Source: Rhodanobacter thiooxydans (lineage in GTDB: Bacteria; Pseudomonadota; Gammaproteobacteria; Xanthomonadales; Rhodanobacteraceae). From it: DNA of 64,000 nucleotides. Below the pieces are notes generated by a model, which was not told the origin of the DNA, did not search any database, and saw nothing but the letters and a program-made list of their open reading frames with translations. Made by a program: the position numbers and the translations under genes. Within the stretch, counting starts at the first letter, position 1; the number at the start of each line of letters is the position of its first letter. Shown here in pieces: positions 1 through 64,000 of this stretch. The DNA is taken from contig NZ_CP088923.1 of assembly GCF_021545845.1 (NCBI RefSeq), positions 2,046,001 to 2,110,000 on the forward strand. The letters are read 5' to 3'.

Positions 1-459
<459 letters not shown>

Positions 460-465
460 TCACAC

Positions 466-627
466 GAGATTCGGGATTGGGGATTCGGGATTCGGGATTC
501 GCAAGGGCAAAGGCGTGCGGCGCTGCGGTAAATCCCGAATGTCATCCGGGATTCGGTGGGGAAGAGATTCGAAAGGGCGTCAAATGCGCGCGCTTTTCCG
601 AATCCCGGATCCCCAATCCCGAATCCC
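466..627. repeat. Inverted arrays of a GGGATTC heptamer between lpd and sucB
   Basis: Five tandem heptamers of GGGATTC type (with variants GAGATTC and GGGATTG) occupy 466-500. Four units in the opposite orientation (GAATCCC, GGATCCC, CAATCCC, GAATCCC) occupy 600-627. The roughly 100 bp between them holds further scattered copies near 533-570. The two arrays can pair as a long imperfect hairpin within the sucB-lpd intergenic region, so they could affect stability or attenuation of the downstream lpd message; that role is inference. The same heptamer recurs four times in tandem at 40330-40357. Confidence 0.85.
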
Positions 628-635
628 GGGCCTCG

Positions 636-1841
<1,206 letters not shown>

Positions 1842-1925
1842 GGGAATCCTTGAGTTGGTGCGCTCATCCATGATTGCGGAGATCAAGAAGCGGCTATCCT
1901 GGCCGCACTGTTCAGGGAAGCTGCT

Positions 1926-4766
1926 TTATTCCGCGGCGTGGTCGGTACCCACCGAGGCGGCCAGCGCCTGCTCGACGAGCGCCGCCTGTTCCGCAACGTG
2001 GGTGTTGTGGTGGCCGGCGGCAGGTGCCGGCGAGCGCGCACGCCCCGCATAGGAGAGACTGTGCTTGCTGCCGATGCAGGCCTGCAGGTGGTGGCGGATC
2101 TGGAACCAGGCGCCCTGGTTCATCGGTTCCTCCTGGCACCAGATCACTTCCTTGGCGGAAGGATATTTGTCCAGTTCTGCCGTCACTTCCTCGCGCGGGA
2201 ACGGGTACAGCTGCTCGACGCGCGCGATCGCCACGTCGGCCAGCCCGCGCTTCTCCGCTTCCTCCAGCAGGTCGTAGTAGACCCTGCCGGAACACAGCAC
2301 CACGCGCTTGACCTTCTTCGCAGCCAGCTCGCGATGCTCGCCGATCACCAGCTGGAAGTTGCCGTTGGCCAGCTCGTCCAGCGTGGACACCGCCAGCTTG
2401 TAGCGCAGCAGCGACTTCGGCGTCATCACGATCAGCGGCTTGCGCGCGGCACGCAGCATCTGCCGGCGGATCATGTGGAAATTCTGCGCCGGCGTGGTCG
2501 GCACGCAGACCTGCATGTTGTCCATCGCGCACAGCTGCAGGAAGCGCTCCAGACGCGCGGAGGAATGCTCCGGGCCCTGGCCTTCGTAGCCGTGCGGCAG
2601 CAGCAGCACCAGGCCGCACAGGCGGTTCCACTTCGCCTCGCCGGAGCTGATGAACTGGTCGATCACCACCTGCGCGCCGTTGGCGAAGTCGCCGTACTGG
2701 GCTTCCCAGATGTTGAGCGTGTCGGGGTCGGTGGTGGAGTGGCCGTACTCGAACGCCATCACCGCTTCCTCGCTGAGCAGCGAGTCGATCACCTCGACAT
2801 CGGCGCCCCCGCGCACGGTGGCCAGCGGCATCCAGGTGTGTCCGTCCTTCTGGTCGTGCAGCACCGCATGGCGGTGGAAGAAGGTGCCGCGGCTGGAGTC
2901 CTGGCCGACTAGGCGCATGTCGTGGCCGGCATCGACCAGGGTGGCATAGGCCAGGTTCTCGGCGAAGCCCCAGTCGGCCGGCAGCTCGCCCGCGGCCATC
3001 TTGCGGCGGTCGTCGTAGATCTTCGCCACGCGGGCCTGCAGGGTGAGGTCCGCCGGCACGGCGAGGATCTTGCCGGCCAGCTCCAGCAGCTTCGGCTTCG
3101 GCACCGTGGTGTCGGCCGGCATCGACAGCTTGCCACCGAGGAAGCGGGCCCAGTCGACGTGGCCGTCGCGCACCGGCGCGGTGTCCAGCTCGGTCATCGG
3201 CGCGCCGGCTTCCAGCCGCGCGCGATAGGCGTCGAACTGCTTGGCGGCCTCGCCTTCGGCCAGCACGCCTTCCTTCACCAGCTGCTGCTGGTACAGGGCG
3301 CGCGCAGTTGGGCGCTTCTTGATGATCTGGTACATCACTGGCTGGGTGGCGGCCGGCTCATCGGCCTCGTTGTGGCCATGGCGGCGGTAGCAGACCAGGT
3401 CGATCACCACGTCCTTGCGGAACTGCTTGCGGAACGCGTAGGCAAGCCGGGTCACCAGGATCACCGCTTCCGGATCGTCGCCGTTCACGTGCAGCACCGG
3501 CGCATTGACCATCTTGGCCAGGTCGGTGCAGTACATGGTGGAGCGCGCGTCCTGCGGGTTGGAGATGGTGAAGCCGACCTGGTTGTTGATCACGATGTGC
3601 AGGCTGCCGCCGATCTTGAAGCCGCGCGCCTGCGACATGTTGAACAGTTCCATGTTCACGCCCTGGCCGGACAGCGCGGCGTCGCCGTGGATCAGCACGG
3701 CCATCGACTGCGTGTGCGCGGTATCGCGGCGGCGGGTCTGGCGCGCGTGCACCGAGCCGGTCACCACCGGGTTGACGATTTCCAGGTGCGAGGGATTGAA
3801 CGCCAGCGCCACGTGCACGCCGCCCTTGGGCGTCTTGACGTCGGCGGAGAAGCCCATGTGGTACTTCACGTCGCCGGAGTGGGCCGGGTCGTCGGGGTGG
3901 TCGAAGCGGCCTTCGAACTCGTCGAACAGGGTCTTCGGCGGCTTGCCCAGGATGTTGACCAGCACGTTGAGGCGGCCGCGGTGGGCCATGCCGATCACCA
4001 GCTCCTTGATGCCGTTGTCGCCGGCGGCGCGCACCACGTCGTCGAGCATCGGGATCAGGCTGTCGCCGCCTTCCAGCGAGAAGCGCTTCTGGCCGACGTA
4101 CTTGGTGTGCAGGTAGCGCTCCAGGCCCTCGGCGGCGGTGAGGCCGTCCAGCACGCGCTGCTTGCCGGCGTTGTCCAGGCCGCTGCGGCCGGTGGCCTGT
4201 TCGAGCCGGCTGTAGATCCAGTTGCGCTGCTCGTGGTTGCTGATGTGCATGAACTCGGCGCCGATCGTGCTGGCGTAGGTCTTCTTCAGCCGATCCAGCA
4301 GCTCGCGCAGTTTCAGGCGCTGGCCGCCGCCGGCGTAGTTGCCGGTATCGAATTCGGTGTCGAGGTCGGCGTCGGCGAGGCCGTGGAAGGCGAGGCCGAG
4401 GTCCGGCGCGGGCATCTTCTCGGTCAGGCCGAGCGGGTCGAGGTCGGCGGCGAGGTGGCCGCGCGAGCGGTAGGCGGTGAGCAGGCGCAGCACGCCGGCC
4501 TGCTTGCGTGCGTGCTCGTCGCTCACCGGCGCGGCGGCGACGCCGTTGTGGCGCCGCTTCTGCGCCGCCTCGATGCGCGCGATGGCCGCGGCGTGGGAGA
4601 CGTCTCCCGCTTCGCGGCCCTTGAAGGAGGCAAAGTAATCGGCCCATTCGGCCGGTACCGACGAGGTGTCGGCCAGCCAGGCGTCATAGAGGGATTCGAC
4701 GTAATCGGCGTTGCCGCCAGCGAGTTGGGAGGATTCGAAGAACTCGCGAATCAGGTTTGTAGTCAC
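1926..4766 (-). CDS. sucA: 2-oxoglutarate dehydrogenase E1 component
   Basis: Thiamine-diphosphate enzyme that decarboxylates 2-oxoglutarate and succinylates the lipoyl arm of SucB. At 946 residues it has the usual length for the family. The N-terminus (MTTNLIREFFESSQ) carries the short E2-interacting segment, followed by the helical region and the ThDP-binding domain (GDAALSGQGVNMELFNMS, and the HRGRLNVL and RRHGHNEADEPA motifs), the transketolase-like pyrimidine-binding domain (GQDSSRGTFFHRHA) and the C-terminal domain ending near YAGRARSPAPA. It is the first gene of sucA-sucB-lpd. A promoter-like sequence lies about 120 bp upstream. No frameshift or missing motif was seen. Confidence 0.98.
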   Translation of the reverse strand: MTTNLIREFFESSQLAGGNADYVESLYDAWLADTSSVPAEWADYFASFKGREAGDVSHAAAIARIEAAQKRRHNGVAAAPVSDEHARKQAGVLRLLTAYRSRGHLAADLDPLGLTEKMPAPDLGLAFHGLADADLDTEFDTGNYAGGGQRLKLRELLDRLKKTYASTIGAEFMHISNHEQRNWIYSRLEQATGRSGLDNAGKQRVLDGLTAAEGLERYLHTKYVGQKRFSLEGGDSLIPMLDDVVRAAGDNGIKELVIGMAHRGRLNVLVNILGKPPKTLFDEFEGRFDHPDDPAHSGDVKYHMGFSADVKTPKGGVHVALAFNPSHLEIVNPVVTGSVHARQTRRRDTAHTQSMAVLIHGDAALSGQGVNMELFNMSQARGFKIGGSLHIVINNQVGFTISNPQDARSTMYCTDLAKMVNAPVLHVNGDDPEAVILVTRLAYAFRKQFRKDVVIDLVCYRRHGHNEADEPAATQPVMYQIIKKRPTARALYQQQLVKEGVLAEGEAAKQFDAYRARLEAGAPMTELDTAPVRDGHVDWARFLGGKLSMPADTTVPKPKLLELAGKILAVPADLTLQARVAKIYDDRRKMAAGELPADWGFAENLAYATLVDAGHDMRLVGQDSSRGTFFHRHAVLHDQKDGHTWMPLATVRGGADVEVIDSLLSEEAVMAFEYGHSTTDPDTLNIWEAQYGDFANGAQVVIDQFISSGEAKWNRLCGLVLLLPHGYEGQGPEHSSARLERFLQLCAMDNMQVCVPTTPAQNFHMIRRQMLRAARKPLIVMTPKSLLRYKLAVSTLDELANGNFQLVIGEHRELAAKKVKRVVLCSGRVYYDLLEEAEKRGLADVAIARVEQLYPFPREEVTAELDKYPSAKEVIWCQEEPMNQGAWFQIRHHLQACIGSKHSLSYAGRARSPAPAAGHHNTHVAEQAALVEQALAASVGTDHAAE

Positions 4767-4886
4767 GTCACCACCGGCAGGGAAGGGAGGCTTGCGGCCA
4801 TCCGTGTGACCTTTGAGGTCACGGCTTCCGTCCGGTTTTCAAGCCCGACCGGTCGCCCATACGGATGGCTGGGGAGAATCCTGACG

Positions 4887-4917
4887 ATTATAGCCTCTGG
4901 CTGCTGCGACGCGGCAA
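4887..4917 (-). promoter_or_regulatory. Candidate sucA promoter
   Basis: On the minus strand a perfect TATAAT lies at 4892-4887, preceded by TTGCCG at 4917-4912 with a 19-bp spacer. The spacing is long but tolerable for a sigma-70-type promoter. Initiation a few bases downstream would give a leader of about 110 nt before the sucA start at 4766. The assignment rests on the consensus match only. Confidence 0.45.
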
Positions 4918-5058
4918 GCTGCGGGCTGCCCGGAACGCCTTTTCGGCGGGTATCTCCGACGATGGTCTAAGGCGTGTTTTGTCGCACCCGGCGGTTTCCC
5001 GCGATTTGCAGCGTCCGGCACCGTGACACCCGGCTGAACGACCGCTCGACCGGCCCGG

Positions 5059-6009
5059 CTAAAGGCCCAGCGCCTGCAACTCGCTGGCCCGTTCGGCGCG
5101 CTCCCACAGCTCGTCGAAGTGCTGCTGCAGCGGCGCCTGGCTGGCGCGGTCGCGGCGGGCGGCGCGGCCTTGCGCGCGGTCTGCCTCGGGCAGGAACAGG
5201 TAGCCGCCGGCGTCGTTGAGCAGGCAGGCCGAGATGCAGGCGAGGTCGGCTTCCTCCACCGGTGTGCGGACCTGGATCGCGCTGGGCAGGCGCTGCGCCA
5301 GCGCGACCAGCCGGTGGTCGTTGCGCAGGGCGACGGCCGGATCGTGCAGCAGGATACGGATCCGCGCGCCACGGCCGGAAGTCGCGATGCGGCGCAGCTC
5401 GGCCAGTTCTTCCGCGCAGGCATAGCTGTCGTTGCCGAGCAGCGGCAGGTGGATGGACAGCTGGTGGCGTGCGTCGGCCAGCAGCTGCAGGCGGGCGGCG
5501 GCGGTCTCGCTGCGCGTGCCGGCCGGCAGCGCGTCGATGTCGCGTGGCGGCGCGGCTTCCTCCGCCGCTGCGGACAGCGACAGGCGCATCGCCCGGTGTA
5601 TCAGCCCGGCGTCCTCGAACTCCTCGCCGTACGCGACGAAACCCTCGCGCTGGTAGAAACCGAGCGCGCTGACCTGGGCGTCCAGCGCCACTTCCGGCCA
5701 GCCCTGCGCGCGGGCGCGGGCCACCAGCTCACGCAGCAGCACCACGCCGACGCCGCGCCCGCGCCATTCCCGCAGCACGGCCATGCGGCCGATCTTGTGC
5801 GCCGGGGTGAGCCGGCCACAGCCGATCGGCTGGCCGGCCTCGTCGCGGGCCAGCACGTGCCAGCAATCCGCGTCCAGCCCGTCGCGCTCGCGCTGTTCGG
5901 ACACACCCTGTTCGCGGATGAACACCACCTCGCGCAGGTCGAGCAGGGCGCTGCGCTGCTCGGCGCGCGACCAGTCGGCGATCTCGACGTGGAAGTCCTG
6001 CAGTTTCAT
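5059..6009 (-). CDS. GNAT-family N-acetyltransferase with an additional C-terminal domain
   Basis: A 316-residue protein. Residues 1-150 form a GNAT acetyltransferase fold: the acetyl-CoA-binding region reads IGRMAVLREWRGRGVGVVLL (R/Q-x-x-G-x-G/A loop), and later LDAQVSALGFYQREGF and EFEDAGLIHRAM match the ElaA/YjcF-type subgroup. Residues from about 175 to the end form a second conserved-looking domain (LLHDPAVALRNDHRLVALAQR... LLNDAGGYLFLPEAD) that I do not recognise with certainty. The substrate is unknown. The start ATG at 6009-6007 overlaps the stop of roxA (ATGA), implying translational coupling. The longer open frame into roxA is an overlap artefact. Confidence 0.85.
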   Translation of the reverse strand: MKLQDFHVEIADWSRAEQRSALLDLREVVFIREQGVSEQRERDGLDADCWHVLARDEAGQPIGCGRLTPAHKIGRMAVLREWRGRGVGVVLLRELVARARAQGWPEVALDAQVSALGFYQREGFVAYGEEFEDAGLIHRAMRLSLSAAAEEAAPPRDIDALPAGTRSETAAARLQLLADARHQLSIHLPLLGNDSYACAEELAELRRIATSGRGARIRILLHDPAVALRNDHRLVALAQRLPSAIQVRTPVEEADLACISACLLNDAGGYLFLPEADRAQGRAARRDRASQAPLQQHFDELWERAERASELQALGL

Positions 6010-7199
6010 CGCCGGCGGTGTTTGCGCGGCAGCAGCTGGCCATCGTTGACCAGGGCCAGCAGCAGGGCGCATTCGACGGCCTCGGGCTTGCGCTCGATGC
6101 GGAGCGTGCGCTGTTCGCACAGCTGCTGCGCCAGCGCCGGCGTGGCCGGATAGGCCTGGCCGTTGGCGTACAGCGTGCAGCCGGACTTGCCGCGACTCCA
6201 TGCCAGCCGCGACCACGGATGGCGCAGCAGCTGCGCGCCGGCATCGAGCTGCCTGGCCAGCGCGGCCTCGCTCAGCGGCTTGTCCGGTGCAGCGGGTGCC
6301 TGTGCGCTGCGGTAGCGGGTGATGAAGCGGCCGAACCAGTCGCGCAGCAGGTCGTCGCGCAGGGCGGCGGCAAACGGCAGCGCATCCTTCAGGCGTTCGA
6401 TCGCGGCGCGGTCGATTTCGCCGCCCGCGGTGGCCGGTTTCAGGTCCGGGTCGGCGTAGCGCAGTTGCTCCGGCAGGTGTTCGGCGATGTAGTCGGCGAG
6501 GTCGCCGGTCAGCTCGGCCTGCGATGGCGCGCGCATGCCGACGGAGAAGGTCATGCACGGGCCGCCGAACGCCACGCCGTCATGCGGCACGCCAGGTGGC
6601 AGGTACAGCATGTCGCCCGGGTCCAGCAGCCATTCGTGGGTCGGCTCGAACTGCACCAGCTGCTTCAGCTCCACGTCGGGGCGAAACGCCTTCGGCGCCA
6701 GCGGATCGTCGCTGATCGCCCAATGGCGCTGGCCCAGGCCCTGGATCAGGAACACGTCGTACTGGTCGACGTGGGCGCCGACCCCGCCGCCGGGCTCGGC
6801 GTAGGACACCATCACGTCGTCCACCCGCCAGCTCGGCAGAAAGCGGAAGTACTCCAGCAGCTGCGCCACGTCCGCGTCCCACTTGTCGACGTCCTGCACC
6901 AGCAGGGTCCAGTCGCTGTCGGGAGTCCTGGCGAAATCGGCTTCGTCGAGCGGGCCGGACTTGACCTGCCAGCGGTCGCGCTTCGCGTCGTGCACGATCA
7001 GCCGCGCCAGCGCGGTCGGCTCGCAGGCCAGGCCGGCCAGGTCGTCCGGCTGCAGCGGCGGCTGGAAGCCGGGGAGGGCGTGGCGGACCAGCAGCGGGCG
7101 CTTCTGCCAGTAGTCGCGCAGGAAACGGGCGGGCGGCATGCCCAGCGGCTGCTTCGCGGAGCCGCGGACTTCGATCGGAAAGGGGGCCGGCTTGGTCAT
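6006..7199 (-). CDS. roxA: Ribosomal protein uL16 arginine hydroxylase (RoxA/YcfD-type JmjC dioxygenase)
   Basis: Fe(II)/2-oxoglutarate dioxygenase expected to hydroxylate an arginine of ribosomal protein uL16. The 397-residue length is normal for the family. The N-terminal half has the family signature ...RDYWQKRPLLVRHALPGF. The iron ligands are visible as the HxD motif in GAHVDQYDVF (His143, Asp145) and the distal histidine in PPGVPHDGVAF (His206). The C-terminal part contains the winged-helix-like region of the family. The gene follows tauE by 34 bp and its stop codon overlaps the start of the GNAT gene, so the three may be co-transcribed. It also consumes 2-oxoglutarate and lies near the sucAB operon, but no functional link can be claimed from that. 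Confidence 0.92.
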   Translation of the reverse strand: MTKPAPFPIEVRGSAKQPLGMPPARFLRDYWQKRPLLVRHALPGFQPPLQPDDLAGLACEPTALARLIVHDAKRDRWQVKSGPLDEADFARTPDSDWTLLVQDVDKWDADVAQLLEYFRFLPSWRVDDVMVSYAEPGGGVGAHVDQYDVFLIQGLGQRHWAISDDPLAPKAFRPDVELKQLVQFEPTHEWLLDPGDMLYLPPGVPHDGVAFGGPCMTFSVGMRAPSQAELTGDLADYIAEHLPEQLRYADPDLKPATAGGEIDRAAIERLKDALPFAAALRDDLLRDWFGRFITRYRSAQAPAAPDKPLSEAALARQLDAGAQLLRHPWSRLAWSRGKSGCTLYANGQAYPATPALAQQLCEQRTLRIERKPEAVECALLLALVNDGQLLPRKHRRR

Positions 7200-7233
7200 G
7201 CGCGCATTGTAGCGGTGACCGCTGCTGGCGACG

Positions 7234-7986
7234 TCAGTGCAACGCCTTCACCACGTTGCTGAGCCCCAGCCCCAGCACGGCGGTGGCGGCCAGCAGGGTC
7301 GCGGCCCGTGCCGGCATGCGCCGGACCAGCAGGGCACCCAGCGGGGCGGCGGCCATGCCGCCAACGATCAGGCCCAGCACGGCCGTGCCATGCGCCGCGC
7401 CAAGATGCAGCAGGAAGCTGACGCTGGCGGCGGCGCTGACCACGGACTTGGCCAGGTGCACGGTGCCGATCACCGTGCGCGGCGTGGCGCCGCGGGCGAC
7501 CAGGGTGGTCACGGTCAGCGCGCTCCAGCCGCCGCCGGCCACGGCATCGGCGAAGCCGGCGACCAGTCCCAACGGGCGAGTGGCGCGCGGCACTGCGTCA
7601 TCGTGGCCACGGTCGGGCCGGGTTGCCCGCCACAGCAGGAATGCGCCCATGCCCAGCATGTAGATGGTGAGCGCCAGCCGCATCCCGCTGGCCGGGACAT
7701 GGGTGACCACATAGGCGCCGATCACGGCACCGATGGCGCCGGGAATGGCCAGCGTCCAGAACAGCTGCCGCCGCACGTTGCCGGCCACGAGATGGCTGAG
7801 GCCGGAGGCGCCGCAGGTGAAGGTTTCCGCGTAATGCACGCTGGCGCTGGCCACCGCCGGCGGCAGGCCCAGCCCCAGCAGCATCGCCGCGGAGACGACG
7901 CCGTAAGCCATGCCCAACGCACCGTCGACCAGCTGGGCGAGTGCGCCCACGGCGGCAAAGGTGAGGAATTCGGACAACGGGGGCAT
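7234..7986 (-). CDS. TauE/SafE-family anion exporter or permease
   Basis: Inner-membrane protein of about 250 residues with around eight hydrophobic segments and the two-repeat layout of the TauE/SafE (DUF81) family. The start MPPLSEFLTFAAVG is preferred because the first helix (AQLVDGALGMAYGV) follows directly. The open frame continues 33 codons upstream with non-membrane sequence that would run into the cysJ control region. Members move sulfite, sulfoacetate, sulfate or other organic anions. Its divergent position 170 bp from cysJIH favours a role in sulfite or sulfate flux, for example relieving sulfite toxicity, but the substrate is an inference from context. Confidence 0.85.
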   Translation of the reverse strand: MPPLSEFLTFAAVGALAQLVDGALGMAYGVVSAAMLLGLGLPPAVASASVHYAETFTCGASGLSHLVAGNVRRQLFWTLAIPGAIGAVIGAYVVTHVPASGMRLALTIYMLGMGAFLLWRATRPDRGHDDAVPRATRPLGLVAGFADAVAGGGWSALTVTTLVARGATPRTVIGTVHLAKSVVSAAASVSFLLHLGAAHGTAVLGLIVGGMAAAPLGALLVRRMPARAATLLAATAVLGLGLSNVVKALH

Positions 7987-8119
7987 GGGCGGAGGGGCAT
8001 CCGTGCGCGATACGGAAGTGTAGCAAGTATCGGGAACGGGCTCGTTGCGCGGAAATAAGGCCTCGGCATAAGTACATGCCGACATATCCTTTCCCGAGCC
8101 AGCGGTTAAAAAATAATTT

Positions 8120-8143
8120 GGACGTCGAGAAGTATAGATGTCC
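8120..8143 (+). promoter_or_regulatory. Three tandem MetJ-like octamers ahead of cysJ
   Basis: Three adjacent 8-bp units GGACGTCG, AGAAGTAT and AGATGTCC each match the MetJ box consensus AGACGTCT at 6 of 8 positions. MetJ operators in enteric bacteria are tandem arrays of exactly this unit. The array ends 13 bp before the proposed GTG start of cysJ. Related pairs occur between cysB and cysG (13676-13691) and before the aminotransferase at 30948. Whether this organism has MetJ cannot be seen in the window, so another sulfur-responsive regulator is possible. Confidence 0.4.
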
Positions 8144-8156
8144 AGATGGAGTCAGT

Positions 8157-10010
8157 GTGAATACCGTCGCCGTGCCAAACCTTCCAGCGCCAAGCCTCGA
8201 TGCGGACAAGCTTGCCCGGCTGACCCGGGAACTGGAAAGCCTGACTGCCGCCCAGCTGTACTGGATCGCCGCGTGGAGCGCGGCGCAGGCCGAGCAGGTG
8301 CAGCGCGGTGGCGGGGTGACTCCCGCGCCGGCGGGGCAGCCGGCCAGTCGGCTGACGATCGTCTACGGCAGCCAGACCGGCAATGCGAAGCGCATCGCCG
8401 AGCAGCTGGCCAGCCGTGGCGAAGCGGCCGGCCTGCCGGTGCGGCTGCTGCGCGCCGATGCCTACCCGCAGCGCGAGCTGGCGCAGGAACGCCACCTGCT
8501 GCTGGTGATCAGCACCCAGGGCGACGGCGAACCGCCGGACGACGCGCGCGGCCTGTTCGAGTTCATCAGCGGCAAGCGCGCGCCGAAGCTGCCGGCGCTG
8601 CAGTTCGCCGTGCTGGGCCTGGGCGATTCGAGCTACCCGCAGTTCTGCACGATCGGCCGCCAGCTCGACGCTCGCCTGGCTGAGCTGGGCGGCAGCCGTC
8701 TCGCTTCCTTCGGCGAAGCGGACGTGGAGATCGAGGCGGTCGCCGCGCCGTGGGTGGAGCAGGCGCTGGAGCAGGCACGGGAGCAGCTGCGGCAGGCAGG
8801 CGCGCCGGCGCGGGCGACCCCGCTGCACGTGGTGCCGAGCCGCAGCACCTGGTCGCGCGAACAGCCGTTCGCCGCCACCGTGCTGGCCAACCAGCGCATC
8901 GTGGCGCGCGACAGCGCGCGTGACGTGCGCCATGTCGAGCTGTCGCTGGAAGGCTCCGGCCTGCACTACCAGCCGGGCGATGCGCTGGGCGTGTGGCCGC
9001 ACAATCCGCCGGCGCTGGTCGAGCAATGGCTGGAAGTCCTGCAGCTGGACGGCGCGCAGCCGGTGACCCACCAGCAGCGCACGTTGCCGCTGCGGCAGTG
9101 GCTGGGCCGCGAGCGCGAGATCACCCGGCTGCACCGCGGCTTCATCAGTGCGCTGGCGACCGCCGGCGGCCACGACGAACTGGCCAGGCTGCTGCAGCCG
9201 GAGCAGTCGGCGCAGTTCGCGGCGGTGCTGGCCGACGAGCAGCCGATCGACCTGCTGCGCCGCTACCCGGCGCCATGGCAAGCCGAGGCGCTGCTGGCAA
9301 CGCTGCGGCCACTGGCGCCGCGGCTGTACTCGATCGCCTCCAGCACCAAGGCGGTGGGCGAGGAGGTGCACCTGACCGTGGCCGTGGTGGATTACGAAGC
9401 GCACGGCAGCACGCACTGGGGCGCCGCCTCCTCACTACTCGCCGCGACCGGCGAGGACGGCACCCTGCCGGTATTCATCGAGTCGAACGAGCGCTTCCGC
9501 CTGCCGACCGACGGCTCGCGCGACATCATCATGATCGGGCCGGGTACCGGCGTGGCGCCGTTCCGCGCGTTCGTGCAGGAGCGGCGCGAAAGCGGTGCCA
9601 CCGGCCGCAACTGGCTGTTCTTCGGCAACCGCCACTTCGCCAGCGACTTCCTCTACCAGCTGGAGTGGCAACAGGCGTTGAAGGACGGCTCGCTGCACCG
9701 GCTCGACCTGGCGTTCTCGCGGGATCCCGCTTTTTCTGAAAGTCCGCACAAGGAAGTGCGGGGTGTTGCGGTGGAATCGCATAAAACGTATGTCCAGGAT
9801 CGCCTGCGCGAGCACGGCGCCGAGCTGCATGCATGGCTGAAGAACGGCGCGCACCTCTATGTCTGCGGCGATGCGAAGCACATGGCCCGCGACGTGCACG
9901 CCGCACTGGTCGACGTGATCGTGGCCCACGGCAACCAGTCGCCCGAGGAGGCGAACGCCTGGCTCGGCGAACTTCTGCAACAGGGCCGCTACGCCCGCGA
10001 TGTTTATTAA
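8157..10010 (+). CDS. cysJ: Assimilatory sulfite reductase (NADPH) flavoprotein, alpha subunit
   Basis: Passes electrons from NADPH through FAD and FMN to the CysI hemoprotein. About 617 residues. Domains in order: a flavodoxin-like FMN domain ([19 protein letters not shown], about residues 65-210), a connecting and FAD-binding domain (PRLYSIASS), and an NADP-binding domain ([19 protein letters not shown]) ending ...GRYARDVY, the typical CysJ tail. I prefer the GTG at 8157 because GGAG lies 5 bp upstream and the product then begins [12 protein letters not shown] like homologues. An ATG at 8076 in frame would translate through the candidate operator array. First gene of cysJ-cysI-cysH. Confidence 0.96.
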
Positions 10011-10011
10011 T

Positions 10012-11712
10012 ATGAGCACGAAACTCTCTCATCTCGAACACATCAAGTCAGCCAGCCGCTACCTGCGCGGCACCATCGCCGAAGGCCTGGCCGACCCGGT
10101 CACCGGCGCGATCGGTGACGACGACAACAAGCTGCTGAAATTCCACGGCAGCTACCAGCAGGACGACCGCGACCTGCGCGAGGAGCGCCGCAAGCAGAAA
10201 CTGGAACCGGCCTACGCCTTCATGCTGCGCGCGCGCCTGCCCAGTGGTGTGGTGACGCCGGCGCAGTGGCTGGTGTTCGACCGCATCGCCCGCGAGCATG
10301 CCAGCGGCACGCTGCGCATCACCACACGGCAGACCTTCCAGTGGCACGGCATCATCAAGCACAAGCTGAAGCCGACCATCGCAGCGATCCACGAGGCGCT
10401 GGCCACCACCATCGCCGCCTGCGGCGACGTGGTGCGCAACGTGGTGAGCACGGCGAACCCGGTAGAGTCCGCCGCGCATGCCGAGGCGTATGCCTGGGCC
10501 ACGCGGCTCTCGACCGAACTGGCGCCGAAGACGCGCGCCTATCACGAGATCTGGCTGGACGGCGAGAAGCTGCACGGCGATCCCGTGGCAGAGAGCGAGC
10601 CGCTGTACGGCGCCACCTACCTGCCGCGCAAGTTCAAGATCGGCCTGGCGATCCCGCCGCTCAACGACATCGACGTGTTCGCGCAGGATCTGGGCCTGAT
10701 CGCGATCGTCGAGCAGGGCACGCTGCGCGGCTTCAACATTGCCGTCGGCGGCGGCATGGGCGCCACCCATGGCGACGCCAGCACCTACCCGCGGCTGGCC
10801 AACGTGATCGGCTTCGCCACGCCGGAACAATTGTTCGGCGTGGCCGAGGCGGTGATCGGCATCCAGCGCGACTGGGGCGACCGCGCCGAACGCCAGCATG
10901 CGCGACTGAAATACACGCTCGACCGGCACGGCCTGGACGCATTCAAGGCCGAGCTGGAGGCGCGCCTGGGCTACGCGCTGGCCGCGCCGCGCGCGTACCG
11001 CTTCGAACACAACGGCGACCGCTACGGCTGGGTCGAGGGCCACGACGGCCGCTGGCATCTCACCCTGCACATCGAATCAGGCCGGCTCGCGGACACGGGC
11101 GAGCGGCGCTGGCTCAGCGGCCTGCGCGAGCTGGCGAAGGTGCATGCCGGCGATTTCCGCCTGACCTGCAACCAGAACGTGATCGTGGCGAACGTCGCCG
11201 CGGCCGAGCGCGAGCGCATCGACGCGATCGTGCGCGAGCATGGGCTTGACGGCTACCGCAAGCAGAGTGCGATCCGCCGCCACGCGATCGCCTGCGTGGC
11301 GCTGCCCACCTGCGGCCTGGCGATGGCCGAAAGCGAGCGCTACCTGCCGGCGCTGCTGCCGAAGCTGGAGGCCCTGCTCGAACATCACGGCCTGGCCGAT
11401 GCCCCGATCCTGCTGCGTTTGTCCGGTTGCCCGAATGGCTGCTCGCGGCCGTACCTGGGCGAGATCGCCCTGGTCGGTCGCGGGCCGGGCCGCTACGACC
11501 TGCGCCTGGGCGCCGATTTCAGCGGCCAGCGGCTGAACCAGGTCTATCGCGAGAACGTGGACGAAGCGGCGATCCTCGCCGCGCTCGATCCGTTGTTCGC
11601 CCGCTACGCCGCGGAACGCGCGGCCGGGGAAGGCTTCGGCGATTTCCTGCTGCGCGCCGGCATCCTGGCGCCGCTGCCGTCGCGGCGCATTCCGTCGGAG
11701 CTGGTAGCGTGA
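10012..11712 (+). CDS. cysI: Assimilatory sulfite reductase hemoprotein, beta subunit
   Basis: Reduces sulfite to sulfide with six electrons at a coupled siroheme-[4Fe-4S] centre. The protein has 566 residues. The cluster ligands are visible as C-x5-C ([11 protein letters not shown], Cys428 and Cys434) and C-x3-C ([10 protein letters not shown], Cys473 and Cys477). The duplicated ferredoxin-like half-domains are present ([13 protein letters not shown] early, [13 protein letters not shown] late). I chose ATG 10012 ([12 protein letters not shown]), one base after the cysJ stop. An alternative ATG at 10000 overlaps cysJ, and neither has an obvious ribosome-binding site, suggesting coupling to cysJ. 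Siroheme would be supplied by CysG at 13815. Confidence 0.97.
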
Positions 11713-12431
11713 GCGCCGCACTGTTCGAACAGGCGCCGCACGAGCCGCGGGCGCTGGCCGAGTTGAACGCCATGCTGTCCCGGTTCAGTGCCGAGCGCCG
11801 GGTGGCGTGGGCGCTGGAACATGTCGCCGGCGAGCACGTGCTGTCGTCCAGCTTCGGCGCGCAGTCGGCGGTGTCGCTGCACCTCGTGACCCGCCAGCGG
11901 CCGGACATTCCGGTGGTGCTGATCGACACCGGCTACCTGTTCCCCGAGACGTACCGCTTCGTCGACGAACTGACCGAACGGCTCGCGCTGAACCTCAAGG
12001 TCTACAGCGCAGCGTTCAGCCCCGCCTGGATGGAAGCGCGCCATGGGCGGCTGTGGGAGCAGGGCGTGGCCGGGCTGGACCAGTACAACCGGCTGCGCAA
12101 GGTCGAGCCGATGCAGCGCGCGCTGGCCGAACTGCATGCCGTCGGATGGTTCGCCGGCCTGCGCCGCGGGCAGTCGCGCAGCCGCGCGGCGATCGCTTTC
12201 GCCGAGCACCGCCAGGACCACTGGAAATTTTACCCGCTGGCCGACTGGAGCGATCGCGACATCGGCCAGTACCTCGCACGCCACGGCCTGCCGTACCACC
12301 CGCTATGGCAGCAGGGCTATGTCTCGATCGGCGACAGCCACACCACTCGCCGCTGGGAGCCGGGCATGGACGCGGAGGACACCCGCTTCTTCGGGCTCAA
12401 GCGCGAATGCGGACTGCATAGCATCGCGTAG
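11709..12431 (+). CDS. cysH: Phosphoadenylyl-sulfate (PAPS) reductase
   Basis: Thioredoxin-dependent reduction of PAPS to sulfite. The product is 240 residues long. The nucleotide-binding segment reads [15 protein letters not shown] and the catalytic cysteine lies in the C-terminal motif KRECGLH (Cys234). The paired cysteines that bind an iron-sulfur cluster in APS reductases are absent, so PAPS rather than APS is the expected substrate. The start is GTG at 11709, overlapping the cysI stop (GTGA), which implies translational coupling. The enzymes that make PAPS (CysD, CysN/C) are not in this window. A long palindrome follows the gene. Confidence 0.96.
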
Positions 12432-12468
12432 GTTCTCTGCGCGCCGGTCCGCCAAGGCCGGCTTCAGC

Positions 12469-12549
12469 CGTAGGGCGGGCACCGCCCGCCGCTCTCCCCA
12501 CACTTCGTCGCAAGCTGCCGAAAGGGCGGCGGGCGGTGCCCGCCCTACG
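12469..12549. repeat. Perfect 24-bp inverted repeat (REP-like palindrome) between cysH and cysB
   Basis: Left arm 12469-12492 (starting CGTAGGGCGGGCACC) and right arm 12526-12549 (ending GGTGCCCGCCCTACG) are exact reverse complements over 24 bp, separated by 33 bp. It sits between the convergent ends of cysH and cysB, where it can act as a bidirectional transcription barrier or mRNA-stabilising hairpin. The GTAGGGCGGGC palindrome is a common intergenic repeat type in GC-rich gammaproteobacteria (general knowledge). Only this copy was noticed in the window. Confidence 0.9.
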
Positions 12550-12563
12550 TGACACGCGCCGGT

Positions 12564-13559
12564 TCAGGCGGCATCTGGCGGCGTGGAGGGCGGGCGCTCC
12601 CGCCAGTGCGGCACCGCCGGCCATTCGGTCGCCGCAGCGTCGGCAGCGAGGGCGCGCACCACGTCGCGGCGATCCAGGTGCGGCGCGAACTGCGCGATGA
12701 ATTCCAGCACGTATTCGCGCAGCACGCTTTCCCGGCGCAGCACGATCCAGGTCGTGCACTGGGGAAACAGGTGGTCGGCCGGCAGCGCGCACAGGTCGGT
12801 GTCGCTGTCCAGCATCGCCATCTCGGCCAGCACGCCGATGCCCAGGCCGGCGCGCACATAGGTCTTGATCAGGTCGGCGTCGCCGGCGGTCATCACGATC
12901 TGCGGATGCAGGTCGACGGCTTCGAACGCGCGGCGCAGCGAGGAGTCGGGCTTCAACGAGGAGTCGTAGCTGACCAGCGGCAGCGCGGCCAGTTCGTCGA
13001 GCGTGGGCGGCTGACGACGGGTTGCCAGCGGATGCCCCTGCGGCGCCACGATCACCCGCTGCCAGCGGTAGGCCGGCAGCGCGATGCCGGCGGGCGGCGG
13101 TGCACCGGCGGTGCTGATCACCGCCAGGTCGACGCGGCCGGCCTCCAGCTGCGCCAGCACTTCGCCGTCGCGGCCAGGCTGCAGGTGCACGCTGACCTGC
13201 GGGTAGCTCCGGCTCAGCGCGCCGATCGCGGCGGGCAGGGCGAAGCGGGCCTGGGTGTGGGTGGTGGCGATGCGCAGCTCGCCGCGCGCCTCGTTGCGCA
13301 GATTGGCGGCGATCGCGCGGATGTTGGCCGTTTCGGCGAGGATGATGCGGGCGCGCTCCAGCACGTGCTGGCCGGCGTGGGTCACCGCGTCCAGGCTCTT
13401 GCCCTTGCGCACGAACAGCTGGAAACCCAGCTCGTCCTCAAGCTGCTTGAGCCGTTTGCTCAGGCCGGGCTGGGTGGCATGGACGCGCGCGGCGGCCAGG
13501 GTGATGTTGAGGCCGGAATCGGCGATGGCTACCAGGTAGCGCAGTTGGGTCAGCGTCAT
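12564..13559 (-). CDS. cysB: CysB-type LysR transcriptional regulator
   Basis: Regulator of sulfur assimilation, 331 residues. The N-terminal winged helix-turn-helix (TLTQLRYLVAIADSG... ATQPGLSKRLKQLEDELG) is followed by a periplasmic-binding-like effector domain. The segment RIATTHTQARFALPAAI matches the CysB/Cbl subfamily, in which the effector is O-acetylserine or N-acetylserine and sulfide or thiosulfate oppose activation. The start MTLTQLRYL at 13559 is chosen over a 53-codon longer frame, because CysB proteins begin a few residues before this motif. The gene is divergent from cysG, with a 255-bp shared control region that carries a candidate operator. Confidence 0.93.
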   Translation of the reverse strand: MTLTQLRYLVAIADSGLNITLAAARVHATQPGLSKRLKQLEDELGFQLFVRKGKSLDAVTHAGQHVLERARIILAETANIRAIAANLRNEARGELRIATTHTQARFALPAAIGALSRSYPQVSVHLQPGRDGEVLAQLEAGRVDLAVISTAGAPPPAGIALPAYRWQRVIVAPQGHPLATRRQPPTLDELAALPLVSYDSSLKPDSSLRRAFEAVDLHPQIVMTAGDADLIKTYVRAGLGIGVLAEMAMLDSDTDLCALPADHLFPQCTTWIVLRRESVLREYVLEFIAQFAPHLDRRDVVRALAADAAATEWPAVPHWRERPPSTPPDAA

Positions 13560-13675
13560 GGCGATGCTCTCGTGGGCGGTCGGGATCGTGCGGTCGGGCA
13601 CGGATACATCGCGCGGCGCAGAGCGTCGTCGGGTCGGGAGCGGCTGCGTGGGTAGTCGTTGAACGGAACATGGTC

Positions 13676-13691
13676 GGACGTCTATACGGCC
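13676..13691. promoter_or_regulatory. MetJ-like operator pair in the cysB-cysG divergent region
   Basis: Two adjacent octamers, GGACGTCT (7 of 8 matches to AGACGTCT) and ATACGGCC (5 of 8). The 16-mer closely resembles the site at 30927-30942 ahead of the aminotransferase; both contain TATACGGCCA. It lies 117 bp upstream of cysB and 124 bp upstream of cysG. The sequence match is direct observation; regulator identity is inference. Confidence 0.35.
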
Positions 13692-13814
13692 ATTTGTGCT
13701 CCGCGTCAAGCGCGGCATGGCTCATGCCGTCAAGGCATATGCGCGTTCACATGGATCATTTGCGGCCGGATCGGCGGCTGCGTAGCGTGGCCCGTCCCTC
13801 CTGTCGATGCCGCC

Positions 13815-15299
13815 ATGCCCGCCACCAGGCTCTATCCGTTGTTCGCCGACCTGTCCCGCCGCGCCGTGCTGGTGGTGGGCGGCGGCGTAGTGGCCGAGCG
13901 CAAGGTGGCGGCGCTGCTCGGCGCCCAGGCGCAGGTCACGGTGAACGCGCCCGCGCTCACCCCGCAGCTGCAGCGCTGGGCAACGGCGGGGCGCATCGCC
14001 CACCGCGCGGAGCCGTTCCGTGAGGAATGGCTGGAGCGGGTGTGGCTGGTGGTGGCGGCGACTTCCGATGGCGAATTGAACCGGCTGATCGCCACCCTCG
14101 GTGAACTGCGGCGGATCTTCGTCAACGTGGTGGACGACGCGGCGCTGTCCAGCTTCCATGTGCCGGCGGTGGTGGAACGCGCGCCGCTGACCGTGGCGAT
14201 CTCCAGCGGCGGCGCCGCGCCGATGCTCTCGCGCCTGTTGCGCGAACGGCTGGAGGCCGCGCTCGACCCGTCGCTGGGCGCGCTGGCCACGCTGGCGGCG
14301 CGCCTGCGTCGGCGCATTCGCCTGCGCCACCCGCAGCCGGCGGCGCGACGCCGTTTCTACGAGGCGCTGTTCGCCGGTCCGGTCGCCGCTTTGCTGCGCC
14401 AGGGGCGACCGGATGAGGCGCGGCGGGCGGCGGAGCAGTCGCTGGCGGTGCCCTCGGCCGTACCCGCCGGCTCGGTGGTGCTGGTCGGCGCCGGCCCCGG
14501 CGATCCGGGCCTGCTGACCCTGCGCGGACTGCGCGCGCTGAACGAGGCCGACGTGATCCTGCACGACCGGCTGGTCAGTGCCGAAGTGCTGGCGCTGGCC
14601 CGGCGCGACGCCGAGCGCATCGAGGTAGGCAAGCAGGCCGGCAACCATCACACCACCCAGGACGAGATCCACACGCTGCTGCTTGAGCACGCACGGGCAG
14701 GGCGGCGGGTGGTGCGGCTGAAGGGCGGCGATCCGTTCGTGTTCGGCCGCGGCGGCGAGGAGCTGGAGTTCCTGCGCGCCCACGGCATTCCCTACGAAGT
14801 GGTGCCGGGCATCACCGCCGCGCTGGCCTGCGCCGCCCATGCCGGCGTGCCGCTGACCCACCGCGGGCATGCGCAGTCGGTGCGCTTCGTCACCGCGCAC
14901 TGCCGCGATTCGCTGGACACGCTGGACTGGCGCGCGCTGGCGCAGGAGCGGCAGACCCTGGCAATCTACATGGGCGTGACCGGGCTGGAGCGCCTGCAGG
15001 CGCAGCTGATCGCGCATGGCCGTGCGCCGGCCACGCCGTTCGCGCTGGTCGAGAACGGCTCGCTGCCACGGCAGCGGGTGGTCACCGGCACGCTGGCCCA
15101 GCTGGCTGCGCGGGCGGCGCTGCATGCGGTGCGTTCGCCGGCGCTGCTGATCGTGGGCGAAGTGGCGGCGCTGGCCGACTCGCTGGCCTGGTTCGGTGCG
15201 CCTCCGCTGGGCGGCGTGGCGCCCGCTGCCGCGCGCCGGCAGATCCCGGCGGCAGCCGCGATGCGCCCGACTGAAATCTTTACGGGAACCGGCGCATGA
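13815..15299 (+). CDS. cysG: Siroheme synthase (fused dehydrogenase/ferrochelatase and uroporphyrinogen-III methyltransferase)
   Basis: Makes siroheme, the cofactor of CysI, from uroporphyrinogen III. The 494-residue bifunctional protein has an N-terminal precorrin-2 dehydrogenase/ferrochelatase domain with an NAD-binding loop ([14 protein letters not shown], about residues 18-31). Its C-terminal SAM-dependent methyltransferase domain begins [18 protein letters not shown] near residue 222 and includes the [28 protein letters not shown] and [11 protein letters not shown] motifs. The start at 13815 ([16 protein letters not shown]) matches family N-termini; the open frame extends 52 codons upstream without matching sequence. 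Its place between cysB and cysK fits its job in sulfite reduction. Confidence 0.96.
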
Positions 15300-15339
15300 T
15301 CGCGCCGCGCTTCTCTCGCCTTCCGACAGGAGTACGTTC

Positions 15340-16281
15340 ATGATCTACGACAGTATCCTCGACACCATTGGCAACACGCCTGTGGTACGGCTCAACCGCC
15401 TTGGCCCGAAACACGCCGAACTCTATGTGAAGGTGGAGGCGTTCAACCCCGCCGGTTCGGTGAAGGACCGCCTCGCCCTCGCGATCATCCTCGACGCCGA
15501 ACAGCGCGGCGTGCTGAAACCCGGCCAGACCGTGATCGAGGCCACCTCGGGCAACACCGGCGTGGCGCTGGCCGCGATCTGCGCGGCGCGCGGCTACCCG
15601 TTCGTGGCGGTGATGTCCGATACGTTCTCGGTCGAGCGGCGCAAGTTGATCCGCGCCTACGGCGGCAAGGTGGTGCTCACGCCCGGCGCCACGCGCGGTA
15701 CCGGCATGGTGAAGGTGGCGGAAGAACTGGCGCGCAAGCACGGCTGGTTCCTCGCCAGCCAGTTCGAGAATCCGGCCAACCCGGCGTACCACCGGCAGAC
15801 CACCGCAGCGGAAATCCTGCGCGACTTCGCCGGCCGCCGGCTGGACTACTTCGTCAGCGGCTGGGGCACCGGCGGCACGCTCACCGGCGTCGGCGAGGTG
15901 CTCAAGGTGGCGCGCCCGGAAGTGAAGGTGATCGCCACCGAGCCGACCGGCGCGGCGTTGCTGTCCGGCAAGGAATGGCAGCCGCACAAGATCCAGGGCT
16001 GGACGCCGGACTTCGTGCCGGCCGTGCTCAACCCCAAGGTAGTCGACCGCATCGTGCCGGTCGACGACGTGGTGGCCCGCGACACCTCGCGCGCGCTGGC
16101 GCAGCAGGAAGGCATCTTCACCGGCATCTCCTCCGGCGCCACGCTGGCCGCTGCATTGCAGCTGGCGGCCGAGGCACCGCAAGGTTCGGTGCTGCTGGCG
16201 ATGTTGCCGGATACCGGCGAGCGCTATCTGTCGACGTTCCTGTTCGAGGGGGTGAATGAAGGGACGGATGAGGTAGGGTGA
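15340..16281 (+). CDS. cysK: Cysteine synthase A (O-acetylserine sulfhydrylase)
   Basis: PLP enzyme that makes cysteine from O-acetylserine and sulfide, the last step of the pathway encoded by this cluster. The product is 313 residues. The PLP-binding lysine lies in NPAGSVKDR (Lys42), the substrate loop is ATSGNTG, the phosphate-binding loop is GWGTGGTLTG, and the late ISSGA motif is present. ATG 15340 is preceded by AGGAG at 15328-15332, a 7-bp spacing. An in-frame extension into cysG is not needed. The gene follows cysG by 40 bp and is probably co-transcribed. Directly downstream lies an integron-type attC site. Confidence 0.95.
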   Translation: MIYDSILDTIGNTPVVRLNRLGPKHAELYVKVEAFNPAGSVKDRLALAIILDAEQRGVLKPGQTVIEATSGNTGVALAAICAARGYPFVAVMSDTFSVERRKLIRAYGGKVVLTPGATRGTGMVKVAEELARKHGWFLASQFENPANPAYHRQTTAAEILRDFAGRRLDYFVSGWGTGGTLTGVGEVLKVARPEVKVIATEPTGAALLSGKEWQPHKIQGWTPDFVPAVLNPKVVDRIVPVDDVVARDTSRALAQQEGIFTGISSGATLAAALQLAAEAPQGSVLLAMLPDTGERYLSTFLFEGVNEGTDEVG

Positions 16282-16286
16282 GGGGT

Positions 16287-16400
16287 GTCTAACGTCGGAG
16301 TTGACCGGCACGCAGCGGCATTGCGCCGCGAGGCGTGCTGGTGAACGTACGCCCCCCGGCGCAATGCCGCTGCGTGTCCGCGTCGAACGACCTGTTAGGC
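16287..16400 (-). other. attC recombination site
   Basis: On the minus strand the site opens with GCCTAAC (R-Y-Y-Y-A-A-C type, 16400-16394) and closes with GTTAGAC (GTTRRRY type, 16293-16287). Inside are the imperfectly paired GTCGTTCGACGCGGAC and GTCAACTCCGAC-type boxes, then an exact 20-bp inverted repeat with arms 16309-16328 and 16357-16376 enclosing a 28-bp loop. This is the long variable-loop form of attC, which folds as a single-stranded hairpin recognised by integron integrase. All landmark sequences are directly visible. Confidence 0.85.
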
Positions 16401-16895
16401 CGGGGTGACATTCCACGCGTATCCATCTTCGAAGTTCCTCAGTTCCACACCCCATGACTTCTTGAAGCTCTTTCCGAGGAAGAGCAGCTTGGTTCGGTAT
16501 ATGAGCGTCAGGCGATACGAGAACTCTGATATCTGCATAGCTTGACCGAAGCCAATGCCGGGACTGACAGAAATCTCTGCAGCCTCCCCTCCAGACAAGC
16601 GAGGGAAGACATGAGGTCCATTGAAGAACCCGCAATTCCTCATCGTGAGCCCGCCAATTCGCGCGCATACATTCTCAGCATCGGCTTGGACTGCAAGCGC
16701 CGGCAACTTTCCGCTGTTCTTGATCTTGATGCGCGATTCTGAGTTGAACTTCTTGCTCTTGTCGATGACAGCATCAACTACCAGCTCTGGCGGAAAAGAT
16801 ATCCAAGCCGCATACAGACTCAGGAAGCCGGCGACGGATGTAACTCCGAGCCCGGCAAGTAGCTTGAGCGAGACGTCAAGCAGCGTGCTTTCCAT
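16395..16895 (-). CDS. Cassette-borne hypothetical membrane-anchored protein
   Basis: A 166-residue protein of unknown function. Residues 8-35 (LKLLAGLGVTSVAGFLSLY...) form one hydrophobic segment that probably anchors it in the inner membrane. The rest (KFNSESRIKIKNSGKLPALAVQ... SYRLTLIYRT) looks like a beta-rich domain, possibly immunoglobulin-like, exposed on one side of the membrane. Codon use is visibly less GC-biased than the flanking cys genes, which fits acquisition as a cassette. The stop codon overlaps the attC core. Such small membrane proteins are common cassette cargo, but no specific role can be assigned. Confidence 0.75.
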   Translation of the reverse strand: MESTLLDVSLKLLAGLGVTSVAGFLSLYAAWISFPPELVVDAVIDKSKKFNSESRIKIKNSGKLPALAVQADAENVCARIGGLTMRNCGFFNGPHVFPRLSGGEAAEISVSPGIGFGQAMQISEFSYRLTLIYRTKLLFLGKSFKKSWGVELRNFEDGYAWNVTPA

Positions 16896-17110
16896 CGGCC
16901 TAACTTGAAGTAGGTTTCAGATTGCAGTGTAATCCCGCAGCTTAATTCGTGCCGTTGGTGCAGCTGGTGTAGTGCAAGCCTGCAAATATCAACGACTTGA
17001 ATCCCCCGGTTGCAGCCTGACTCTGCAATCTAACCCAGCAGCATTTGGCGACGCTGGAAGTGACCGTGGCATCGTTCCACGAGCCCGCCCCGGTGGCAAG
17101 CAAGCGCGCC

Positions 17111-17494
17111 TTACCCCACCACACGCGCCTTCTTCCCCAGCGAAGCCCGCGAATCCCACTCCGCAATCAGCTTCTGTCCCACCCGCGCCAGCGCGCTGAT
17201 CGCCGGCAGCAGTTCGCGGCCGAGTTCGGTGAGTGCGTATTCGGCGGAGGGCGGGGAGGTGTCGCGCAGGCGGCGGCTGACCAGGCCGCGCGATTCCAGT
17301 TCGCGCAGGCGGGCGCTGAGCACGCGGGCGGAGATGCGCGGGATGTCGTGGCGCAGTTCGCCGAAGCGGCGGGGTTCGGCGCTGAGGAACCAGATCACGT
17401 TGGGTGCCCAGGCGCCGCGCAGCAGCGCCAGGCTTTCGGTGAGCGGGCAGGCGGGTGGTGGTGCGACCTTGCTCTTGCGGACGGGGAGGCCCAT
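17111..17494 (-). CDS. HxlR-family winged-helix transcriptional regulator
   Basis: A 127-residue regulator. The HxlR signature is clear: CPLTESLALLRGAWAPNVIW (cysteine near residue 16), FGELRHDIPRISARVLSARL, then LESRGLVSRR and YALTELGRELLPAI. Such proteins sense electrophiles, oxidants or aldehydes and usually control a neighbouring detoxification gene. Here the divergent neighbour is a glutathione transferase, so that is the likely target. Three short symmetrical elements between the two genes could be its operators. The start ATG at 17494 is the only good candidate. Confidence 0.9.
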   Translation of the reverse strand: MGLPVRKSKVAPPPACPLTESLALLRGAWAPNVIWFLSAEPRRFGELRHDIPRISARVLSARLRELESRGLVSRRLRDTSPPSAEYALTELGRELLPAISALARVGQKLIAEWDSRASLGKKARVVG

Positions 17495-17505
17495 GCGGGT
17501 GGCTC

Positions 17506-17549
17506 GGTAACCGGGGAGTTACCGCATTCTAGGACTAACCGGCGGTTAG
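17506..17549. promoter_or_regulatory. Paired short palindromes in the HxlR-gst divergent region
   Basis: GGTAAC-6 bp-GTTACC (17506-17523) and CTAACC-GGC-GGTTAG (17535-17549) are perfect dyads, and GGTATCC and GGTAACC half-site-like words follow at 17552-17568. The cluster begins 12 bp upstream of the HxlR start, so it overlaps where its promoter must lie. It is best read as the autoregulatory operator of the HxlR protein, also controlling the glutathione transferase gene. That role is inference from position and symmetry. Confidence 0.5.
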
Positions 17550-17650
17550 GTGGTATCCAATGGTAACCACGACGTCGTAGCATGTGATGGATGGATGCGC
17601 GGCTTCGACTGGCGCGTGTCCGTTCCCCCGTCCCTACCAGGAGTCATCGC

Positions 17651-18271
17651 ATGAAGCTCTACTACTCCCCCGGCGCCTGCTCGCTTTCCCCGCACATCGT
17701 GGCGCTCGAGGCCGGTATTCCGCTCACGCTGGAGAAGGTCGACGGCAGCGCCAAGCGCACCGAGCACGGCGCGGATTTCTGGCAGATCAACCCCAAGGGC
17801 TACGTGCCAGTGCTGGCGCTGGACAACGGCGAATTGCTGACCGAAGGCCCGACGATCGTGCAGTACCTGGCCGACCAGAAGCCGGCCAGCGGTCTGGCGC
17901 CCGCCAACGGCACGCCGGCGCGCTACCGGCTGCAGGAGATGCTGGGCTACATCAACTCGGAGATCCACAAGAGCTACAGCCCGCTGTTCAAGCCGGACAC
18001 GCCCGAGGCCACCCGCGCCGAGCGCAAGGAATACCTGACGCGGCGCTACCAGTTCATCGAGAGCGTGCTGGCGAAGCAGCCGTTCCTGCTGGGCGACAAG
18101 TTCACCGCGGCCGACGCCTACCTGTTCACGGTGACCAACTGGGCCAAGCACGTGCAGCTGGACCTGTCGGCGTTCCCGTCGCTGCTGGCGTTCCAGAAGC
18201 GCGTGGGCGAGCGTCCCGCAGTGCGCGCGGCGCTGGAAGCGGAAGGGCTGGTGAAGAAGGCCTTGGCCTGA
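17651..18271 (+). CDS. gstA: Glutathione S-transferase, beta class
   Basis: Cytosolic glutathione transferase of 206 residues. The N-terminal thioredoxin-like domain begins MKLYYSPGACSLSPHI, with the beta-class catalytic Cys10, and carries the glutathione-binding NPKGYVPVL and EGPTIVQYLA motifs. The C-terminal helical domain includes LLGDKFTAADAYLFTVTNWA. The start ATG 17651 has AGGAG 7 bp upstream. It conjugates or isomerises electrophiles. Its divergent pairing with an HxlR regulator suggests induction by an electrophile. A stem-loop follows the gene. Confidence 0.95.
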   Translation: MKLYYSPGACSLSPHIVALEAGIPLTLEKVDGSAKRTEHGADFWQINPKGYVPVLALDNGELLTEGPTIVQYLADQKPASGLAPANGTPARYRLQEMLGYINSEIHKSYSPLFKPDTPEATRAERKEYLTRRYQFIESVLAKQPFLLGDKFTAADAYLFTVTNWAKHVQLDLSAFPSLLAFQKRVGERPAVRAALEAEGLVKKALA

Positions 18272-18279
18272 GACGCATC

Positions 18280-18305
18280 GGGCCGCGCGTGTTGACGCGC
18301 GGCCC
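18280..18305 (+). terminator. Stem-loop after gst
   Basis: An 11-bp perfect stem, GGGCCGCGCGT and ACGCGCGGCCC, closes a GTTG tetraloop 9 bp after the gst stop. It lacks a T-run, so it may be a weak terminator or a 3'-end-stabilising hairpin. Confidence 0.6.
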
Positions 18306-18317
18306 GTCATGGCTGGT

Positions 18318-18397
18318 CGTTCCTGCGCAGGCGGGAACCTGGTGTCTCTGTTTTGGCCGGCCCAAGGCACTGGACCCCGGCTCGCACCGGGGTGACG
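18318..18397. repeat. REP/BIME-like element (CGT-TCCTGC type) before purB
   Basis: A compound palindrome: a first dyad CGTTCCTGCGCAGGCGGGAA-like and a second CCCCGG-CTCGCA-CCGGGG ending GTGACG. Its architecture and words resemble the elements at 19869-19953 and 51912-52019 (CGTCATTCC...GGAATCCAGTG...GACG). It lies between the convergent gst and purB genes. Confidence 0.75.
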
Positions 18398-18403
18398 GCG
18401 AGG

Positions 18404-19953
<1,550 letters not shown>

Positions 19954-20000
19954 GGAGTTTTTCAGGATTCGGTTTTCTCCTCCCACCGAAGGAACAGACC

Positions 20001-21386
<1,386 letters not shown>

Positions 21387-21398
21387 GCGCGCCGGCAC

Positions 21399-21833
21399 TC
21401 ATGCCATGCTAGGCACCCGCGGCCACGTCCATGCGTACCACACGGCGAGCATGGTCAGCGCGGCCTCCAGCGTTGCGAACCCCTGGTAGAAGTGCCAGTC
21501 GGCCTGGACCGCCAGCATGGCCATCAACAAGGTGTAGAGCGTACCGAACACAAGGTTGAGCCAGCGGTTCAGGTGCGGCGCGAGAGTGACGGAGAGGAAG
21601 ATCATCAAGCTGGGTACGGCCATCATCAACGAGGTGCCCAGCAATGCGCCCTGGGTCGCAGGACCGAGCGGCCCCAGCCTGGCCTGCAGCATCTCCTGCA
21701 GCTTGCCCGGCGTGTAGAGCTCGAAGTAGTCGCAGTAGATGTAGCAGAACATCACCGACGTCCACAGCGCGGCCAGCTTCAGCTGCACGGGCACGCGCCA
21801 GTGTTCGAGTGGCTGGTTGGCGGTCGTGTTCAA
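21399..21833 (-). CDS. Small integral membrane protein (DUF6326-like)
   Basis: A 144-residue protein with about four transmembrane segments (KLAALWTSVMFCYIYCDYFELY, LLGTSLMMAVPSLMIFLSV, LNLVFGTLYTLLMAMLAV and a C-terminal AALTMLAVWYAW). The motif YCDYFELYTPGKLQEM near residues 33-48 fits a family I associate with DUF6326. Function is unknown. It is the last of a three-gene minus-strand group with the DUF4386-like protein and the PDZ protein. Confidence 0.75.
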   Translation of the reverse strand: MNTTANQPLEHWRVPVQLKLAALWTSVMFCYIYCDYFELYTPGKLQEMLQARLGPLGPATQGALLGTSLMMAVPSLMIFLSVTLAPHLNRWLNLVFGTLYTLLMAMLAVQADWHFYQGFATLEAALTMLAVWYAWTWPRVPSMA

Positions 21834-21866
21834 GGCAAACTCCCTGTAGGCGATGGGAAAGGGCAG

Positions 21867-22562
21867 TCACGCACGCGTGGGCGTGACGGATGCGGCTTGC
21901 GCTTGCCGGAAGCCGGGGCGCGCGCCCAGCAGCAACAGCCAGAGCATGAACAGCACTTCCACGAATTGCAGCGGGCCGAGCATGCTGGAAAGCATGTCCC
22001 GCCAACCCGGCAGAACGGCCCAGGCGATGCTCTGGATCAGGTAGGCCAGGCCATTGAGGATCAATCCATAGCCGAACAGGCGCGGCAGGAAGCCCGAACG
22101 CAGCACCAGCATCGCCAGCGGGAACAGCCACAGCCCCCACAGCAGTTCGGCGGCGCCGACAGCCTCGCCGTGCAGGCGCAGGAACAGCATGGCAAGCGCC
22201 GCACGCTGCGGCGGATCGAAGGCGGCGAGTGCATTCCCGCCGTGTGCCAGCAGCAGGGCAGCGGCATCGTTGATCACGTTGAAGAAGTACAGCGCCGGCA
22301 CCAGCGCGCCGCCAAGCAACAGCATGGCGATGCCGTGCCGTCGACCCACGTCGCCCAGCAGGCGGTAGAGCGCCAGCGCGACGAAGGCCATCAGCGCGCC
22401 GCAGACGAGGTCGGTGGCCAGGCCGATTCGGAACAGTGTCTCGTGCATGGTGATGCGGGCGATGGTCGCGGCGGCGTCACCGCTCACGAACAAGGCGTTC
22501 GGTACGTAGATCAGGCGATACGGCGCGATCAGCACCACCAGCAGATACAACAGGCCGGCCAA
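21867..22562 (-). CDS. DUF4386-like membrane protein, start codon in doubt
   Basis: A 231-residue protein with about six hydrophobic helices; AGLLYLLVVLIAPYRLIYVP at the start and the TDLVCGALMAFVALALYRLL segment fit the DUF4386 family of unknown function. The first usable codon is TTG at 22562. However, nine codons upstream the same frame reads I-N-P-L-N-R-D-A-R-L-A-G-L-L, matching the usual family N-terminus MNPLxRxARLAGLLY. An AAGGA ribosome-binding sequence (22600-22596) lies 6 bp before the codon in question, ATA at 22589-22587. So the original start seems to have become ATA, or ATA is used. The gene follows the PDZ gene by 24 bp. Confidence 0.75.
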   Translation of the reverse strand: MAGLLYLLVVLIAPYRLIYVPNALFVSGDAAATIARITMHETLFRIGLATDLVCGALMAFVALALYRLLGDVGRRHGIAMLLLGGALVPALYFFNVINDAAALLLAHGGNALAAFDPPQRAALAMLFLRLHGEAVGAAELLWGLWLFPLAMLVLRSGFLPRLFGYGLILNGLAYLIQSIAWAVLPGWRDMLSSMLGPLQFVEVLFMLWLLLLGARPGFRQAQAASVTPTRA

Positions 22563-22612
22563 TCGTGCGTCCCGGTTCAGTGGGTTTATGCGTCGTCCTT
22601 GCGGTGGAGAGC

Positions 22613-23008
22613 TCAGGGATGCGGGTGGATCAGCGCATAGAGATCGGAGCCGGCGATGGTGATCCGCTTGTTCTCGTGACCGCGCCGCAACGCGACAGTT
22701 GTGGTGCCGTGTTCGTTGGCGTTCGCCTGGCTGATCAGGTCGGCCACGCGCTTCACGGCGTGGCCGTTGACGGCGAGGATGACGTCACCTGGCTGCAAGC
22801 CGTGCATGCCGTTGCCTTCGATCTTGACGATGGTCACGCCCTTGCCGGCAGCCGAGTCCAGGTCGAGCGAATGGCCTTCGGAGTTTTTCCACGTCAGGCT
22901 GTTGTCGGTGCTGTGCTCGTCGAGGCTCCAGTGTTGCCAGCTGGCGTGCGTCGGCAGCGTGAACATGGATGCAATGGCGATGGCTCCCAACAGTGAAAGG
23001 TGGCGCAT
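22613..23008 (-). CDS. Exported single-PDZ-domain protein
   Basis: A 131-residue protein. It begins MRHLSLLGAIAIASMFTLPTHASW, a signal peptide with likely cleavage after THA. A PDZ-like domain follows (VTIVKIEGNGMHGLQPGDVILAVNGHAVKRVADLISQ), so it is probably a periplasmic adaptor or protease-type PDZ without a catalytic domain. ATG 23008 is preferred because AAGGAG lies 8 bp upstream; the ATG two codons earlier would be too close to it. It heads the minus-strand group with two small membrane proteins. Confidence 0.75.
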   Translation of the reverse strand: MRHLSLLGAIAIASMFTLPTHASWQHWSLDEHSTDNSLTWKNSEGHSLDLDSAAGKGVTIVKIEGNGMHGLQPGDVILAVNGHAVKRVADLISQANANEHGTTTVALRRGHENKRITIAGSDLYALIHPHP

Positions 23009-23073
23009 GGGCATGACTCCTTGATTGATGGGCGGCCGAGTGCGGACCGCTGGGTGTTTCAGTTCATGGCGTC

Positions 23074-23190
23074 CTACGTGCAATCCGCCACGTCCTTGGC
23101 GTAGACGATGGGGACGTAGGGGTTGGACGCCGCGAGCTGCGCGGCGAGTTGATTCTGTGCAGCTGTGATGGCCTTAGTTTCGAGAAGAGA
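23074..23190 (-). pseudogene. Possible C-terminal gene remnant
   Basis: Between the lipoprotein stop and the PDZ gene, one minus-strand frame ending in TAG at 23076-23074 reads protein-like sequence (ETKAITAAQNQLAAQ, then ASNPYVPIVYAKDVADCT) with no start codon after the upstream gene ends. It could be the tail of a decayed gene or an unrecognised 3' extension. Only about 35 codons are involved, so the call is weak. Confidence 0.25.
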
Positions 23191-23197
23191 AGGGCGG

Positions 23198-23902
23198 TCA
23201 ATCAGAGAACACCGCAAAGCCCTTCTTGCCGTCCTTGTCCTTCATGTCCTTGCCGCAGTCGTCGATGTCCTTCTGCGTCATCGTGGCGTAGGGCTTAAAC
23301 GCGGGCATCGTCGCGGCCAGCTTCTGCTGCGAGGCCATCAGGTCGGGCAGGCGCTTGCACAGTTGCAGGGCGGCGGCCTGGATCTGATCGGTCTGCGGCT
23401 TGATGCTGGCCTCGATCTCCTTGTCGGTCTTGCCGGTGAACGTGCCCCAGAGCGCCTGCTTTGCTGCGCTGATGCCGATGTCCGCGCCCTGCGCGCCGAT
23501 GTCCATGCCGGCTTCGGCGATGCCGATGATCTGCTGGCGATGATCCACCAGCAGGGTGTGCTGCTCCGGCGTGGCCGGTACCGGCTTGCCGGCAATCACC
23601 AGCTCGCCTTGCGGGGTGATCACCGCCTTGGGCAGGGAGCCGTCGTGCGGGTGCGGACCGTCGCCGATGTGGATGTTGCCCAGGCTGATGTCCTTGCTGA
23701 CCAGCTCTTTCTTGGCCTGCTCGATGCCTTTGCGGACCTCGGTGGCAATCATCGAGGAAGAAGTCTGTTCGCGGACTTCCTTCGCGGCCTGCGTGGTGTC
23801 GCTGGCGGCGCCCGATGGGCTGGTGTCCTGCCCGGATTGGCTGCAGGCAGCCAGCGGCAGCAGCAGGACCAGTGCGAGCGTATTGAGCGTGATGCGCTTC
23901 AT
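23198..23902 (-). CDS. DUF2884 (YggN-like) lipoprotein
   Basis: A 234-residue lipoprotein. The signal peptide MKRITLNTLALVLLLPLAAC ends in a clear lipobox with acylated Cys20. The mature part contains a Ser/Thr-rich spacer and a domain resembling the DUF2884/YggN family (LLVDHRQQIIGIAEAGMDIG), with two late cysteines. Its function is not known. ATG 23902 has AAGGAG 7 bp upstream; the 30-codon longer frame is not supported. It follows the ABC permease gene by 34 bp and may belong to that operon. Confidence 0.8.
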   Translation of the reverse strand: MKRITLNTLALVLLLPLAACSQSGQDTSPSGAASDTTQAAKEVREQTSSSMIATEVRKGIEQAKKELVSKDISLGNIHIGDGPHPHDGSLPKAVITPQGELVIAGKPVPATPEQHTLLVDHRQQIIGIAEAGMDIGAQGADIGISAAKQALWGTFTGKTDKEIEASIKPQTDQIQAAALQLCKRLPDLMASQQKLAATMPAFKPYATMTQKDIDDCGKDMKDKDGKKGFAVFSD

Positions 23903-23936
23903 GGATGTTCTCCTTGATCTCGAGTTCGACCGGAAG

Positions 23937-24920
23937 TCAGCTGTCGTCGCGCCAGCGGCGGAACCAGATGGCGCCGGCGAGCATGGCCACACCTGCCACG
24001 GCGCCGATCAGGAACTGCGGGGTGACCAGCACGGCGTAGTTATGGGTCAGGTCGAGCATGTTCGCGAAAATCTGATGATTGTCGCTGGCGGTCTGACCGA
24101 ATTTCGAGGCGACGTCGTCGGACAGCTGACCCGGGATCCAGCCACCGGGAAATACGCTGAGCAGGGCACGCCCCACCACATTGCCCCAGAACCACTTGTC
24201 GCTGAGGTTGAACAAGCCCATCAGGTTGAACCAGCTGACCACGATGCCGGTGCCCACAGGAATGATCAGTGCCCACAGGAACGGCTTGCCGCGTGCCCAG
24301 GCCGAGCACAGCATCAGCCAGCCTACCGTGGGCAGCGCCCACACCACATACAGCGGGATGTTGCTTAGCATGACGGTGGCGATGCGGAACGGATGCGGCA
24401 ATGTCCACAACATCTGCCAAAGATGGGCGCCGTGGAATGAGGCGGTGATCGCCAGCATGACCAGGACCAGCAGTCCGGTCGCGACACTGGTGACGATCGC
24501 GATCGCCGGGGCCAGCACCGTGGCGCAGGCCACCTTGGACAGCACGGTGTCGCGGTCGGAGATCGGCAGCGATTTCCAGAACAGGATGCTGCGATCACGG
24601 CGGTCGTCGTAAAGCGAATTCAGGCTGTAGAAGAAAACCACCACGAACAGCACGATGCCGATCAGCACTGCTGGCGTCAGGATGCTGATGTCGAGCGCCT
24701 TGCCGATCGTATCCAGGGCATCGGCACCCATGTGCGCGGTGATCGTGTTGAAGTCGATGCCGTTGACATGCACTCCGCCGCGCACACGGAACACCTCACC
24801 GGTGATGATGCTCATCAAGGTCAGCAGGAGGACGACACCGCCGGTGATGATCGGTGCCCATACGAAGCTTCCGCGATGTTCCCAGAACTCGCGCTTGATC
24901 AGCCAGTAGAAGGTCTTCAT
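23937..24920 (-). CDS. ABC transporter permease (ABC-2 type)
   Basis: A 327-residue inner-membrane protein with about six hydrophobic segments and a large periplasmic loop after the first helix (MKTFYWLIKREFWEHRGSF, then helix ITGGVVLLLTLMSIITG). The cytoplasmic motif YDDRRDRSILFWKSLPISD is typical of ABC-2 exporter permeases in bacitracin/lantibiotic-type systems. Its ATG overlaps the stop of the ATPase gene (ATGA), so the two are translated together. The cargo is unknown. Control by the YtrA-type regulator suggests a response to envelope stress or cell-wall antibiotics, by analogy with the Bacillus ytr operon. Confidence 0.85.
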   Translation of the reverse strand: MKTFYWLIKREFWEHRGSFVWAPIITGGVVLLLTLMSIITGEVFRVRGGVHVNGIDFNTITAHMGADALDTIGKALDISILTPAVLIGIVLFVVVFFYSLNSLYDDRRDRSILFWKSLPISDRDTVLSKVACATVLAPAIAIVTSVATGLLVLVMLAITASFHGAHLWQMLWTLPHPFRIATVMLSNIPLYVVWALPTVGWLMLCSAWARGKPFLWALIIPVGTGIVVSWFNLMGLFNLSDKWFWGNVVGRALLSVFPGGWIPGQLSDDVASKFGQTASDNHQIFANMLDLTHNYAVLVTPQFLIGAVAGVAMLAGAIWFRRWRDDS

Positions 24921-25774
24921 GTGTAGGTCCCTTTCATGGTGGCGACGAACAGATCGCTGACGGAGGGGCGGCGGGTTTCGCCCAGCGCCTGCAGCTGCGT
25001 GCGGTCGGCGCCGTCGAACAGGAAGATGCTCTTGCCGAATACCTGGCGCTCGTCCAGCGGTTTCAGCGCGCGGGCGGCGGCGGCCCGGTCGGCGCCCACC
25101 ATCACCTCGATGAAGCGCTCGCCCACCGCATCCATGTCGGCGTCCAGCACGATCCTGCCGTCGCGGATGAACATCAGGTCGGTGAGAATGTGCTCGACTT
25201 CCTCCACTTGATGCGTGGTGACGATGATGGTCTTGTTCTCGTCGAAGTAGTCCTCCAGTAGGTTCTGGTAGAACTGCTTGCGGTAGAGGATGTCCAGGCC
25301 CAGGGTGGGCTCGTCCAGGATCAGCAGCTTGGCGTCGATCGCCATCACCAGCGCCAGGTGCAGCTGCACGATCATGCCCTTGGACATCTGCCGCACGCGC
25401 TGCTCGGGCTGCAGCTTGGTGCGCGCCAGGAACGCCTCGCACTTGGCGCGGTCGAAGCGCGGGTGCACGTTGGCGACGAAGTCCACCGCCTGGCGCACCT
25501 TGATCCAGCGCGGCAGCACGGCCACGTCGGCGATGAAGCAGACCTCGCCCATCAGCTTGTCGCGCTGCTTGCGCGGGTCGTAGCCCAGCACGCTCAATTC
25601 GCCGGCGAAGTCGGTGAGGCCGAGGATCGCCTTCAGCGCGGTGGTCTTGCCGGCGCCGTTGGGGCCGATCAGGCCCACGATGCGGCCGGGCTCGATCTGG
25701 AAGCTGACGTTGTCCAGCGCCAGCGCGGACTTGTACCGCTTGCTCAGGCCGCTGGCCGTGATTACCGCGCTCAT
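24917..25774 (-). CDS. ABC transporter ATP-binding protein (YtrB-like)
   Basis: A 285-residue ATPase. Walker A is GPNGAGKTT near residue 38, the Walker B region is LLILDEPTLGLD, and the switch histidine lies in TTHQVEE. The signature loop is the degenerate MSKGM instead of LSGGQ, as in YtrB-type exporters. The C-terminal 70 residues form an extra domain. The start MSAVITASGLSKRYK is chosen over a 30-codon upstream extension. The gene overlaps both neighbours by four bases (GntR gene upstream, permease downstream), a tightly coupled cassette. Confidence 0.92.
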   Translation of the reverse strand: MSAVITASGLSKRYKSALALDNVSFQIEPGRIVGLIGPNGAGKTTALKAILGLTDFAGELSVLGYDPRKQRDKLMGEVCFIADVAVLPRWIKVRQAVDFVANVHPRFDRAKCEAFLARTKLQPEQRVRQMSKGMIVQLHLALVMAIDAKLLILDEPTLGLDILYRKQFYQNLLEDYFDENKTIIVTTHQVEEVEHILTDLMFIRDGRIVLDADMDAVGERFIEVMVGADRAAAARALKPLDERQVFGKSIFLFDGADRTQLQALGETRRPSVSDLFVATMKGTYT

Positions 25775-26145
25775 GGCGTCTCTCCCTTGTTGGCGCCGGC
25801 TTCGCGCAGCAGCGTCTTCAGGTCCAGCCCCAGCCGCTGCAGCCGGGCGAACAGCTGCGGCCACTCCTCGCGCAGGAAGCGCTCGCGTTCCGATTTCAGC
25901 AGCGCCTCGCGGGCGCCTTCGATGACGAACATGCCCAGACCTCTCCTTTTCTCAACCAGTTGTTCGTCGACCAGTTCCTGATACGCCTTCGACACGGTCA
26001 GCGGATTGATCTGAAAATCCGCGGCCACCTGGCGTACCGACGGCAGCGGGTCGCCCTCGTTCAAGGCGCCGTCCAGAATCATCGCCACCACGCGTTGCTG
26101 CAGCTGGCGATAGATCGGGACGCTGTCGTTCCAGGTCATGGTCAT
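25771..26145 (-). CDS. GntR-family repressor, YtrA subfamily
   Basis: A 124-residue protein with the N-terminal GntR winged helix (PIYRQLQQRVVAMILDGALNEG, then LPSVRQVAADFQINPLTVSKAY) and the short C-terminal dimerisation helices of the YtrA subfamily, not a full effector domain. ATG 26145 has AAGGA 7 bp upstream; an ATG two codons later is also possible. Its stop overlaps the ATPase start. YtrA proteins autoregulate their ABC operons, and a matching 24-bp dyad overlaps the promoter at 26520-26543. Confidence 0.93.
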   Translation of the reverse strand: MTMTWNDSVPIYRQLQQRVVAMILDGALNEGDPLPSVRQVAADFQINPLTVSKAYQELVDEQLVEKRRGLGMFVIEGAREALLKSERERFLREEWPQLFARLQRLGLDLKTLLREAGANKGETP

Positions 26146-26148
26146 GGG

Positions 26149-26490
26149 TTATTCCTTGCTGATGCGGCCGAACTTGTTGCCAAACGAATAGTAGGGCATG
26201 ACCAACTGCGGCCCGAGCAGGCTGAGCTGCTCCGTGCCGCTGGCTCCGTGCAGGTGGCTGATAGCCGGGATGGTGGCGATACCGGCGGTGCCGGCATCGC
26301 TCAGCAAGGCGGCGGCGCGCAGCTCGGCGGCGTTGGGGCGCACCTGCACCGGCATCAGGTTGATGACATGGGTGGCGTTGGTCCTGCTGGCCGGGGCTGC
26401 CAGGGGCGCGACGTTGTAGTTGACGGCGCTCAGGCTGGCGAGGGTGAACAGGACGGCGGCGGCGCTGGCGATCAGGTTTTGCGCTTTCAT
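26149..26490 (-). CDS. Small exported hypothetical protein heading the YtrA-type operon
   Basis: A 113-residue protein beginning MKAQNLIASAAAVLFTLASLSAV, an export signal or anchor. The remainder has no recognised domain (NLMPVQVRPNAAELRAAAL... YYSFGNKFGRISKE). It is the first gene after the operator-promoter and ends 3 bp before the GntR start, so it is co-transcribed with the regulator and ABC genes. A periplasmic accessory role for the exporter is a guess. Confidence 0.7.
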   Translation of the reverse strand: MKAQNLIASAAAVLFTLASLSAVNYNVAPLAAPASRTNATHVINLMPVQVRPNAAELRAAALLSDAGTAGIATIPAISHLHGASGTEQLSLLGPQLVMPYYSFGNKFGRISKE

Positions 26491-26519
26491 GACAGGCCTC
26501 CTTAGTGACCTCGTTAAGT

Positions 26520-26560
26520 AGTGTTGTAGTGAACTATAACACTAAACTTTAAGCAGTCAA
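26520..26560 (-). promoter_or_regulatory. Promoter and YtrA-type operator of the ABC operon
   Basis: On the minus strand, TTGACT (26560-26555) and TATAGT (26538-26533) are separated by 16 bp, a strong sigma-70-type promoter. A 24-bp near-perfect dyad, AGTGTTATAGT-TC-ACTACAACACT at 26543-26520, covers the -10 and the start point, the expected position for repression by the GntR/YtrA protein encoded two genes downstream. The first gene starts at 26490. Confidence 0.8.
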
Positions 26561-26741
26561 TAGGCAGGATGCGATTTCGCAACATGACTGATGGCCTATG
26601 TGGCTGGACGATGGCCCAATGGCCTGGCCGCCATCGTCCGCATCTGGCGGGGGCGGCCGCTCGGCCGTCACCGCCGGCCGCGATCCGCGGCCTTCGGCGA
26701 ACATGATTCAATGTGCCGATATCCGTCACGCGGAGGCAGGC

Positions 26742-27527
26742 ATGGATCTCGAATTGCTCGACCGGGTCGTGGTGGTCACCGGCGCCAGCAAGGGCATCGG
26801 CCTGGCCTGTGCGATCGCGTTCGCGCGCGAAGGGGCGAAGGTGGTCGGTGTTTCGCGCGATCCGGCGAACCTGCGCGCCGCGCAACAGCGGCTCGAGTCG
26901 CTCGGCCTGGCGGTGACGGTGCACTCGGCCGACCTGAAGGACAGCGTGGCGGCACAACTGGTCATGGAGCGCATCGAACACGACCGTGGCCCGGTCGACG
27001 TGCTGGTCAACTGTGCCGGAGCCGCGCGCCGTGCGCCGCCGGATGAGCTGGATGCCGCCGCAATGCAGGCGGCGATGCAGGCGAAGTACTTCAACTACAT
27101 GCACGCGATCGACCCGGTGATCCGCCGCATGGGCGCGCGCGGTGGCGGCAGCATCGTCAACGTGATCGGGCAGGGCGGACGCCAGGCCAATCCACAGCAC
27201 ATCGGCGGCGGCGCAGCAAACGCCGCCCTGATGCTGGCCACGGTGGGCTATGCAAATGCCTATGCCGGCAAGGGCGTGCGGGTGAATGCGATCAACCCCG
27301 GCATCACCCGTACCGGTCGGGTCGACGAGGGCCTGGATGCCGCGGTCCGCGCCAGCGGGAGGCCGCGCGAGGAAGTGCTGACCGCACAGCTTGCTGGCAT
27401 CCCGCTGGGCCGCATGGCCGAACCGGCGGAGATCGCCGACGTCGCGGTGTTCCTGGCTTCGGCGCGCGCCAGCTATGTCACCGGCGCGATCATCCCGATG
27501 GACGGCGGCAAGACGTCGACGATCTGA
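26742..27527 (+). CDS. SDR-fold protein lacking the usual catalytic Tyr-Lys pair
   Basis: A 261-residue short-chain dehydrogenase/reductase-type protein. The cofactor-binding motif TGASKGIG (residues 13-20), the NCAG segment and the C-terminal [20 protein letters not shown] are canonical. In the active-site region, where SDRs have Ser...YxxSK, this protein reads [24 protein letters not shown], with no Tyr-x-x-x-Lys. It belongs to a divergent subgroup or has lost dehydrogenase chemistry. ATG 26742 follows a GGAG-type site; an upstream extension is not supported. A terminator hairpin follows. Confidence 0.85.
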
Positions 27528-27533
27528 TCACCA

Positions 27534-27567
27534 GCGCAAAGGCCGGCTGCGAGGTCGGCCTTTGCGC
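27534..27567. terminator. Bidirectional stem-loop between the SDR and amidohydrolase genes
   Basis: An exact 11-bp stem (GCGCAAAGGCC at 27534-27544, GGCCTTTGCGC at 27557-27567) with a 12-base loop lies between two convergent genes. Confidence 0.7.
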
Positions 27568-27582
27568 GTGCGGTTTACCCGA

Positions 27583-29250
27583 TCAGTCCTGCGCAGCGTA
27601 GACCTGCCTGCCGCCGACCCAGGTCTGCAACACCTTGGTGCTCCAGATCCTGCTGGCCGGATCCTTGAAGATGTCGTGGTCGATCAGGATGAAGTCGGCC
27701 CACTTGCCCGGCTCCAAGGTGCCCAGGGTCTTTTCCGCGTGTTCCGCGTACGCCGCATCGAGGGTGAACACGCGCAATGCCTCGGTCGGCGTCATGTCCT
27801 GGTCCGGGTACCAGCCGCCCGGCGGCTGGCCCTGGTGGTCTTCGCGGGTGATCGCCGAGTACAGGCCGTAGAACGGGTTCGGCGATTCCACCGGGAAATC
27901 CGAGCCGCCGGCGACGATCGTGCCCTGCTGGAGGAAGCGCTGCCAGGCGTAGGCGCCCTTGATCCGCTGGTGGCCGATGCGGTCTTCGGCCATGTTCATG
28001 TCGGAGGTGGCGTGGGTCGGTTGCATCGAGGCGATCAGCTTGAGCGGCACGAAGCGCGGGATGTCCCCGAGCGAGACGATCTGCGCATGCTCGATGCGGT
28101 TGCGCAGCGCGATGCCGTTGGGGTGGGCTTTGTAGGCTGCCGCGTAGCTGTCGAGCACCTCGCGGTTGGCGTGGTCGCCGATCGCGTGGACCGCGACCTG
28201 GTAGCCCCTGCCCAGCGCCTTGCCGATCTCCGCGGTCAGCTCCGCCGGCTGCAGGAACAGCAGGCCGCGGTTGTGCGGATCGTCGGAGTAGGGCGCGAGC
28301 ATCGCCGCGCCGCGGCTGCCCAGTGCGCCGTCGGCGAACAGCTTGACCGCGCGCACGGTGAGGAAGTCGTTGCCGTAGCCGACCAGCGGGCCGTCCTTGC
28401 TGATCGTGTCGAAATCGCCGTCGGTGCCGCGGATCATCGCGTAGATACGCGCGGTGAGCTTGTGCTCGTCGGCATAGCGGCGGTAGAGCCGGTAATTGGC
28501 CAGGTCGATGCCGGCATCGGCGACGCCGGTGAGGCCCACGCTGGCCATTTCGGCCAGTGCGGTATCCAGCGCGGCGGCTTTCTGCTGCGGAGTCGGCGGC
28601 GGGACTTTCGCATCGATCAGCGCGCTGGCGCCGTCGACCAAGACGCCGGCGGGGTTGCCGCTGGCGTCGCGCTCGATGCGCCCGCCGCTGGGATCCTGGC
28701 TGGCCTGGCCGATCCCAGCCAGCTTGATGGCGGCGCTGTTGGCCCAGCCGGCGTGGCCGTCGACGCGGCTCAGCCAGACCGGACGGTCGGCGACCGCGGT
28801 GTCGAGTTCCTTCGCGGTGGGGAAGCGACCGAGCTTCCAGATTTCCTGGTTCCAGCCGCTGCCGAGGATCCACTTCGCCTCGGGGTACGCCGCGGCGTAC
28901 GCCTTCACCTTCGCCAGCGCCTCGTCCAGCGACTTCGTGCCGGCGAGGTCGACGCTGTTGCGCGCGTAGCCGAGTTCCAGTACGTGGCCGTGGGCGTCGA
29001 TCAGCCCGGGCAGCAGGGTGTGGCCGCGGCCGTCGACCACCTTGGCGTCGCCGGCGCGGCTGGCCAGTTCGGCATGGCTGCCAGTGGCCACCACCTTGCC
29101 CTGGTCGACCAGCAGCGCCTGGAAGCGCTGCAGCTTGCCGTGGCTGTCCAGCGTGTAGCCGTTGACGTTGTCGACCAGCAGGTCGGCGGCTTGCGCGGCC
29201 GGCGCGAGTGCCAGCAGGGCCAGCAGCGGCAAATGGAGCAAGCGGTTCAT
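27583..29250 (-). CDS. Exported YtcJ-like amidohydrolase
   Basis: A 555-residue metal-dependent hydrolase of the amidohydrolase family 3. A signal peptide ([23 protein letters not shown]) sends it out of the cytoplasm. The metal-binding HxH is in GLIDAHGHV (His87, His89), and later metal and catalytic motifs are visible ([43 protein letters not shown]). YtcJ/AepA-type enzymes hydrolyse amide or cyclic imide bonds; the substrate here is unknown. The start at 29250 is fixed by the signal peptide. Immediately upstream lies the remnant of an azoreductase gene. Confidence 0.92.
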
Positions 29251-29289
29251 GCGCAGTTCCCCATGGCGATGGAACCGGCAGTGTGTCGG

Positions 29290-29798
29290 CGTGCGTGCGG
29301 TTTTTCCACTGCGCAACCCGTGCCGTGGCGCGCACCACGGCAAACGCCTCCCGCACGAACTCGACCTCGTTGATGCCGATGAAGGCGAAGACGGCACGCA
29401 GGCAGGGTTCCTGGAAGTCCGTCGCCGCAGCCAGTGCGTTCTTGCCGCAGATGCCGCCGCGGCGGGAGGCGATGATCACCCGCTTGCCGCCGGCCCGGCC
29501 TTCGGGGCCGTTCGCGGCGTAGCGGAAGGTCTTGCCGGCAACCAGGATGCGGTCGAGCCAGGCCTTGAGCGAACTGGAGATGGCGAAGTTGTACATCGGC
29601 GCGCCGATCACCACCACGTCGGCGGTGAGGGATTCTTCCGGTATTTCGGTGCCGAGCACGGAGGCTGTGCGGCCAGTCGTGGCAGCGGACATTGGCTTCG
29701 AGCGTGCTGCGCTTCAGCTCGGCTACGATGTCGGCGGTCAGTTGACGCGACACCGGGTAGCCACCCGGCGCGCTGGAGTCGATATGCAAGAGTTTCAT
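29290..29798 (-). pseudogene. azoR: Broken FMN-dependent NADH-azoreductase gene
   Basis: An AzoR-type gene split between two frames. From ATG 29798 (AGGAA 7 bp upstream) the first frame gives MKLLHIDSSAPGGYPVSRQL to about VRCHDW (42 residues). From about 29665 the homology resumes in another frame ([20 protein letters not shown], then [20 protein letters not shown]). Compared with intact AzoR of about 200 residues, 25-30 residues between the halves are missing, with a frame change. The C-terminal 20 residues and stop are also lost, the frame running on into the amidohydrolase gene. The sequence is therefore doubly damaged and unlikely to be functional. The adjacent divergent LysR gene looks intact. 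Confidence 0.85.
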
Positions 29799-29899
29799 GA
29801 GCAGGTTCCTGATCGAACCAAGTGATTGGCGATGGAAATCAGGATATATTCGGAACAATGTCGCGATGAGACGGCGGTTATCGAACTTGTCGTTCTTGA

Positions 29900-30886
29900 A
29901 TGGAAACGACCATGACGATGCTGAGCGGTGCCCTGCAGGACCTCAACGACCTGTATTTCTTCGCCGCGGTGGTCGAGCACGGCGGCTTTTCCGCGGCCGG
30001 TCGCGCGCTGGGCGTGCCGAAGTCGCGCCTGAGCAAACGCGTGGCGCAACTGGAGGAACGTCTCGGCGTGCGCCTGCTGCAGCGGACCACCCGGCGCTTC
30101 GTGGTGACCGAAGTCGGCGAGCGCTTCTATGCCCACTGTCGCGCGGTGCTGGAAGAAGCGCAGGCGGCGCAGGATGCGGTAGACGAGCTGCGCGCCGAAC
30201 CGCGTGGCGTGGTGAGGCTGAGCTGCCCCGTGTCGCTGGCGCAGACCGTGCTGGCGCACGTGCTGCCGGATTTTCTCGCGCAGTACCCGAAGATGCAGGT
30301 GCGGCTGCTGTCCGGCAATCGCCGGGTCGACGTGATCGGCGAAGGTTATGACCTGGCGATCCGCGTGCGCACCAAGCTGGACACTGACGCAAACCTGGTG
30401 ATCCGCACGTTCGGCCTGTCGCGCACCAAGCTGGTGGCCAGCCCGGCGCTGCTGAAGGCGCTGGGGCGCCCGGTTCAGCCGGACGACCTGGCCCGGCTGC
30501 CGGCGCTGTCGATGAGCGAGCACGAGGGCGCCCAGCTGTGGGAACTGATCGGCGCCAACGGCGCGCAGACCAGCGTGGAAGTGCAGGCGCGGCTGATCAC
30601 CGGTGATTTCGCCGTGCTGCTGGAAGCCGCCCGTCGCGGCATGGGCGTGGCGTTGCTGCCGGAGTTCGTCTGCGCGCCGGCGATCGCCGCGGGTGAACTG
30701 GAAGTGGTGCTGCCGGAGTGGAGCGTGCCCGAGGGCACCATGCACTTCGTCTACCCCAGCCGCCGCGGCATGCTGCCGGGCGTACGCGCGCTGGTGGATT
30801 TCCTGGCCGAGCGGCTGCCGGCCACCACCCCGCTGAAGCACGAGCAGAGCAAGCGCGGCGCAAGGGACGAACTTCCCGCAGCGTGA
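29900..30886 (+). CDS. LysR-family transcriptional regulator (divergent from azoR remnant)
   Basis: A regulator of about 328 residues with an N-terminal winged helix-turn-helix (LNDLYFFAAVVEHGGFSAAG, then VPKSRLSKRVAQLEERLGV) and a LysR substrate-binding domain. The pattern resembles the subgroup that controls quinone or azo reductases and other oxidoreductases from divergent promoters. Its usual target, the azoreductase gene on the other strand, is broken here, so it may act elsewhere or be becoming redundant. The start could be ATG 29900 or 29912; GGAA lies 6 bp before the latter. Confidence 0.9.
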   Translation: METTMTMLSGALQDLNDLYFFAAVVEHGGFSAAGRALGVPKSRLSKRVAQLEERLGVRLLQRTTRRFVVTEVGERFYAHCRAVLEEAQAAQDAVDELRAEPRGVVRLSCPVSLAQTVLAHVLPDFLAQYPKMQVRLLSGNRRVDVIGEGYDLAIRVRTKLDTDANLVIRTFGLSRTKLVASPALLKALGRPVQPDDLARLPALSMSEHEGAQLWELIGANGAQTSVEVQARLITGDFAVLLEAARRGMGVALLPEFVCAPAIAAGELEVVLPEWSVPEGTMHFVYPSRRGMLPGVRALVDFLAERLPATTPLKHEQSKRGARDELPAA

Positions 30887-30926
30887 TGCGCAGGGCGGAT
30901 CCGATGCGGTACCCTGTTGGGCTCAC

Positions 30927-30942
30927 GGACATTTATACGGCC
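30927..30942 (+). promoter_or_regulatory. MetJ-like pair ahead of the aminotransferase gene
   Basis: GGACATTT-ATACGGCC, two adjacent octamers each matching AGACGTCT at 5 of 8 positions, ends 5 bp before the ATG at 30948. It shares TATACGGCCA and the GGAC start with the site between cysB and cysG (13676-13691). The recurrence ahead of sulfur-metabolism genes is what makes it notable; either match alone would be weak. Confidence 0.35.
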
Positions 30943-30947
30943 AAACG

Positions 30948-32090
30948 ATGATCGCGACCAAGCTTCCCAAAGTCGGCACCACCATCTTCAGTGTGATGAG
31001 CCAGCTTGCGCTGCAACACAAGGCGGTCAACCTGGGCCAGGGCTTTCCCGACTTCGAGCCGCCGCAGGGGCTGCGCGATGCGCTGACGCGCGCCATGAAC
31101 GAAGGCCGCAACCAGTACGCGCCGATGCACGGCACGGCGGCCCTTCGCGAGCAGATCGTGCTGAAGACCGAGCGTCTGTACGGCCGCCGTCTCGATGTCG
31201 ATACCGACATCACGCTCACCTCCGGCGCCACCGAGGCGATCTTCGCGGCGATTGCCGCGACGGTGCGCGCGGGCGAGGAGGTGATTGTGTTCGACCCGGC
31301 CTACGACTGCTACGAGCCGGCGATCGAGCTGCAGGGTGCGCGCGCGGTGCACATCCCGCTGACCGTGCCGGCGTTCGCGATCGACTGGCAGCGCGTGCGC
31401 GACGCGGTGACGCCGAAGACCCGCATGATCATGATCAACACGCCGCACAACCCGTCGGGCGCGGTGCTGTCGGCGGATGATCTGGAAGAGCTGGCGGCGA
31501 TCGTGCGCGACACCGGCATCGTGGTGTTGTCCGACGAGGTCTACGAGCACATCGTCTACGACGGCGCGCAGCACGAAAGCGTGCTGCGCCATCCGGAGCT
31601 GGCCGGGCGCAGCATCGTGGTCTCCTCGTTCGGCAAGACCTACCACTGCACCGGCTGGAAAGTCGGCTACGCGGTGGCGCCGGCCGCGCTGTCGGCCGAG
31701 TTCCGCAAGGTGCACCAGTACCTCACCTTCTGCACCTTCCACCCGGCGCAGGCGGCGTTCGCCGAGTTCATGGCCAGCGACCCGCAGCATTACCTGGAAT
31801 TGCCGGCGTTCTACCAGGCCAAGCGCGACCGCTTCCGCGCGCTGCTGGCGCCGTCGCGCTTCAAGCTGCTCGACGTGCCGGGCGGCTATTTCCAGCTGGT
31901 CGACTATTCGGCGATCCGCGACGAGGACGACCTCGCTTTCAGCAGGTGGCTGGTCGAGCACGGCGGCGTGGCGGCGATTCCGCTGACGCCATTCTACGAG
32001 CGCGCACCGGGTACGCGATTGCTGCGGCTGTGCTTCGCCAAGAGCGACGCCACCATGGAGGCGGCCGCCGAGCGGCTGTGCCGGCTATGA
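30948..32090 (+). CDS. Methionine/glutamine-type aminotransferase (YbdL/MtnE-like, class I)
   Basis: PLP-dependent transaminase of 380 residues. Class I motifs: NLGQGFPDFEPP near the N-terminus, YAPMHGTAALRE, NTPHNPSGAV, SDEVYEHIVYDG, and the PLP lysine in SSFGKTYHCTGWK (Lys230). The fit is best with YbdL-type enzymes, which transaminate 2-oxo-4-methylthiobutyrate to methionine using glutamine. Its stop overlaps the start of an omega-amidase (ATGA), which removes the 2-oxoglutaramate made when glutamine is the donor. Together they make a methionine-salvage or glutamine-transamination module. A MetJ-like sequence lies just upstream. Confidence 0.92.
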   Translation: MIATKLPKVGTTIFSVMSQLALQHKAVNLGQGFPDFEPPQGLRDALTRAMNEGRNQYAPMHGTAALREQIVLKTERLYGRRLDVDTDITLTSGATEAIFAAIAATVRAGEEVIVFDPAYDCYEPAIELQGARAVHIPLTVPAFAIDWQRVRDAVTPKTRMIMINTPHNPSGAVLSADDLEELAAIVRDTGIVVLSDEVYEHIVYDGAQHESVLRHPELAGRSIVVSSFGKTYHCTGWKVGYAVAPAALSAEFRKVHQYLTFCTFHPAQAAFAEFMASDPQHYLELPAFYQAKRDRFRALLAPSRFKLLDVPGGYFQLVDYSAIRDEDDLAFSRWLVEHGGVAAIPLTPFYERAPGTRLLRLCFAKSDATMEAAAERLCRL

Positions 32091-32908
32091 GCAGCGACGG
32101 CGTGAGCCTCGAACCGCTGCGCGTATCGCTGGTGCAGGGCGCCACCCGCTGGCACGATGCGCCGGCGAACCGCGACTACTACGGCACGCTGGTGCACCAG
32201 GTCAGGGGCAGCGACCTGGTCGTGTTGCCCGAGACGTTCCTGTCCGGCTTCAGCAACGACACCCACGCCAGCGCCGATACCATGGACGGCGAGGGCGTGG
32301 CATGGCTGCGCGCCCTGGCGGCCGAAGTGGACGCCGTGGTCTGCGGCAGCCTGGCAATCCGCGAGGATGGCGTGGTCTACAACCGCCTGCTGTGGATGCG
32401 ACCGGACGGCAGCTTCGCGCAGTACGACAAGCGCCACCTGTTCCGCATGGCCGGCGAGCACACCCGCTACGGCGGCGGCAGCGAGCGCCTGGTGGTTGAG
32501 CTGAAGGGCTGGCGCATCCTGCCGCAGGTCTGCTACGACCTGCGCTTTCCGGTGTGGCTGCGCAACCGCCGGCTGGCCTCCGCTGGCGGCGGCATGGATT
32601 ACGACCTCGCCATCTTCGTGGCGAACTGGCCGGCACCGCGCCGCCAGCCCTGGCGTACGCTGCTGCGCGCACGCGCGATCGAAAACCTGTGCTACGTGGC
32701 CGGTGTGAACCGGGTCGGCGTGGACGGCAACGAACTGCCTTACGCTGGCGACAGCGCGGTAATCGATCCGGTCGGCGAGCCGCTGGTGGAACTGGGCGCG
32801 CAGGAGCAGGTGGTGACGGTCACGCTGGACCTGGCTCCGCTGCTGGCGCACCGCAAGCGTTTCCCGGCGTGGATGGACGCCGACGCGTTTTCGCTCGATC
32901 CGGGTTGA
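32087..32908 (+). CDS. Omega-amidase (YafV/Nit2-type carbon-nitrogen hydrolase)
   Basis: A 273-residue nitrilase-superfamily protein with the Glu-Lys-Cys triad in place: LPETF (Glu49), YDKRHLF (Lys115) and LPQVCYDLRFP (Cys149). YafV/Nit2 enzymes hydrolyse 2-oxoglutaramate and 2-oxosuccinamate to the 2-oxo acids and ammonia. The four-base overlap with the aminotransferase gene supports this: the hydrolase makes glutamine-dependent transamination irreversible. The start ATG 32087 is set by the overlap and the family N-terminus. Confidence 0.93.
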   Translation: MSSDGVSLEPLRVSLVQGATRWHDAPANRDYYGTLVHQVRGSDLVVLPETFLSGFSNDTHASADTMDGEGVAWLRALAAEVDAVVCGSLAIREDGVVYNRLLWMRPDGSFAQYDKRHLFRMAGEHTRYGGGSERLVVELKGWRILPQVCYDLRFPVWLRNRRLASAGGGMDYDLAIFVANWPAPRRQPWRTLLRARAIENLCYVAGVNRVGVDGNELPYAGDSAVIDPVGEPLVELGAQEQVVTVTLDLAPLLAHRKRFPAWMDADAFSLDPG

Positions 32909-32943
32909 ACCTCCGGCCGATACCATTTTTGGCCGCTCCGTTT

Positions 32944-33019
32944 GTAGGAGCTCGCTTGCGGGCGATGCTCTTGCTTTCGCGAATCCCGACAGAAGCATCG
33001 CCCGCAAGCGGGCTCCTGC
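32944..33019. repeat. TGTAGGAGC-type inverted repeat
   Basis: Left arm 32944-32969 (GTAGGAGCTCGCTTGCGGGC...) and right arm 32994-33019 (...GCCCGCAAGCGGGCTCCTGC) are near-perfect reverse complements over 26 bp, with a loop that includes a GAATCCC word. The same family is seen at 40294-40394 (enclosing GGGATTC repeats), at 55819-55848, and at the IS110 junction near 58236. Confidence 0.85.
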
Positions 33020-33036
33020 GACCATCCGGTTCAGAA

Positions 33037-33065
33037 CAGAAAGCCGCCTTGAGGACGGCTTTCTG
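33037..33065. terminator. Bidirectional terminator between omega-amidase and arsC-like genes
   Basis: A 10-bp exact stem (CAGAAAGCCG at 33037-33046, CGGCTTTCTG at 33056-33065) lies between convergent genes. Confidence 0.75.
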
Positions 33066-33074
33066 TGAAGAGAC

Positions 33075-33419
33075 TCAGAGTATCGCCAGCACCGCTTCCG
33101 GCGGGCGCCCGATGGCGGCCTTGCCGTTGGCGACCACGATCGGGCGTTCAATCAGCTTCGGGTGCGCCACCATCGCGGCGACCAGGGTATCGTCATCGAG
33201 CGCGGGATCGTCCAGCCCCAGCACGCGGTACTCCTCCTCGCCGGTGCGCAGCAGTTCGCGCGCGCTCATGCCCAGTTGCCGCAGCAGCACGGCCAGTTCG
33301 GCGGCGCTCGGCGGCGTGTCGAGGTAGTTGACCACCTCGATCTCCCCGCCGTGCTGCTCCAGCAACGCCAGCGTGGCGCGCGATTTGGAGCAGCGGCTGT
33401 TGTGATAGATGCGCAGCAT
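33075..33419 (-). CDS. arsC: ArsC-family reductase (glutaredoxin-coupled arsenate reductase type)
   Basis: A 114-residue thioredoxin-fold protein. The N-terminal motif IYHNSRCSKSRATLALL gives the catalytic Cys10, followed by NYLDTPPSAAELAVLL and the later PKLIERPIVV and GRPPEAV segments that build the anion site. These match the plasmid R773-type ArsC family. No other ars genes (arsR, arsB) adjoin it, so it may be a housekeeping arsenate reductase or an ArsC-like protein with another thiol-redox task. It lies 11 bp after rluB on the same strand. Confidence 0.88.
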   Translation of the reverse strand: MLRIYHNSRCSKSRATLALLEQHGGEIEVVNYLDTPPSAAELAVLLRQLGMSARELLRTGEEEYRVLGLDDPALDDDTLVAAMVAHPKLIERPIVVANGKAAIGRPPEAVLAIL

Positions 33420-33430
33420 CGCCGGCCGCC

Positions 33431-34888
33431 TCAGCGGTTGCCCGAACGGTTGCCGCCGCGACCCGACGGCCGACCGCCGCCGTGCCGACCGCCTTGCGGG
33501 CGATTGCCGCCATGACCTTGCGGGCGTGCCGGATTGCCGGGCGTGCGGTTGTCCTGGCCCTGGCCTTGTCCGTGCGGGCGCGAACCGCGGTTGCCCGGGG
33601 CACGATTGCCGCCAAGGCCCGGACCACGCGATTCGGTGCCGAAACTGCCGTAGGGGCTGCCCGCCGCGCGGCCCTGGTTGCCGCCGGCCTGGCGGCGGTT
33701 GCCGGCGACACCACCGGGGTTGCCACGCGAAGCAGCGGCACGGGGGCCGCCGTCGCGGCTCTCGCCGGCAAACCAGCTGCGCACCGATGGCAACTCCTGG
33801 CCCGGCGCCACGCGCCGGCTCTTCTTGCCGCCACGCTTGCCTCCCGCCGCGCCACGTTCAGGGCGCGCCAGGTTGCCGTTGACTTCCTTGCCGTCGCGCC
33901 GCGGCGGCTTGCGGCCGCGTACGGGTTCCTCGCGGATGCGGTCGTACGCGCGCAGCTCGCGCGCCTCGTCCTGGCCGCCGGTCCAGGCGGTGCCGGCGCC
34001 ACGCTCGGGGCGGTATTCGGTGACGTTGCGACTGGTGCGGCGCTGGTGCAGCACCGGGCTCAGGGTCAGTACCGGTTGCGCGGGACCGAGGCCGCTGGTC
34101 TGGCGCAGCTGCTTGACGCCCTCGGCGTCGAGCGCTTCGCATTCGCCACGGCGCAGGTGGCGCGGCAGCTCGATGCCGCCGTAGCGGATGCGCTTGAGCC
34201 GGCTGACCAGGAAACCCTGTGAATCCCACAGGCGGCGTACTTCGCGGTTGCGGCCCTCGCGGATCACCACGCGGAACCAGCTGTGGCTGCCGCCGCGGCT
34301 GATCACGGCGATCTCGTCGAAGCGGGCCGGGCCGTCATCCAGCTCCACGCCGGCCTTGAGTTTCTCGATGACCTCGTCGGGTACTTCGCCGTGCACGCGG
34401 CACAGGTATTCGCGCTCGAGGCCGCTCTTGGGATGCATCAGCGCGTTGGCCAGCTCGCCGTCGGTGGTCAGCAACAGCAGGCCGGTGGTGTTGATGTCGA
34501 GGCGGCCCACGGCGACCCAGCGCGCGCCCTTCAGGCGTGGCAGCTGCTCGAACACGGTGGGGCGGCCTTCGGGATCCTCGCGGGTGGTCAGCTCGCCTTC
34601 GGGCTTGTGGTAGATCAGCACCTCGGTATCGTCGCGGCTGTCGGTGGCCACCACGAATTGCTTGCCGTCCATGATCACGCGGTCACCCGACTTCACACTC
34701 ATGCCGATGCTGGCGGGAGCGCCATTCAGCTCGACTTCGCCGGACTGGATGCGCTGTTCGAGCATGCGGCGCGAGCCGAGGCCGGCGTTGGCCAGCACCT
34801 TGTGCAGGCGTTCTTCCAGGGCGGGGGCGTCGCTGTCGGCGCGCGGTTCGCGCTTCAGGGACAAAACGGATTTTTGCGGCGCATTCAT
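33431..34888 (-). CDS. rluB: 23S rRNA pseudouridine synthase (RluB type) with long disordered tail
   Basis: Converts a uridine near position 2605 of 23S rRNA to pseudouridine. Of 485 residues, the first 290 are the enzyme: an S4 RNA-binding domain (RLHKVLANAGLGSRRMLEQR) and the RsuA/RluB catalytic domain with the active-site Asp131 in VGRLDINTTGLLLLT. The remaining 190 or so residues are Gly/Arg/Asn-rich and low in complexity (RGGNRSGNR at the end), probably disordered and RNA-binding. The start at 34888 overlaps the scpB stop. A much longer upstream frame is a scpB shadow. Confidence 0.95.
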   Translation of the reverse strand: MNAPQKSVLSLKREPRADSDAPALEERLHKVLANAGLGSRRMLEQRIQSGEVELNGAPASIGMSVKSGDRVIMDGKQFVVATDSRDDTEVLIYHKPEGELTTREDPEGRPTVFEQLPRLKGARWVAVGRLDINTTGLLLLTTDGELANALMHPKSGLEREYLCRVHGEVPDEVIEKLKAGVELDDGPARFDEIAVISRGGSHSWFRVVIREGRNREVRRLWDSQGFLVSRLKRIRYGGIELPRHLRRGECEALDAEGVKQLRQTSGLGPAQPVLTLSPVLHQRRTSRNVTEYRPERGAGTAWTGGQDEARELRAYDRIREEPVRGRKPPRRDGKEVNGNLARPERGAAGGKRGGKKSRRVAPGQELPSVRSWFAGESRDGGPRAAASRGNPGGVAGNRRQAGGNQGRAAGSPYGSFGTESRGPGLGGNRAPGNRGSRPHGQGQGQDNRTPGNPARPQGHGGNRPQGGRHGGGRPSGRGGNRSGNR

Positions 34889-35706
34889 GCGCGGTACTCC
34901 TCGGGATCTTGCTCGGCGGCGTCGGGTTCGGCGTCCGCAGCGGGGTTCGCTGCCTCGTCGGCAGTGGTTGTCGGGGGCTCGGCGGGCAGGCTCGGGTCGG
35001 AGCCGGCATCGCCGGATTCGGAGGCGACCGTCGTTTCGGCGGCGGTCGCGTTGTCGTGCTCGTCGGCTGCCGCATCGACGGAATCCTGCTCGTGCAGGAG
35101 TTCCTCGTCCGGGTCGATCGGCAGGTCGCGCACGACGCGGGCGGGTAGGGGCTCGGGCTCGAAGCGCAGCTGCGGGTCTTCCAGGTCGCGGATCTCCGAC
35201 AGCGGCGGCAGCTGGTCCAGCGATTTCAGGTTGAAGTAGTCGAGGAACGCGCGGGTTGTGCCGAACAGCGCCGGCTTGCCGGGCACGTCGCGGTAGCCGA
35301 CCACGCGGATCCACTCGCGCTCCTCCATCGTCTTGATGATGTTGGAGGACACCACCACGCCGCGGATCTGCTCGATCTCCGGGCGGGTGATCGGCTGGCG
35401 ATAGGCGATCAGCGCCAGCGTTTCCAGCAGTGCGCGCGAGTAGCGGCTGGGCCGCTCGGTCCACATGCGCGAGATCCACGGGTGCACGTCCTGGCGCACC
35501 TGGTAGCGGAAGCCGGAGGCCACTTCCTTCAGCTCGATGCCGCGGCCGGCGCAGTCTTCGGCCAGTGCCTCGATCGCCCTGGCGACCTGTTCGCGGCTGA
35601 CCTCGTCGGCCTCGTTGAACAGCTCGCCCAGCTGCTGCACGGTCATTGGCTGGGTGGAGGCCAGCAGGGCGGCCTCGACGATGGGTTTGAGTTGCTCGAT
35701 CTGCAT
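34885..35706 (-). CDS. scpB: Segregation and condensation protein B
   Basis: Winged-helix subunit of the SMC-ScpAB condensin. The 273-residue product has two winged-helix domains (MQIEQLKPIVEAALLASTQP; RYSRALLETLALIAYRQPIT; EIEQIRGVVVSSNI). An acidic, Ala/Glu/Asp-rich tail of about 90 residues beyond the conserved core is an addition seen in many proteobacteria. It lies 50 bp after scpA and overlaps rluB, giving the common order scpA-scpB-rluB. Confidence 0.95.
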   Translation of the reverse strand: MQIEQLKPIVEAALLASTQPMTVQQLGELFNEADEVSREQVARAIEALAEDCAGRGIELKEVASGFRYQVRQDVHPWISRMWTERPSRYSRALLETLALIAYRQPITRPEIEQIRGVVVSSNIIKTMEEREWIRVVGYRDVPGKPALFGTTRAFLDYFNLKSLDQLPPLSEIRDLEDPQLRFEPEPLPARVVRDLPIDPDEELLHEQDSVDAAADEHDNATAAETTVASESGDAGSDPSLPAEPPTTTADEAANPAADAEPDAAEQDPEEYRA

Positions 35707-35756
35707 GACCTTGGGTTCGGATGCCGGTTTGATCGGTACTGCTCAGTGGATGTCGT

Positions 35757-36689
35757 TCATTCGCCGGACGATTCGACCAGTGCCGATTCGCCCGCCTGGT
35801 CGTCGTCCGCCGGCGCGTCAGCGGGCTCCTCGGCGTGGCTCGCCTTGGCCTTCACGTAGATCGGCGCCAGCGGCTCTTCCTGGACGATCTCGATCAGCAT
35901 TTCCTTGGCCAGCTCCAGCATGGCCAGGAAGGTCACCACGATGCCCAGCCGCCCTTCGCTGACATCGAACAGGCTCTCGAAGCGACGGAAGCTGGCGTCG
36001 TCCAGCCGGCTCAGCAATTCGCCCATGCGCTGGCGCACGCTGAGCGTCTCGCGCTTGATCGCGTGGTGTCCGAACAGCTCGGCCCGGTGCATCACGTCCT
36101 TCAGGGCCAGCAGCAGCTCGGTCAGCTCCAGCGGCGGCGGCAACCTGATCACGTTGCGTTCGCCCACGTCGGCGTGCACCACCGCCGTGTCGCGCTCCAG
36201 CCGGGGCATCGCCTCGATGTCCTCGGCGGCGCGCTTGTACCGTTCGTACTCCTGCAAGCGCCGTACCAGTTCGGCACGGGGGTCCTCTTCCAGCCCTTCC
36301 TCGGCCGGCGGTCGCGGCAGCAGCAGTCGCGACTTGATCTCGGCCAGGATCGCGGCCATCAGCAGGTACTCGGCGGCCAGCTCCAGCCGTATCACGTCCC
36401 GCATCAGCTCGATGTAGGCCATGTACTGCCGGGTGATCTCGGCAACCGGGATGTCCAGGATGTCGAGGTTCTGCCGGCGGATCAGGTACAGCAGCAGGTC
36501 CAGCGGCCCCTCGAACGCCTCCAGGATGACCTCGAGCGCATCCGGCGGAATGTACAGGTCCTGCGGCATCTGCAGCAGCGGCTGACCGTGCACGATGGCC
36601 AGCGGCATTTCCTGCTGTTGCGGTACCGGCGCAAATGCGTCCTGCGGTGCGACGACCTGGCTCTGTGGCTCGACGGGCTCAGTGCTCAT
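35757..36689 (-). CDS. scpA: Segregation and condensation protein A
   Basis: Kleisin subunit that bridges the SMC ATPase heads. The 310-residue product has the N-terminal FEGPLDLLLYLIRRQNLDI signature (about residues 59-77), the ITRQYMAYIELM helix and the C-terminal winged helix (IVVTFLAMLELAKEMLIEIVQ). The first 45 residues are Gln/Pro-rich and the last 35 are acidic. ATG 36689 is preferred to an adjacent TTG codon. First gene of scpA-scpB-rluB. No smc gene is in the window. Confidence 0.95.
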   Translation of the reverse strand: MSTEPVEPQSQVVAPQDAFAPVPQQQEMPLAIVHGQPLLQMPQDLYIPPDALEVILEAFEGPLDLLLYLIRRQNLDILDIPVAEITRQYMAYIELMRDVIRLELAAEYLLMAAILAEIKSRLLLPRPPAEEGLEEDPRAELVRRLQEYERYKRAAEDIEAMPRLERDTAVVHADVGERNVIRLPPPLELTELLLALKDVMHRAELFGHHAIKRETLSVRQRMGELLSRLDDASFRRFESLFDVSEGRLGIVVTFLAMLELAKEMLIEIVQEEPLAPIYVKAKASHAEEPADAPADDDQAGESALVESSGE

Positions 36690-37589
36690 CAATGCGTGTC
36701 ATGGGCCGTCTTCAGCGGCTGTGCAGTGCGTTCAACATGATCGGATCCATTCCCATGCCGGCACGGCATCGGATGTCCGTACTCGGAACACAGCGGTGAG
36801 GCGGTATTCCCGGGGTACTGCGTTCTTCACACTTGTTCGGTCGAGGCGCGGCGGACGCCATCGTCACGACGGGCATGACGAAGCCACTCGATGGCGGTTC
36901 GGTCAGGCAGGTCGTCAGCGACCATCGCGCGTCGACTGCGGGTTGTCAGCCACGGCAGGGACGTCAAGCCAGGGAGGGCGGAAACGACGCCACCGGCTGT
37001 TCACTGGTCGGTTCGAGAGCAATCGAATGGATGCCAAGGGGCGCCGGAAGTGCTCGGCAAACAATTCCATGGAGCCACGCGTGGGGCAAGAGTAGCGGTT
37101 AGTTGGCGCCAAGTCCAGCGCAGGCCACCAGTGGCCGTGGCCGCCCGCAAGGCGCCGGCGGCGGGTGTTTGCCGGTTTCGCACCGACGCCGTCGACAGGC
37201 ACAATAGGCGGACTGCGCCAGAGGGAACCGATGCGCCGTGAGTGCGGCAGGGGCCGCATGTGACCTAATGCGTCGAATTGGGTCAGGCTCGCGTCAGCAT
37301 CGTATTGGGCGACGCCGGGCAGGCAGTGACACGCGTCGCGATGGCGGTGCTGCCACGATGCAGGTTCCGGGTCCGGGTGGCCCGGTGGGCGAGACGCATG
37401 CAGGTCCGGAGCGGCGTTCGGCAGGGTGTGGCATATGGGATGGCATGGTGATTGCTTCGGCAATAGCAGACCATTCTGACCGGCCATGGCGCAGCGTATC
37501 GCCGGCGAATGATGCGGCAGCAAGATTTCAGGACGATGTTGGACGCAATGCCCTCATCGGGGCGCAAGTGCAAACGGGCGGTGGAACTG
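36690..37589. other. Gene-poor 0.9 kb between scpA and the PilZ gene
   Basis: No convincing gene was found. Open frames on both strands up to about 200 codons exist, but their translations are rich in Arg, His, Pro and Trp, lack hydrophobic or domain patterns, and are out of phase with the third-position GC of real genes here. The stretch must contain the scpA promoter on one side and that of the PilZ gene on the other. I recognised no RNA gene, terminator or repeat. Confidence 0.5.
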
Positions 37590-37958
37590 ATGGCGATCGA
37601 CAAGAACGGGCAAGGTGGCGGCGCACCGGAGCAGCTGCGTCCGGCGCGCATGCAGATCGAGACGACGGTGCTGATGAGCAGCAATGGCGAGTCGCGCCCG
37701 ACCGAGCTGGTCGATATTTCGGCGACCGGTGCGCTGTTGCGTCGCCCGCTGGGCTGGTCCGGTCACGTCGGGCAAAGCTGGGTGCTCGACATGATCTTCG
37801 GCAACAACCTGCACATCCACCTCGAAGCCGTGGTGGCGCGTATCTCCGACCACCACATCGGGTTTTCCTACAGCCGCATCCCCGAGGACAAGCAGGTGCC
37901 GCTGTGGAACCTGCTGGGCGGTTACGCCGATATTCTGGAGCACTGGAAGGACGGCTGA
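37590..37958 (+). CDS. PilZ-domain protein
   Basis: A small protein of about 122 residues carrying one PilZ domain: an RxxxR-like segment (LRPARMQI), the core ELVDISATGALLRRP (D/NxSxxG motif) and the closing HHIGFSYSRIPEDKQ region. PilZ domains bind cyclic di-GMP and modulate motility, pili or exopolysaccharide. The start is uncertain: ATG 37590 (MAIDKNGQGG) gives uniform codon use, while in-frame ATGs at 37509, 37536 and 37548 add up to 27 residues of atypical codons. It stands alone and ends at a strong terminator. Confidence 0.8.
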   Translation: MAIDKNGQGGGAPEQLRPARMQIETTVLMSSNGESRPTELVDISATGALLRRPLGWSGHVGQSWVLDMIFGNNLHIHLEAVVARISDHHIGFSYSRIPEDKQVPLWNLLGGYADILEHWKDG

Positions 37959-37978
37959 GCGAACGCGGCCAGCCCATG

Positions 37979-38004
37979 AAAACGCCCGCATGCGCGGGCG
38001 TTTT
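37979..38004. terminator. Strong bidirectional terminator between PilZ and fadD genes
   Basis: An exact 11-bp stem, AAAACGCCCGC and GCGGGCGTTTT, closes an ATGC loop. A-run and T-run flanks make it an intrinsic terminator for both convergent genes. Confidence 0.9.
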
Positions 38005-38027
38005 CGGTTGCGGGTGCCGCGCGGAAC

Positions 38028-39713
38028 TCAGGCCGGGACTTTTTTCTCGTCGCGCAGTTCGCGGCGCAGGATCTTGCCCACGTTGCTCTTGGGCAGGCTG
38101 TCGCGGAACTCGATCAGCTTGGGCCGCTTGTAGCCGGTGAGGTTCTCGCGGCAGAACTGCTTGAGCGCCTCCTCGGTGAGGTTCGGGTCCTTGCGCACCA
38201 CGAACAGCTTCACCACTTCGCCGGAATGTTCGTCCGGCACGCCGACCGCAGCCACCTCGAGCACGCCGGGATGCTGCATGACGGTGTCCTCGACCTCGTT
38301 CGGGTACACGTTGAAGCCGGATACCAGGATCATGTCCTTCTTGCGGTCGACGATATAGAAGTAGCCATTCGCGTCCATCTTCGCGATGTCGCCGGTGTGC
38401 AGCCAGCCATCGGCATCGAGCACCTTGGCGGTCTCGTCCGGACGGTTCCAGTAGCCCTTCATGACTTGCGGGCCCTGCACCATCAGCTCGCCGACTTCGC
38501 CGAGCGGCAGCGGTTTGCCTTCCTCCGACCAGATCGCCACGTTGGTGGACGGCACCGGCAGGCCGATCGAACCGTTGTATTCCTTGAGGTCGAGCGGGTT
38601 GATGCAGACCGCCGGCGAGGTTTCGGTCAACCCGTAGGCCTCGGCCAGGGTGCAGCCGGTGACCTTCTTCCAGCGTTCGGCCACGGCGCGCTGCACCGCC
38701 ATGCCGCCGCCCAGGGTCAGGTGCAGTTTCGAGAAGTCCAGCTCGGAGAAACCGGGCGTGTTGAGCAGGCCGTTGAACAGCGTGTTGACACCGGTCAGCG
38801 CGGTGAAGCCGGACTTGCGCAGTTCCTTGACGAAGCCGGGCATGTCGCGCGGGTTGGTGATCAGCCAGTTGAGACCGCCCAGGCGCATGAACACCAGGCC
38901 GTTCGCAGTCAGCGAGAAGATGTGGTACAGCGGCAGCGCGGTGATGATCACCTCTTCGCCGGGCGTGACCAGGTCGGTGCCGATCCACGCGGCGGCCTGC
39001 AGCGTGTTCGCCACCATGTTGCCGTGGGTCAGCATCGCACCCTTGGCTACGCCGGTGGTGCCGCCGGTGTATTGCAGGAAGGCGATGTCGTCGTGGCCCA
39101 GCGTCACCGGCTGCAGCGGATGCGCGGCGCCGCGCGCCAGCGCGTCGCGAAAGCGCACGGCCTGCGGCAGGTCGAACGCAGGCACCATCTTCTTCACGTG
39201 CTTCAGCACGAAGTTGATCAGCGCGCCCTTGGGGAAGCCGAGCAGGTCGCCGATGCCGGTGGTGATGATGTGCTGCACGTGGGTCTCGGCCACCACGTGC
39301 TGCAGGGTGCCGGCGAAGTTGTCCAGCACCACGATCGCCTTGGCGCCGGAATCCTCCAGCTGGTGCTTGAGCTCGCGCGCGGTATACATCGGGTTGGTGT
39401 TGACCACCACCAGGCCGGCGCGCAGCGTGCCGAACAACGCGATCGGATACTGCAGCACGTTCGGCATCATGATCGCGACACGATCGCCCTTGCCGAGCTT
39501 GAGCACGCCGGTGAGGTAGCCGGCGAACTGGCGGCTCATCTCGTCGATCTGGCCGTAGCTGAGCTGACGGCCGAAGCTGGCGAACGCCGGGCGGTCGCGG
39601 AAGCGGGTGAACGCCTCTTCCAGCACCGCCGGTACCGAAGCATATTGACTGACGTCGATCTGTTCAGGCACGCCGGCTGGATAGTTCTCCAGCCACGGAC
39701 GTTCGTTGCTCAT
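38028..39713 (-). CDS. fadD: Long-chain-fatty-acid--CoA ligase
   Basis: Activates fatty acids to acyl-CoA with ATP. The 561-residue product has the adenylate-forming-enzyme motifs in order: the P-loop [13 protein letters not shown] (about residue 212), [24 protein letters not shown], the fatty-acyl signature [20 protein letters not shown], and the catalytic lysine region [13 protein letters not shown] near the C-terminus. It starts [14 protein letters not shown]. It is a single gene, with a terminator on its 3' side. Confidence 0.96.
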
Positions 39714-39854
39714 GCTTTGGTTCCCTGTTTTGTCGATGACGATGGAGCGACTGATGGAATCGAATGGCGCCAGCCTCCATCATGGCCCATGCGCCGGTTG
39801 ATTGGAGCATACGCCCGCGTACAGCGGCAAGCCGCACTGCAGCGAGTTGCGTCG

Positions 39855-40298
39855 ATGAGAGCACTGGGGAAAACCGTTTTTTTGCCGATCGTCCTGCTGC
39901 TCGCGCTGGCGTTGCCGGCCTGTCGACGCACGCCGGACGAGGCGCAGGTGCGCGCCGCCATCACGTCGATCGCACGGGCGGCCGAAGCGGGTTCGGCCAG
40001 CGATGTGGGCGCTCCGCTGAGCGATGACTTCGACGGCAATGCGGGGCAACTGGACCGGCGCGGATTGACCGGCATGATCAGGCTGCTGGCGCTGCGCGGC
40101 GAACACATCGGGGTGACCATGGGGCCGGTGTCGGTCGAACCCCGTGGCGAACGGATGGTGGCGAGCTTCACCGTCACGCTGACCAGCGGCGGCAAGCTGC
40201 TGCCCAACCAGTTGGGGGTCTATCAAGTCGAGTCCGCGTGGCGCAAGGAAGACGGCTCGTGGCGTTGCTACACAGCGAGCTGGAAGCATTCATTGTAG
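39855..40298 (+). CDS. Small lipoprotein, possible NTF2-like fold
   Basis: A 147-residue protein. The signal MRALGKTVFLPIVLLLALALPAC ends in a lipobox (acylated Cys23). The mature part begins with a charged helix (EAQVRAAITSIARAAEAGSA) and contains LSDDFDGNAGQLDRRGLTGMI, a pattern I associate with NTF2-like proteins, then strands VTMGPVSVEP and YQVESAWRKEDGSW. Function unknown. The gene is divergent from fadD. Confidence 0.75.
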   Translation: MRALGKTVFLPIVLLLALALPACRRTPDEAQVRAAITSIARAAEAGSASDVGAPLSDDFDGNAGQLDRRGLTGMIRLLALRGEHIGVTMGPVSVEPRGERMVASFTVTLTSGGKLLPNQLGVYQVESAWRKEDGSWRCYTASWKHSL

Positions 40299-40394
40299 GA
40301 GCCCGCCTGCGGGCGATGCTTTGAAAGCCGGGATTCGGGATTCGGGATTCGGGATTCGCAAAAGCAAGAGCCCGCCGCGAGCGGGTTCCTGCGA
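40294..40394. repeat. TGTAGGAGC palindrome enclosing four GGGATTC heptamers
   Basis: A hairpin arm TGTAGGAGCCCGCCTGCGGG at 40294 and its partner GCCGCGAGCGGGTTCCTGCGA ending at 40394 enclose four exact tandem GGGATTC units (40330-40357). It joins two repeat families seen separately elsewhere in the window (heptamers at 466-627; palindrome at 32944-33019). Confidence 0.85.
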
Positions 40395-40410
40395 TTTCTT
40401 TGCGTGCAAG

Positions 40411-40438
40411 AAAACCGCCCCGAGACCAGGGCGGTTTT
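40411..40438. terminator. Bidirectional terminator between lipoprotein gene and acnA
   Basis: A 10-bp exact stem, AAAACCGCCC and GGGCGGTTTT, with an 8-base loop and A/T runs outside, lies between convergent genes. Confidence 0.88.
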
Positions 40439-40465
40439 CGTTCGACACAAGGCTCGCGCTGGGGT

Positions 40466-43216
<2,751 letters not shown>

Positions 43217-43480
43217 GGGGACGTGCTCCTGGCTGGATCCTGCGGCTGGGATGACTCGACGACGCTGCCGGAACGGCACAGGGATGGCCTTTCCGGCAAA
43301 AACGCGATTATCGCGCAAACCCCGCAGGGCCGCGACTCGGCGGCGCCCGGCGAAGGCTGCAATGCGGCCATGCCAATCGCCGGCAGGCCGCATCGACGGG
43401 GTACACTGCGCGCAGTTTTGTGGCGACTTCGCCGCACAGGATGGATCCGATGCCCGGCACACGCAAACGCCTTTGATGAC

Positions 43481-44431
43481 ATGCAGCATGCGATGATTTC
43501 GATGGGCCTGGCCGCGGTTTCGCTGCGCGATCTCGCGCTGGTGCAGGCGGTGCACCGCCATGGCAGTTTCAACAGTGCCGCGCGGGCGATGCACATCAGC
43601 CCCTCCGGGTTGTCGCACCAGGTGCAGAAGGTGGAGCAGGCGCTGGGCGCGCCGCTGTTCGAGCGCGGCGGCCGGAAGATCGTGCCTACCGCCGGCGGCC
43701 AGCGTTTGCTGCAGCAGATCGATGCGCTGCTGGCCGCCGCCGAGCACCTGCAGCAGGTCGCCCGCGCCGGCGCGGTCGCCTTCGGCGGCGAGCTGCGTCT
43801 GGGCGTGCCGGCCTCGCTGGGGCCGTATCTGCTGCCGCACCTGATCGCACCGTTTCCGCAGCATTTCCCCGGCGCGCGGCTGGGCATCTCCGAAGGCAAG
43901 CCGCGCGGGCTGCTGCGCCGCCTGGGCGAGGGCGAACTCGACGCGGTGCTGGCGCCGCCGGCGATGGCGGTGAGCGGGATCGCCTCGCGCCCGCTGTTCT
44001 TCGAGCCGTGGGAACTGATGCTGCGCGCCGACCATCCACTGGCCGGCCACGACAGCATCGCGCTGGCCCAGCTCGATCCGGCCGAGGCCATGCTGATGGC
44101 CGAAAGCCACGCTGACGGCCTCGATGGTGACGGCAGCGAGCACGGTCACGTGCAGGACGTCAGCCTGGAAAGCCTGGCCGCCCTGGTCAGCCTGCGCGGC
44201 GGCTATGCGTTGGTGCCGGCGCTGGCGCACGAGCGGTTGGCCTCGATGCCGAACATCGCGCTGGCAAAGCTCAAGGGGCAGACGAGCGGCCGCGAGATCG
44301 CGCTGTACTGGCGCGACGCCTCGCCTTGGCACGATGACCTGCAAGCCTTCGCCGAGCTGCTGCGCAAGCTGGCCAGGCAGCGGCCGGGGCTGCGCGTGGT
44401 CGCGGCCAAGGCGAAGGCGGCTGCACCCTGA
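43481..44431 (+). CDS. LysR-family transcriptional regulator divergent from acnA
   Basis: A regulator of about 316 residues. The winged helix ([20 protein letters not shown], then [19 protein letters not shown]) and effector domain ([20 protein letters not shown]) are clear. The effector domain resembles OxyR-type regulators in places, but I see no confident redox cysteine pair, so OxyR is not claimed. Possible starts are ATG 43481, 43493 and 43502. The 264-bp divergent region contains the short perfect palindrome CGCGAT-T-ATCGCG at 43303-43315, a possible operator. Confidence 0.88.
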
Positions 44432-44472
44432 GCTTGTGGTGGGCCACCCGCCGCTGCTGCGCCTTGCGCCGA

Positions 44473-45798
44473 TCAGAGCTCCAGATGCATACGCAGCGCC
44501 ACGAAGCGCGCCGGCCCGCGATCGCGGTTGTAGCCAGGGTTGCGCACCAGTTGCAGGTCGGGGCTCAGGGTCAGGTACGGGCCGACCGCGCAGCTGTAGT
44601 AGACCTCGAGCAATTGTTCCCGGCCGTAGCGCAGCGCGCCATCGCCCAGCACGAAGCCGCTGCCGCCCAGCGCGAGGTATTCGCGATGCCCCGGCGAAAG
44701 TGCATTGAGCGCGACGCCGACGCCGAGACGATCGCCGGGACGGTTCCAGTGCGCGCCCGACAACTGGAAGCCGCCGCTGAGGGTGCGGTCGACCTCGGTG
44801 AAGGCGAACGATTCGGTGCGGCCGTCGTTCCAGCCGGCGCGCAGGAACAGGCCGGTGTCGCCGTGGTCGGCCAGCGGCAGCTCGCCGTTGAGGCCGAAGC
44901 CATACCTGCGCCGGCCGGGGCGCTCGTCGGCGGTGATGTCGGGCACGCTGCCGCTGGCCTGCGCGGTGGCGATGGCCTGCCGGTACACGCCCATCGAGGC
45001 GATGTTGCGGAAGGCCAGCAGGCGCAACGCCCAGCCATCCGGCTCGGGCTGCACGGTCAGCTCGACCTGCTCGCCGCGGGCCTGGCGCAACGACGGCACC
45101 AGGCGCTGGCCGTTGGCGTGCACGGGCATCCGGTAGATGCCGTAGCGCAGGCTCCAGCCCGCATCCACCCAGGCCAGCATCACGCCGTCGGTGTAGCCGC
45201 GGGTATCGGCGGCGAAATCCCAGGCGGTGTCGTTGAACAGCGTCCAGTTCATGAACTGGGTGCGCGTGCTGCCGGCGTAGCGGTTCTTGTCGAAGTCGTC
45301 GCTGGCGGCCATCTTGCCGATCTTGACCTCGACCCGCCGCACGGCTTCCGCGCCCGGCAGCTGATCCTGGGCACGCTCCCCTGTCGAGGTGGCGTCGCCG
45401 AGGGGCAGCGTCCAGCGCAGGAAGCGGCGGGCCACGTAGGGGCCCTTGCCGAGCCCGGTGGTGCCGGAGCGGATCACGTCGCCGTTGGTCAGGCCGCCCA
45501 GCCCGGTGGCGTCGCTGACGCCGCCGCCCTTGAACATTTCCACGTCGAGGTAGAACTGCAGGCGTGCAGGCAGGGCCACGCCGAAGTAGGCGCCGAAAGT
45601 GTCCGAGCGCCTGGTGTCGCTGCGGGCGTGCAGGCTCAGCGGGCCGGCGTAGGGCGAGTGCAGCGGGGACTGGTGCTGGTCGACGAAGGTGTACTGCGCG
45701 CCCAGCCACTGGGGCACGAACAGGGGCGCGTCGCCGGCGTGGGAGAGCGGGGCGACCAGCGCCAGCGGCGCGGCGAGGAGGAAACGGGCGAAGCGCAT
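44473..45798 (-). CDS. Outer-membrane carbohydrate-selective porin (OprB-like)
   Basis: A 441-residue outer-membrane beta-barrel protein. It begins [23 protein letters not shown], a signal peptide cleaved near SHA. The mature protein alternates hydrophobic and polar residues as in beta strands, contains [22 protein letters not shown] near its start and ends with the aromatic/hydrophobic strand [12 protein letters not shown]. The pattern matches the carbohydrate-selective OprB family, so sugars or related solutes are likely substrates. The start at 45798 follows from the signal peptide. Confidence 0.82.
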
Positions 45799-46000
45799 GT
45801 TCTCGTTCCGTGCAGGGGCACGGAGCGAGCGGGTCAGACCGGTACGGTCCCGCTCACGGCCGTGCCGTGATGGTATGGCTGTGGTGGGCATGGCGACGCT
45901 GGCGCGTCGCGCTGCCGCCGCGACTACTGGCGGGATCGTCGTTCATCTGGGTTGCAATTATCCAATGGGCCCCGGCGGGGCGCGCGCATGATCGGCGCGC

Positions 46001-46026
46001 GCGACCGGCGTGTCAATGCCGGTCGC
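46001..46026. terminator. Stem-loop after typA
   Basis: GCGACCGGC (46001-46009) and GCCGGTCGC (46018-46026) form an exact 9-bp stem. It lies 19 bp beyond the typA stop and is likely its terminator, although no T-run is present. Confidence 0.6.
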
Positions 46027-46044
46027 GTGCGCTACACGGTTTCG

Positions 46045-47874
46045 TCACGAGCCGCGCGAGGCGCGCTTGCGGTCGTTCTCGGTGAGGTGTTTCTTGCGCA
46101 GGCGGATTTCCTTCGGGGTGACCTCGACCAGCTCGTCGTCGTCGATGAAGTCCAGCGCCTGTTCCAGCGTGAACTTGATCGCCGGGGTCAGCTGGATCGC
46201 ATCGTCCTTGCCCGAGGCGCGCATGTTGGTCAGCGGCTTGGGCTTGATCACGTTCACCGTGAGGTCGTTGTCCTTGGCGTGGATGCCGACCAGCTGGCCT
46301 TCGTACACGTTGTCGCCCTCGGCCGCGAACAGCTTGCCGCGATCCTGCAGCGGCCCCAGCGAGTAGGCCGGGGTGGTGCCGCCGGCGTTGGCGATCATCA
46401 CGCCGTTGAGGCGCTTGGCGATCTGGCCTTCCTCCTTCGGGCCGTAGTGGTCGAACACGTGGAACAGCAGGCCCGAGCCCTGGGTGAGGGTCTTGAACTG
46501 GTTCTGGAAGCCGATCAGACCACGCGCCGGGATCATGTATTCCAGACGTACGCGGCCCTTGCCGTCGGGCTCCATGTTTTTCAGCTGGCCCTTGCGCATG
46601 CCCAGGCGTTCCATCACCGGACCCTGGTGGGTCTCCTCGACGTCGACCACCAGCTGCTCGATCGGCTCCATCTTCTGGCCGTCGATTTCCTTGATGATCA
46701 CTTCCGGGCGCGACACGGCCAGCTCGTAGCCTTCGCGGCGCATGTTCTCGATCAGTACCGACAGGTGCAGCTCGCCGCGGCCGGAGACCAGGAACTTGTC
46801 GGCGTCCGAACCCTGCTCGACCTTCAGCGCCACGTTGTGCACCTGCTCGCGCTCCAGGCGGTCCTTGAGCTGGCGGCTGGTGAGGAACTTGCCGCCGCTG
46901 AGGTCCTTGTTGCCGGCGAACGGCGAATTGTTCACCTGGAAAGTCATGCTGATGGTCGGCTCGTCGACGGTCAGCGCGGGCAACGCCTCGGGTGCATCCA
47001 GCGCGGTGATGGTATCGGAGATGGTCAGGTCGGCGATGCCGGAGATGGCCACGATGTCGCCGGCCTCCGCGGTTTCCTGCTCGATGCGCTCCAGGCCCAT
47101 GAAGCCGAGCACCTGCAGCACCTTGCCCTGGCGCTTCTTGCCATGGCGGTCGATCACCGCCACCGGCATGTTCTTCTTCAGCGTGCCGCGCTGGATGCGG
47201 CCGATGCCGATCACGCCGACGAAGTTGTTGTAGTCCAGCTGGCTGATGCGCATCTGGAACGGGCCGTCCGGATCGACGTCGGGCTTGCTGACGTGCTGCA
47301 TGATCGCTTCGTACAGCGGGGTCATGTCGCCTTCGCGCACGCTGTCGTCGAGGCTGGCGTAGCCGTTCAGCGCCGAGGCGTAGACGATCGGAAAATCCAT
47401 CTGCTCGGGGGTGGCGCCGAGGCGGTCGAACAGATCCCAGACCTGCTCGACGACCCACTCGGGGCGGGCGCCGGGACGGTCGACCTTGTTCACCACCACG
47501 ATCGGCTTGAAGCCCATCGCGAACGCCTTCTGCGTCACGAAGCGGGTCTGCGGCATCGGGCCGTCCATCGCGTCGACCAGGATCAGCACCGAGTCCACCA
47601 TCGACAGCACGCGCTCCACCTCACCGCCGAAGTCGGCGTGGCCGGGGGTGTCGACGATGTTGATGCGGTTGCCCTGCCAGGTGATGGCGGTGTTCTTGGC
47701 CAGGATGGTGATGCCGCGTTCCTTTTCCTGATCGTTCGAGTCCATCACGCGCTCGGCCAGCACGGTACGCTCGTTGAGCGTGCCGGACTGTTTGAGCAGG
47801 CAATCGACGAGGGTGGTCTTGCCGTGATCGACGTGGGCGACGATGGCGATATTGCGCAGTTTTTCGATGGACAT
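46045..47874 (-). CDS. typA: Ribosome-associated translational GTPase TypA/BipA
   Basis: GTPase of the EF-G family that binds 70S ribosomes and is needed for 50S assembly and stress growth. The product is 609 residues, the usual length. G motifs: G1 AHVDHGKTT (13-21), G2 RGITI, G3 DTPGHADF, G4 [12 protein letters not shown]-like domains II, III and V follow, with the TypA-specific C-terminal domain ([16 protein letters not shown], ending [13 protein letters not shown]). The start [12 protein letters not shown] at 47874 is canonical. Confidence 0.98.
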
Positions 47875-47933
47875 GGGATCGGCTCGGGCGGCGCGGAGGC
47901 CGTCGCGCAGGTTTTTGAAGGGCGAATTAACCG

Positions 47934-47939
47934 ATTATA
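47934..47939 (-). promoter_or_regulatory. Candidate -10 element of typA
   Basis: A perfect TATAAT on the minus strand, 60 bp upstream of the typA start. No good -35 hexamer lies at normal spacing (GGGCAA at 17 bp), so this is a partial promoter call. Confidence 0.4.
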
Positions 47940-48013
47940 CGGACTTGTGTGACAACTTGCCCGTCATTTCTTCGGTCCGTTCATCCAGCCTGCAGCCCCG
48001 AGCCGCGGGTGCG

Positions 48014-49411
48014 CTACACCACCCCGAGGAGATAGTACGCGGCGATCACCACCAGCACTGCCAGGGTCTTGATCACGGTGATCGCGAAGATGTCACGGTA
48101 GGACTGCCGGTGGGTGAGCCCGGTCACCGCCAGCAGGGTGATCACCGCGCCGTTGTGCGGCAGCGTGTCCATGCCGCCGGAGGCCATCGCGGCCACCCGG
48201 TGCAGCACCTCCATCGGGATGCCGGCGGCGTGCGCGTTGGCGATGAAGGTCTCGGCCATCGCGCCCAGCGCGATGCTCATGCCGCCGGAGGCCGAACCGG
48301 TGATGCCGGCCAGCGCGGTCACGGTGACCGCCTCGTTGAGCAGCGGGTTGGGGATCGTGTGCAGCGCGTCGGCGACCAGCTTGAAGCCGGGTAGGGCGGC
48401 GATCACCGCGCCGAAGCCGTACTCGGAGGCGGTGTTCATCGAGGCCAGCAGCGCGCCGCCGACCGCGGCCTGGCTGCCGGCGGCGAGGTGCGCGGTCACT
48501 GCGCGCCAGGCGAACGCCAGCACGCACAGGATGCCGACCAGCAGCGCGCCCTCGACCGCCCAGATCGCGGCCACCTTCGACACTTCCTGCACCACCGGCT
48601 TCGCGCTGCCCACTACGCTGGGCAGGAACGACTGCGTCTCGCCGTAGAGGCGCGGGATCAGGTCGGTGAACAGCTTGTTGCACACGCCGACCAGCACCAG
48701 CGGCAGCAGCGCGACCAGCGGATGGGCCAGCTTGTCGCCCTCGAACGGAGCCGGCTCGTTGCGCAGGTTGTCGCCGTAGCCCTCGCCAGCCGCGGCGGCC
48801 TTGCGCCGACGCCAGTCGAGGTAGCTCAGCCCGATGGCCAGGATGAACACCGCGCCGATCGTGCCCAGCCACGGCGCCGCCCAGGTGTTGGTGCCGAAGA
48901 ACGAAGTGGGGATGATGTTCTGGATCTGCGGCGTACCCGGCAGCGAATCCATGGTGAAGGTGAACGCGCCCAGCGCGATGGTGCCCGGGATCAGCCGTTT
49001 CGGTATGTCGGACTGGCGGAACAGTTCCGCCGCAAACGGATACACCGCGAACACCACCACGAACAGCGAGACTCCACCGTAGGTCAGCAGCGCGCACACC
49101 AGCACGATGGAGAGAATCGCCCGGCTGCGCCCGACCAGGCCGATGGTGGCCGCCACGATCGCCTTGGAAAAACCCGACAGTTCGATCAGCTTGCCGAATA
49201 CCGCGCCCAGCATGAATACCGGGAAGTACAGCTTGAGGAAGCCGACCATCCTGTCCATGAACAGGCCGGTGAACATCGGCGCCACCAGCGACGGCTCGGT
49301 CAGCAGCACCGCACCCAGCGCGGCGATCGGCGCAAACAGGATGACGCTGTAGCCACGATAGGCCGCGAACATCAGAAAGCACAGTGCGACCAGCACGATC
49401 AGAAAAGCCAT
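48014..49411 (-). CDS. GntP-family permease (resembles hydroxybutyrate permeases)
   Basis: A 465-residue inner-membrane transporter with about 12-14 hydrophobic segments. The start MAFLIVLVALCFLMFAAYRG, the motif FPVFMLGAVFGKLIELSG, and the late conserved GITGSASGGMSIALGAM and GGMDTLPHNGAVITLLA loops are GntP-family features. Among GntP proteins the AAYRGYSVILFAPIAAL opening resembles D-beta-hydroxybutyrate permeases more than gluconate permeases; this is by eye. It is divergent from a TonB receptor gene across 155 bp that contain a 25-bp dyad, and a PHB-depolymerase-type gene lies in the same locus. Import of hydroxybutyrate-like acids is the favoured inference. Confidence 0.85.
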   Translation of the reverse strand: MAFLIVLVALCFLMFAAYRGYSVILFAPIAALGAVLLTEPSLVAPMFTGLFMDRMVGFLKLYFPVFMLGAVFGKLIELSGFSKAIVAATIGLVGRSRAILSIVLVCALLTYGGVSLFVVVFAVYPFAAELFRQSDIPKRLIPGTIALGAFTFTMDSLPGTPQIQNIIPTSFFGTNTWAAPWLGTIGAVFILAIGLSYLDWRRRKAAAAGEGYGDNLRNEPAPFEGDKLAHPLVALLPLVLVGVCNKLFTDLIPRLYGETQSFLPSVVGSAKPVVQEVSKVAAIWAVEGALLVGILCVLAFAWRAVTAHLAAGSQAAVGGALLASMNTASEYGFGAVIAALPGFKLVADALHTIPNPLLNEAVTVTALAGITGSASGGMSIALGAMAETFIANAHAAGIPMEVLHRVAAMASGGMDTLPHNGAVITLLAVTGLTHRQSYRDIFAITVIKTLAVLVVIAAYYLLGVV

Positions 49412-49465
49412 CCGTGAATCTCCCACCACGACAGGCCACGAGTATCCCGGACGCCCCATGCCGGC

Positions 49466-49490
49466 GGCACTGTACGAAGGTACAAGTGCC
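49466..49490. promoter_or_regulatory. 25-bp dyad operator upstream of TonB receptor 1 and the GntP permease gene
   Basis: The dyad reads GGCACTGTAC-GAAG-GTACAAGTGCC, with symmetrical GGCACT...AGTGCC outer and GTAC...GTAC inner words. A near-identical copy (one base different) lies at 53423-53447 ahead of TonB receptor 2, at almost the same distance from its ATG (76 versus 74 bp). A TANNNT-type -10 candidate (TACTCT at 49510-49515) follows 19 bp downstream, so the dyad centre is near -44, a usual activator position. It is also 55 bp upstream of the permease start. The bound regulator is unknown. Confidence 0.7.
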
Positions 49491-49566
49491 GCCAGCGTGC
49501 GCCGCCGCCTACTCTCCCCTCATCAGCATTCGCGCGAGCGATGCATTCACTGCAGGGGGGGATGTC

Positions 49567-51870
49567 ATGAAGCGTACGCATCTGAGTTCGGCGATTGGCC
49601 TGGTGCTGGGTTTTGCGTTCGGCGCGCCATTGCAGGCCCAACAGGTCCCTGTCGATGACAATATGACCCAGCAGGCTGCGACATCTCCAGGCCTGGCCAG
49701 GAAGAGCGAAGCTACCAAGCTGGAAGCCGTCAAGGTCACCGCGCGCCGCCGCGACGAGTGGTTGCAGGATGTACCGGTCGCCATTTCGGCCTTCAGCCAA
49801 CAGCAGCTGTCGGATCTGCATGCGGACGATATTTCCGGTATCCAGCATGCGGTGCCGAATCTGTATCTCGACAAGGGCGATGGCGCGAACGCCGTCGTCT
49901 ACATCCGCGGCGTCGGTCAGAACGACTCGCTGGCCTTCGCCGATCCGGGTGTGGGCATCTATGTCGATGACGTGTTCGTCGCGCGCTCGCAGGCTGCCTT
50001 CCTGGAGTTGTTCGATGTCGACCGGGTCGAAGTACTGCGCGGTCCGCAAGGCACGTTGTACGGGCGCAATACCATCGGTGGCGCCATCAAGTTCGTTTCG
50101 TCGCCGCCACCGCGCACGCCCAAGGGCTACCTGGAGATGGGGGCCGGAAACTACGACCAGCGTGTGCTCAAGGCCAGCTTCGGCGGCCCGTTGGTCAAAG
50201 ACACGCTGAATGGCAAGGTAGCCATCGCTTATTCCGAGCGTAACGGCTATGCCAGGAACACGGTGGACGGCAAAAGCGATGGTGACCAGAACACGCTGTC
50301 CGGGCGCGCCGCACTTGACTGGAAGCCGAGCGATCGCCTGCAGGTGCTGTTCAGCATGGATGGCAAGCGCGATCGACCTGATACCTCGCGCAGTCCGGTA
50401 CGGGAAACGTCGATCACCGGTGCCACGTCGTCAGGCCAGTTGGTGACCTACCCGAGGGCTACCGATCCGTATGTCGTTGACGTCAACGCGAACGGGTTGT
50501 CGGATCTTACCGCCTATGGCGCATCGGTGACGGCGCGCTATCAGGCGTCGGATGCGGTGATGCTCGAATCAATCACGGCGTATCGCGACATGGACTTCAA
50601 ACTGAATCTGGACACCGACGGTTCGCCGTTGCCGATCCTGGACATTTTGCTCAAGGAAAAGGAAAACCAGTTCAGCCAGGAGCTCCGCGCCAATTACGAT
50701 GCGGGTGGCCCGCTCACCGGTACTGCGGGTATGTATTACTTCCACGACGACGACACCTCCTTCTCTGGTGTGGATGACGGGTCGGCCACCATCTTCGGCT
50801 TCCCGGTCACCATCTTCGGCTTTCCCAGCTCGAGTCTGGCCGACACGAAGCAGGTCACCAAGTCGTACGCCGCATTCGCCGACGCGTCCTACAATATCAA
50901 CGATAAGCTCGCCCTCAGCGCGGGCTTGCGATACACCTACGAAGAAAAGACTTCGGGGCGGGAATTCGAGAATTTCTTCGATCCGGCCGTTTCGATGATC
51001 AGGAAGACGCCGCCGTTTCTTGCCGGTGCAGGGGTGGTCGGGAAGCCAATCCATGGCAAAGCTGACTTCGATGCGTTGACGCCAAAATTCTCGTTGTCCT
51101 ACAAACCGAACAGCGAGGTGTTGCTGTATGCCTCGGCGGCGCGTGGTTTCAAGAGCGGCGGCTTCGATGGCCGGGGCACGACCGATTTCAGCTTCCAGCC
51201 GTTCAAGCCGGAGTTCGTGTGGACTTACGAGGCCGGCGCCAAGACCGGCTGGATGGACGGTGCGTTGGTCCTCAACGCAGCCTATTTCTACAGCGATTAC
51301 ACGGATATGCAGGTGACCAGCTTTGGTGCGGATCCGGTCAGCGGCGTCTTCGTCAGCCTGTTCTCCAACGCTGCGGCTGCCACCATCCAGGGCTTGGAAT
51401 TCGAACTGGCTGCACAGCCGAACCCGAACCTGTCGATCAACGCGACGCTGGGCCTGCTCGATGCCAATTATGACAAGTTCAGCACCTTGGTCGGCGGGGT
51501 GGTGACCGATGTCAGCAAACGCGACCTCGTCAACAGCCCCAAGCTCAACGCAAGCATCGGCGTCACCTGGACACATCCGGTCGCCAATGGTCTGGATGTC
51601 GTGTTGCATGGTGACGCCAACCATCGCAGCTCGTTGGCTACCGAAATCACCGATTCCCCGGTTCTGCGTCAGCGTGCCTACACCTTGCTGAACGCATTCG
51701 TCGGGTTGCGTTCGGCCAAAGACAAGTGGGAGGTGCGTGCCGGGGTACAAAATATCGGTAACGAAAAGGTGCACGTCCAAGGCTTTAATCTGGCGGAATT
51801 TCCCGGCGTGCAATTGGCTTTCTACACCGCGCCGCGCACCTACGACCTTCGCGTAATTTACCGTTATTGA
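49567..51870 (+). CDS. TonB-dependent outer-membrane receptor 1
   Basis: A 767-residue receptor. The signal peptide MKRTHLSSAIGLVLGFAFGA is cleaved near LQAQ. A plug domain follows (TARRRDEWLQDVPVAISAFS; IYVDDVFVARSQAAFLELFD; RVEVLRGPQGTLYGRNTIGG), then a 22-strand-type barrel ending in the aromatic C-terminus VIYRY. The plug type is that of Xanthomonadales/Sphingomonadales receptors for organic substrates rather than typical siderophore receptors. ATG 49567 is fixed by the signal peptide. Codon use is less GC-rich than in the core genes around it. The neighbouring permease and hydrolases suggest the substrate is an oligomer of hydroxy acids. Confidence 0.93.
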   Translation: MKRTHLSSAIGLVLGFAFGAPLQAQQVPVDDNMTQQAATSPGLARKSEATKLEAVKVTARRRDEWLQDVPVAISAFSQQQLSDLHADDISGIQHAVPNLYLDKGDGANAVVYIRGVGQNDSLAFADPGVGIYVDDVFVARSQAAFLELFDVDRVEVLRGPQGTLYGRNTIGGAIKFVSSPPPRTPKGYLEMGAGNYDQRVLKASFGGPLVKDTLNGKVAIAYSERNGYARNTVDGKSDGDQNTLSGRAALDWKPSDRLQVLFSMDGKRDRPDTSRSPVRETSITGATSSGQLVTYPRATDPYVVDVNANGLSDLTAYGASVTARYQASDAVMLESITAYRDMDFKLNLDTDGSPLPILDILLKEKENQFSQELRANYDAGGPLTGTAGMYYFHDDDTSFSGVDDGSATIFGFPVTIFGFPSSSLADTKQVTKSYAAFADASYNINDKLALSAGLRYTYEEKTSGREFENFFDPAVSMIRKTPPFLAGAGVVGKPIHGKADFDALTPKFSLSYKPNSEVLLYASAARGFKSGGFDGRGTTDFSFQPFKPEFVWTYEAGAKTGWMDGALVLNAAYFYSDYTDMQVTSFGADPVSGVFVSLFSNAAAATIQGLEFELAAQPNPNLSINATLGLLDANYDKFSTLVGGVVTDVSKRDLVNSPKLNASIGVTWTHPVANGLDVVLHGDANHRSSLATEITDSPVLRQRAYTLLNAFVGLRSAKDKWEVRAGVQNIGNEKVHVQGFNLAEFPGVQLAFYTAPRTYDLRVIYRY

Positions 51871-51911
51871 GGGGAAGCTGAAGTTAGGGATGCGCTGATC
51901 GAGTCTCTGCT

Positions 51912-52019
51912 CGTCATTCCAGCAAAAGCTGGAATCCAGTGTCCTCAAACCGTAGCCGAGGCACGGGATCCCCGTTTGACCAGCCTTCGGCTGTTGAAAG
52001 GCACCTCGCTGGGATGACG
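51912..52019. repeat. REP/BIME-like element after TonB receptor 1
   Basis: Begins CGTCATTCCAGCAAAAGCTGGAAT with an AGCAAAAGCT hairpin, contains CCAGCCTTCGGCTG, and ends GCTGGGATGACG, which pairs with the start. It is the third copy of the CGTCATTCC...GGAATCCAGTG type in the window. It may terminate the receptor transcript. Confidence 0.8.
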
Positions 52020-52114
52020 TCTTGTTCAGGCCTTCCTTAGACGACCTAATCTCACTTGAAGGTTATTGCGCTTCCGCAAGTCAATAAAATCCGTAAGAAT
52101 CACAGGAGCATCTC

Positions 52115-53386
52115 ATGCGCAAGCTACGAGTCACCCGATTCTTTCGTCCGGTATCTTTTGGCATCAAGAGAGCAGTGATTGTCGGAGCCGGGATATTCGC
52201 CATCGCGTTTGGCAGTTCGGCAGCCGCTGGCTCCACGACGCTTGAGGCCAGTTACAGTTCCAATATCCAGAATGGCTGGGAACGTGTCGAACGTTGGCGC
52301 GATACCGAGCCTGCATTTACTCAGGAGTCTTTCCCCACTGACGGACGGGGTGATCAGTCGGGTCAACGTGTGACGTTCTTCGGCAGCAGCAAACCGAATT
52401 CATCACGATTCCTCATGTATTACGCACCCGGCTGGAGCAGCAATACCAAACCGGTGCCAATATTGCTCGTGCACGGAGCGAATCAGGATGCTGATCTCGC
52501 GTGGGCCAATCCGAACGAAGCTGGTGGCTATGGCTGCGGCCGTGCGAGCTGTCCCACGACTGGCATGATGCAGTCGCTTTCAGCCGATGGCTACAAGGTA
52601 TTCGCGCTGGGCCTGGCCCACAAGAATGGCGATGGCTATTTCTGGTCAGAGCAGATCGCGGATGCTGTTGCCATAATCAGAAGTCGCACCGGCGCTACAC
52701 AGGTTGACGTGGTTGCCTGGTCCAAGGCGGCTTCCAATGCGCGGATGTACATTTCAAACGTGAAGAAGACCTGGGGTACAGCCTATCGAGGAGATGTTCG
52801 TCGTCTGCTGCTGCTCGGTTCGGCCAACAACGGAATCGACTTGTCTTTCCGTCATGGCTGGAGTTTCAGCCTTGTCGTTTATCCCGCGTGCGGCGGCGTC
52901 ATCAATGGCCCAACCCCGCACAATCAACTGATGTGCTACGGTTTTTTCCATGACGGAGCGGAGTGGACCTATGACTCCGCTTATTTTCCTGGCTCGGCAC
53001 AATTGCTGAAGCGATGGGACTCGGTTTATCCGCTGCCAACCTATGAACAGGACTGGTACACGACTTATTTTGGTGGCCAGGGATATTATAGCAAAGGCCC
53101 AGGTATCGACGCCTATATGGGTAAATCACTGGTCGACGTGATTCGCAACTCACCATCGGCGCCAGGTGTTCGCGTGTACAACTTGTGCGGCAATCAGAAC
53201 GACATAGCGCTCTTGCATAACGAACACACAGGGCCATCGGATGGCGTTGTTTTTATCCAGAGCTGCCGGGATGTAGTAGGTATTGCTAATGATGGTGGTG
53301 GTGCCACCATTGCGGTCAACCACCTGGAGCTGGGATGGGAGCCGCTTGCGATCGCCCAGGTCAAGGCCTGGCTGGATGCACCCTGA
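52115..53386 (+). CDS. Secreted alpha/beta hydrolase (PhaZ7/lipase-like)
   Basis: A 423-residue exported protein. A long N-terminal signal region (hydrophobic core VIVGAGIFAIAFGSSAAAG) precedes an alpha/beta-hydrolase domain: oxyanion strand PILLVHGANQD (about 115-125), nucleophile elbow VDVVAWSKAASNARM with Ser203, and a late histidine in AVNHLELGWEP (His403). The elbow AWSKA departs from GxSxG. Overall layout recalls secreted lipases and the PHA depolymerase PhaZ7, at a distance. Visibly lower GC than its neighbours suggests recent transfer. It lies between two TonB receptor genes, so it probably cleaves an ester polymer or oligomer outside the cell. Confidence 0.75.
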   Translation: MRKLRVTRFFRPVSFGIKRAVIVGAGIFAIAFGSSAAAGSTTLEASYSSNIQNGWERVERWRDTEPAFTQESFPTDGRGDQSGQRVTFFGSSKPNSSRFLMYYAPGWSSNTKPVPILLVHGANQDADLAWANPNEAGGYGCGRASCPTTGMMQSLSADGYKVFALGLAHKNGDGYFWSEQIADAVAIIRSRTGATQVDVVAWSKAASNARMYISNVKKTWGTAYRGDVRRLLLLGSANNGIDLSFRHGWSFSLVVYPACGGVINGPTPHNQLMCYGFFHDGAEWTYDSAYFPGSAQLLKRWDSVYPLPTYEQDWYTTYFGGQGYYSKGPGIDAYMGKSLVDVIRNSPSAPGVRVYNLCGNQNDIALLHNEHTGPSDGVVFIQSCRDVVGIANDGGGATIAVNHLELGWEPLAIAQVKAWLDAP

Positions 53387-53422
53387 CTGGACAGAATTTG
53401 AATCCGTCGCGAACGCAGCGGC

Positions 53423-53447
53423 GGCACTGTACCAAGGTACAAGTGCC
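53423..53447 (+). promoter_or_regulatory. Second copy of the 25-bp dyad, upstream of TonB receptor 2
   Basis: GGCACTGTAC-CAAG-GTACAAGTGCC differs from the copy at 49466-49490 by one base. A TAAGCT -10 candidate lies 18 bp downstream (53466-53471), and a 19-bp word GAGCGATGCATTCACTGCA at 53492-53510 is identical to 49536-49554. The whole control region, not only the dyad, has been duplicated. Confidence 0.7.
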
Positions 53448-53521
53448 CAGCTTCGCGTGCATGCCTAAGCTCCCTTCATCGGCATTCGCGTGAGCGATGC
53501 ATTCACTGCAAAGGGGACGTC

Positions 53522-55807
53522 ATGAAACGCACGCATCTGAGTTCGGCAATCGGCCTAGTTCTGGGTCTGGCCCTGGTGGCGCCACTGCAGGCACAGCAGA
53601 CGAACGAGGATGCCAGTGCCAAGCCGACGGCGGCGAAGCAGGCCGAGGCGAAGCAGCTGCAGGAAGTGACGGTCAGCGCGCGTCGCCGCGACGAGTCGCT
53701 GGAAAAGGTGCCGGTCGCGGTCACCGCGTTCAGCGGCGAGGACATGAAGGACCTGCAGGCGAACAGCGTCGATGGCCTGCAGGGCGCGGTGCCGAACATG
53801 AACATCGTGCAGGGCCGCGGTTCGTCCTCGGCGGTGAACATCTTCATCCGCGGCATCGGTCAGCCCGACGCGCTGCAGACCTTCGATCCGGGCGTGGGCA
53901 TGTACGTCGATGACGTCTACTACTCGCGCATCCAGGGCGGGTTGATCAGTCTGTTCGACGTCGAGCGCGTCGAAGTGCTGCGCGGTCCGCAAGGCACGTT
54001 GTACGGCAAGAACTCCACCGGCGGCGCGGTCAAGGTGGTGACGAGGAACCCGGGCGACAGTACCGAGGGCTCGGTCGAAGCCGGTTTCGGCAAGTTTGGC
54101 CGGCGTGAGGGCAAGTTCTATCTCGGCGGTCCGCTGGGCGACGCATGGTCGGCCTCGATCGCCGGCGGGTTGGCCCAGACCGACGGTTACGTCACCGATC
54201 CGTCCACCGGCCACAAGTACAACGACGAGGACAACAAGTCCGTGCGCGGCAAGCTGCGCTACCACCCGTCGGAGCATTTCGATGCGGTACTCAGCCTCGA
54301 CTACACCAAGCAGGACACCGGCCTCACGCTGGGTCAGCCGGTCTCGGTGCTGAAGCGCACCGACCTGGTGTTTGGCTCGGTGAAGCTGTACACCCCGAAT
54401 CCGGACCAGAAGTACGATTTCAGGACGCGCACCTCATTCAGTCCGGACAAGGGCCAGCAGCTCAAGCACGAAGGCGCCGCGCTGAACCTCAACTGGAAAC
54501 TGTCCGACCGCTGGAACCTCAAGAGCATCAGCGCATTCCGCAAGCTCGACAGCGATTCCTACGTCGACATCGACGCCTCGCAGTTCCAGTTGGGCGACGT
54601 GCTGGTCGACTTCCGCCAGAAACAGGCCAGCCAGGAGCTGCAGCTGCAGTACGACAACGGCAGCAACCTGCAGGCGGTGTATGGCCTGTACTGGTTGCGC
54701 GAGACCGTGCCGTCGCACCAGGAAGCGTACGCCAGCGACCTGTTCGCGCTGGCCGGTAGACGGATCAATTTCCTGCGCACCATCGACGACGATCTCACCA
54801 CCACCACCTACGCCGGCTTTGCCCACATCAACTGGGAGTTCGTGCCGAGCTGGACGCTGGCCGCGGGCGTGCGCTACAGCAGCGACCACAAGGATTACGA
54901 CCGCAGCACCAGCACGTTCTGGGGCGTGCCGTTCGGCAGGTTGAACGAGACCGTGGCCTTCAACGCGAGCAAGCGCTGGAATGCTTGGACGCCCACGCTC
55001 AGCCTGCAGAAGCAGCTCGATCCGCAGACCATGGTCTATGCCTCGGCCAGCCGCGGCTTCAAGTCCGGTGGCTTCAACGGCCGCGCCAACACCAAGGCCG
55101 AAACGAAGAGTGCCGAGTACAACCCCGAGTACGTGTGGACCTACGAGCTGGGCCTGAAATGGCGTTCGGCCGACAACAAGCTGCAGGCGAACCTGGCCGC
55201 GTTCCACAGCAACTACACCGACTTCCAGGCCCGCGTGTCGGAAGTGCAGAACCCGGGCTCGATCACCCCGACCTTCGCCTTCCCGGTGATCAACGCGGCC
55301 AAGCTGAAGATGGACGGCATCGAGTTCGAAGGCGCCGCCGTGTTCGGCCAGGGCACCCGATTGTCGGCCCAGGTCGGCTACATGGACGCGCGCTACGCCA
55401 AGTTCGTCGACCATCGCCTGAATCCCAGCGACCCGTTGTACAACCCGCGCCTGCACGACCACGTGCCGTTCTCGCCGACCTGGACCTCGCGGGTTGCGGC
55501 CACGCAGGCCTTCACCCTGGGCGACGGCAGCGCCATCACCATCGGCGCCGACTGGTCGTACCGCAGCGAAACCTGGCTGAGCGTGGACAACTACGACGCC
55601 TTGAGCCAGAAGGCCTACTCGGTGACCGGCCTGTTCGGCATCTACGACTCCGCCGACGGCCACTGGCAGTTCCGCACTGGCGTGCGCAACCTCGGAGACA
55701 AGGTCTACAAGACCGATGGCCAGGAGTTCTCCAGCGTTGGCAATATCCGCACCGCGTACTACGGTATGCCGCGCAACTGGTACGCCAACGTGCGCTACAA
55801 CTTCTGA
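53522..55807 (+). CDS. TonB-dependent outer-membrane receptor 2
   Basis: A 761-residue receptor. The signal peptide MKRTHLSSAIGLVLGLALVA is nearly identical to that of receptor 1 (23 of the first 26 residues match). The plug has ARRRDESLEKVPVAVTAFSG, MYVDDVYYSRIQGGLISLFD and RVEVLRGPQGTLYGKNSTGG. The barrel ends with the aromatic strand NWYANVRYNF. Beyond the plug the two receptors diverge, as expected if they bind related but different ligands. Codon use is GC-rich and normal for the genome, unlike the preceding hydrolase. A stem-loop follows, then the PHB-depolymerase-like gene 74 bp downstream. Confidence 0.94.
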   Translation: MKRTHLSSAIGLVLGLALVAPLQAQQTNEDASAKPTAAKQAEAKQLQEVTVSARRRDESLEKVPVAVTAFSGEDMKDLQANSVDGLQGAVPNMNIVQGRGSSSAVNIFIRGIGQPDALQTFDPGVGMYVDDVYYSRIQGGLISLFDVERVEVLRGPQGTLYGKNSTGGAVKVVTRNPGDSTEGSVEAGFGKFGRREGKFYLGGPLGDAWSASIAGGLAQTDGYVTDPSTGHKYNDEDNKSVRGKLRYHPSEHFDAVLSLDYTKQDTGLTLGQPVSVLKRTDLVFGSVKLYTPNPDQKYDFRTRTSFSPDKGQQLKHEGAALNLNWKLSDRWNLKSISAFRKLDSDSYVDIDASQFQLGDVLVDFRQKQASQELQLQYDNGSNLQAVYGLYWLRETVPSHQEAYASDLFALAGRRINFLRTIDDDLTTTTYAGFAHINWEFVPSWTLAAGVRYSSDHKDYDRSTSTFWGVPFGRLNETVAFNASKRWNAWTPTLSLQKQLDPQTMVYASASRGFKSGGFNGRANTKAETKSAEYNPEYVWTYELGLKWRSADNKLQANLAAFHSNYTDFQARVSEVQNPGSITPTFAFPVINAAKLKMDGIEFEGAAVFGQGTRLSAQVGYMDARYAKFVDHRLNPSDPLYNPRLHDHVPFSPTWTSRVAATQAFTLGDGSAITIGADWSYRSETWLSVDNYDALSQKAYSVTGLFGIYDSADGHWQFRTGVRNLGDKVYKTDGQEFSSVGNIRTAYYGMPRNWYANVRYNF

Positions 55808-55818
55808 TCCACGCCGAG

Positions 55819-55848
55819 CCGCAGGAGCCCGCTGGCGGGTTCCTGCGG
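55819..55848 (+). terminator. Stem-loop between TonB receptor 2 and the depolymerase-like gene
   Basis: CCGCAGGAGCCCGC and GCGGGTTCCTGCGG pair over 14 bp with one G-T mismatch. It belongs to the TGTAGGAGC palindrome family and may act as a partial terminator or as an mRNA-stabilising element between two genes on the same strand. Confidence 0.6.
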
Positions 55849-55881
55849 ATACTTTGTGAACCTGCAAGACGGAGCGAGCCG

Positions 55882-56916
55882 ATGAATACCCGATGGGTAG
55901 CCCGCCTGCTGTGGCTGGCCCTGCTGGCCAGCGGCGGCGTTTGTGCGAAAGACACCGGTTCGGGCCTGCCCGGATTGAAGCTGGACCCGGCGCGCACCGC
56001 CGTGGTCGGTCTCTCTTCCGGCGCCTACATGGCCGGCCAGGCGCAGATGGCCTACCCGGAGCTGTTCCCGAACGCGGCCCTGGTCGCGGGCGGCCCGTAC
56101 GGCTGCGCTGGTGGCAAGCTGGACGTGGCACTGGGCAGCTGCATGAAAGGCACGCCGGCACCGGACGTGGCCGCGCTGGTGGCCCATGCCGCGAAGCGCT
56201 CGGCGGCGGGCGAGATCGGTGCGCTGAAGGATCTCGCCCATGCGCACGTCTATCTGCTGCACGGCAAGGACGATGCACTGGTGGCCCCTGCGGTGGCAGA
56301 GGCGGGGGTGCAGTTCTACCGGCAACTGCGCGACGCCACACCGGCGCTGAAGGGCATGCAGGTGCACGACGATGGCGCACGCGCGTTCGCACACAACCTG
56401 CCGATAGCCGCCCGCGGCGACAATTGCGACAAGTCGGTGGCGCCATATCTGGGCCACTGCGGCTTCGACGCGGCCGGCGAGATCTTCGCGCAGATGTTCG
56501 GCAAGCCGGCACGCTCGGCAGACAAGGCGCAAGGCGAGCTGCGCACGTTTGACCAGGACGCGCTGCGCCCGGAGGGCGCCGATGCGTTCCTGGCCGGCAC
56601 CGGCTACGTCTACCTGCCGCCAGCTTGCCTCGCTGGCAAGCCCTGCGGCCTGGTGGTGGCGTTCCACGGCTGCAAGCAGAACGCCGATGCGGTGGGCAAG
56701 GCCTTCGTCGAGGACGCCGGCTTCAACCGCTGGGCTGACGTCTACGCCGTGGCGGTGCTATATCCTCAGATCCGCGCAAGTTTCGCGCCCTTGAATCCGC
56801 AAGCATGCTGGGACTGGTGGGGATATTCCGGAGCCGACTACGACACACGCCAGGGCGTACAGCTGCGCTGGGTGGTGAATGCGGTGCGGGCGCTGGGGAT
56901 GCCGGCGGGGCATTGA
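55882..56916 (+). CDS. Secreted PHB-depolymerase-type esterase
   Basis: A 344-residue exported esterase. The signal peptide MNTRWVARLLWLALLASGGVCA is followed by the catalytic domain of the short-chain PHA depolymerase/esterase family: lipase box VVGLSSGAYMAGQAQMAYP (nucleophile Ser45), VYLLHGKDDALVAP (acid region), CGLVVAFHGCKQN (oxyanion segment) and CWDWWGYSGADYD. Several cysteines fit the extracellular disulfides of this family. No substrate-binding C-terminal domain is present, so soluble oligomers or amorphous polymer are likelier substrates than crystalline PHB. It is the last gene before the IS element, which may have cut off downstream members of the locus. Confidence 0.88.
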   Translation: MNTRWVARLLWLALLASGGVCAKDTGSGLPGLKLDPARTAVVGLSSGAYMAGQAQMAYPELFPNAALVAGGPYGCAGGKLDVALGSCMKGTPAPDVAALVAHAAKRSAAGEIGALKDLAHAHVYLLHGKDDALVAPAVAEAGVQFYRQLRDATPALKGMQVHDDGARAFAHNLPIAARGDNCDKSVAPYLGHCGFDAAGEIFAQMFGKPARSADKAQGELRTFDQDALRPEGADAFLAGTGYVYLPPACLAGKPCGLVVAFHGCKQNADAVGKAFVEDAGFNRWADVYAVAVLYPQIRASFAPLNPQACWDWWGYSGADYDTRQGVQLRWVVNAVRALGMPAGH

Positions 56917-56973
56917 TGGCGGGGCGCCTCCGCTTCCTCCGCCGGCTGTCTGTAGATACCGTCTCGTTCCGCG

Positions 56974-57996
56974 TTATGCAAGCGAGCATCCAGGTGATGC
57001 GTGCGCAGAGGCAACGAGGCGGTGTCTGGGGTAGTCAGGATCAAACAGCGAGTTGGTATGGATGACGCCCCAGACTAGGTGCAGGAGCTTCCGCATGGCG
57101 GCACACACGGTCACGATGGGGAGCTTCCCGCGTGCGAGCAACCGTTCGCAGAAGGCACGAACCACGGGGTTGTGGTTCTTGGCGCAGATGGCGGGAAAGT
57201 AGAGTTTGGCGCGCAAGCCGGGGGCACCGGTTTTGGAGATCCGGACCTGTCCCTTGAGCGTGCCCGACTCGCGCCGTGCCGGGTTGAGGCCGGCGAAGGC
57301 GACCAGCTTGCCCGGCGCGTCGAAGCGTCGCAGGTCGCCCAGTGCGGCGAGCAGGGAGGCCGACGTGGTCTTGGCGATGCCGGGGATGGACGTCATCAAC
57401 GCCGCGTCGTAGCGCAGCTGGGGATCCTTGTCGATGTGATTGTTGATGCGCTGCTCCAGCGCCTTGATCTGCTTGCGCAGTTCCTTGAGCGACGCTTCCA
57501 CCGAGTCGCGTACGGCGTCATTGGCGACGTCGAGTCGGTTCGCTTCCATCCGCTCCATGCCCTTGAGATCGTCCAGCCGTTCGACCAGCGCGCGCAAGGT
57601 GCGCTGGGCCGCTGTCGGCGGCATCCACGGCGCCATCGGATGGGTGCCGGCCTGCTGACTGGTGGCGAACTGCGCAATGAGCTTGGCGTCTGTGCGGTCG
57701 GTCTTGGTTCGCGTCAGCTGGCTCTTGCCGAAGTACTTTACTTGCGCCGGATTGGCCACGTAGACCGTCTTGCCTTGCTGTACCAGGAAGATGGCCAGTG
57801 CCTCGTGATAGATCCCCGTCGCTTCCATGCACACCGCCGCTTCCGGCGCGTGCTTGTCCAACCAGGTCATCAACTCCTGGAAGCCTTCTTCACGATTGGC
57901 CACCTTGGCGCGTGTCTGGAATTTGCCCGGCTTGGCCAGACCAACGGCCACATCAAACGTGGCCTTGGCCACATCCACTCCCACAACGTTTGTCAT
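56974..57996 (-). CDS. IS110-family transposase (DEDD recombinase)
   Basis: A 340-residue transposase. The N-terminal RuvC-like DEDD domain shows GVDVAKATFDVAVG (Asp8), MEATGIYHEAL (Glu) and RTKTDRTDAKLIAQF (two Asp). The C-terminal transposase_20 domain shows IPGIAKTTSASLLAALGDL and FAGLNPARRESG, which includes the serine region that in IS621 forms the covalent DNA intermediate. Uninterrupted, so the element may be active. ATG 57996 (MTNVVGVDVAK) is preferred; another ATG lies five codons upstream. The stop lies about 18 bp from the inferred element end. Confidence 0.96.
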   Translation of the reverse strand: MTNVVGVDVAKATFDVAVGLAKPGKFQTRAKVANREEGFQELMTWLDKHAPEAAVCMEATGIYHEALAIFLVQQGKTVYVANPAQVKYFGKSQLTRTKTDRTDAKLIAQFATSQQAGTHPMAPWMPPTAAQRTLRALVERLDDLKGMERMEANRLDVANDAVRDSVEASLKELRKQIKALEQRINNHIDKDPQLRYDAALMTSIPGIAKTTSASLLAALGDLRRFDAPGKLVAFAGLNPARRESGTLKGQVRISKTGAPGLRAKLYFPAICAKNHNPVVRAFCERLLARGKLPIVTVCAAMRKLLHLVWGVIHTNSLFDPDYPRHRLVASAHASPGCSLA

Positions 57997-58236
57997 CGCC
58001 TTACCTCGCATGGTTTGTTCCGATCACCATGCTCATCCGGCTGATCCTTAGGTGTGCAGGCTCACGCCAGTGGCGGGCCGAGGGTACCGTTCAAACTTCT
58101 GGATGAGCGAAATCGGAACCGGGGTGTGCATCTACGTCACGGGCTCGAAGCCAAAGGAGCGCATCGGCATCACCCGGTTCCCCCGATGATCAGTCGGGAA
58201 TGCTCGACCCTGACAGGTCGGACATCAAGACCTAAG
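57997..58236 (-). ncRNA. Putative bridge-RNA region of the IS110 element
   Basis: About 240 bp of non-coding sequence between the inferred left end and the transposase start. IS110-group elements transcribe a structured bridge RNA from this position that pairs with donor and target DNA (established for IS621). Possible stems on the minus strand include GTCGAGCATTCCCGAC-type and CCGACTGATCATCGG hairpins at about 58170-58210. I did not fold the RNA or locate the guide loops, so the call is from position and family. Confidence 0.45.
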
Positions 58237-59030
58237 GAGCGCACTTCGTGCGCGATGCTCTTGCTTCGTTCAGAGCGAGAAGCATCAGAGGCAAGAGCTT
58301 TCGTGCGCCTCTGGCGCCCGAGTTACTTTCTCTTTGCGTGGCCAAAGAGAAAGTAACCAAAGAGAAAGGCCACCCCGCTTGCGCGCTTTCCGGGCATCGG
58401 GCAACTGCTCCTGCGTTGCCTCCACTCGGGCATCCATGCCCTCGCCATGCCCGGAAAGTTCGCGGACGGGCTACGGGGTTTTTCGACAGCACATCGGGCA
58501 ACCGCTCCCTGCGTTGCCTCCACTCCGGCATCCATGCCGTCGCCTGTGCTGGCGAAAAACTGGCCGGCATCCTTGCCGGCCACCCTGCGGGCTTTCCTTC
58601 GCCCGTCCGCCGCTGCAGAGGGGCCCCGGGTAGGGCAGCGCGCTCCCAGCGCGCACTCTTCAGAGGAGCCAGATCAAGAGCGGGAGCAAAGCCACGGCGA
58701 AGCGCCGCTTTGCCGTGGCTTTGGCTTTTCAGCTCTATCACCGAGTGCGGGCCAGGATGGCCCGCTGCTCTACCCGGGGTCCCCTGCGCGGCGGTGAGAC
58801 GGGGTCGACAGGCCGCGCAGCGGGAGCCGACAGGGATGTCGGCTCCTTTTCGCGCGGGCAGGAGCCCGCTCGAAAAGCCCGGCCCCGGCTCACGGACTTG
58901 CCGCCCATGGATGGGCGGCAAGCGCCAAGCGGGGTGTCGTTTTCTCTTGGTTACTTCTCTTTTGGACAAGCAAAAGAGAAGTAACTCGCCCTCCGAAGGA
59001 GGACGAAAGCTCTTTGCTTTGAAGCTTTCG
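58237..59030. repeat. Composite, highly palindromic non-coding element of about 0.8 kb
   Basis: Outer arms AAGAGCTTTCGT (58293-58304) and ACGAAAGCTCTT (59003-59014) enclose two similar 15-bp perfect hairpins, GTTACTTTCTCTTTG with its complement (58322-58357) and GTTACTTCTCTTTTG with its complement (58950-58985). Inside are a degenerate direct repeat of about 55 bp (58398 and 58492), a CCCCGGGTAG/CTACCCGGGG long-range pair (58623 and 58775), an AGCCACGGC hairpin around an GCGCCGC loop (58690), a GGAGCCGACA/TGTCGGCTCC hairpin (58822) and CTTGCCGCCCAT/ATGGGCGGCAAG (58898). Open frames on both strands are by-products of the symmetry. I recall similar sequence recurring in Xanthomonadaceae genomes, but know no accepted name or function. 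Confidence 0.75.
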
Positions 59031-59104
59031 TCTCACCAGAAACAGCAAACAACAGCATCGCAACTGAAGTCGCTCCTGCAGTGGTTTCCACGGGTGCGCC
59101 CCAC

Positions 59105-62100
59105 ATGCTGAGCGCCAGCGTCATCGCCATCGCCGCGCTGTGCTGGCTCGGCCTGCTGTTTGGCGTGGCGCTGCTCGGCGAGCGCCGCCCCCACATTTTC
59201 GAGAAGCGCTGGGCGATCGTGTACGCGCTGTCGCTGGCGATCCACTGCACCTCGTGGACGTTCTACGGCACCGTGACCCAGGCCAGCCGCTCGGGCTGGT
59301 GGCTGCCGCCGACCTTCGTCGGGGCGATCCTGATGTACCTGTTCGCGCTGGGTTTCCTGCGCCGGATGGTGCAACTGGTGCGCGAGTACAACGCCGGTTC
59401 GCTGGCCGACCTGATCGCGGTGCGGCTGGGGCGGCACCCGGGACTGGCGGCGCTGGTCACGGTGGTGGTGGTGATCGGCATCGTGCCGTACATCGCGCTG
59501 CAGCTGAAGGCGGTGGCGATGAGCTACGGCATCCTCAGTCACGGCCAGCTGGCCGAATCCAGCCCGTGGCAGGACAGCGCGCTGTACGTGGCATTGCTGA
59601 TGGCGCTGTTCGCGATGCTGTTCGGCACCCGGCGCGCCTCGACCATGGCGCACAACCGCGGGCTGGTGCTGGCGATGGCGTTCGAATCGCTGTTCAAGCT
59701 GGGCGCGATGCTGGCGCTGGGCACACTGTTGTTCGCCGCGTTGCCGGCGGATCTGCCGGCGAACGTACCGGCGCCGCCGGACAGCAGCGGCTTCCCGGCG
59801 CTGATCCTGCTCGGCGCACTGGCGATGTTCACCATGCCACACCAGTTCTACGCCGGCATCGTGGAATGCCGCGAGGACGGCCAGCTGCGCACCGCGCGCT
59901 GGCTGTTTCCGCTGTACCTGCTGCTGATCTCGCTGCCGATCCTGCCGCTGGCGCGGCTGGGTGACGCGTGGCTGGGCGCGAGCGGCGTGTCGTCGGACAT
60001 GTACGTGCTGGCGCTGCCGCTGGCGCGCGGCGAACACGGGTTGGCGCTGGTCGCTTTCCTCGGTGGCCTGAGCGCCGCCACCAGCATGGTGGTGATCGCC
60101 ACGCTGACCCTGAGCCTGATGGTGGTGAACCACTTCGTCGCGCCGCTGCGGGTGCGGGCGGGCTGGGGTCGCGACGAGCACGGCGATCTGCGCGGCGAAC
60201 TGCTGAATTACCGGCGCGTGGCGATCCTGGTGGTGATCCTGCTGGCCTGGGCCTACAGCAGGCTGCTGGCGGGCAACGAGGCGCTGGCCGACATCGGCGC
60301 GATTTCGTTTTCCGCGCTGGCCGGCTTGACCCCGGCGCTGCTGGCCGCGGTGTACCGGCCGCAACTGGGCTCGCGCGCGGTCATGGCCGGGCTGGCCGCC
60401 GGCACCCTGGTGTGGCTGTATGCGGTGCTGCCGGCATTGCTGTCGTCCATGCCCGCGTGGCTGCACGACGGCCCGTTCGGCCTGCACTGGCTGGCGCCGG
60501 ACGGCCTGCTCGGGCTGGGCAACTGGAACCGGCTCGGTCGGGCCGTGGTGGTGAGCCTGCTGCTCAACGTCGCGGTGATGCTGGCGATGGCCGGTTCGCG
60601 CTACGGCAGGGTGGCGCGCACGGTCAGCGTGGGCGATGTCGGTCTGGTCGAACTGCGCGCACTGGCGGCGCGCTTCCTGCCGCCGGAACGGGTCGAATAC
60701 CTGTTCGCCAGCGCGCCCGCCGCGGGGCCGGCCGGCAGCGCGCGGGTCGCCGAGGTCGAGCACGAGCTGGCTGCGGTGATCGGCGCCGCCTCCGCGCGCC
60801 TGTTGCTGGAGGTGGTGCACCGGCAGGGCCGCGACGACCTCGATACGGTGGTCGCCATCGTCGGCGAGGCGGCGCAGGACCTGCGCTTCAACCAGCGCGT
60901 GCTGGAGGCGGCGCTGGAGAACATGAGCCAGGGCATCTGCGTGGTCGATGCCGAGCTGCGCCTGGTGGCCTGGAATACGCCGTACGCGCGACTGTTCGAC
61001 TATCCGCCGGAGATGTTGCAGGTGGGCCGGCCGGTGGCCGAGCTGACCCGCCACAACATCGATATCGGCATGCTCGGCCCGGGCGAGGTGGAGCAGCGCG
61101 TGCAGCGCCGGCTGGCGCACATGCGCGAGGGTACCCGGCATCTCTCCGAGCGGCGCTTCCCCGACGGCACCATCGTCGAGATCCGCGGCAACCCGATGCC
61201 CGGCGGCGGCTTCGTGGCCACCTTCACCGACGTCACCGCGTTCCGCCAGGCCGAGGCGGCGCTGAAGCGCATCAACGAGACGCTGGAACTGCGCGTGGAA
61301 GCGCGCACGCGCGAACTGGCCGCGGCCTCGGCCGAGGCGCAGGCGGCGAACGAGGCCAAGAGCCGCTTCCTCGCCGCGGTGACACACGACCTGATGCAGC
61401 CGCTGCACGCGGCGCAGCTGTTCGCCCATGCGCTGACCGAGCGCGGCGGCGACGCGGCCAACGCGCGGCATCTCAACGGCGCGTTGGCCGCCACCGAAGG
61501 CCTGCTCACCGGGCTGCTCGACGTGGCCCGGCTCGAAGGCGGGCGGCTGCACCCGCAGCCGCGCGCGTTCGCGCTGGCCGAGGTGCTGGATCCGCTGGCC
61601 GCCGAATTCCGTGCCATCGCGATCGACCGCGGCGTGCGGCTGGACGTGGTCGGCACGCGCGCCTGGGTGCGCTCCGATCCGCAACTGCTGCGCCGGGTAC
61701 TGCAGAATTTCCTGTCCAACGCGCTGCGCTATGGCGAACGCGGCCGCGTGCTGCTCGGCACGCGCCGGCGCGGTGGGCAGCTGCGCATCGAGGTGTGGGA
61801 CACCGGCCCCGGCATCGCGCCGGAGGAGCAGCGGCTGATCTTCCAGGAGTTCCGCCGCGGCAGCGCCGCGGGCGGGCAGGGTCTGGGCCTGGGCCTGTCG
61901 ATCGCCCAGCGGATGGCCGACCTGCTTGGCCATCCGCTCGGGCTGCGTTCTTGGCCCGGACGCGGCAGCGTGTTCCATGTCGACGCGCCGGTGGCGCAGG
62001 CCGTGGCGCGATCCGCGCCGCCCGCGCATGCGCAGCAGCCGCTGCCTGCCGGTCGCGCCTTGCTGCTCGACAACGAACCGGCGGCGCTGGCCGCGCTTGG

Positions 62101-62413
62101 CAGTCTGCTCGCCGGCTGGGGCTGGCACGTCCACGTCGCCCGCAACGCCGAGCAGGCGCTGGCCGCACCGTGGCGGCCCGACCTGCACATCCTCGATTTC
62201 CATCTCGACGGCGGGCAGACCGGGCTGGACGTGTGGCATCTGCTGCGCGCCCGCTACGCCGACGTGCCCACCGTGATGCTCACCGCCGACCGCGACGGCG
62301 AATTGCGCCAGCGCCTGCTCGAAGCCGGAGTGGGGGTGCTGTACAAGCCGCTGAAACCGCTGGCGTTGCGGCAGGTGCTGCAGCGGGTGATCGCGGGCGC
62401 GGAGCGGGCCTGA
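59105..62413 (+). CDS. Hybrid sensor histidine kinase with N-terminal sodium:solute symporter-like domain
   Basis: A 1102-residue sensor kinase. Residues 1 to about 490 contain some 12-13 transmembrane helices of the sodium:solute symporter type (for example NAGSLADLIAVRLGRHPGLA and FLGGLSAATSMVVIATLTLS). A PAS-like domain follows (about 590-700; LENMSQGICVVDAELRLVAW), a coiled linker, the HisKA phospho-acceptor in AAVTHDLMQPLHAAQL (His761), an HATPase with DTGPGIAPEE and GLGLGLSIAQRMAD, and a C-terminal receiver with phospho-acceptor Asp1031 in LHILDFHLDGG. This resembles CrbS/CbrA-type kinases that sense small carboxylates or carbon status. ATG 59105 is used; ATG 59081 would add eight residues. 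No partner regulator is nearby. Confidence 0.93.
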   Translation: MLSASVIAIAALCWLGLLFGVALLGERRPHIFEKRWAIVYALSLAIHCTSWTFYGTVTQASRSGWWLPPTFVGAILMYLFALGFLRRMVQLVREYNAGSLADLIAVRLGRHPGLAALVTVVVVIGIVPYIALQLKAVAMSYGILSHGQLAESSPWQDSALYVALLMALFAMLFGTRRASTMAHNRGLVLAMAFESLFKLGAMLALGTLLFAALPADLPANVPAPPDSSGFPALILLGALAMFTMPHQFYAGIVECREDGQLRTARWLFPLYLLLISLPILPLARLGDAWLGASGVSSDMYVLALPLARGEHGLALVAFLGGLSAATSMVVIATLTLSLMVVNHFVAPLRVRAGWGRDEHGDLRGELLNYRRVAILVVILLAWAYSRLLAGNEALADIGAISFSALAGLTPALLAAVYRPQLGSRAVMAGLAAGTLVWLYAVLPALLSSMPAWLHDGPFGLHWLAPDGLLGLGNWNRLGRAVVVSLLLNVAVMLAMAGSRYGRVARTVSVGDVGLVELRALAARFLPPERVEYLFASAPAAGPAGSARVAEVEHELAAVIGAASARLLLEVVHRQGRDDLDTVVAIVGEAAQDLRFNQRVLEAALENMSQGICVVDAELRLVAWNTPYARLFDYPPEMLQVGRPVAELTRHNIDIGMLGPGEVEQRVQRRLAHMREGTRHLSERRFPDGTIVEIRGNPMPGGGFVATFTDVTAFRQAEAALKRINETLELRVEARTRELAAASAEAQAANEAKSRFLAAVTHDLMQPLHAAQLFAHALTERGGDAANARHLNGALAATEGLLTGLLDVARLEGGRLHPQPRAFALAEVLDPLAAEFRAIAIDRGVRLDVVGTRAWVRSDPQLLRRVLQNFLSNALRYGERGRVLLGTRRRGGQLRIEVWDTGPGIAPEEQRLIFQEFRRGSAAGGQGLGLGLSIAQRMADLLGHPLGLRSWPGRGSVFHVDAPVAQAVARSAPPAHAQQPLPAGRALLLDNEPAALAALGSLLAGWGWHVHVARNAEQALAAPWRPDLHILDFHLDGGQTGLDVWHLLRARYADVPTVMLTADRDGELRQRLLEAGVGVLYKPLKPLALRQVLQRVIAGAERA

Positions 62414-62604
62414 CCGGCATGGCGGCGACCATGGGTACTTCCGGTCGCCCGTGTCGATCCCTCATCATTCCGGCAGGGCGATCCAAGCGGCGGCGCCCAT
62501 TTTCCGGTGGAATTTCCGATGTGGCAGACATGCCTGACGACGTGGGCTGATACTCCCCGAGACCCATGCGGTGCCGTGGGCGCCGCAGCAGCGAGTCCTG
62601 CACC

Positions 62605-64000
62605 ATGAGCCAGCCGATGCCGCAGGACATACCCGGCGCTGGCGGCGCCGCTTCACGGCGCGTCGGCCGCGACGTCTTCGTCATCCTGCTCGCGCTGTAC
62701 GTCCTGATCCTTTACCCGATCCTGCGCGCCAACCGCTATTACATGGACGACCTCAAGCGCGCGCTGATCGGCCATACCGGCTGGGATTCCAATGGCAGGC
62801 CGCTGACGACCCTGCTGATGAAACTGCTGCAGTGCTACGACTCGGCACTGGTCGACCTCTCCCCGCTGACCCAGATCGGCGCCGTCGTAGTGCTCGCGTG
62901 GGCTGGCGCGATGATCGCGCGCCGCTACGCCATCCGTTCGCCGTGGGTGGCCGCCCTGGTGGCGTTTCCGCTGGGTGCACAGCCGTTCTACCTGGAGAAT
63001 CTTTCCTACAAGTTCGATGCCCTGAGCATGAGCATGGCGATGCTGCTCGCCCTGCTGCCGCTCATCGCGCTGAGGGATAACCGCAACGGATGGTGGTGGG
63101 GCGTGCTGGCGATTTTCGCCAGCCTCTGCTTCTACCAGGCTGCCATCAATGCCTATCTGATCTTCGTGCTGCTGGAGGTGGTGCTTGCCCAGTTGCATGG
63201 GGAGGAATTGCGGCGCTGGACCAGGCAGCTCCTGGCACGGGTAGGGCAGGTCGGCCTCGCCATGCTGGTCTATCAGGTGCTCGTCGGTATCCACATCCAC
63301 GGCTGGGTGAAGCAGAAGGCGGAGCGGATCCACGGCTTGCACGACCTGCCGCTGATCAAGGACAACATCGTCGATTTCTACGGGTTCATCGGCAGCAGCT
63401 TCAACCGCCACTGGTGGATGTATTTCGCCCCGGTCCTGGTGTTGCTGGCGCTGTTTCCCGTGGCGATCGGTCTGCGTTATGCGCGGCGGGTTCGCCACGC
63501 GCATCCGGCCTGGGTTGGCGCGATGCTGTTCGTGACCGCCTTCGCGCTGCCGCTGGCGGCGCTGCTCTGCGTGGCGGGGCCCATGCTGGTGCTGCTCAAG
63601 CCGGAGATCGAGCCGCGCGTGCTGGTGGGCGTGGGCGCCCTGCTGGCGGCGGCACTGATCGTCATGCAGGCGGCCCTGCGGCAATGGCATCGCTCGGTGC
63701 GGTGGGTGGTGGCCGTCGCCGGCATGCTCGCCCTTGGCATGTGCGCCATCGCCAGCGTCTACGGCAATGCCATGGGCGAGCAGAAAAACTACGAGGAGCG
63801 GATTGCCGCGCGACTGGCCGACGACCTTGCCGAGCTGGGGGCCGCCGGGCCGCTGCGCGGCTACCTGCTCGACGGCACGGTGGGGTACGCGCCCCCCGTG
63901 GCGCACGTCGTGGAGCAGTTCCCGCTGGTCCGCGCGCTGGTGCCGATCTATCTTTCCGTGGACGACATGTTCGCCAGCCACAATTTCCTCAACTACTACG
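62605..64000 (+). CDS. GtrII-like membrane glucosyltransferase, 5' part, runs off the window
   Basis: The frame from ATG 62605 (MSQPMPQDIPGAGG) stays open to base 64000, giving at least 465 codons with about ten transmembrane segments. The first periplasmic loop has NRYYMDDLKRALIGHTGW followed by GRPLTTLLMKLL, the Asp-Asp and GRPL pattern of GtrII-type glucosyltransferases that decorate O-antigen or other surface glycans using a lipid-linked donor. Later segments (QPFYLENLSYKFDALSMSMA; FYQAAINAYLIFVLL) fit the family. The antisense open frame over the same bases is a shadow. The C-terminus is not in the window. Confidence 0.82.
   Translation, partial: MSQPMPQDIPGAGGAASRRVGRDVFVILLALYVLILYPILRANRYYMDDLKRALIGHTGWDSNGRPLTTLLMKLLQCYDSALVDLSPLTQIGAVVVLAWAGAMIARRYAIRSPWVAALVAFPLGAQPFYLENLSYKFDALSMSMAMLLALLPLIALRDNRNGWWWGVLAIFASLCFYQAAINAYLIFVLLEVVLAQLHGEELRRWTRQLLARVGQVGLAMLVYQVLVGIHIHGWVKQKAERIHGLHDLPLIKDNIVDFYGFIGSSFNRHWWMYFAPVLVLLALFPVAIGLRYARRVRHAHPAWVGAMLFVTAFALPLAALLCVAGPMLVLLKPEIEPRVLVGVGALLAAALIVMQAALRQWHRSVRWVVAVAGMLALGMCAIASVYGNAMGEQKNYEERIAARLADDLAELGAAGPLRGYLLDGTVGYAPPVAHVVEQFPLVRALVPIYLSVDDMFASHNFLNYY

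Follow-up and report, generated by a model that had tools for sequence, protein, structure and literature searches.

In the 64,000-nucleotide stretch of Rhodanobacter DNA that was analysed as a whole, which we refer to as the window, we have found a locus that appears to serve the use of extracellular PHB or related short-chain hydroxyalkanoates, and that is built like a TonB-linked polysaccharide locus. The model that we propose, and that we consider fairly probable as a whole, has five steps: a secreted type-2 depolymerase would cut the polymer into oligomers; a TonB-powered receptor (receptor 2) would carry the oligomers over the outer membrane; a lipoprotein 3HB-oligomer hydrolase would convert them into the monomer in the envelope; 3-hydroxybutyrate would cross the inner membrane via a GntP-type permease, to be delivered to central metabolism by a dehydrogenase that is encoded elsewhere in the genome; and a hybrid kinase with a LuxR-type regulator would sense a product and act via a palindromic operator that belongs to the locus. 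In this strain and in R. thiooxydans, a foreign pair of receptor and hydrolase would have been placed behind a copied operator, promoter and signal peptide. The wider reading, i.e. a family of TonB receptors for polyester oligomers, an order-wide regulon that is defined by the operator and leads from polymer to monomer, and a separately evolved receptor-hydrolase module grafted in behind duplicates of the operator and the signal peptide, has in our judgement slightly better than an even chance of being correct.

The genes of the locus

The five consecutive genes that the sequence-only reading had assigned to one pathway are all present between positions 48,014 and 56,916 (Table 1), and its interpretation as a polyester locus is supported; the end of the locus had been set too early, with the kinase, the response regulator and the oligomer hydrolase following. 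Through the adjacent oligomer hydrolase and the common operator, the probable link to 3-hydroxybutyrate is stronger than that reading could know. As for the joint PHB pathway, the permease, receptor 2 and the depolymerase are retained on the strength of their linkage, the oligomer hydrolase and the operator, while support for a part in PHB use is lacking for receptor 1 and the adjacent hydrolase, as the assignment of the latter to PhaZ7 fails.

Table 1. Features of the locus, with positions counted from the first nucleotide of the window.
Feature	Position	Strand	Basis or remark
GntP-type permease, probable 3-hydroxybutyrate permease	48014..49411	-	start is an internal ATG; ORF opens at 49459; annotated relatives at 72-75%
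Putative operator palindrome, permease/receptor 1 interval	49463..49492	.	core TGTACCTTCGTACA on minus strand
TonB receptor 1	49567..51870	+	PF00593/PF07715, tree, upstream homology with receptor 2
Secreted alpha/beta hydrolase	52115..53386	+	distant to class-2 lipases and PhaZ7
Second putative operator copy, ahead of receptor 2	53420..53449	.	core TGTACCWWGGTACA
TonB receptor 2, native receptor of the locus	53522..55807	+	probable hydroxybutyrate-oligomer receptor
Secreted type-2 short-chain PHA depolymerase	55882..56916	+	NF050059 above cut-off; 2d80, E 3.7e-42
Membrane hybrid histidine kinase	59105..62413	+	PAS, HATPase, receiver
LuxR-type response regulator	window-equivalent 64269-64928	-	beyond the window
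3HB-oligomer hydrolase	window-equivalent 65023-66870	+	beyond the window; PF10605

The open reading frame at 62653-63981 (-) was not accepted as a gene, since neither Pfam nor NCBIfam gives a family match and a GtrII gene overlaps it on the opposite strand.

The depolymerase and its substrate

The secreted PHB-depolymerase-type esterase had been recognised correctly: the NCBIfam type-2 model (NF050059) scores 305.4 bits, against a cut-off of 280. Like the type-2 extracellular short-chain PHA depolymerases, whose model cut-off it passes, the enzyme has kept the nucleophile serine, which aligns with the serine that is replaced by alanine in the mutant chain 2d81; in the same alignment the Asp is aligned and the His is displaced by one column. 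The alignment with the solved PHB depolymerase 2d80 extends over the whole length, but the enzyme described here is bacterial, has 344 residues and is without an added substrate-binding domain. Among its relatives, 17 of 49 are probable lipoproteins by a home-made lipobox test.

These matches suggest that the enzyme cuts PHB or related short-chain hydroxyalkanoates. That the locus handles some other 3-hydroxyacid ester, e.g. mcl-PHA, seems quite unlikely to us: the length of the side-chain is not fixed by the family assignment, and the apparent acyl-CoA ligases near a depolymerase homologue (L067-L068) would suit such a substrate, but 3-hydroxybutyrate is indicated alike by the type-2 short-chain model, by PF10605 and by the permease with its link to the dehydrogenase.

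The permease, the oligomer hydrolase and the hybrid kinase

The identification of a GntP-like permease holds through its annotated relatives, although not through a GntP family model, since the protein has no match in Pfam even at E 10 and none in NCBIfam. The relatives, which are labelled GntP family permease, adjoin a 3-hydroxybutyrate dehydrogenase in all three annotated regions, a fourth region being unannotated; in the genome under study, a dehydrogenase that scores above its cut-off is encoded elsewhere.

The only PF10605 oligomer hydrolase of the genome (396.7 bits, cut-off 27) is located 2.6 kb behind the kinase; it is a probable lipoprotein, with a lipobox present in 14 of the 15 copies examined by the home-made test. 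The kinase has 11 hydrophobic stretches in a home-made hydropathy test; its N-terminus matches no transporter profile at E 1, and its score with the NahK/ErcS model is 364, against a cut-off of 400.

Linkage across relatives and the candidate operator

A core that consists of the permease, the operator, the TonB receptor, the type-2 PHB depolymerase and the hybrid kinase recurs across the order. Linkage of the permease to receptor and depolymerase is seen in 15 of 20 depolymerase-centred regions, hand-picked out of 38 genomes of order relatives with a depolymerase match. A blind search via the operator led to 29 more genomes of the family; 27 of them show this linkage too, and in the remaining two a contig end interrupts the region. 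Permease regions were fetched in 35 cases, a set that includes a sample of 20 regions (19 genomes) hand-picked from 78 genomes with a permease match, the choice falling mostly on genomes without a strong depolymerase match: a related receptor is located within 1.5 kb of the permease in 24, with the kinase also present in 22 of these, and is absent from that distance in 11. Seven loci combine permease, receptor and kinase with no depolymerase in the stretch.

Across whole genomes, the oligomer hydrolase is present in 20/34 genomes with a strong depolymerase and in 52/87 others, and the permease in 22/34 and 56/87; the genes thus do not go together genome-wide, so the support comes from linkage and not from co-presence. 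Of the 14 strong-depolymerase genomes that have no oligomer hydrolase, 13 carry remoter depolymerases (36-41%) and one is 67% complete. In the remoter loci L067-L068, a depolymerase homologue is located near genes that by eye look like acyl-CoA ligases.

A blind search of 97 family genomes with the palindrome TGTACCWWSGTACA has revealed 40 sites in 39 genomes, against 6 for the reversed control. Each site is located directly 5' of a receptor gene in such a locus: 39 are found between permease and receptor, and the fortieth is the site ahead of receptor 2 in the window; in all of the operator loci, the palindrome precedes both receptor and permease. The relaxed palindrome occurs at 30 places in 36 loci, compared with 4 in the control, in a count that excludes regions L066-L069, where a separate search found no site within two mismatches; 4 of the 30 places precede the oligomer hydrolase, those in L057, L060, L061 and L065. 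No operator within two mismatches was found in three of the 24 loci with the permease beside the receptor (L116, L120 and L130), and the promoter of the oligomer hydrolase in this genome has a partial operator-like stretch with no site within two mismatches. The LuxR-type regulator of the locus may well act through this palindrome.

Linkage and operator also bear on an unlikely, though not negligible, variant, in which the locus does serve PHB, with the oligomers being converted into monomer outside the cell and the monomer passing through porins, while the receptor imports something else or only signals. The lipoprotein oligomer hydrolase may indeed face outward, and the permease alone would be enough for the monomer in the 11 regions without a related receptor; against this, no gene accompanies the permease more constantly than the receptor, which is kept in the seven loci without a depolymerase and has its operator in common with the permease. 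Import of the oligomers by receptor 2 is retained as the preferred reading.

The two TonB receptors

Both genes that had been read as TonB-dependent receptors match PF07715 (plug) and PF00593 (beta-barrel) above cut-off. In a tree, neither is placed among the 28 other receptors of this genome that were tested. The outer place of those others is partly built in, as rows were required to score at least 250 bits with one of three receptors; of the 32 barrel matches of the genome, two yielded no locus and were left out. Receptor 2 clusters with receptors that occupy the same slot of the locus. Models of known ligand stay below cut-off for both, among the best 25 of 28 families for receptor 1 and in all 25 families for receptor 2.

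It is very improbable, in our view, that receptor 2 serves iron-siderophore or vitamin uptake and stands in the locus by chance. Among solved structures the pesticin receptor comes closest to it, and its top NCBIfam model is a siderophore receptor model, but the latter is below threshold, as are all known-ligand models among the matches listed, and the linkage of the receptor to permease and depolymerase is kept over families. TonB import of oligomers would be the task of receptor 2.

The stretch upstream of receptor 1 is homologous with that of receptor 2. Receptor 1 is, by its sequence, of mixed origin: a foreign mature part stands behind a promoter and signal peptide of the native type.

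The module of receptor 1 and its hydrolase

The hydrolase between the two receptors had been likened to PhaZ7, an assignment that we could not uphold: the PhaZ7 model scores 24.8 bits where its cut-off is 450, and a sequence-profile search of the PDB leads to class-2 lipases, with no chain named PhaZ7 among the 15 matches at E <= 1. Like PhaZ7 of Paucimonas lemoignei, it is a secreted alpha/beta hydrolase, with a weak profile match, but it falls far under the family cut-off. We found it in one of 151 genomes of the order, two of 45 of the genus and two of 398 of the phylum; of these last two, one is a weak match at 29%. The complete five-gene set is found only in this genome and R. thiooxydans (2/45 genus genomes), with the same five genes at 95-98% in R. 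thiooxydans LCS2; with the hydrolase this rare, the set is ruled out as a general unit.

Elsewhere, the loci with the receptor of this module have an AraC regulator in 9/9 cases and a hormone-sensitive-lipase-type esterase in 8/9; the permease, the type-2 depolymerase and the oligomer hydrolase were not found in the stretches examined of these nine loci. In the window, both partners are lost, and the module follows a further copy of the operator and signal peptide. Judged from these arrangements, receptor 1 and the hydrolase are a foreign module, inserted between the permease and receptor 2.

Whether the module has come to share the role of the locus is a closer matter: we place just under an even chance on its being a module for lipids or esters that has nothing to do with the locus and merely landed here. 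Its usual company of AraC regulator and esterase, with PHB genes not found alongside, speaks for this, as do the class-2 lipases from the profile search, whereas the pair in the window is without those partners and behind the operator of the PHB locus; furthermore, in L009 the pair adjoins a second receptor whose place in the tree is with receptors that lie near remoter homologues of the depolymerase. The target of the inserted pair may lie on either side.

Relation to known systems

In the TonB-linked carbohydrate loci of Xanthomonas and the polysaccharide loci of Bacteroidota, a secreted depolymerase, a TonB receptor, an envelope oligomer hydrolase and a permease of the inner membrane are combined with a dedicated regulator and a common operator. 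The locus described here appears to have the same architecture, with a probable polyester in place of the polysaccharide and esterases in place of glycosidases. If our reading is true, TonB import is extended to polyesters, and the locus is to polyesters what polysaccharide utilisation loci are to polysaccharides; its receptor, oligomer hydrolase, permease, regulator and operator make the entry of oligomers testable in a soil bacterium, and it may be used as a genomic marker for bioplastic degraders.

The regulatory genes resemble the SLC5/STAC-type CrbS/CrbR system, where, in the portions of the sources available, an inverted repeat is the binding site of CrbR (PMC5715377, PMC8402216, PMC9100948): a membrane hybrid kinase, a LuxR-type regulator and an inverted repeat are common to both, the motifs being likened by description, but the gene neighbourhood differs and the N-terminus of the kinase described here is without a transporter profile match.

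The entry of hydroxyalkanoate oligomers into Gram-negative cells has hardly been discussed; none of the terms uptake, transport and outer membrane appears in the main text, as available, of a 2025 review of PHA biodegradation (PMC11893044). Our search for literature pairing TonB with PHB, PHA or oligomers yielded, in the text available, one paper that links a TonB receptor to PHB (PMC7190382). In that paper, of 2020, the TonB transporter MASE_06600 of Alteromonas macleodii adjoins a PHB depolymerase, and PHB is its predicted substrate; the likeness to our locus is in the gene neighbourhood, with a TonB receptor beside a PHB depolymerase, but theirs is a single prediction from a neighbour, and the available part of the paper does not mention a permease, oligomer hydrolase, kinase or operator. 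The MASE_06600 transcript is up under carbon limitation, with a log2 value of 1.59 (PMC7190382, available part).

The genes of the locus

The five consecutive genes that the sequence-only reading placed at 48014-56916 are present as described, in a host genome of 4.2 Mb; all five recur at 95-98% identity in Rhodanobacter thiooxydans LCS2 (the kinase at 90%), where the hydrolase gene is split across the ends of two contigs (L010, L016). Plug and barrel domains are found in both proposed TonB-dependent receptors, and the PHB-depolymerase-type esterase is a type-2 short-chain PHA depolymerase (305.4 bits, NCBIfam cut-off 280), the mature length of which aligns throughout with the solved PHB depolymerase 2d80. 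The PhaZ7-like layout attributed to the alpha/beta hydrolase comes down to a weak likeness (24.8 bits, NCBIfam cut-off 450); a profile built on 14 relatives matched lipases in the PDB, with no PhaZ7-named chain among its PDB matches, and PhaZ7 is itself placed near lipases in PMC7830162. The permease bears the proposed GntP label through annotated relatives, but has no match in Pfam or NCBIfam.

The locus extends further than that reading reported, as listed in the table. The IS110 transposase, used as a query, had no match in the 40 regions fetched from relatives. The 3HB-oligomer hydrolase is the single match of PF10605 in the genome (E 1.3e-118), and the only 3-hydroxybutyrate dehydrogenase gene above the TIGR01963 cut-off is located elsewhere. 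In a congener (L051), a similar-sized gene lies at the same place as the GtrII-type glucosyltransferase gene.

Features of the locus and its surroundings ("window-equivalent": numbering continued past the window end)
Feature	Position	Strand	Location
Protein of 472 residues	44473-45891		
Permease	48014-49411	-	
Receptor 1	49567-51870	+	
Alpha/beta hydrolase	52115-53386	+	
Receptor 2	53522-55807	+	
Type-2 PHB depolymerase	55882-56916	+	
IS110 element with transposase gene	56974-58011		between depolymerase and kinase
Hybrid kinase	59105-62413	+	behind the IS110 element
GtrII-type glucosyltransferase gene	window-equivalent 62566-64218		between kinase and response regulator
LuxR-type response regulator	window-equivalent 64269-64928		divergent from oligomer hydrolase
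3HB-oligomer hydrolase	window-equivalent 65023-66870		~2.6 kb beyond kinase, past window end

Conservation of the locus

The synteny comparison has revealed an association of the locus genes through linkage, and none through whole-genome presence alone. Among 121 genomes of the order, the depolymerase is matched in 38 (34 with E < 1e-40), the permease in 78 (E <= 1e-20) and the oligomer hydrolase in 72; the presence of the latter two is not tied to the depolymerase, the oligomer hydrolase occurring in 20 of the 34 strong-depolymerase genomes and 52 of the 87 others, and the permease in 22 and 56, respectively. Forty regions were fetched for linkage: a receptor of the tested kinds is located within 1.5 kb of the permease in 24 of the 35 that contain a permease, the receptor being divergent in 23 of these 24 and the kinase present in 22. 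Seventeen of the 20 depolymerase regions contain such a receptor no more than 1.5 kb away, and 16 contain the kinase.

In L050-L061 (one or the other being partly cut in some of these) and in L065, the oligomer hydrolase and the regulator come next; an SDR found at that place in L058, L060, L061 and L065 may be a 3-hydroxybutyrate dehydrogenase. Permease, receptor and kinase are kept with no depolymerase in the stretch in L112, L114, L116, L117, L119, L120 and L121, possibly scavengers of oligomers that others release.

The palindromic operator

A palindrome, the operator, occurs twice in the window: in the gap between the permease and receptor 1, and ahead of receptor 2. Genome-wide, TTGTACCTTSGTACA has two exact sites, both at this locus, and two mismatches add two further sites (two in the reversed control). 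Across 97 family genomes, TGTACCWWSGTACA has 40 sites in 39 genomes, against six in the reversed control, an exact site being absent from the other 58. In nine relatives whose loci had been read beforehand, the sites adjoin permease and receptor; in the 29 other genomes, 29 of 29 sites lie between the two genes. In 27 of these loci the depolymerase follows the receptor; the other two are at contig ends. Altogether, permease and receptor flank 39 of the 40 sites, and the remaining one precedes receptor 2 of the window.

When up to two mismatches are allowed, the operator occurs at 30 places in 36 loci (554 kb), against four in the reversed control; read against gene positions, 25 are at permease or receptor promoters, four precede the oligomer hydrolase (L057, L060, L061, L065) and one is elsewhere (L113). 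The oligomer-hydrolase promoter of the window genome has no site within two mismatches. The LuxR-type regulator is the natural candidate for the operator-binding protein.

Origin of receptor 1 and the hydrolase

A scan for the hydrolase returned 15 loci, two of them halves of the R. thiooxydans gene. Nine, from Alphaproteobacteria and Alteromonadaceae, have the hydrolase preceded by a receptor of the same type as receptor 1. Each of these also has an AraC regulator nearby, and in eight of them a hormone-sensitive-lipase-type esterase separates receptor and hydrolase; permease, type-2 depolymerase and oligomer-hydrolase queries have no match there. L008 starts at the hydrolase; no receptor was matched in L013 or in the actinobacterial L014, L015 and L136, where a second alpha/beta hydrolase adjoins (in L014 by eye).

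In a receptor tree built by a quick method, receptor 1 nests with hydrolase-linked receptors (sets of 8 rows at 100 and 10 rows at 99). Receptor 2 joins the permease-slot receptors (12 rows at 100), and a branch (98) separates all 41 such rows from 28 other receptors of the genome, a split that the choice of rows partly produces. The DNA ahead of both receptors, operator included, is homologous, as are their signal peptides. Most likely, a receptor and a hydrolase of foreign origin entered between the permease and receptor 2, with duplicate copies of operator, promoter and signal peptide ahead of them. The gap ahead of the hydrolase (51870-52115) contains a palindromic element of a kind often repeated in genomes (CATTCCAGCAAAAGCTGGAAT), possibly a trace of insertion.

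A third receptor type occupies the slot in other relatives, two congeners included. Between permease and depolymerase, the receptor is of one of two types, about a third identical (L050, L051, L052-L059 and others); closely related genomes differ in the type they carry, as though one had been exchanged for the other at the same site.

Proposed substrates and site of action

Among the listed matches of a search against plasmids, relatives of the permease reach 75% identity; six of the 15 are labelled GntP family permease, the others being unannotated. Four of their regions were fetched, one of which has no annotation; in the other three (Azospirillum lipoferum, A. oryzae and Klebsiella; 72-75% identity), a 3-hydroxybutyrate dehydrogenase adjoins the permease relative and the cluster also contains CoA-transferase genes. 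The window permease is probably a 3-hydroxybutyrate permease, and the genomic context makes a 3-hydroxybutyrate role of the locus core highly probable.

A home-made test for a lipobox marks 14 of 15 copies of the oligomer hydrolase, that of the window genome included, as probable lipoproteins; the depolymerase is a probable lipoprotein in 17 of 49 copies, the window copy not among them. An oligomer hydrolase kept in the envelope fits with oligomer import, but the lipoprotein may face outward instead. For receptor 2, the most economical role would be TonB import of oligomers, and we consider it reasonably likely; the chances that receptor 1 and the hydrolase have PHB as their substrate are about even. 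The boldest reading, in which a TonB receptor family serves polyester oligomers within an operator-defined regulon and a second module has been grafted on, is also about an even bet; the lack of association in whole-genome presence counts slightly against it.

The link between TonB and PHB is already in print as a prediction: according to PMC7190382, PHB is the predicted substrate of an Alteromonas macleodii TonB transporter that adjoins a PHB depolymerase and whose level rises when carbon is limiting (log2 1.59). A review from 2025 on the biodegradation of PHA (PMC11893044) nowhere uses "uptake", "transport" or "outer membrane" in its main text, as accessible, and the literature searched on TonB with PHB, PHA or oligomers yielded no conserved locus, operator or grafted module of this kind.

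Other observations

In L067 and L068, a remoter depolymerase homologue (34-37%) is located near genes that resemble those of an acyl-CoA ligase, a TonB receptor and a further hydrolase; these may be polyester loci of a second kind. A signal peptide is apparent in the 472-residue protein of the window, which matches no NCBIfam model at 0.001; a 91% identical copy adjoins bipA in L051.
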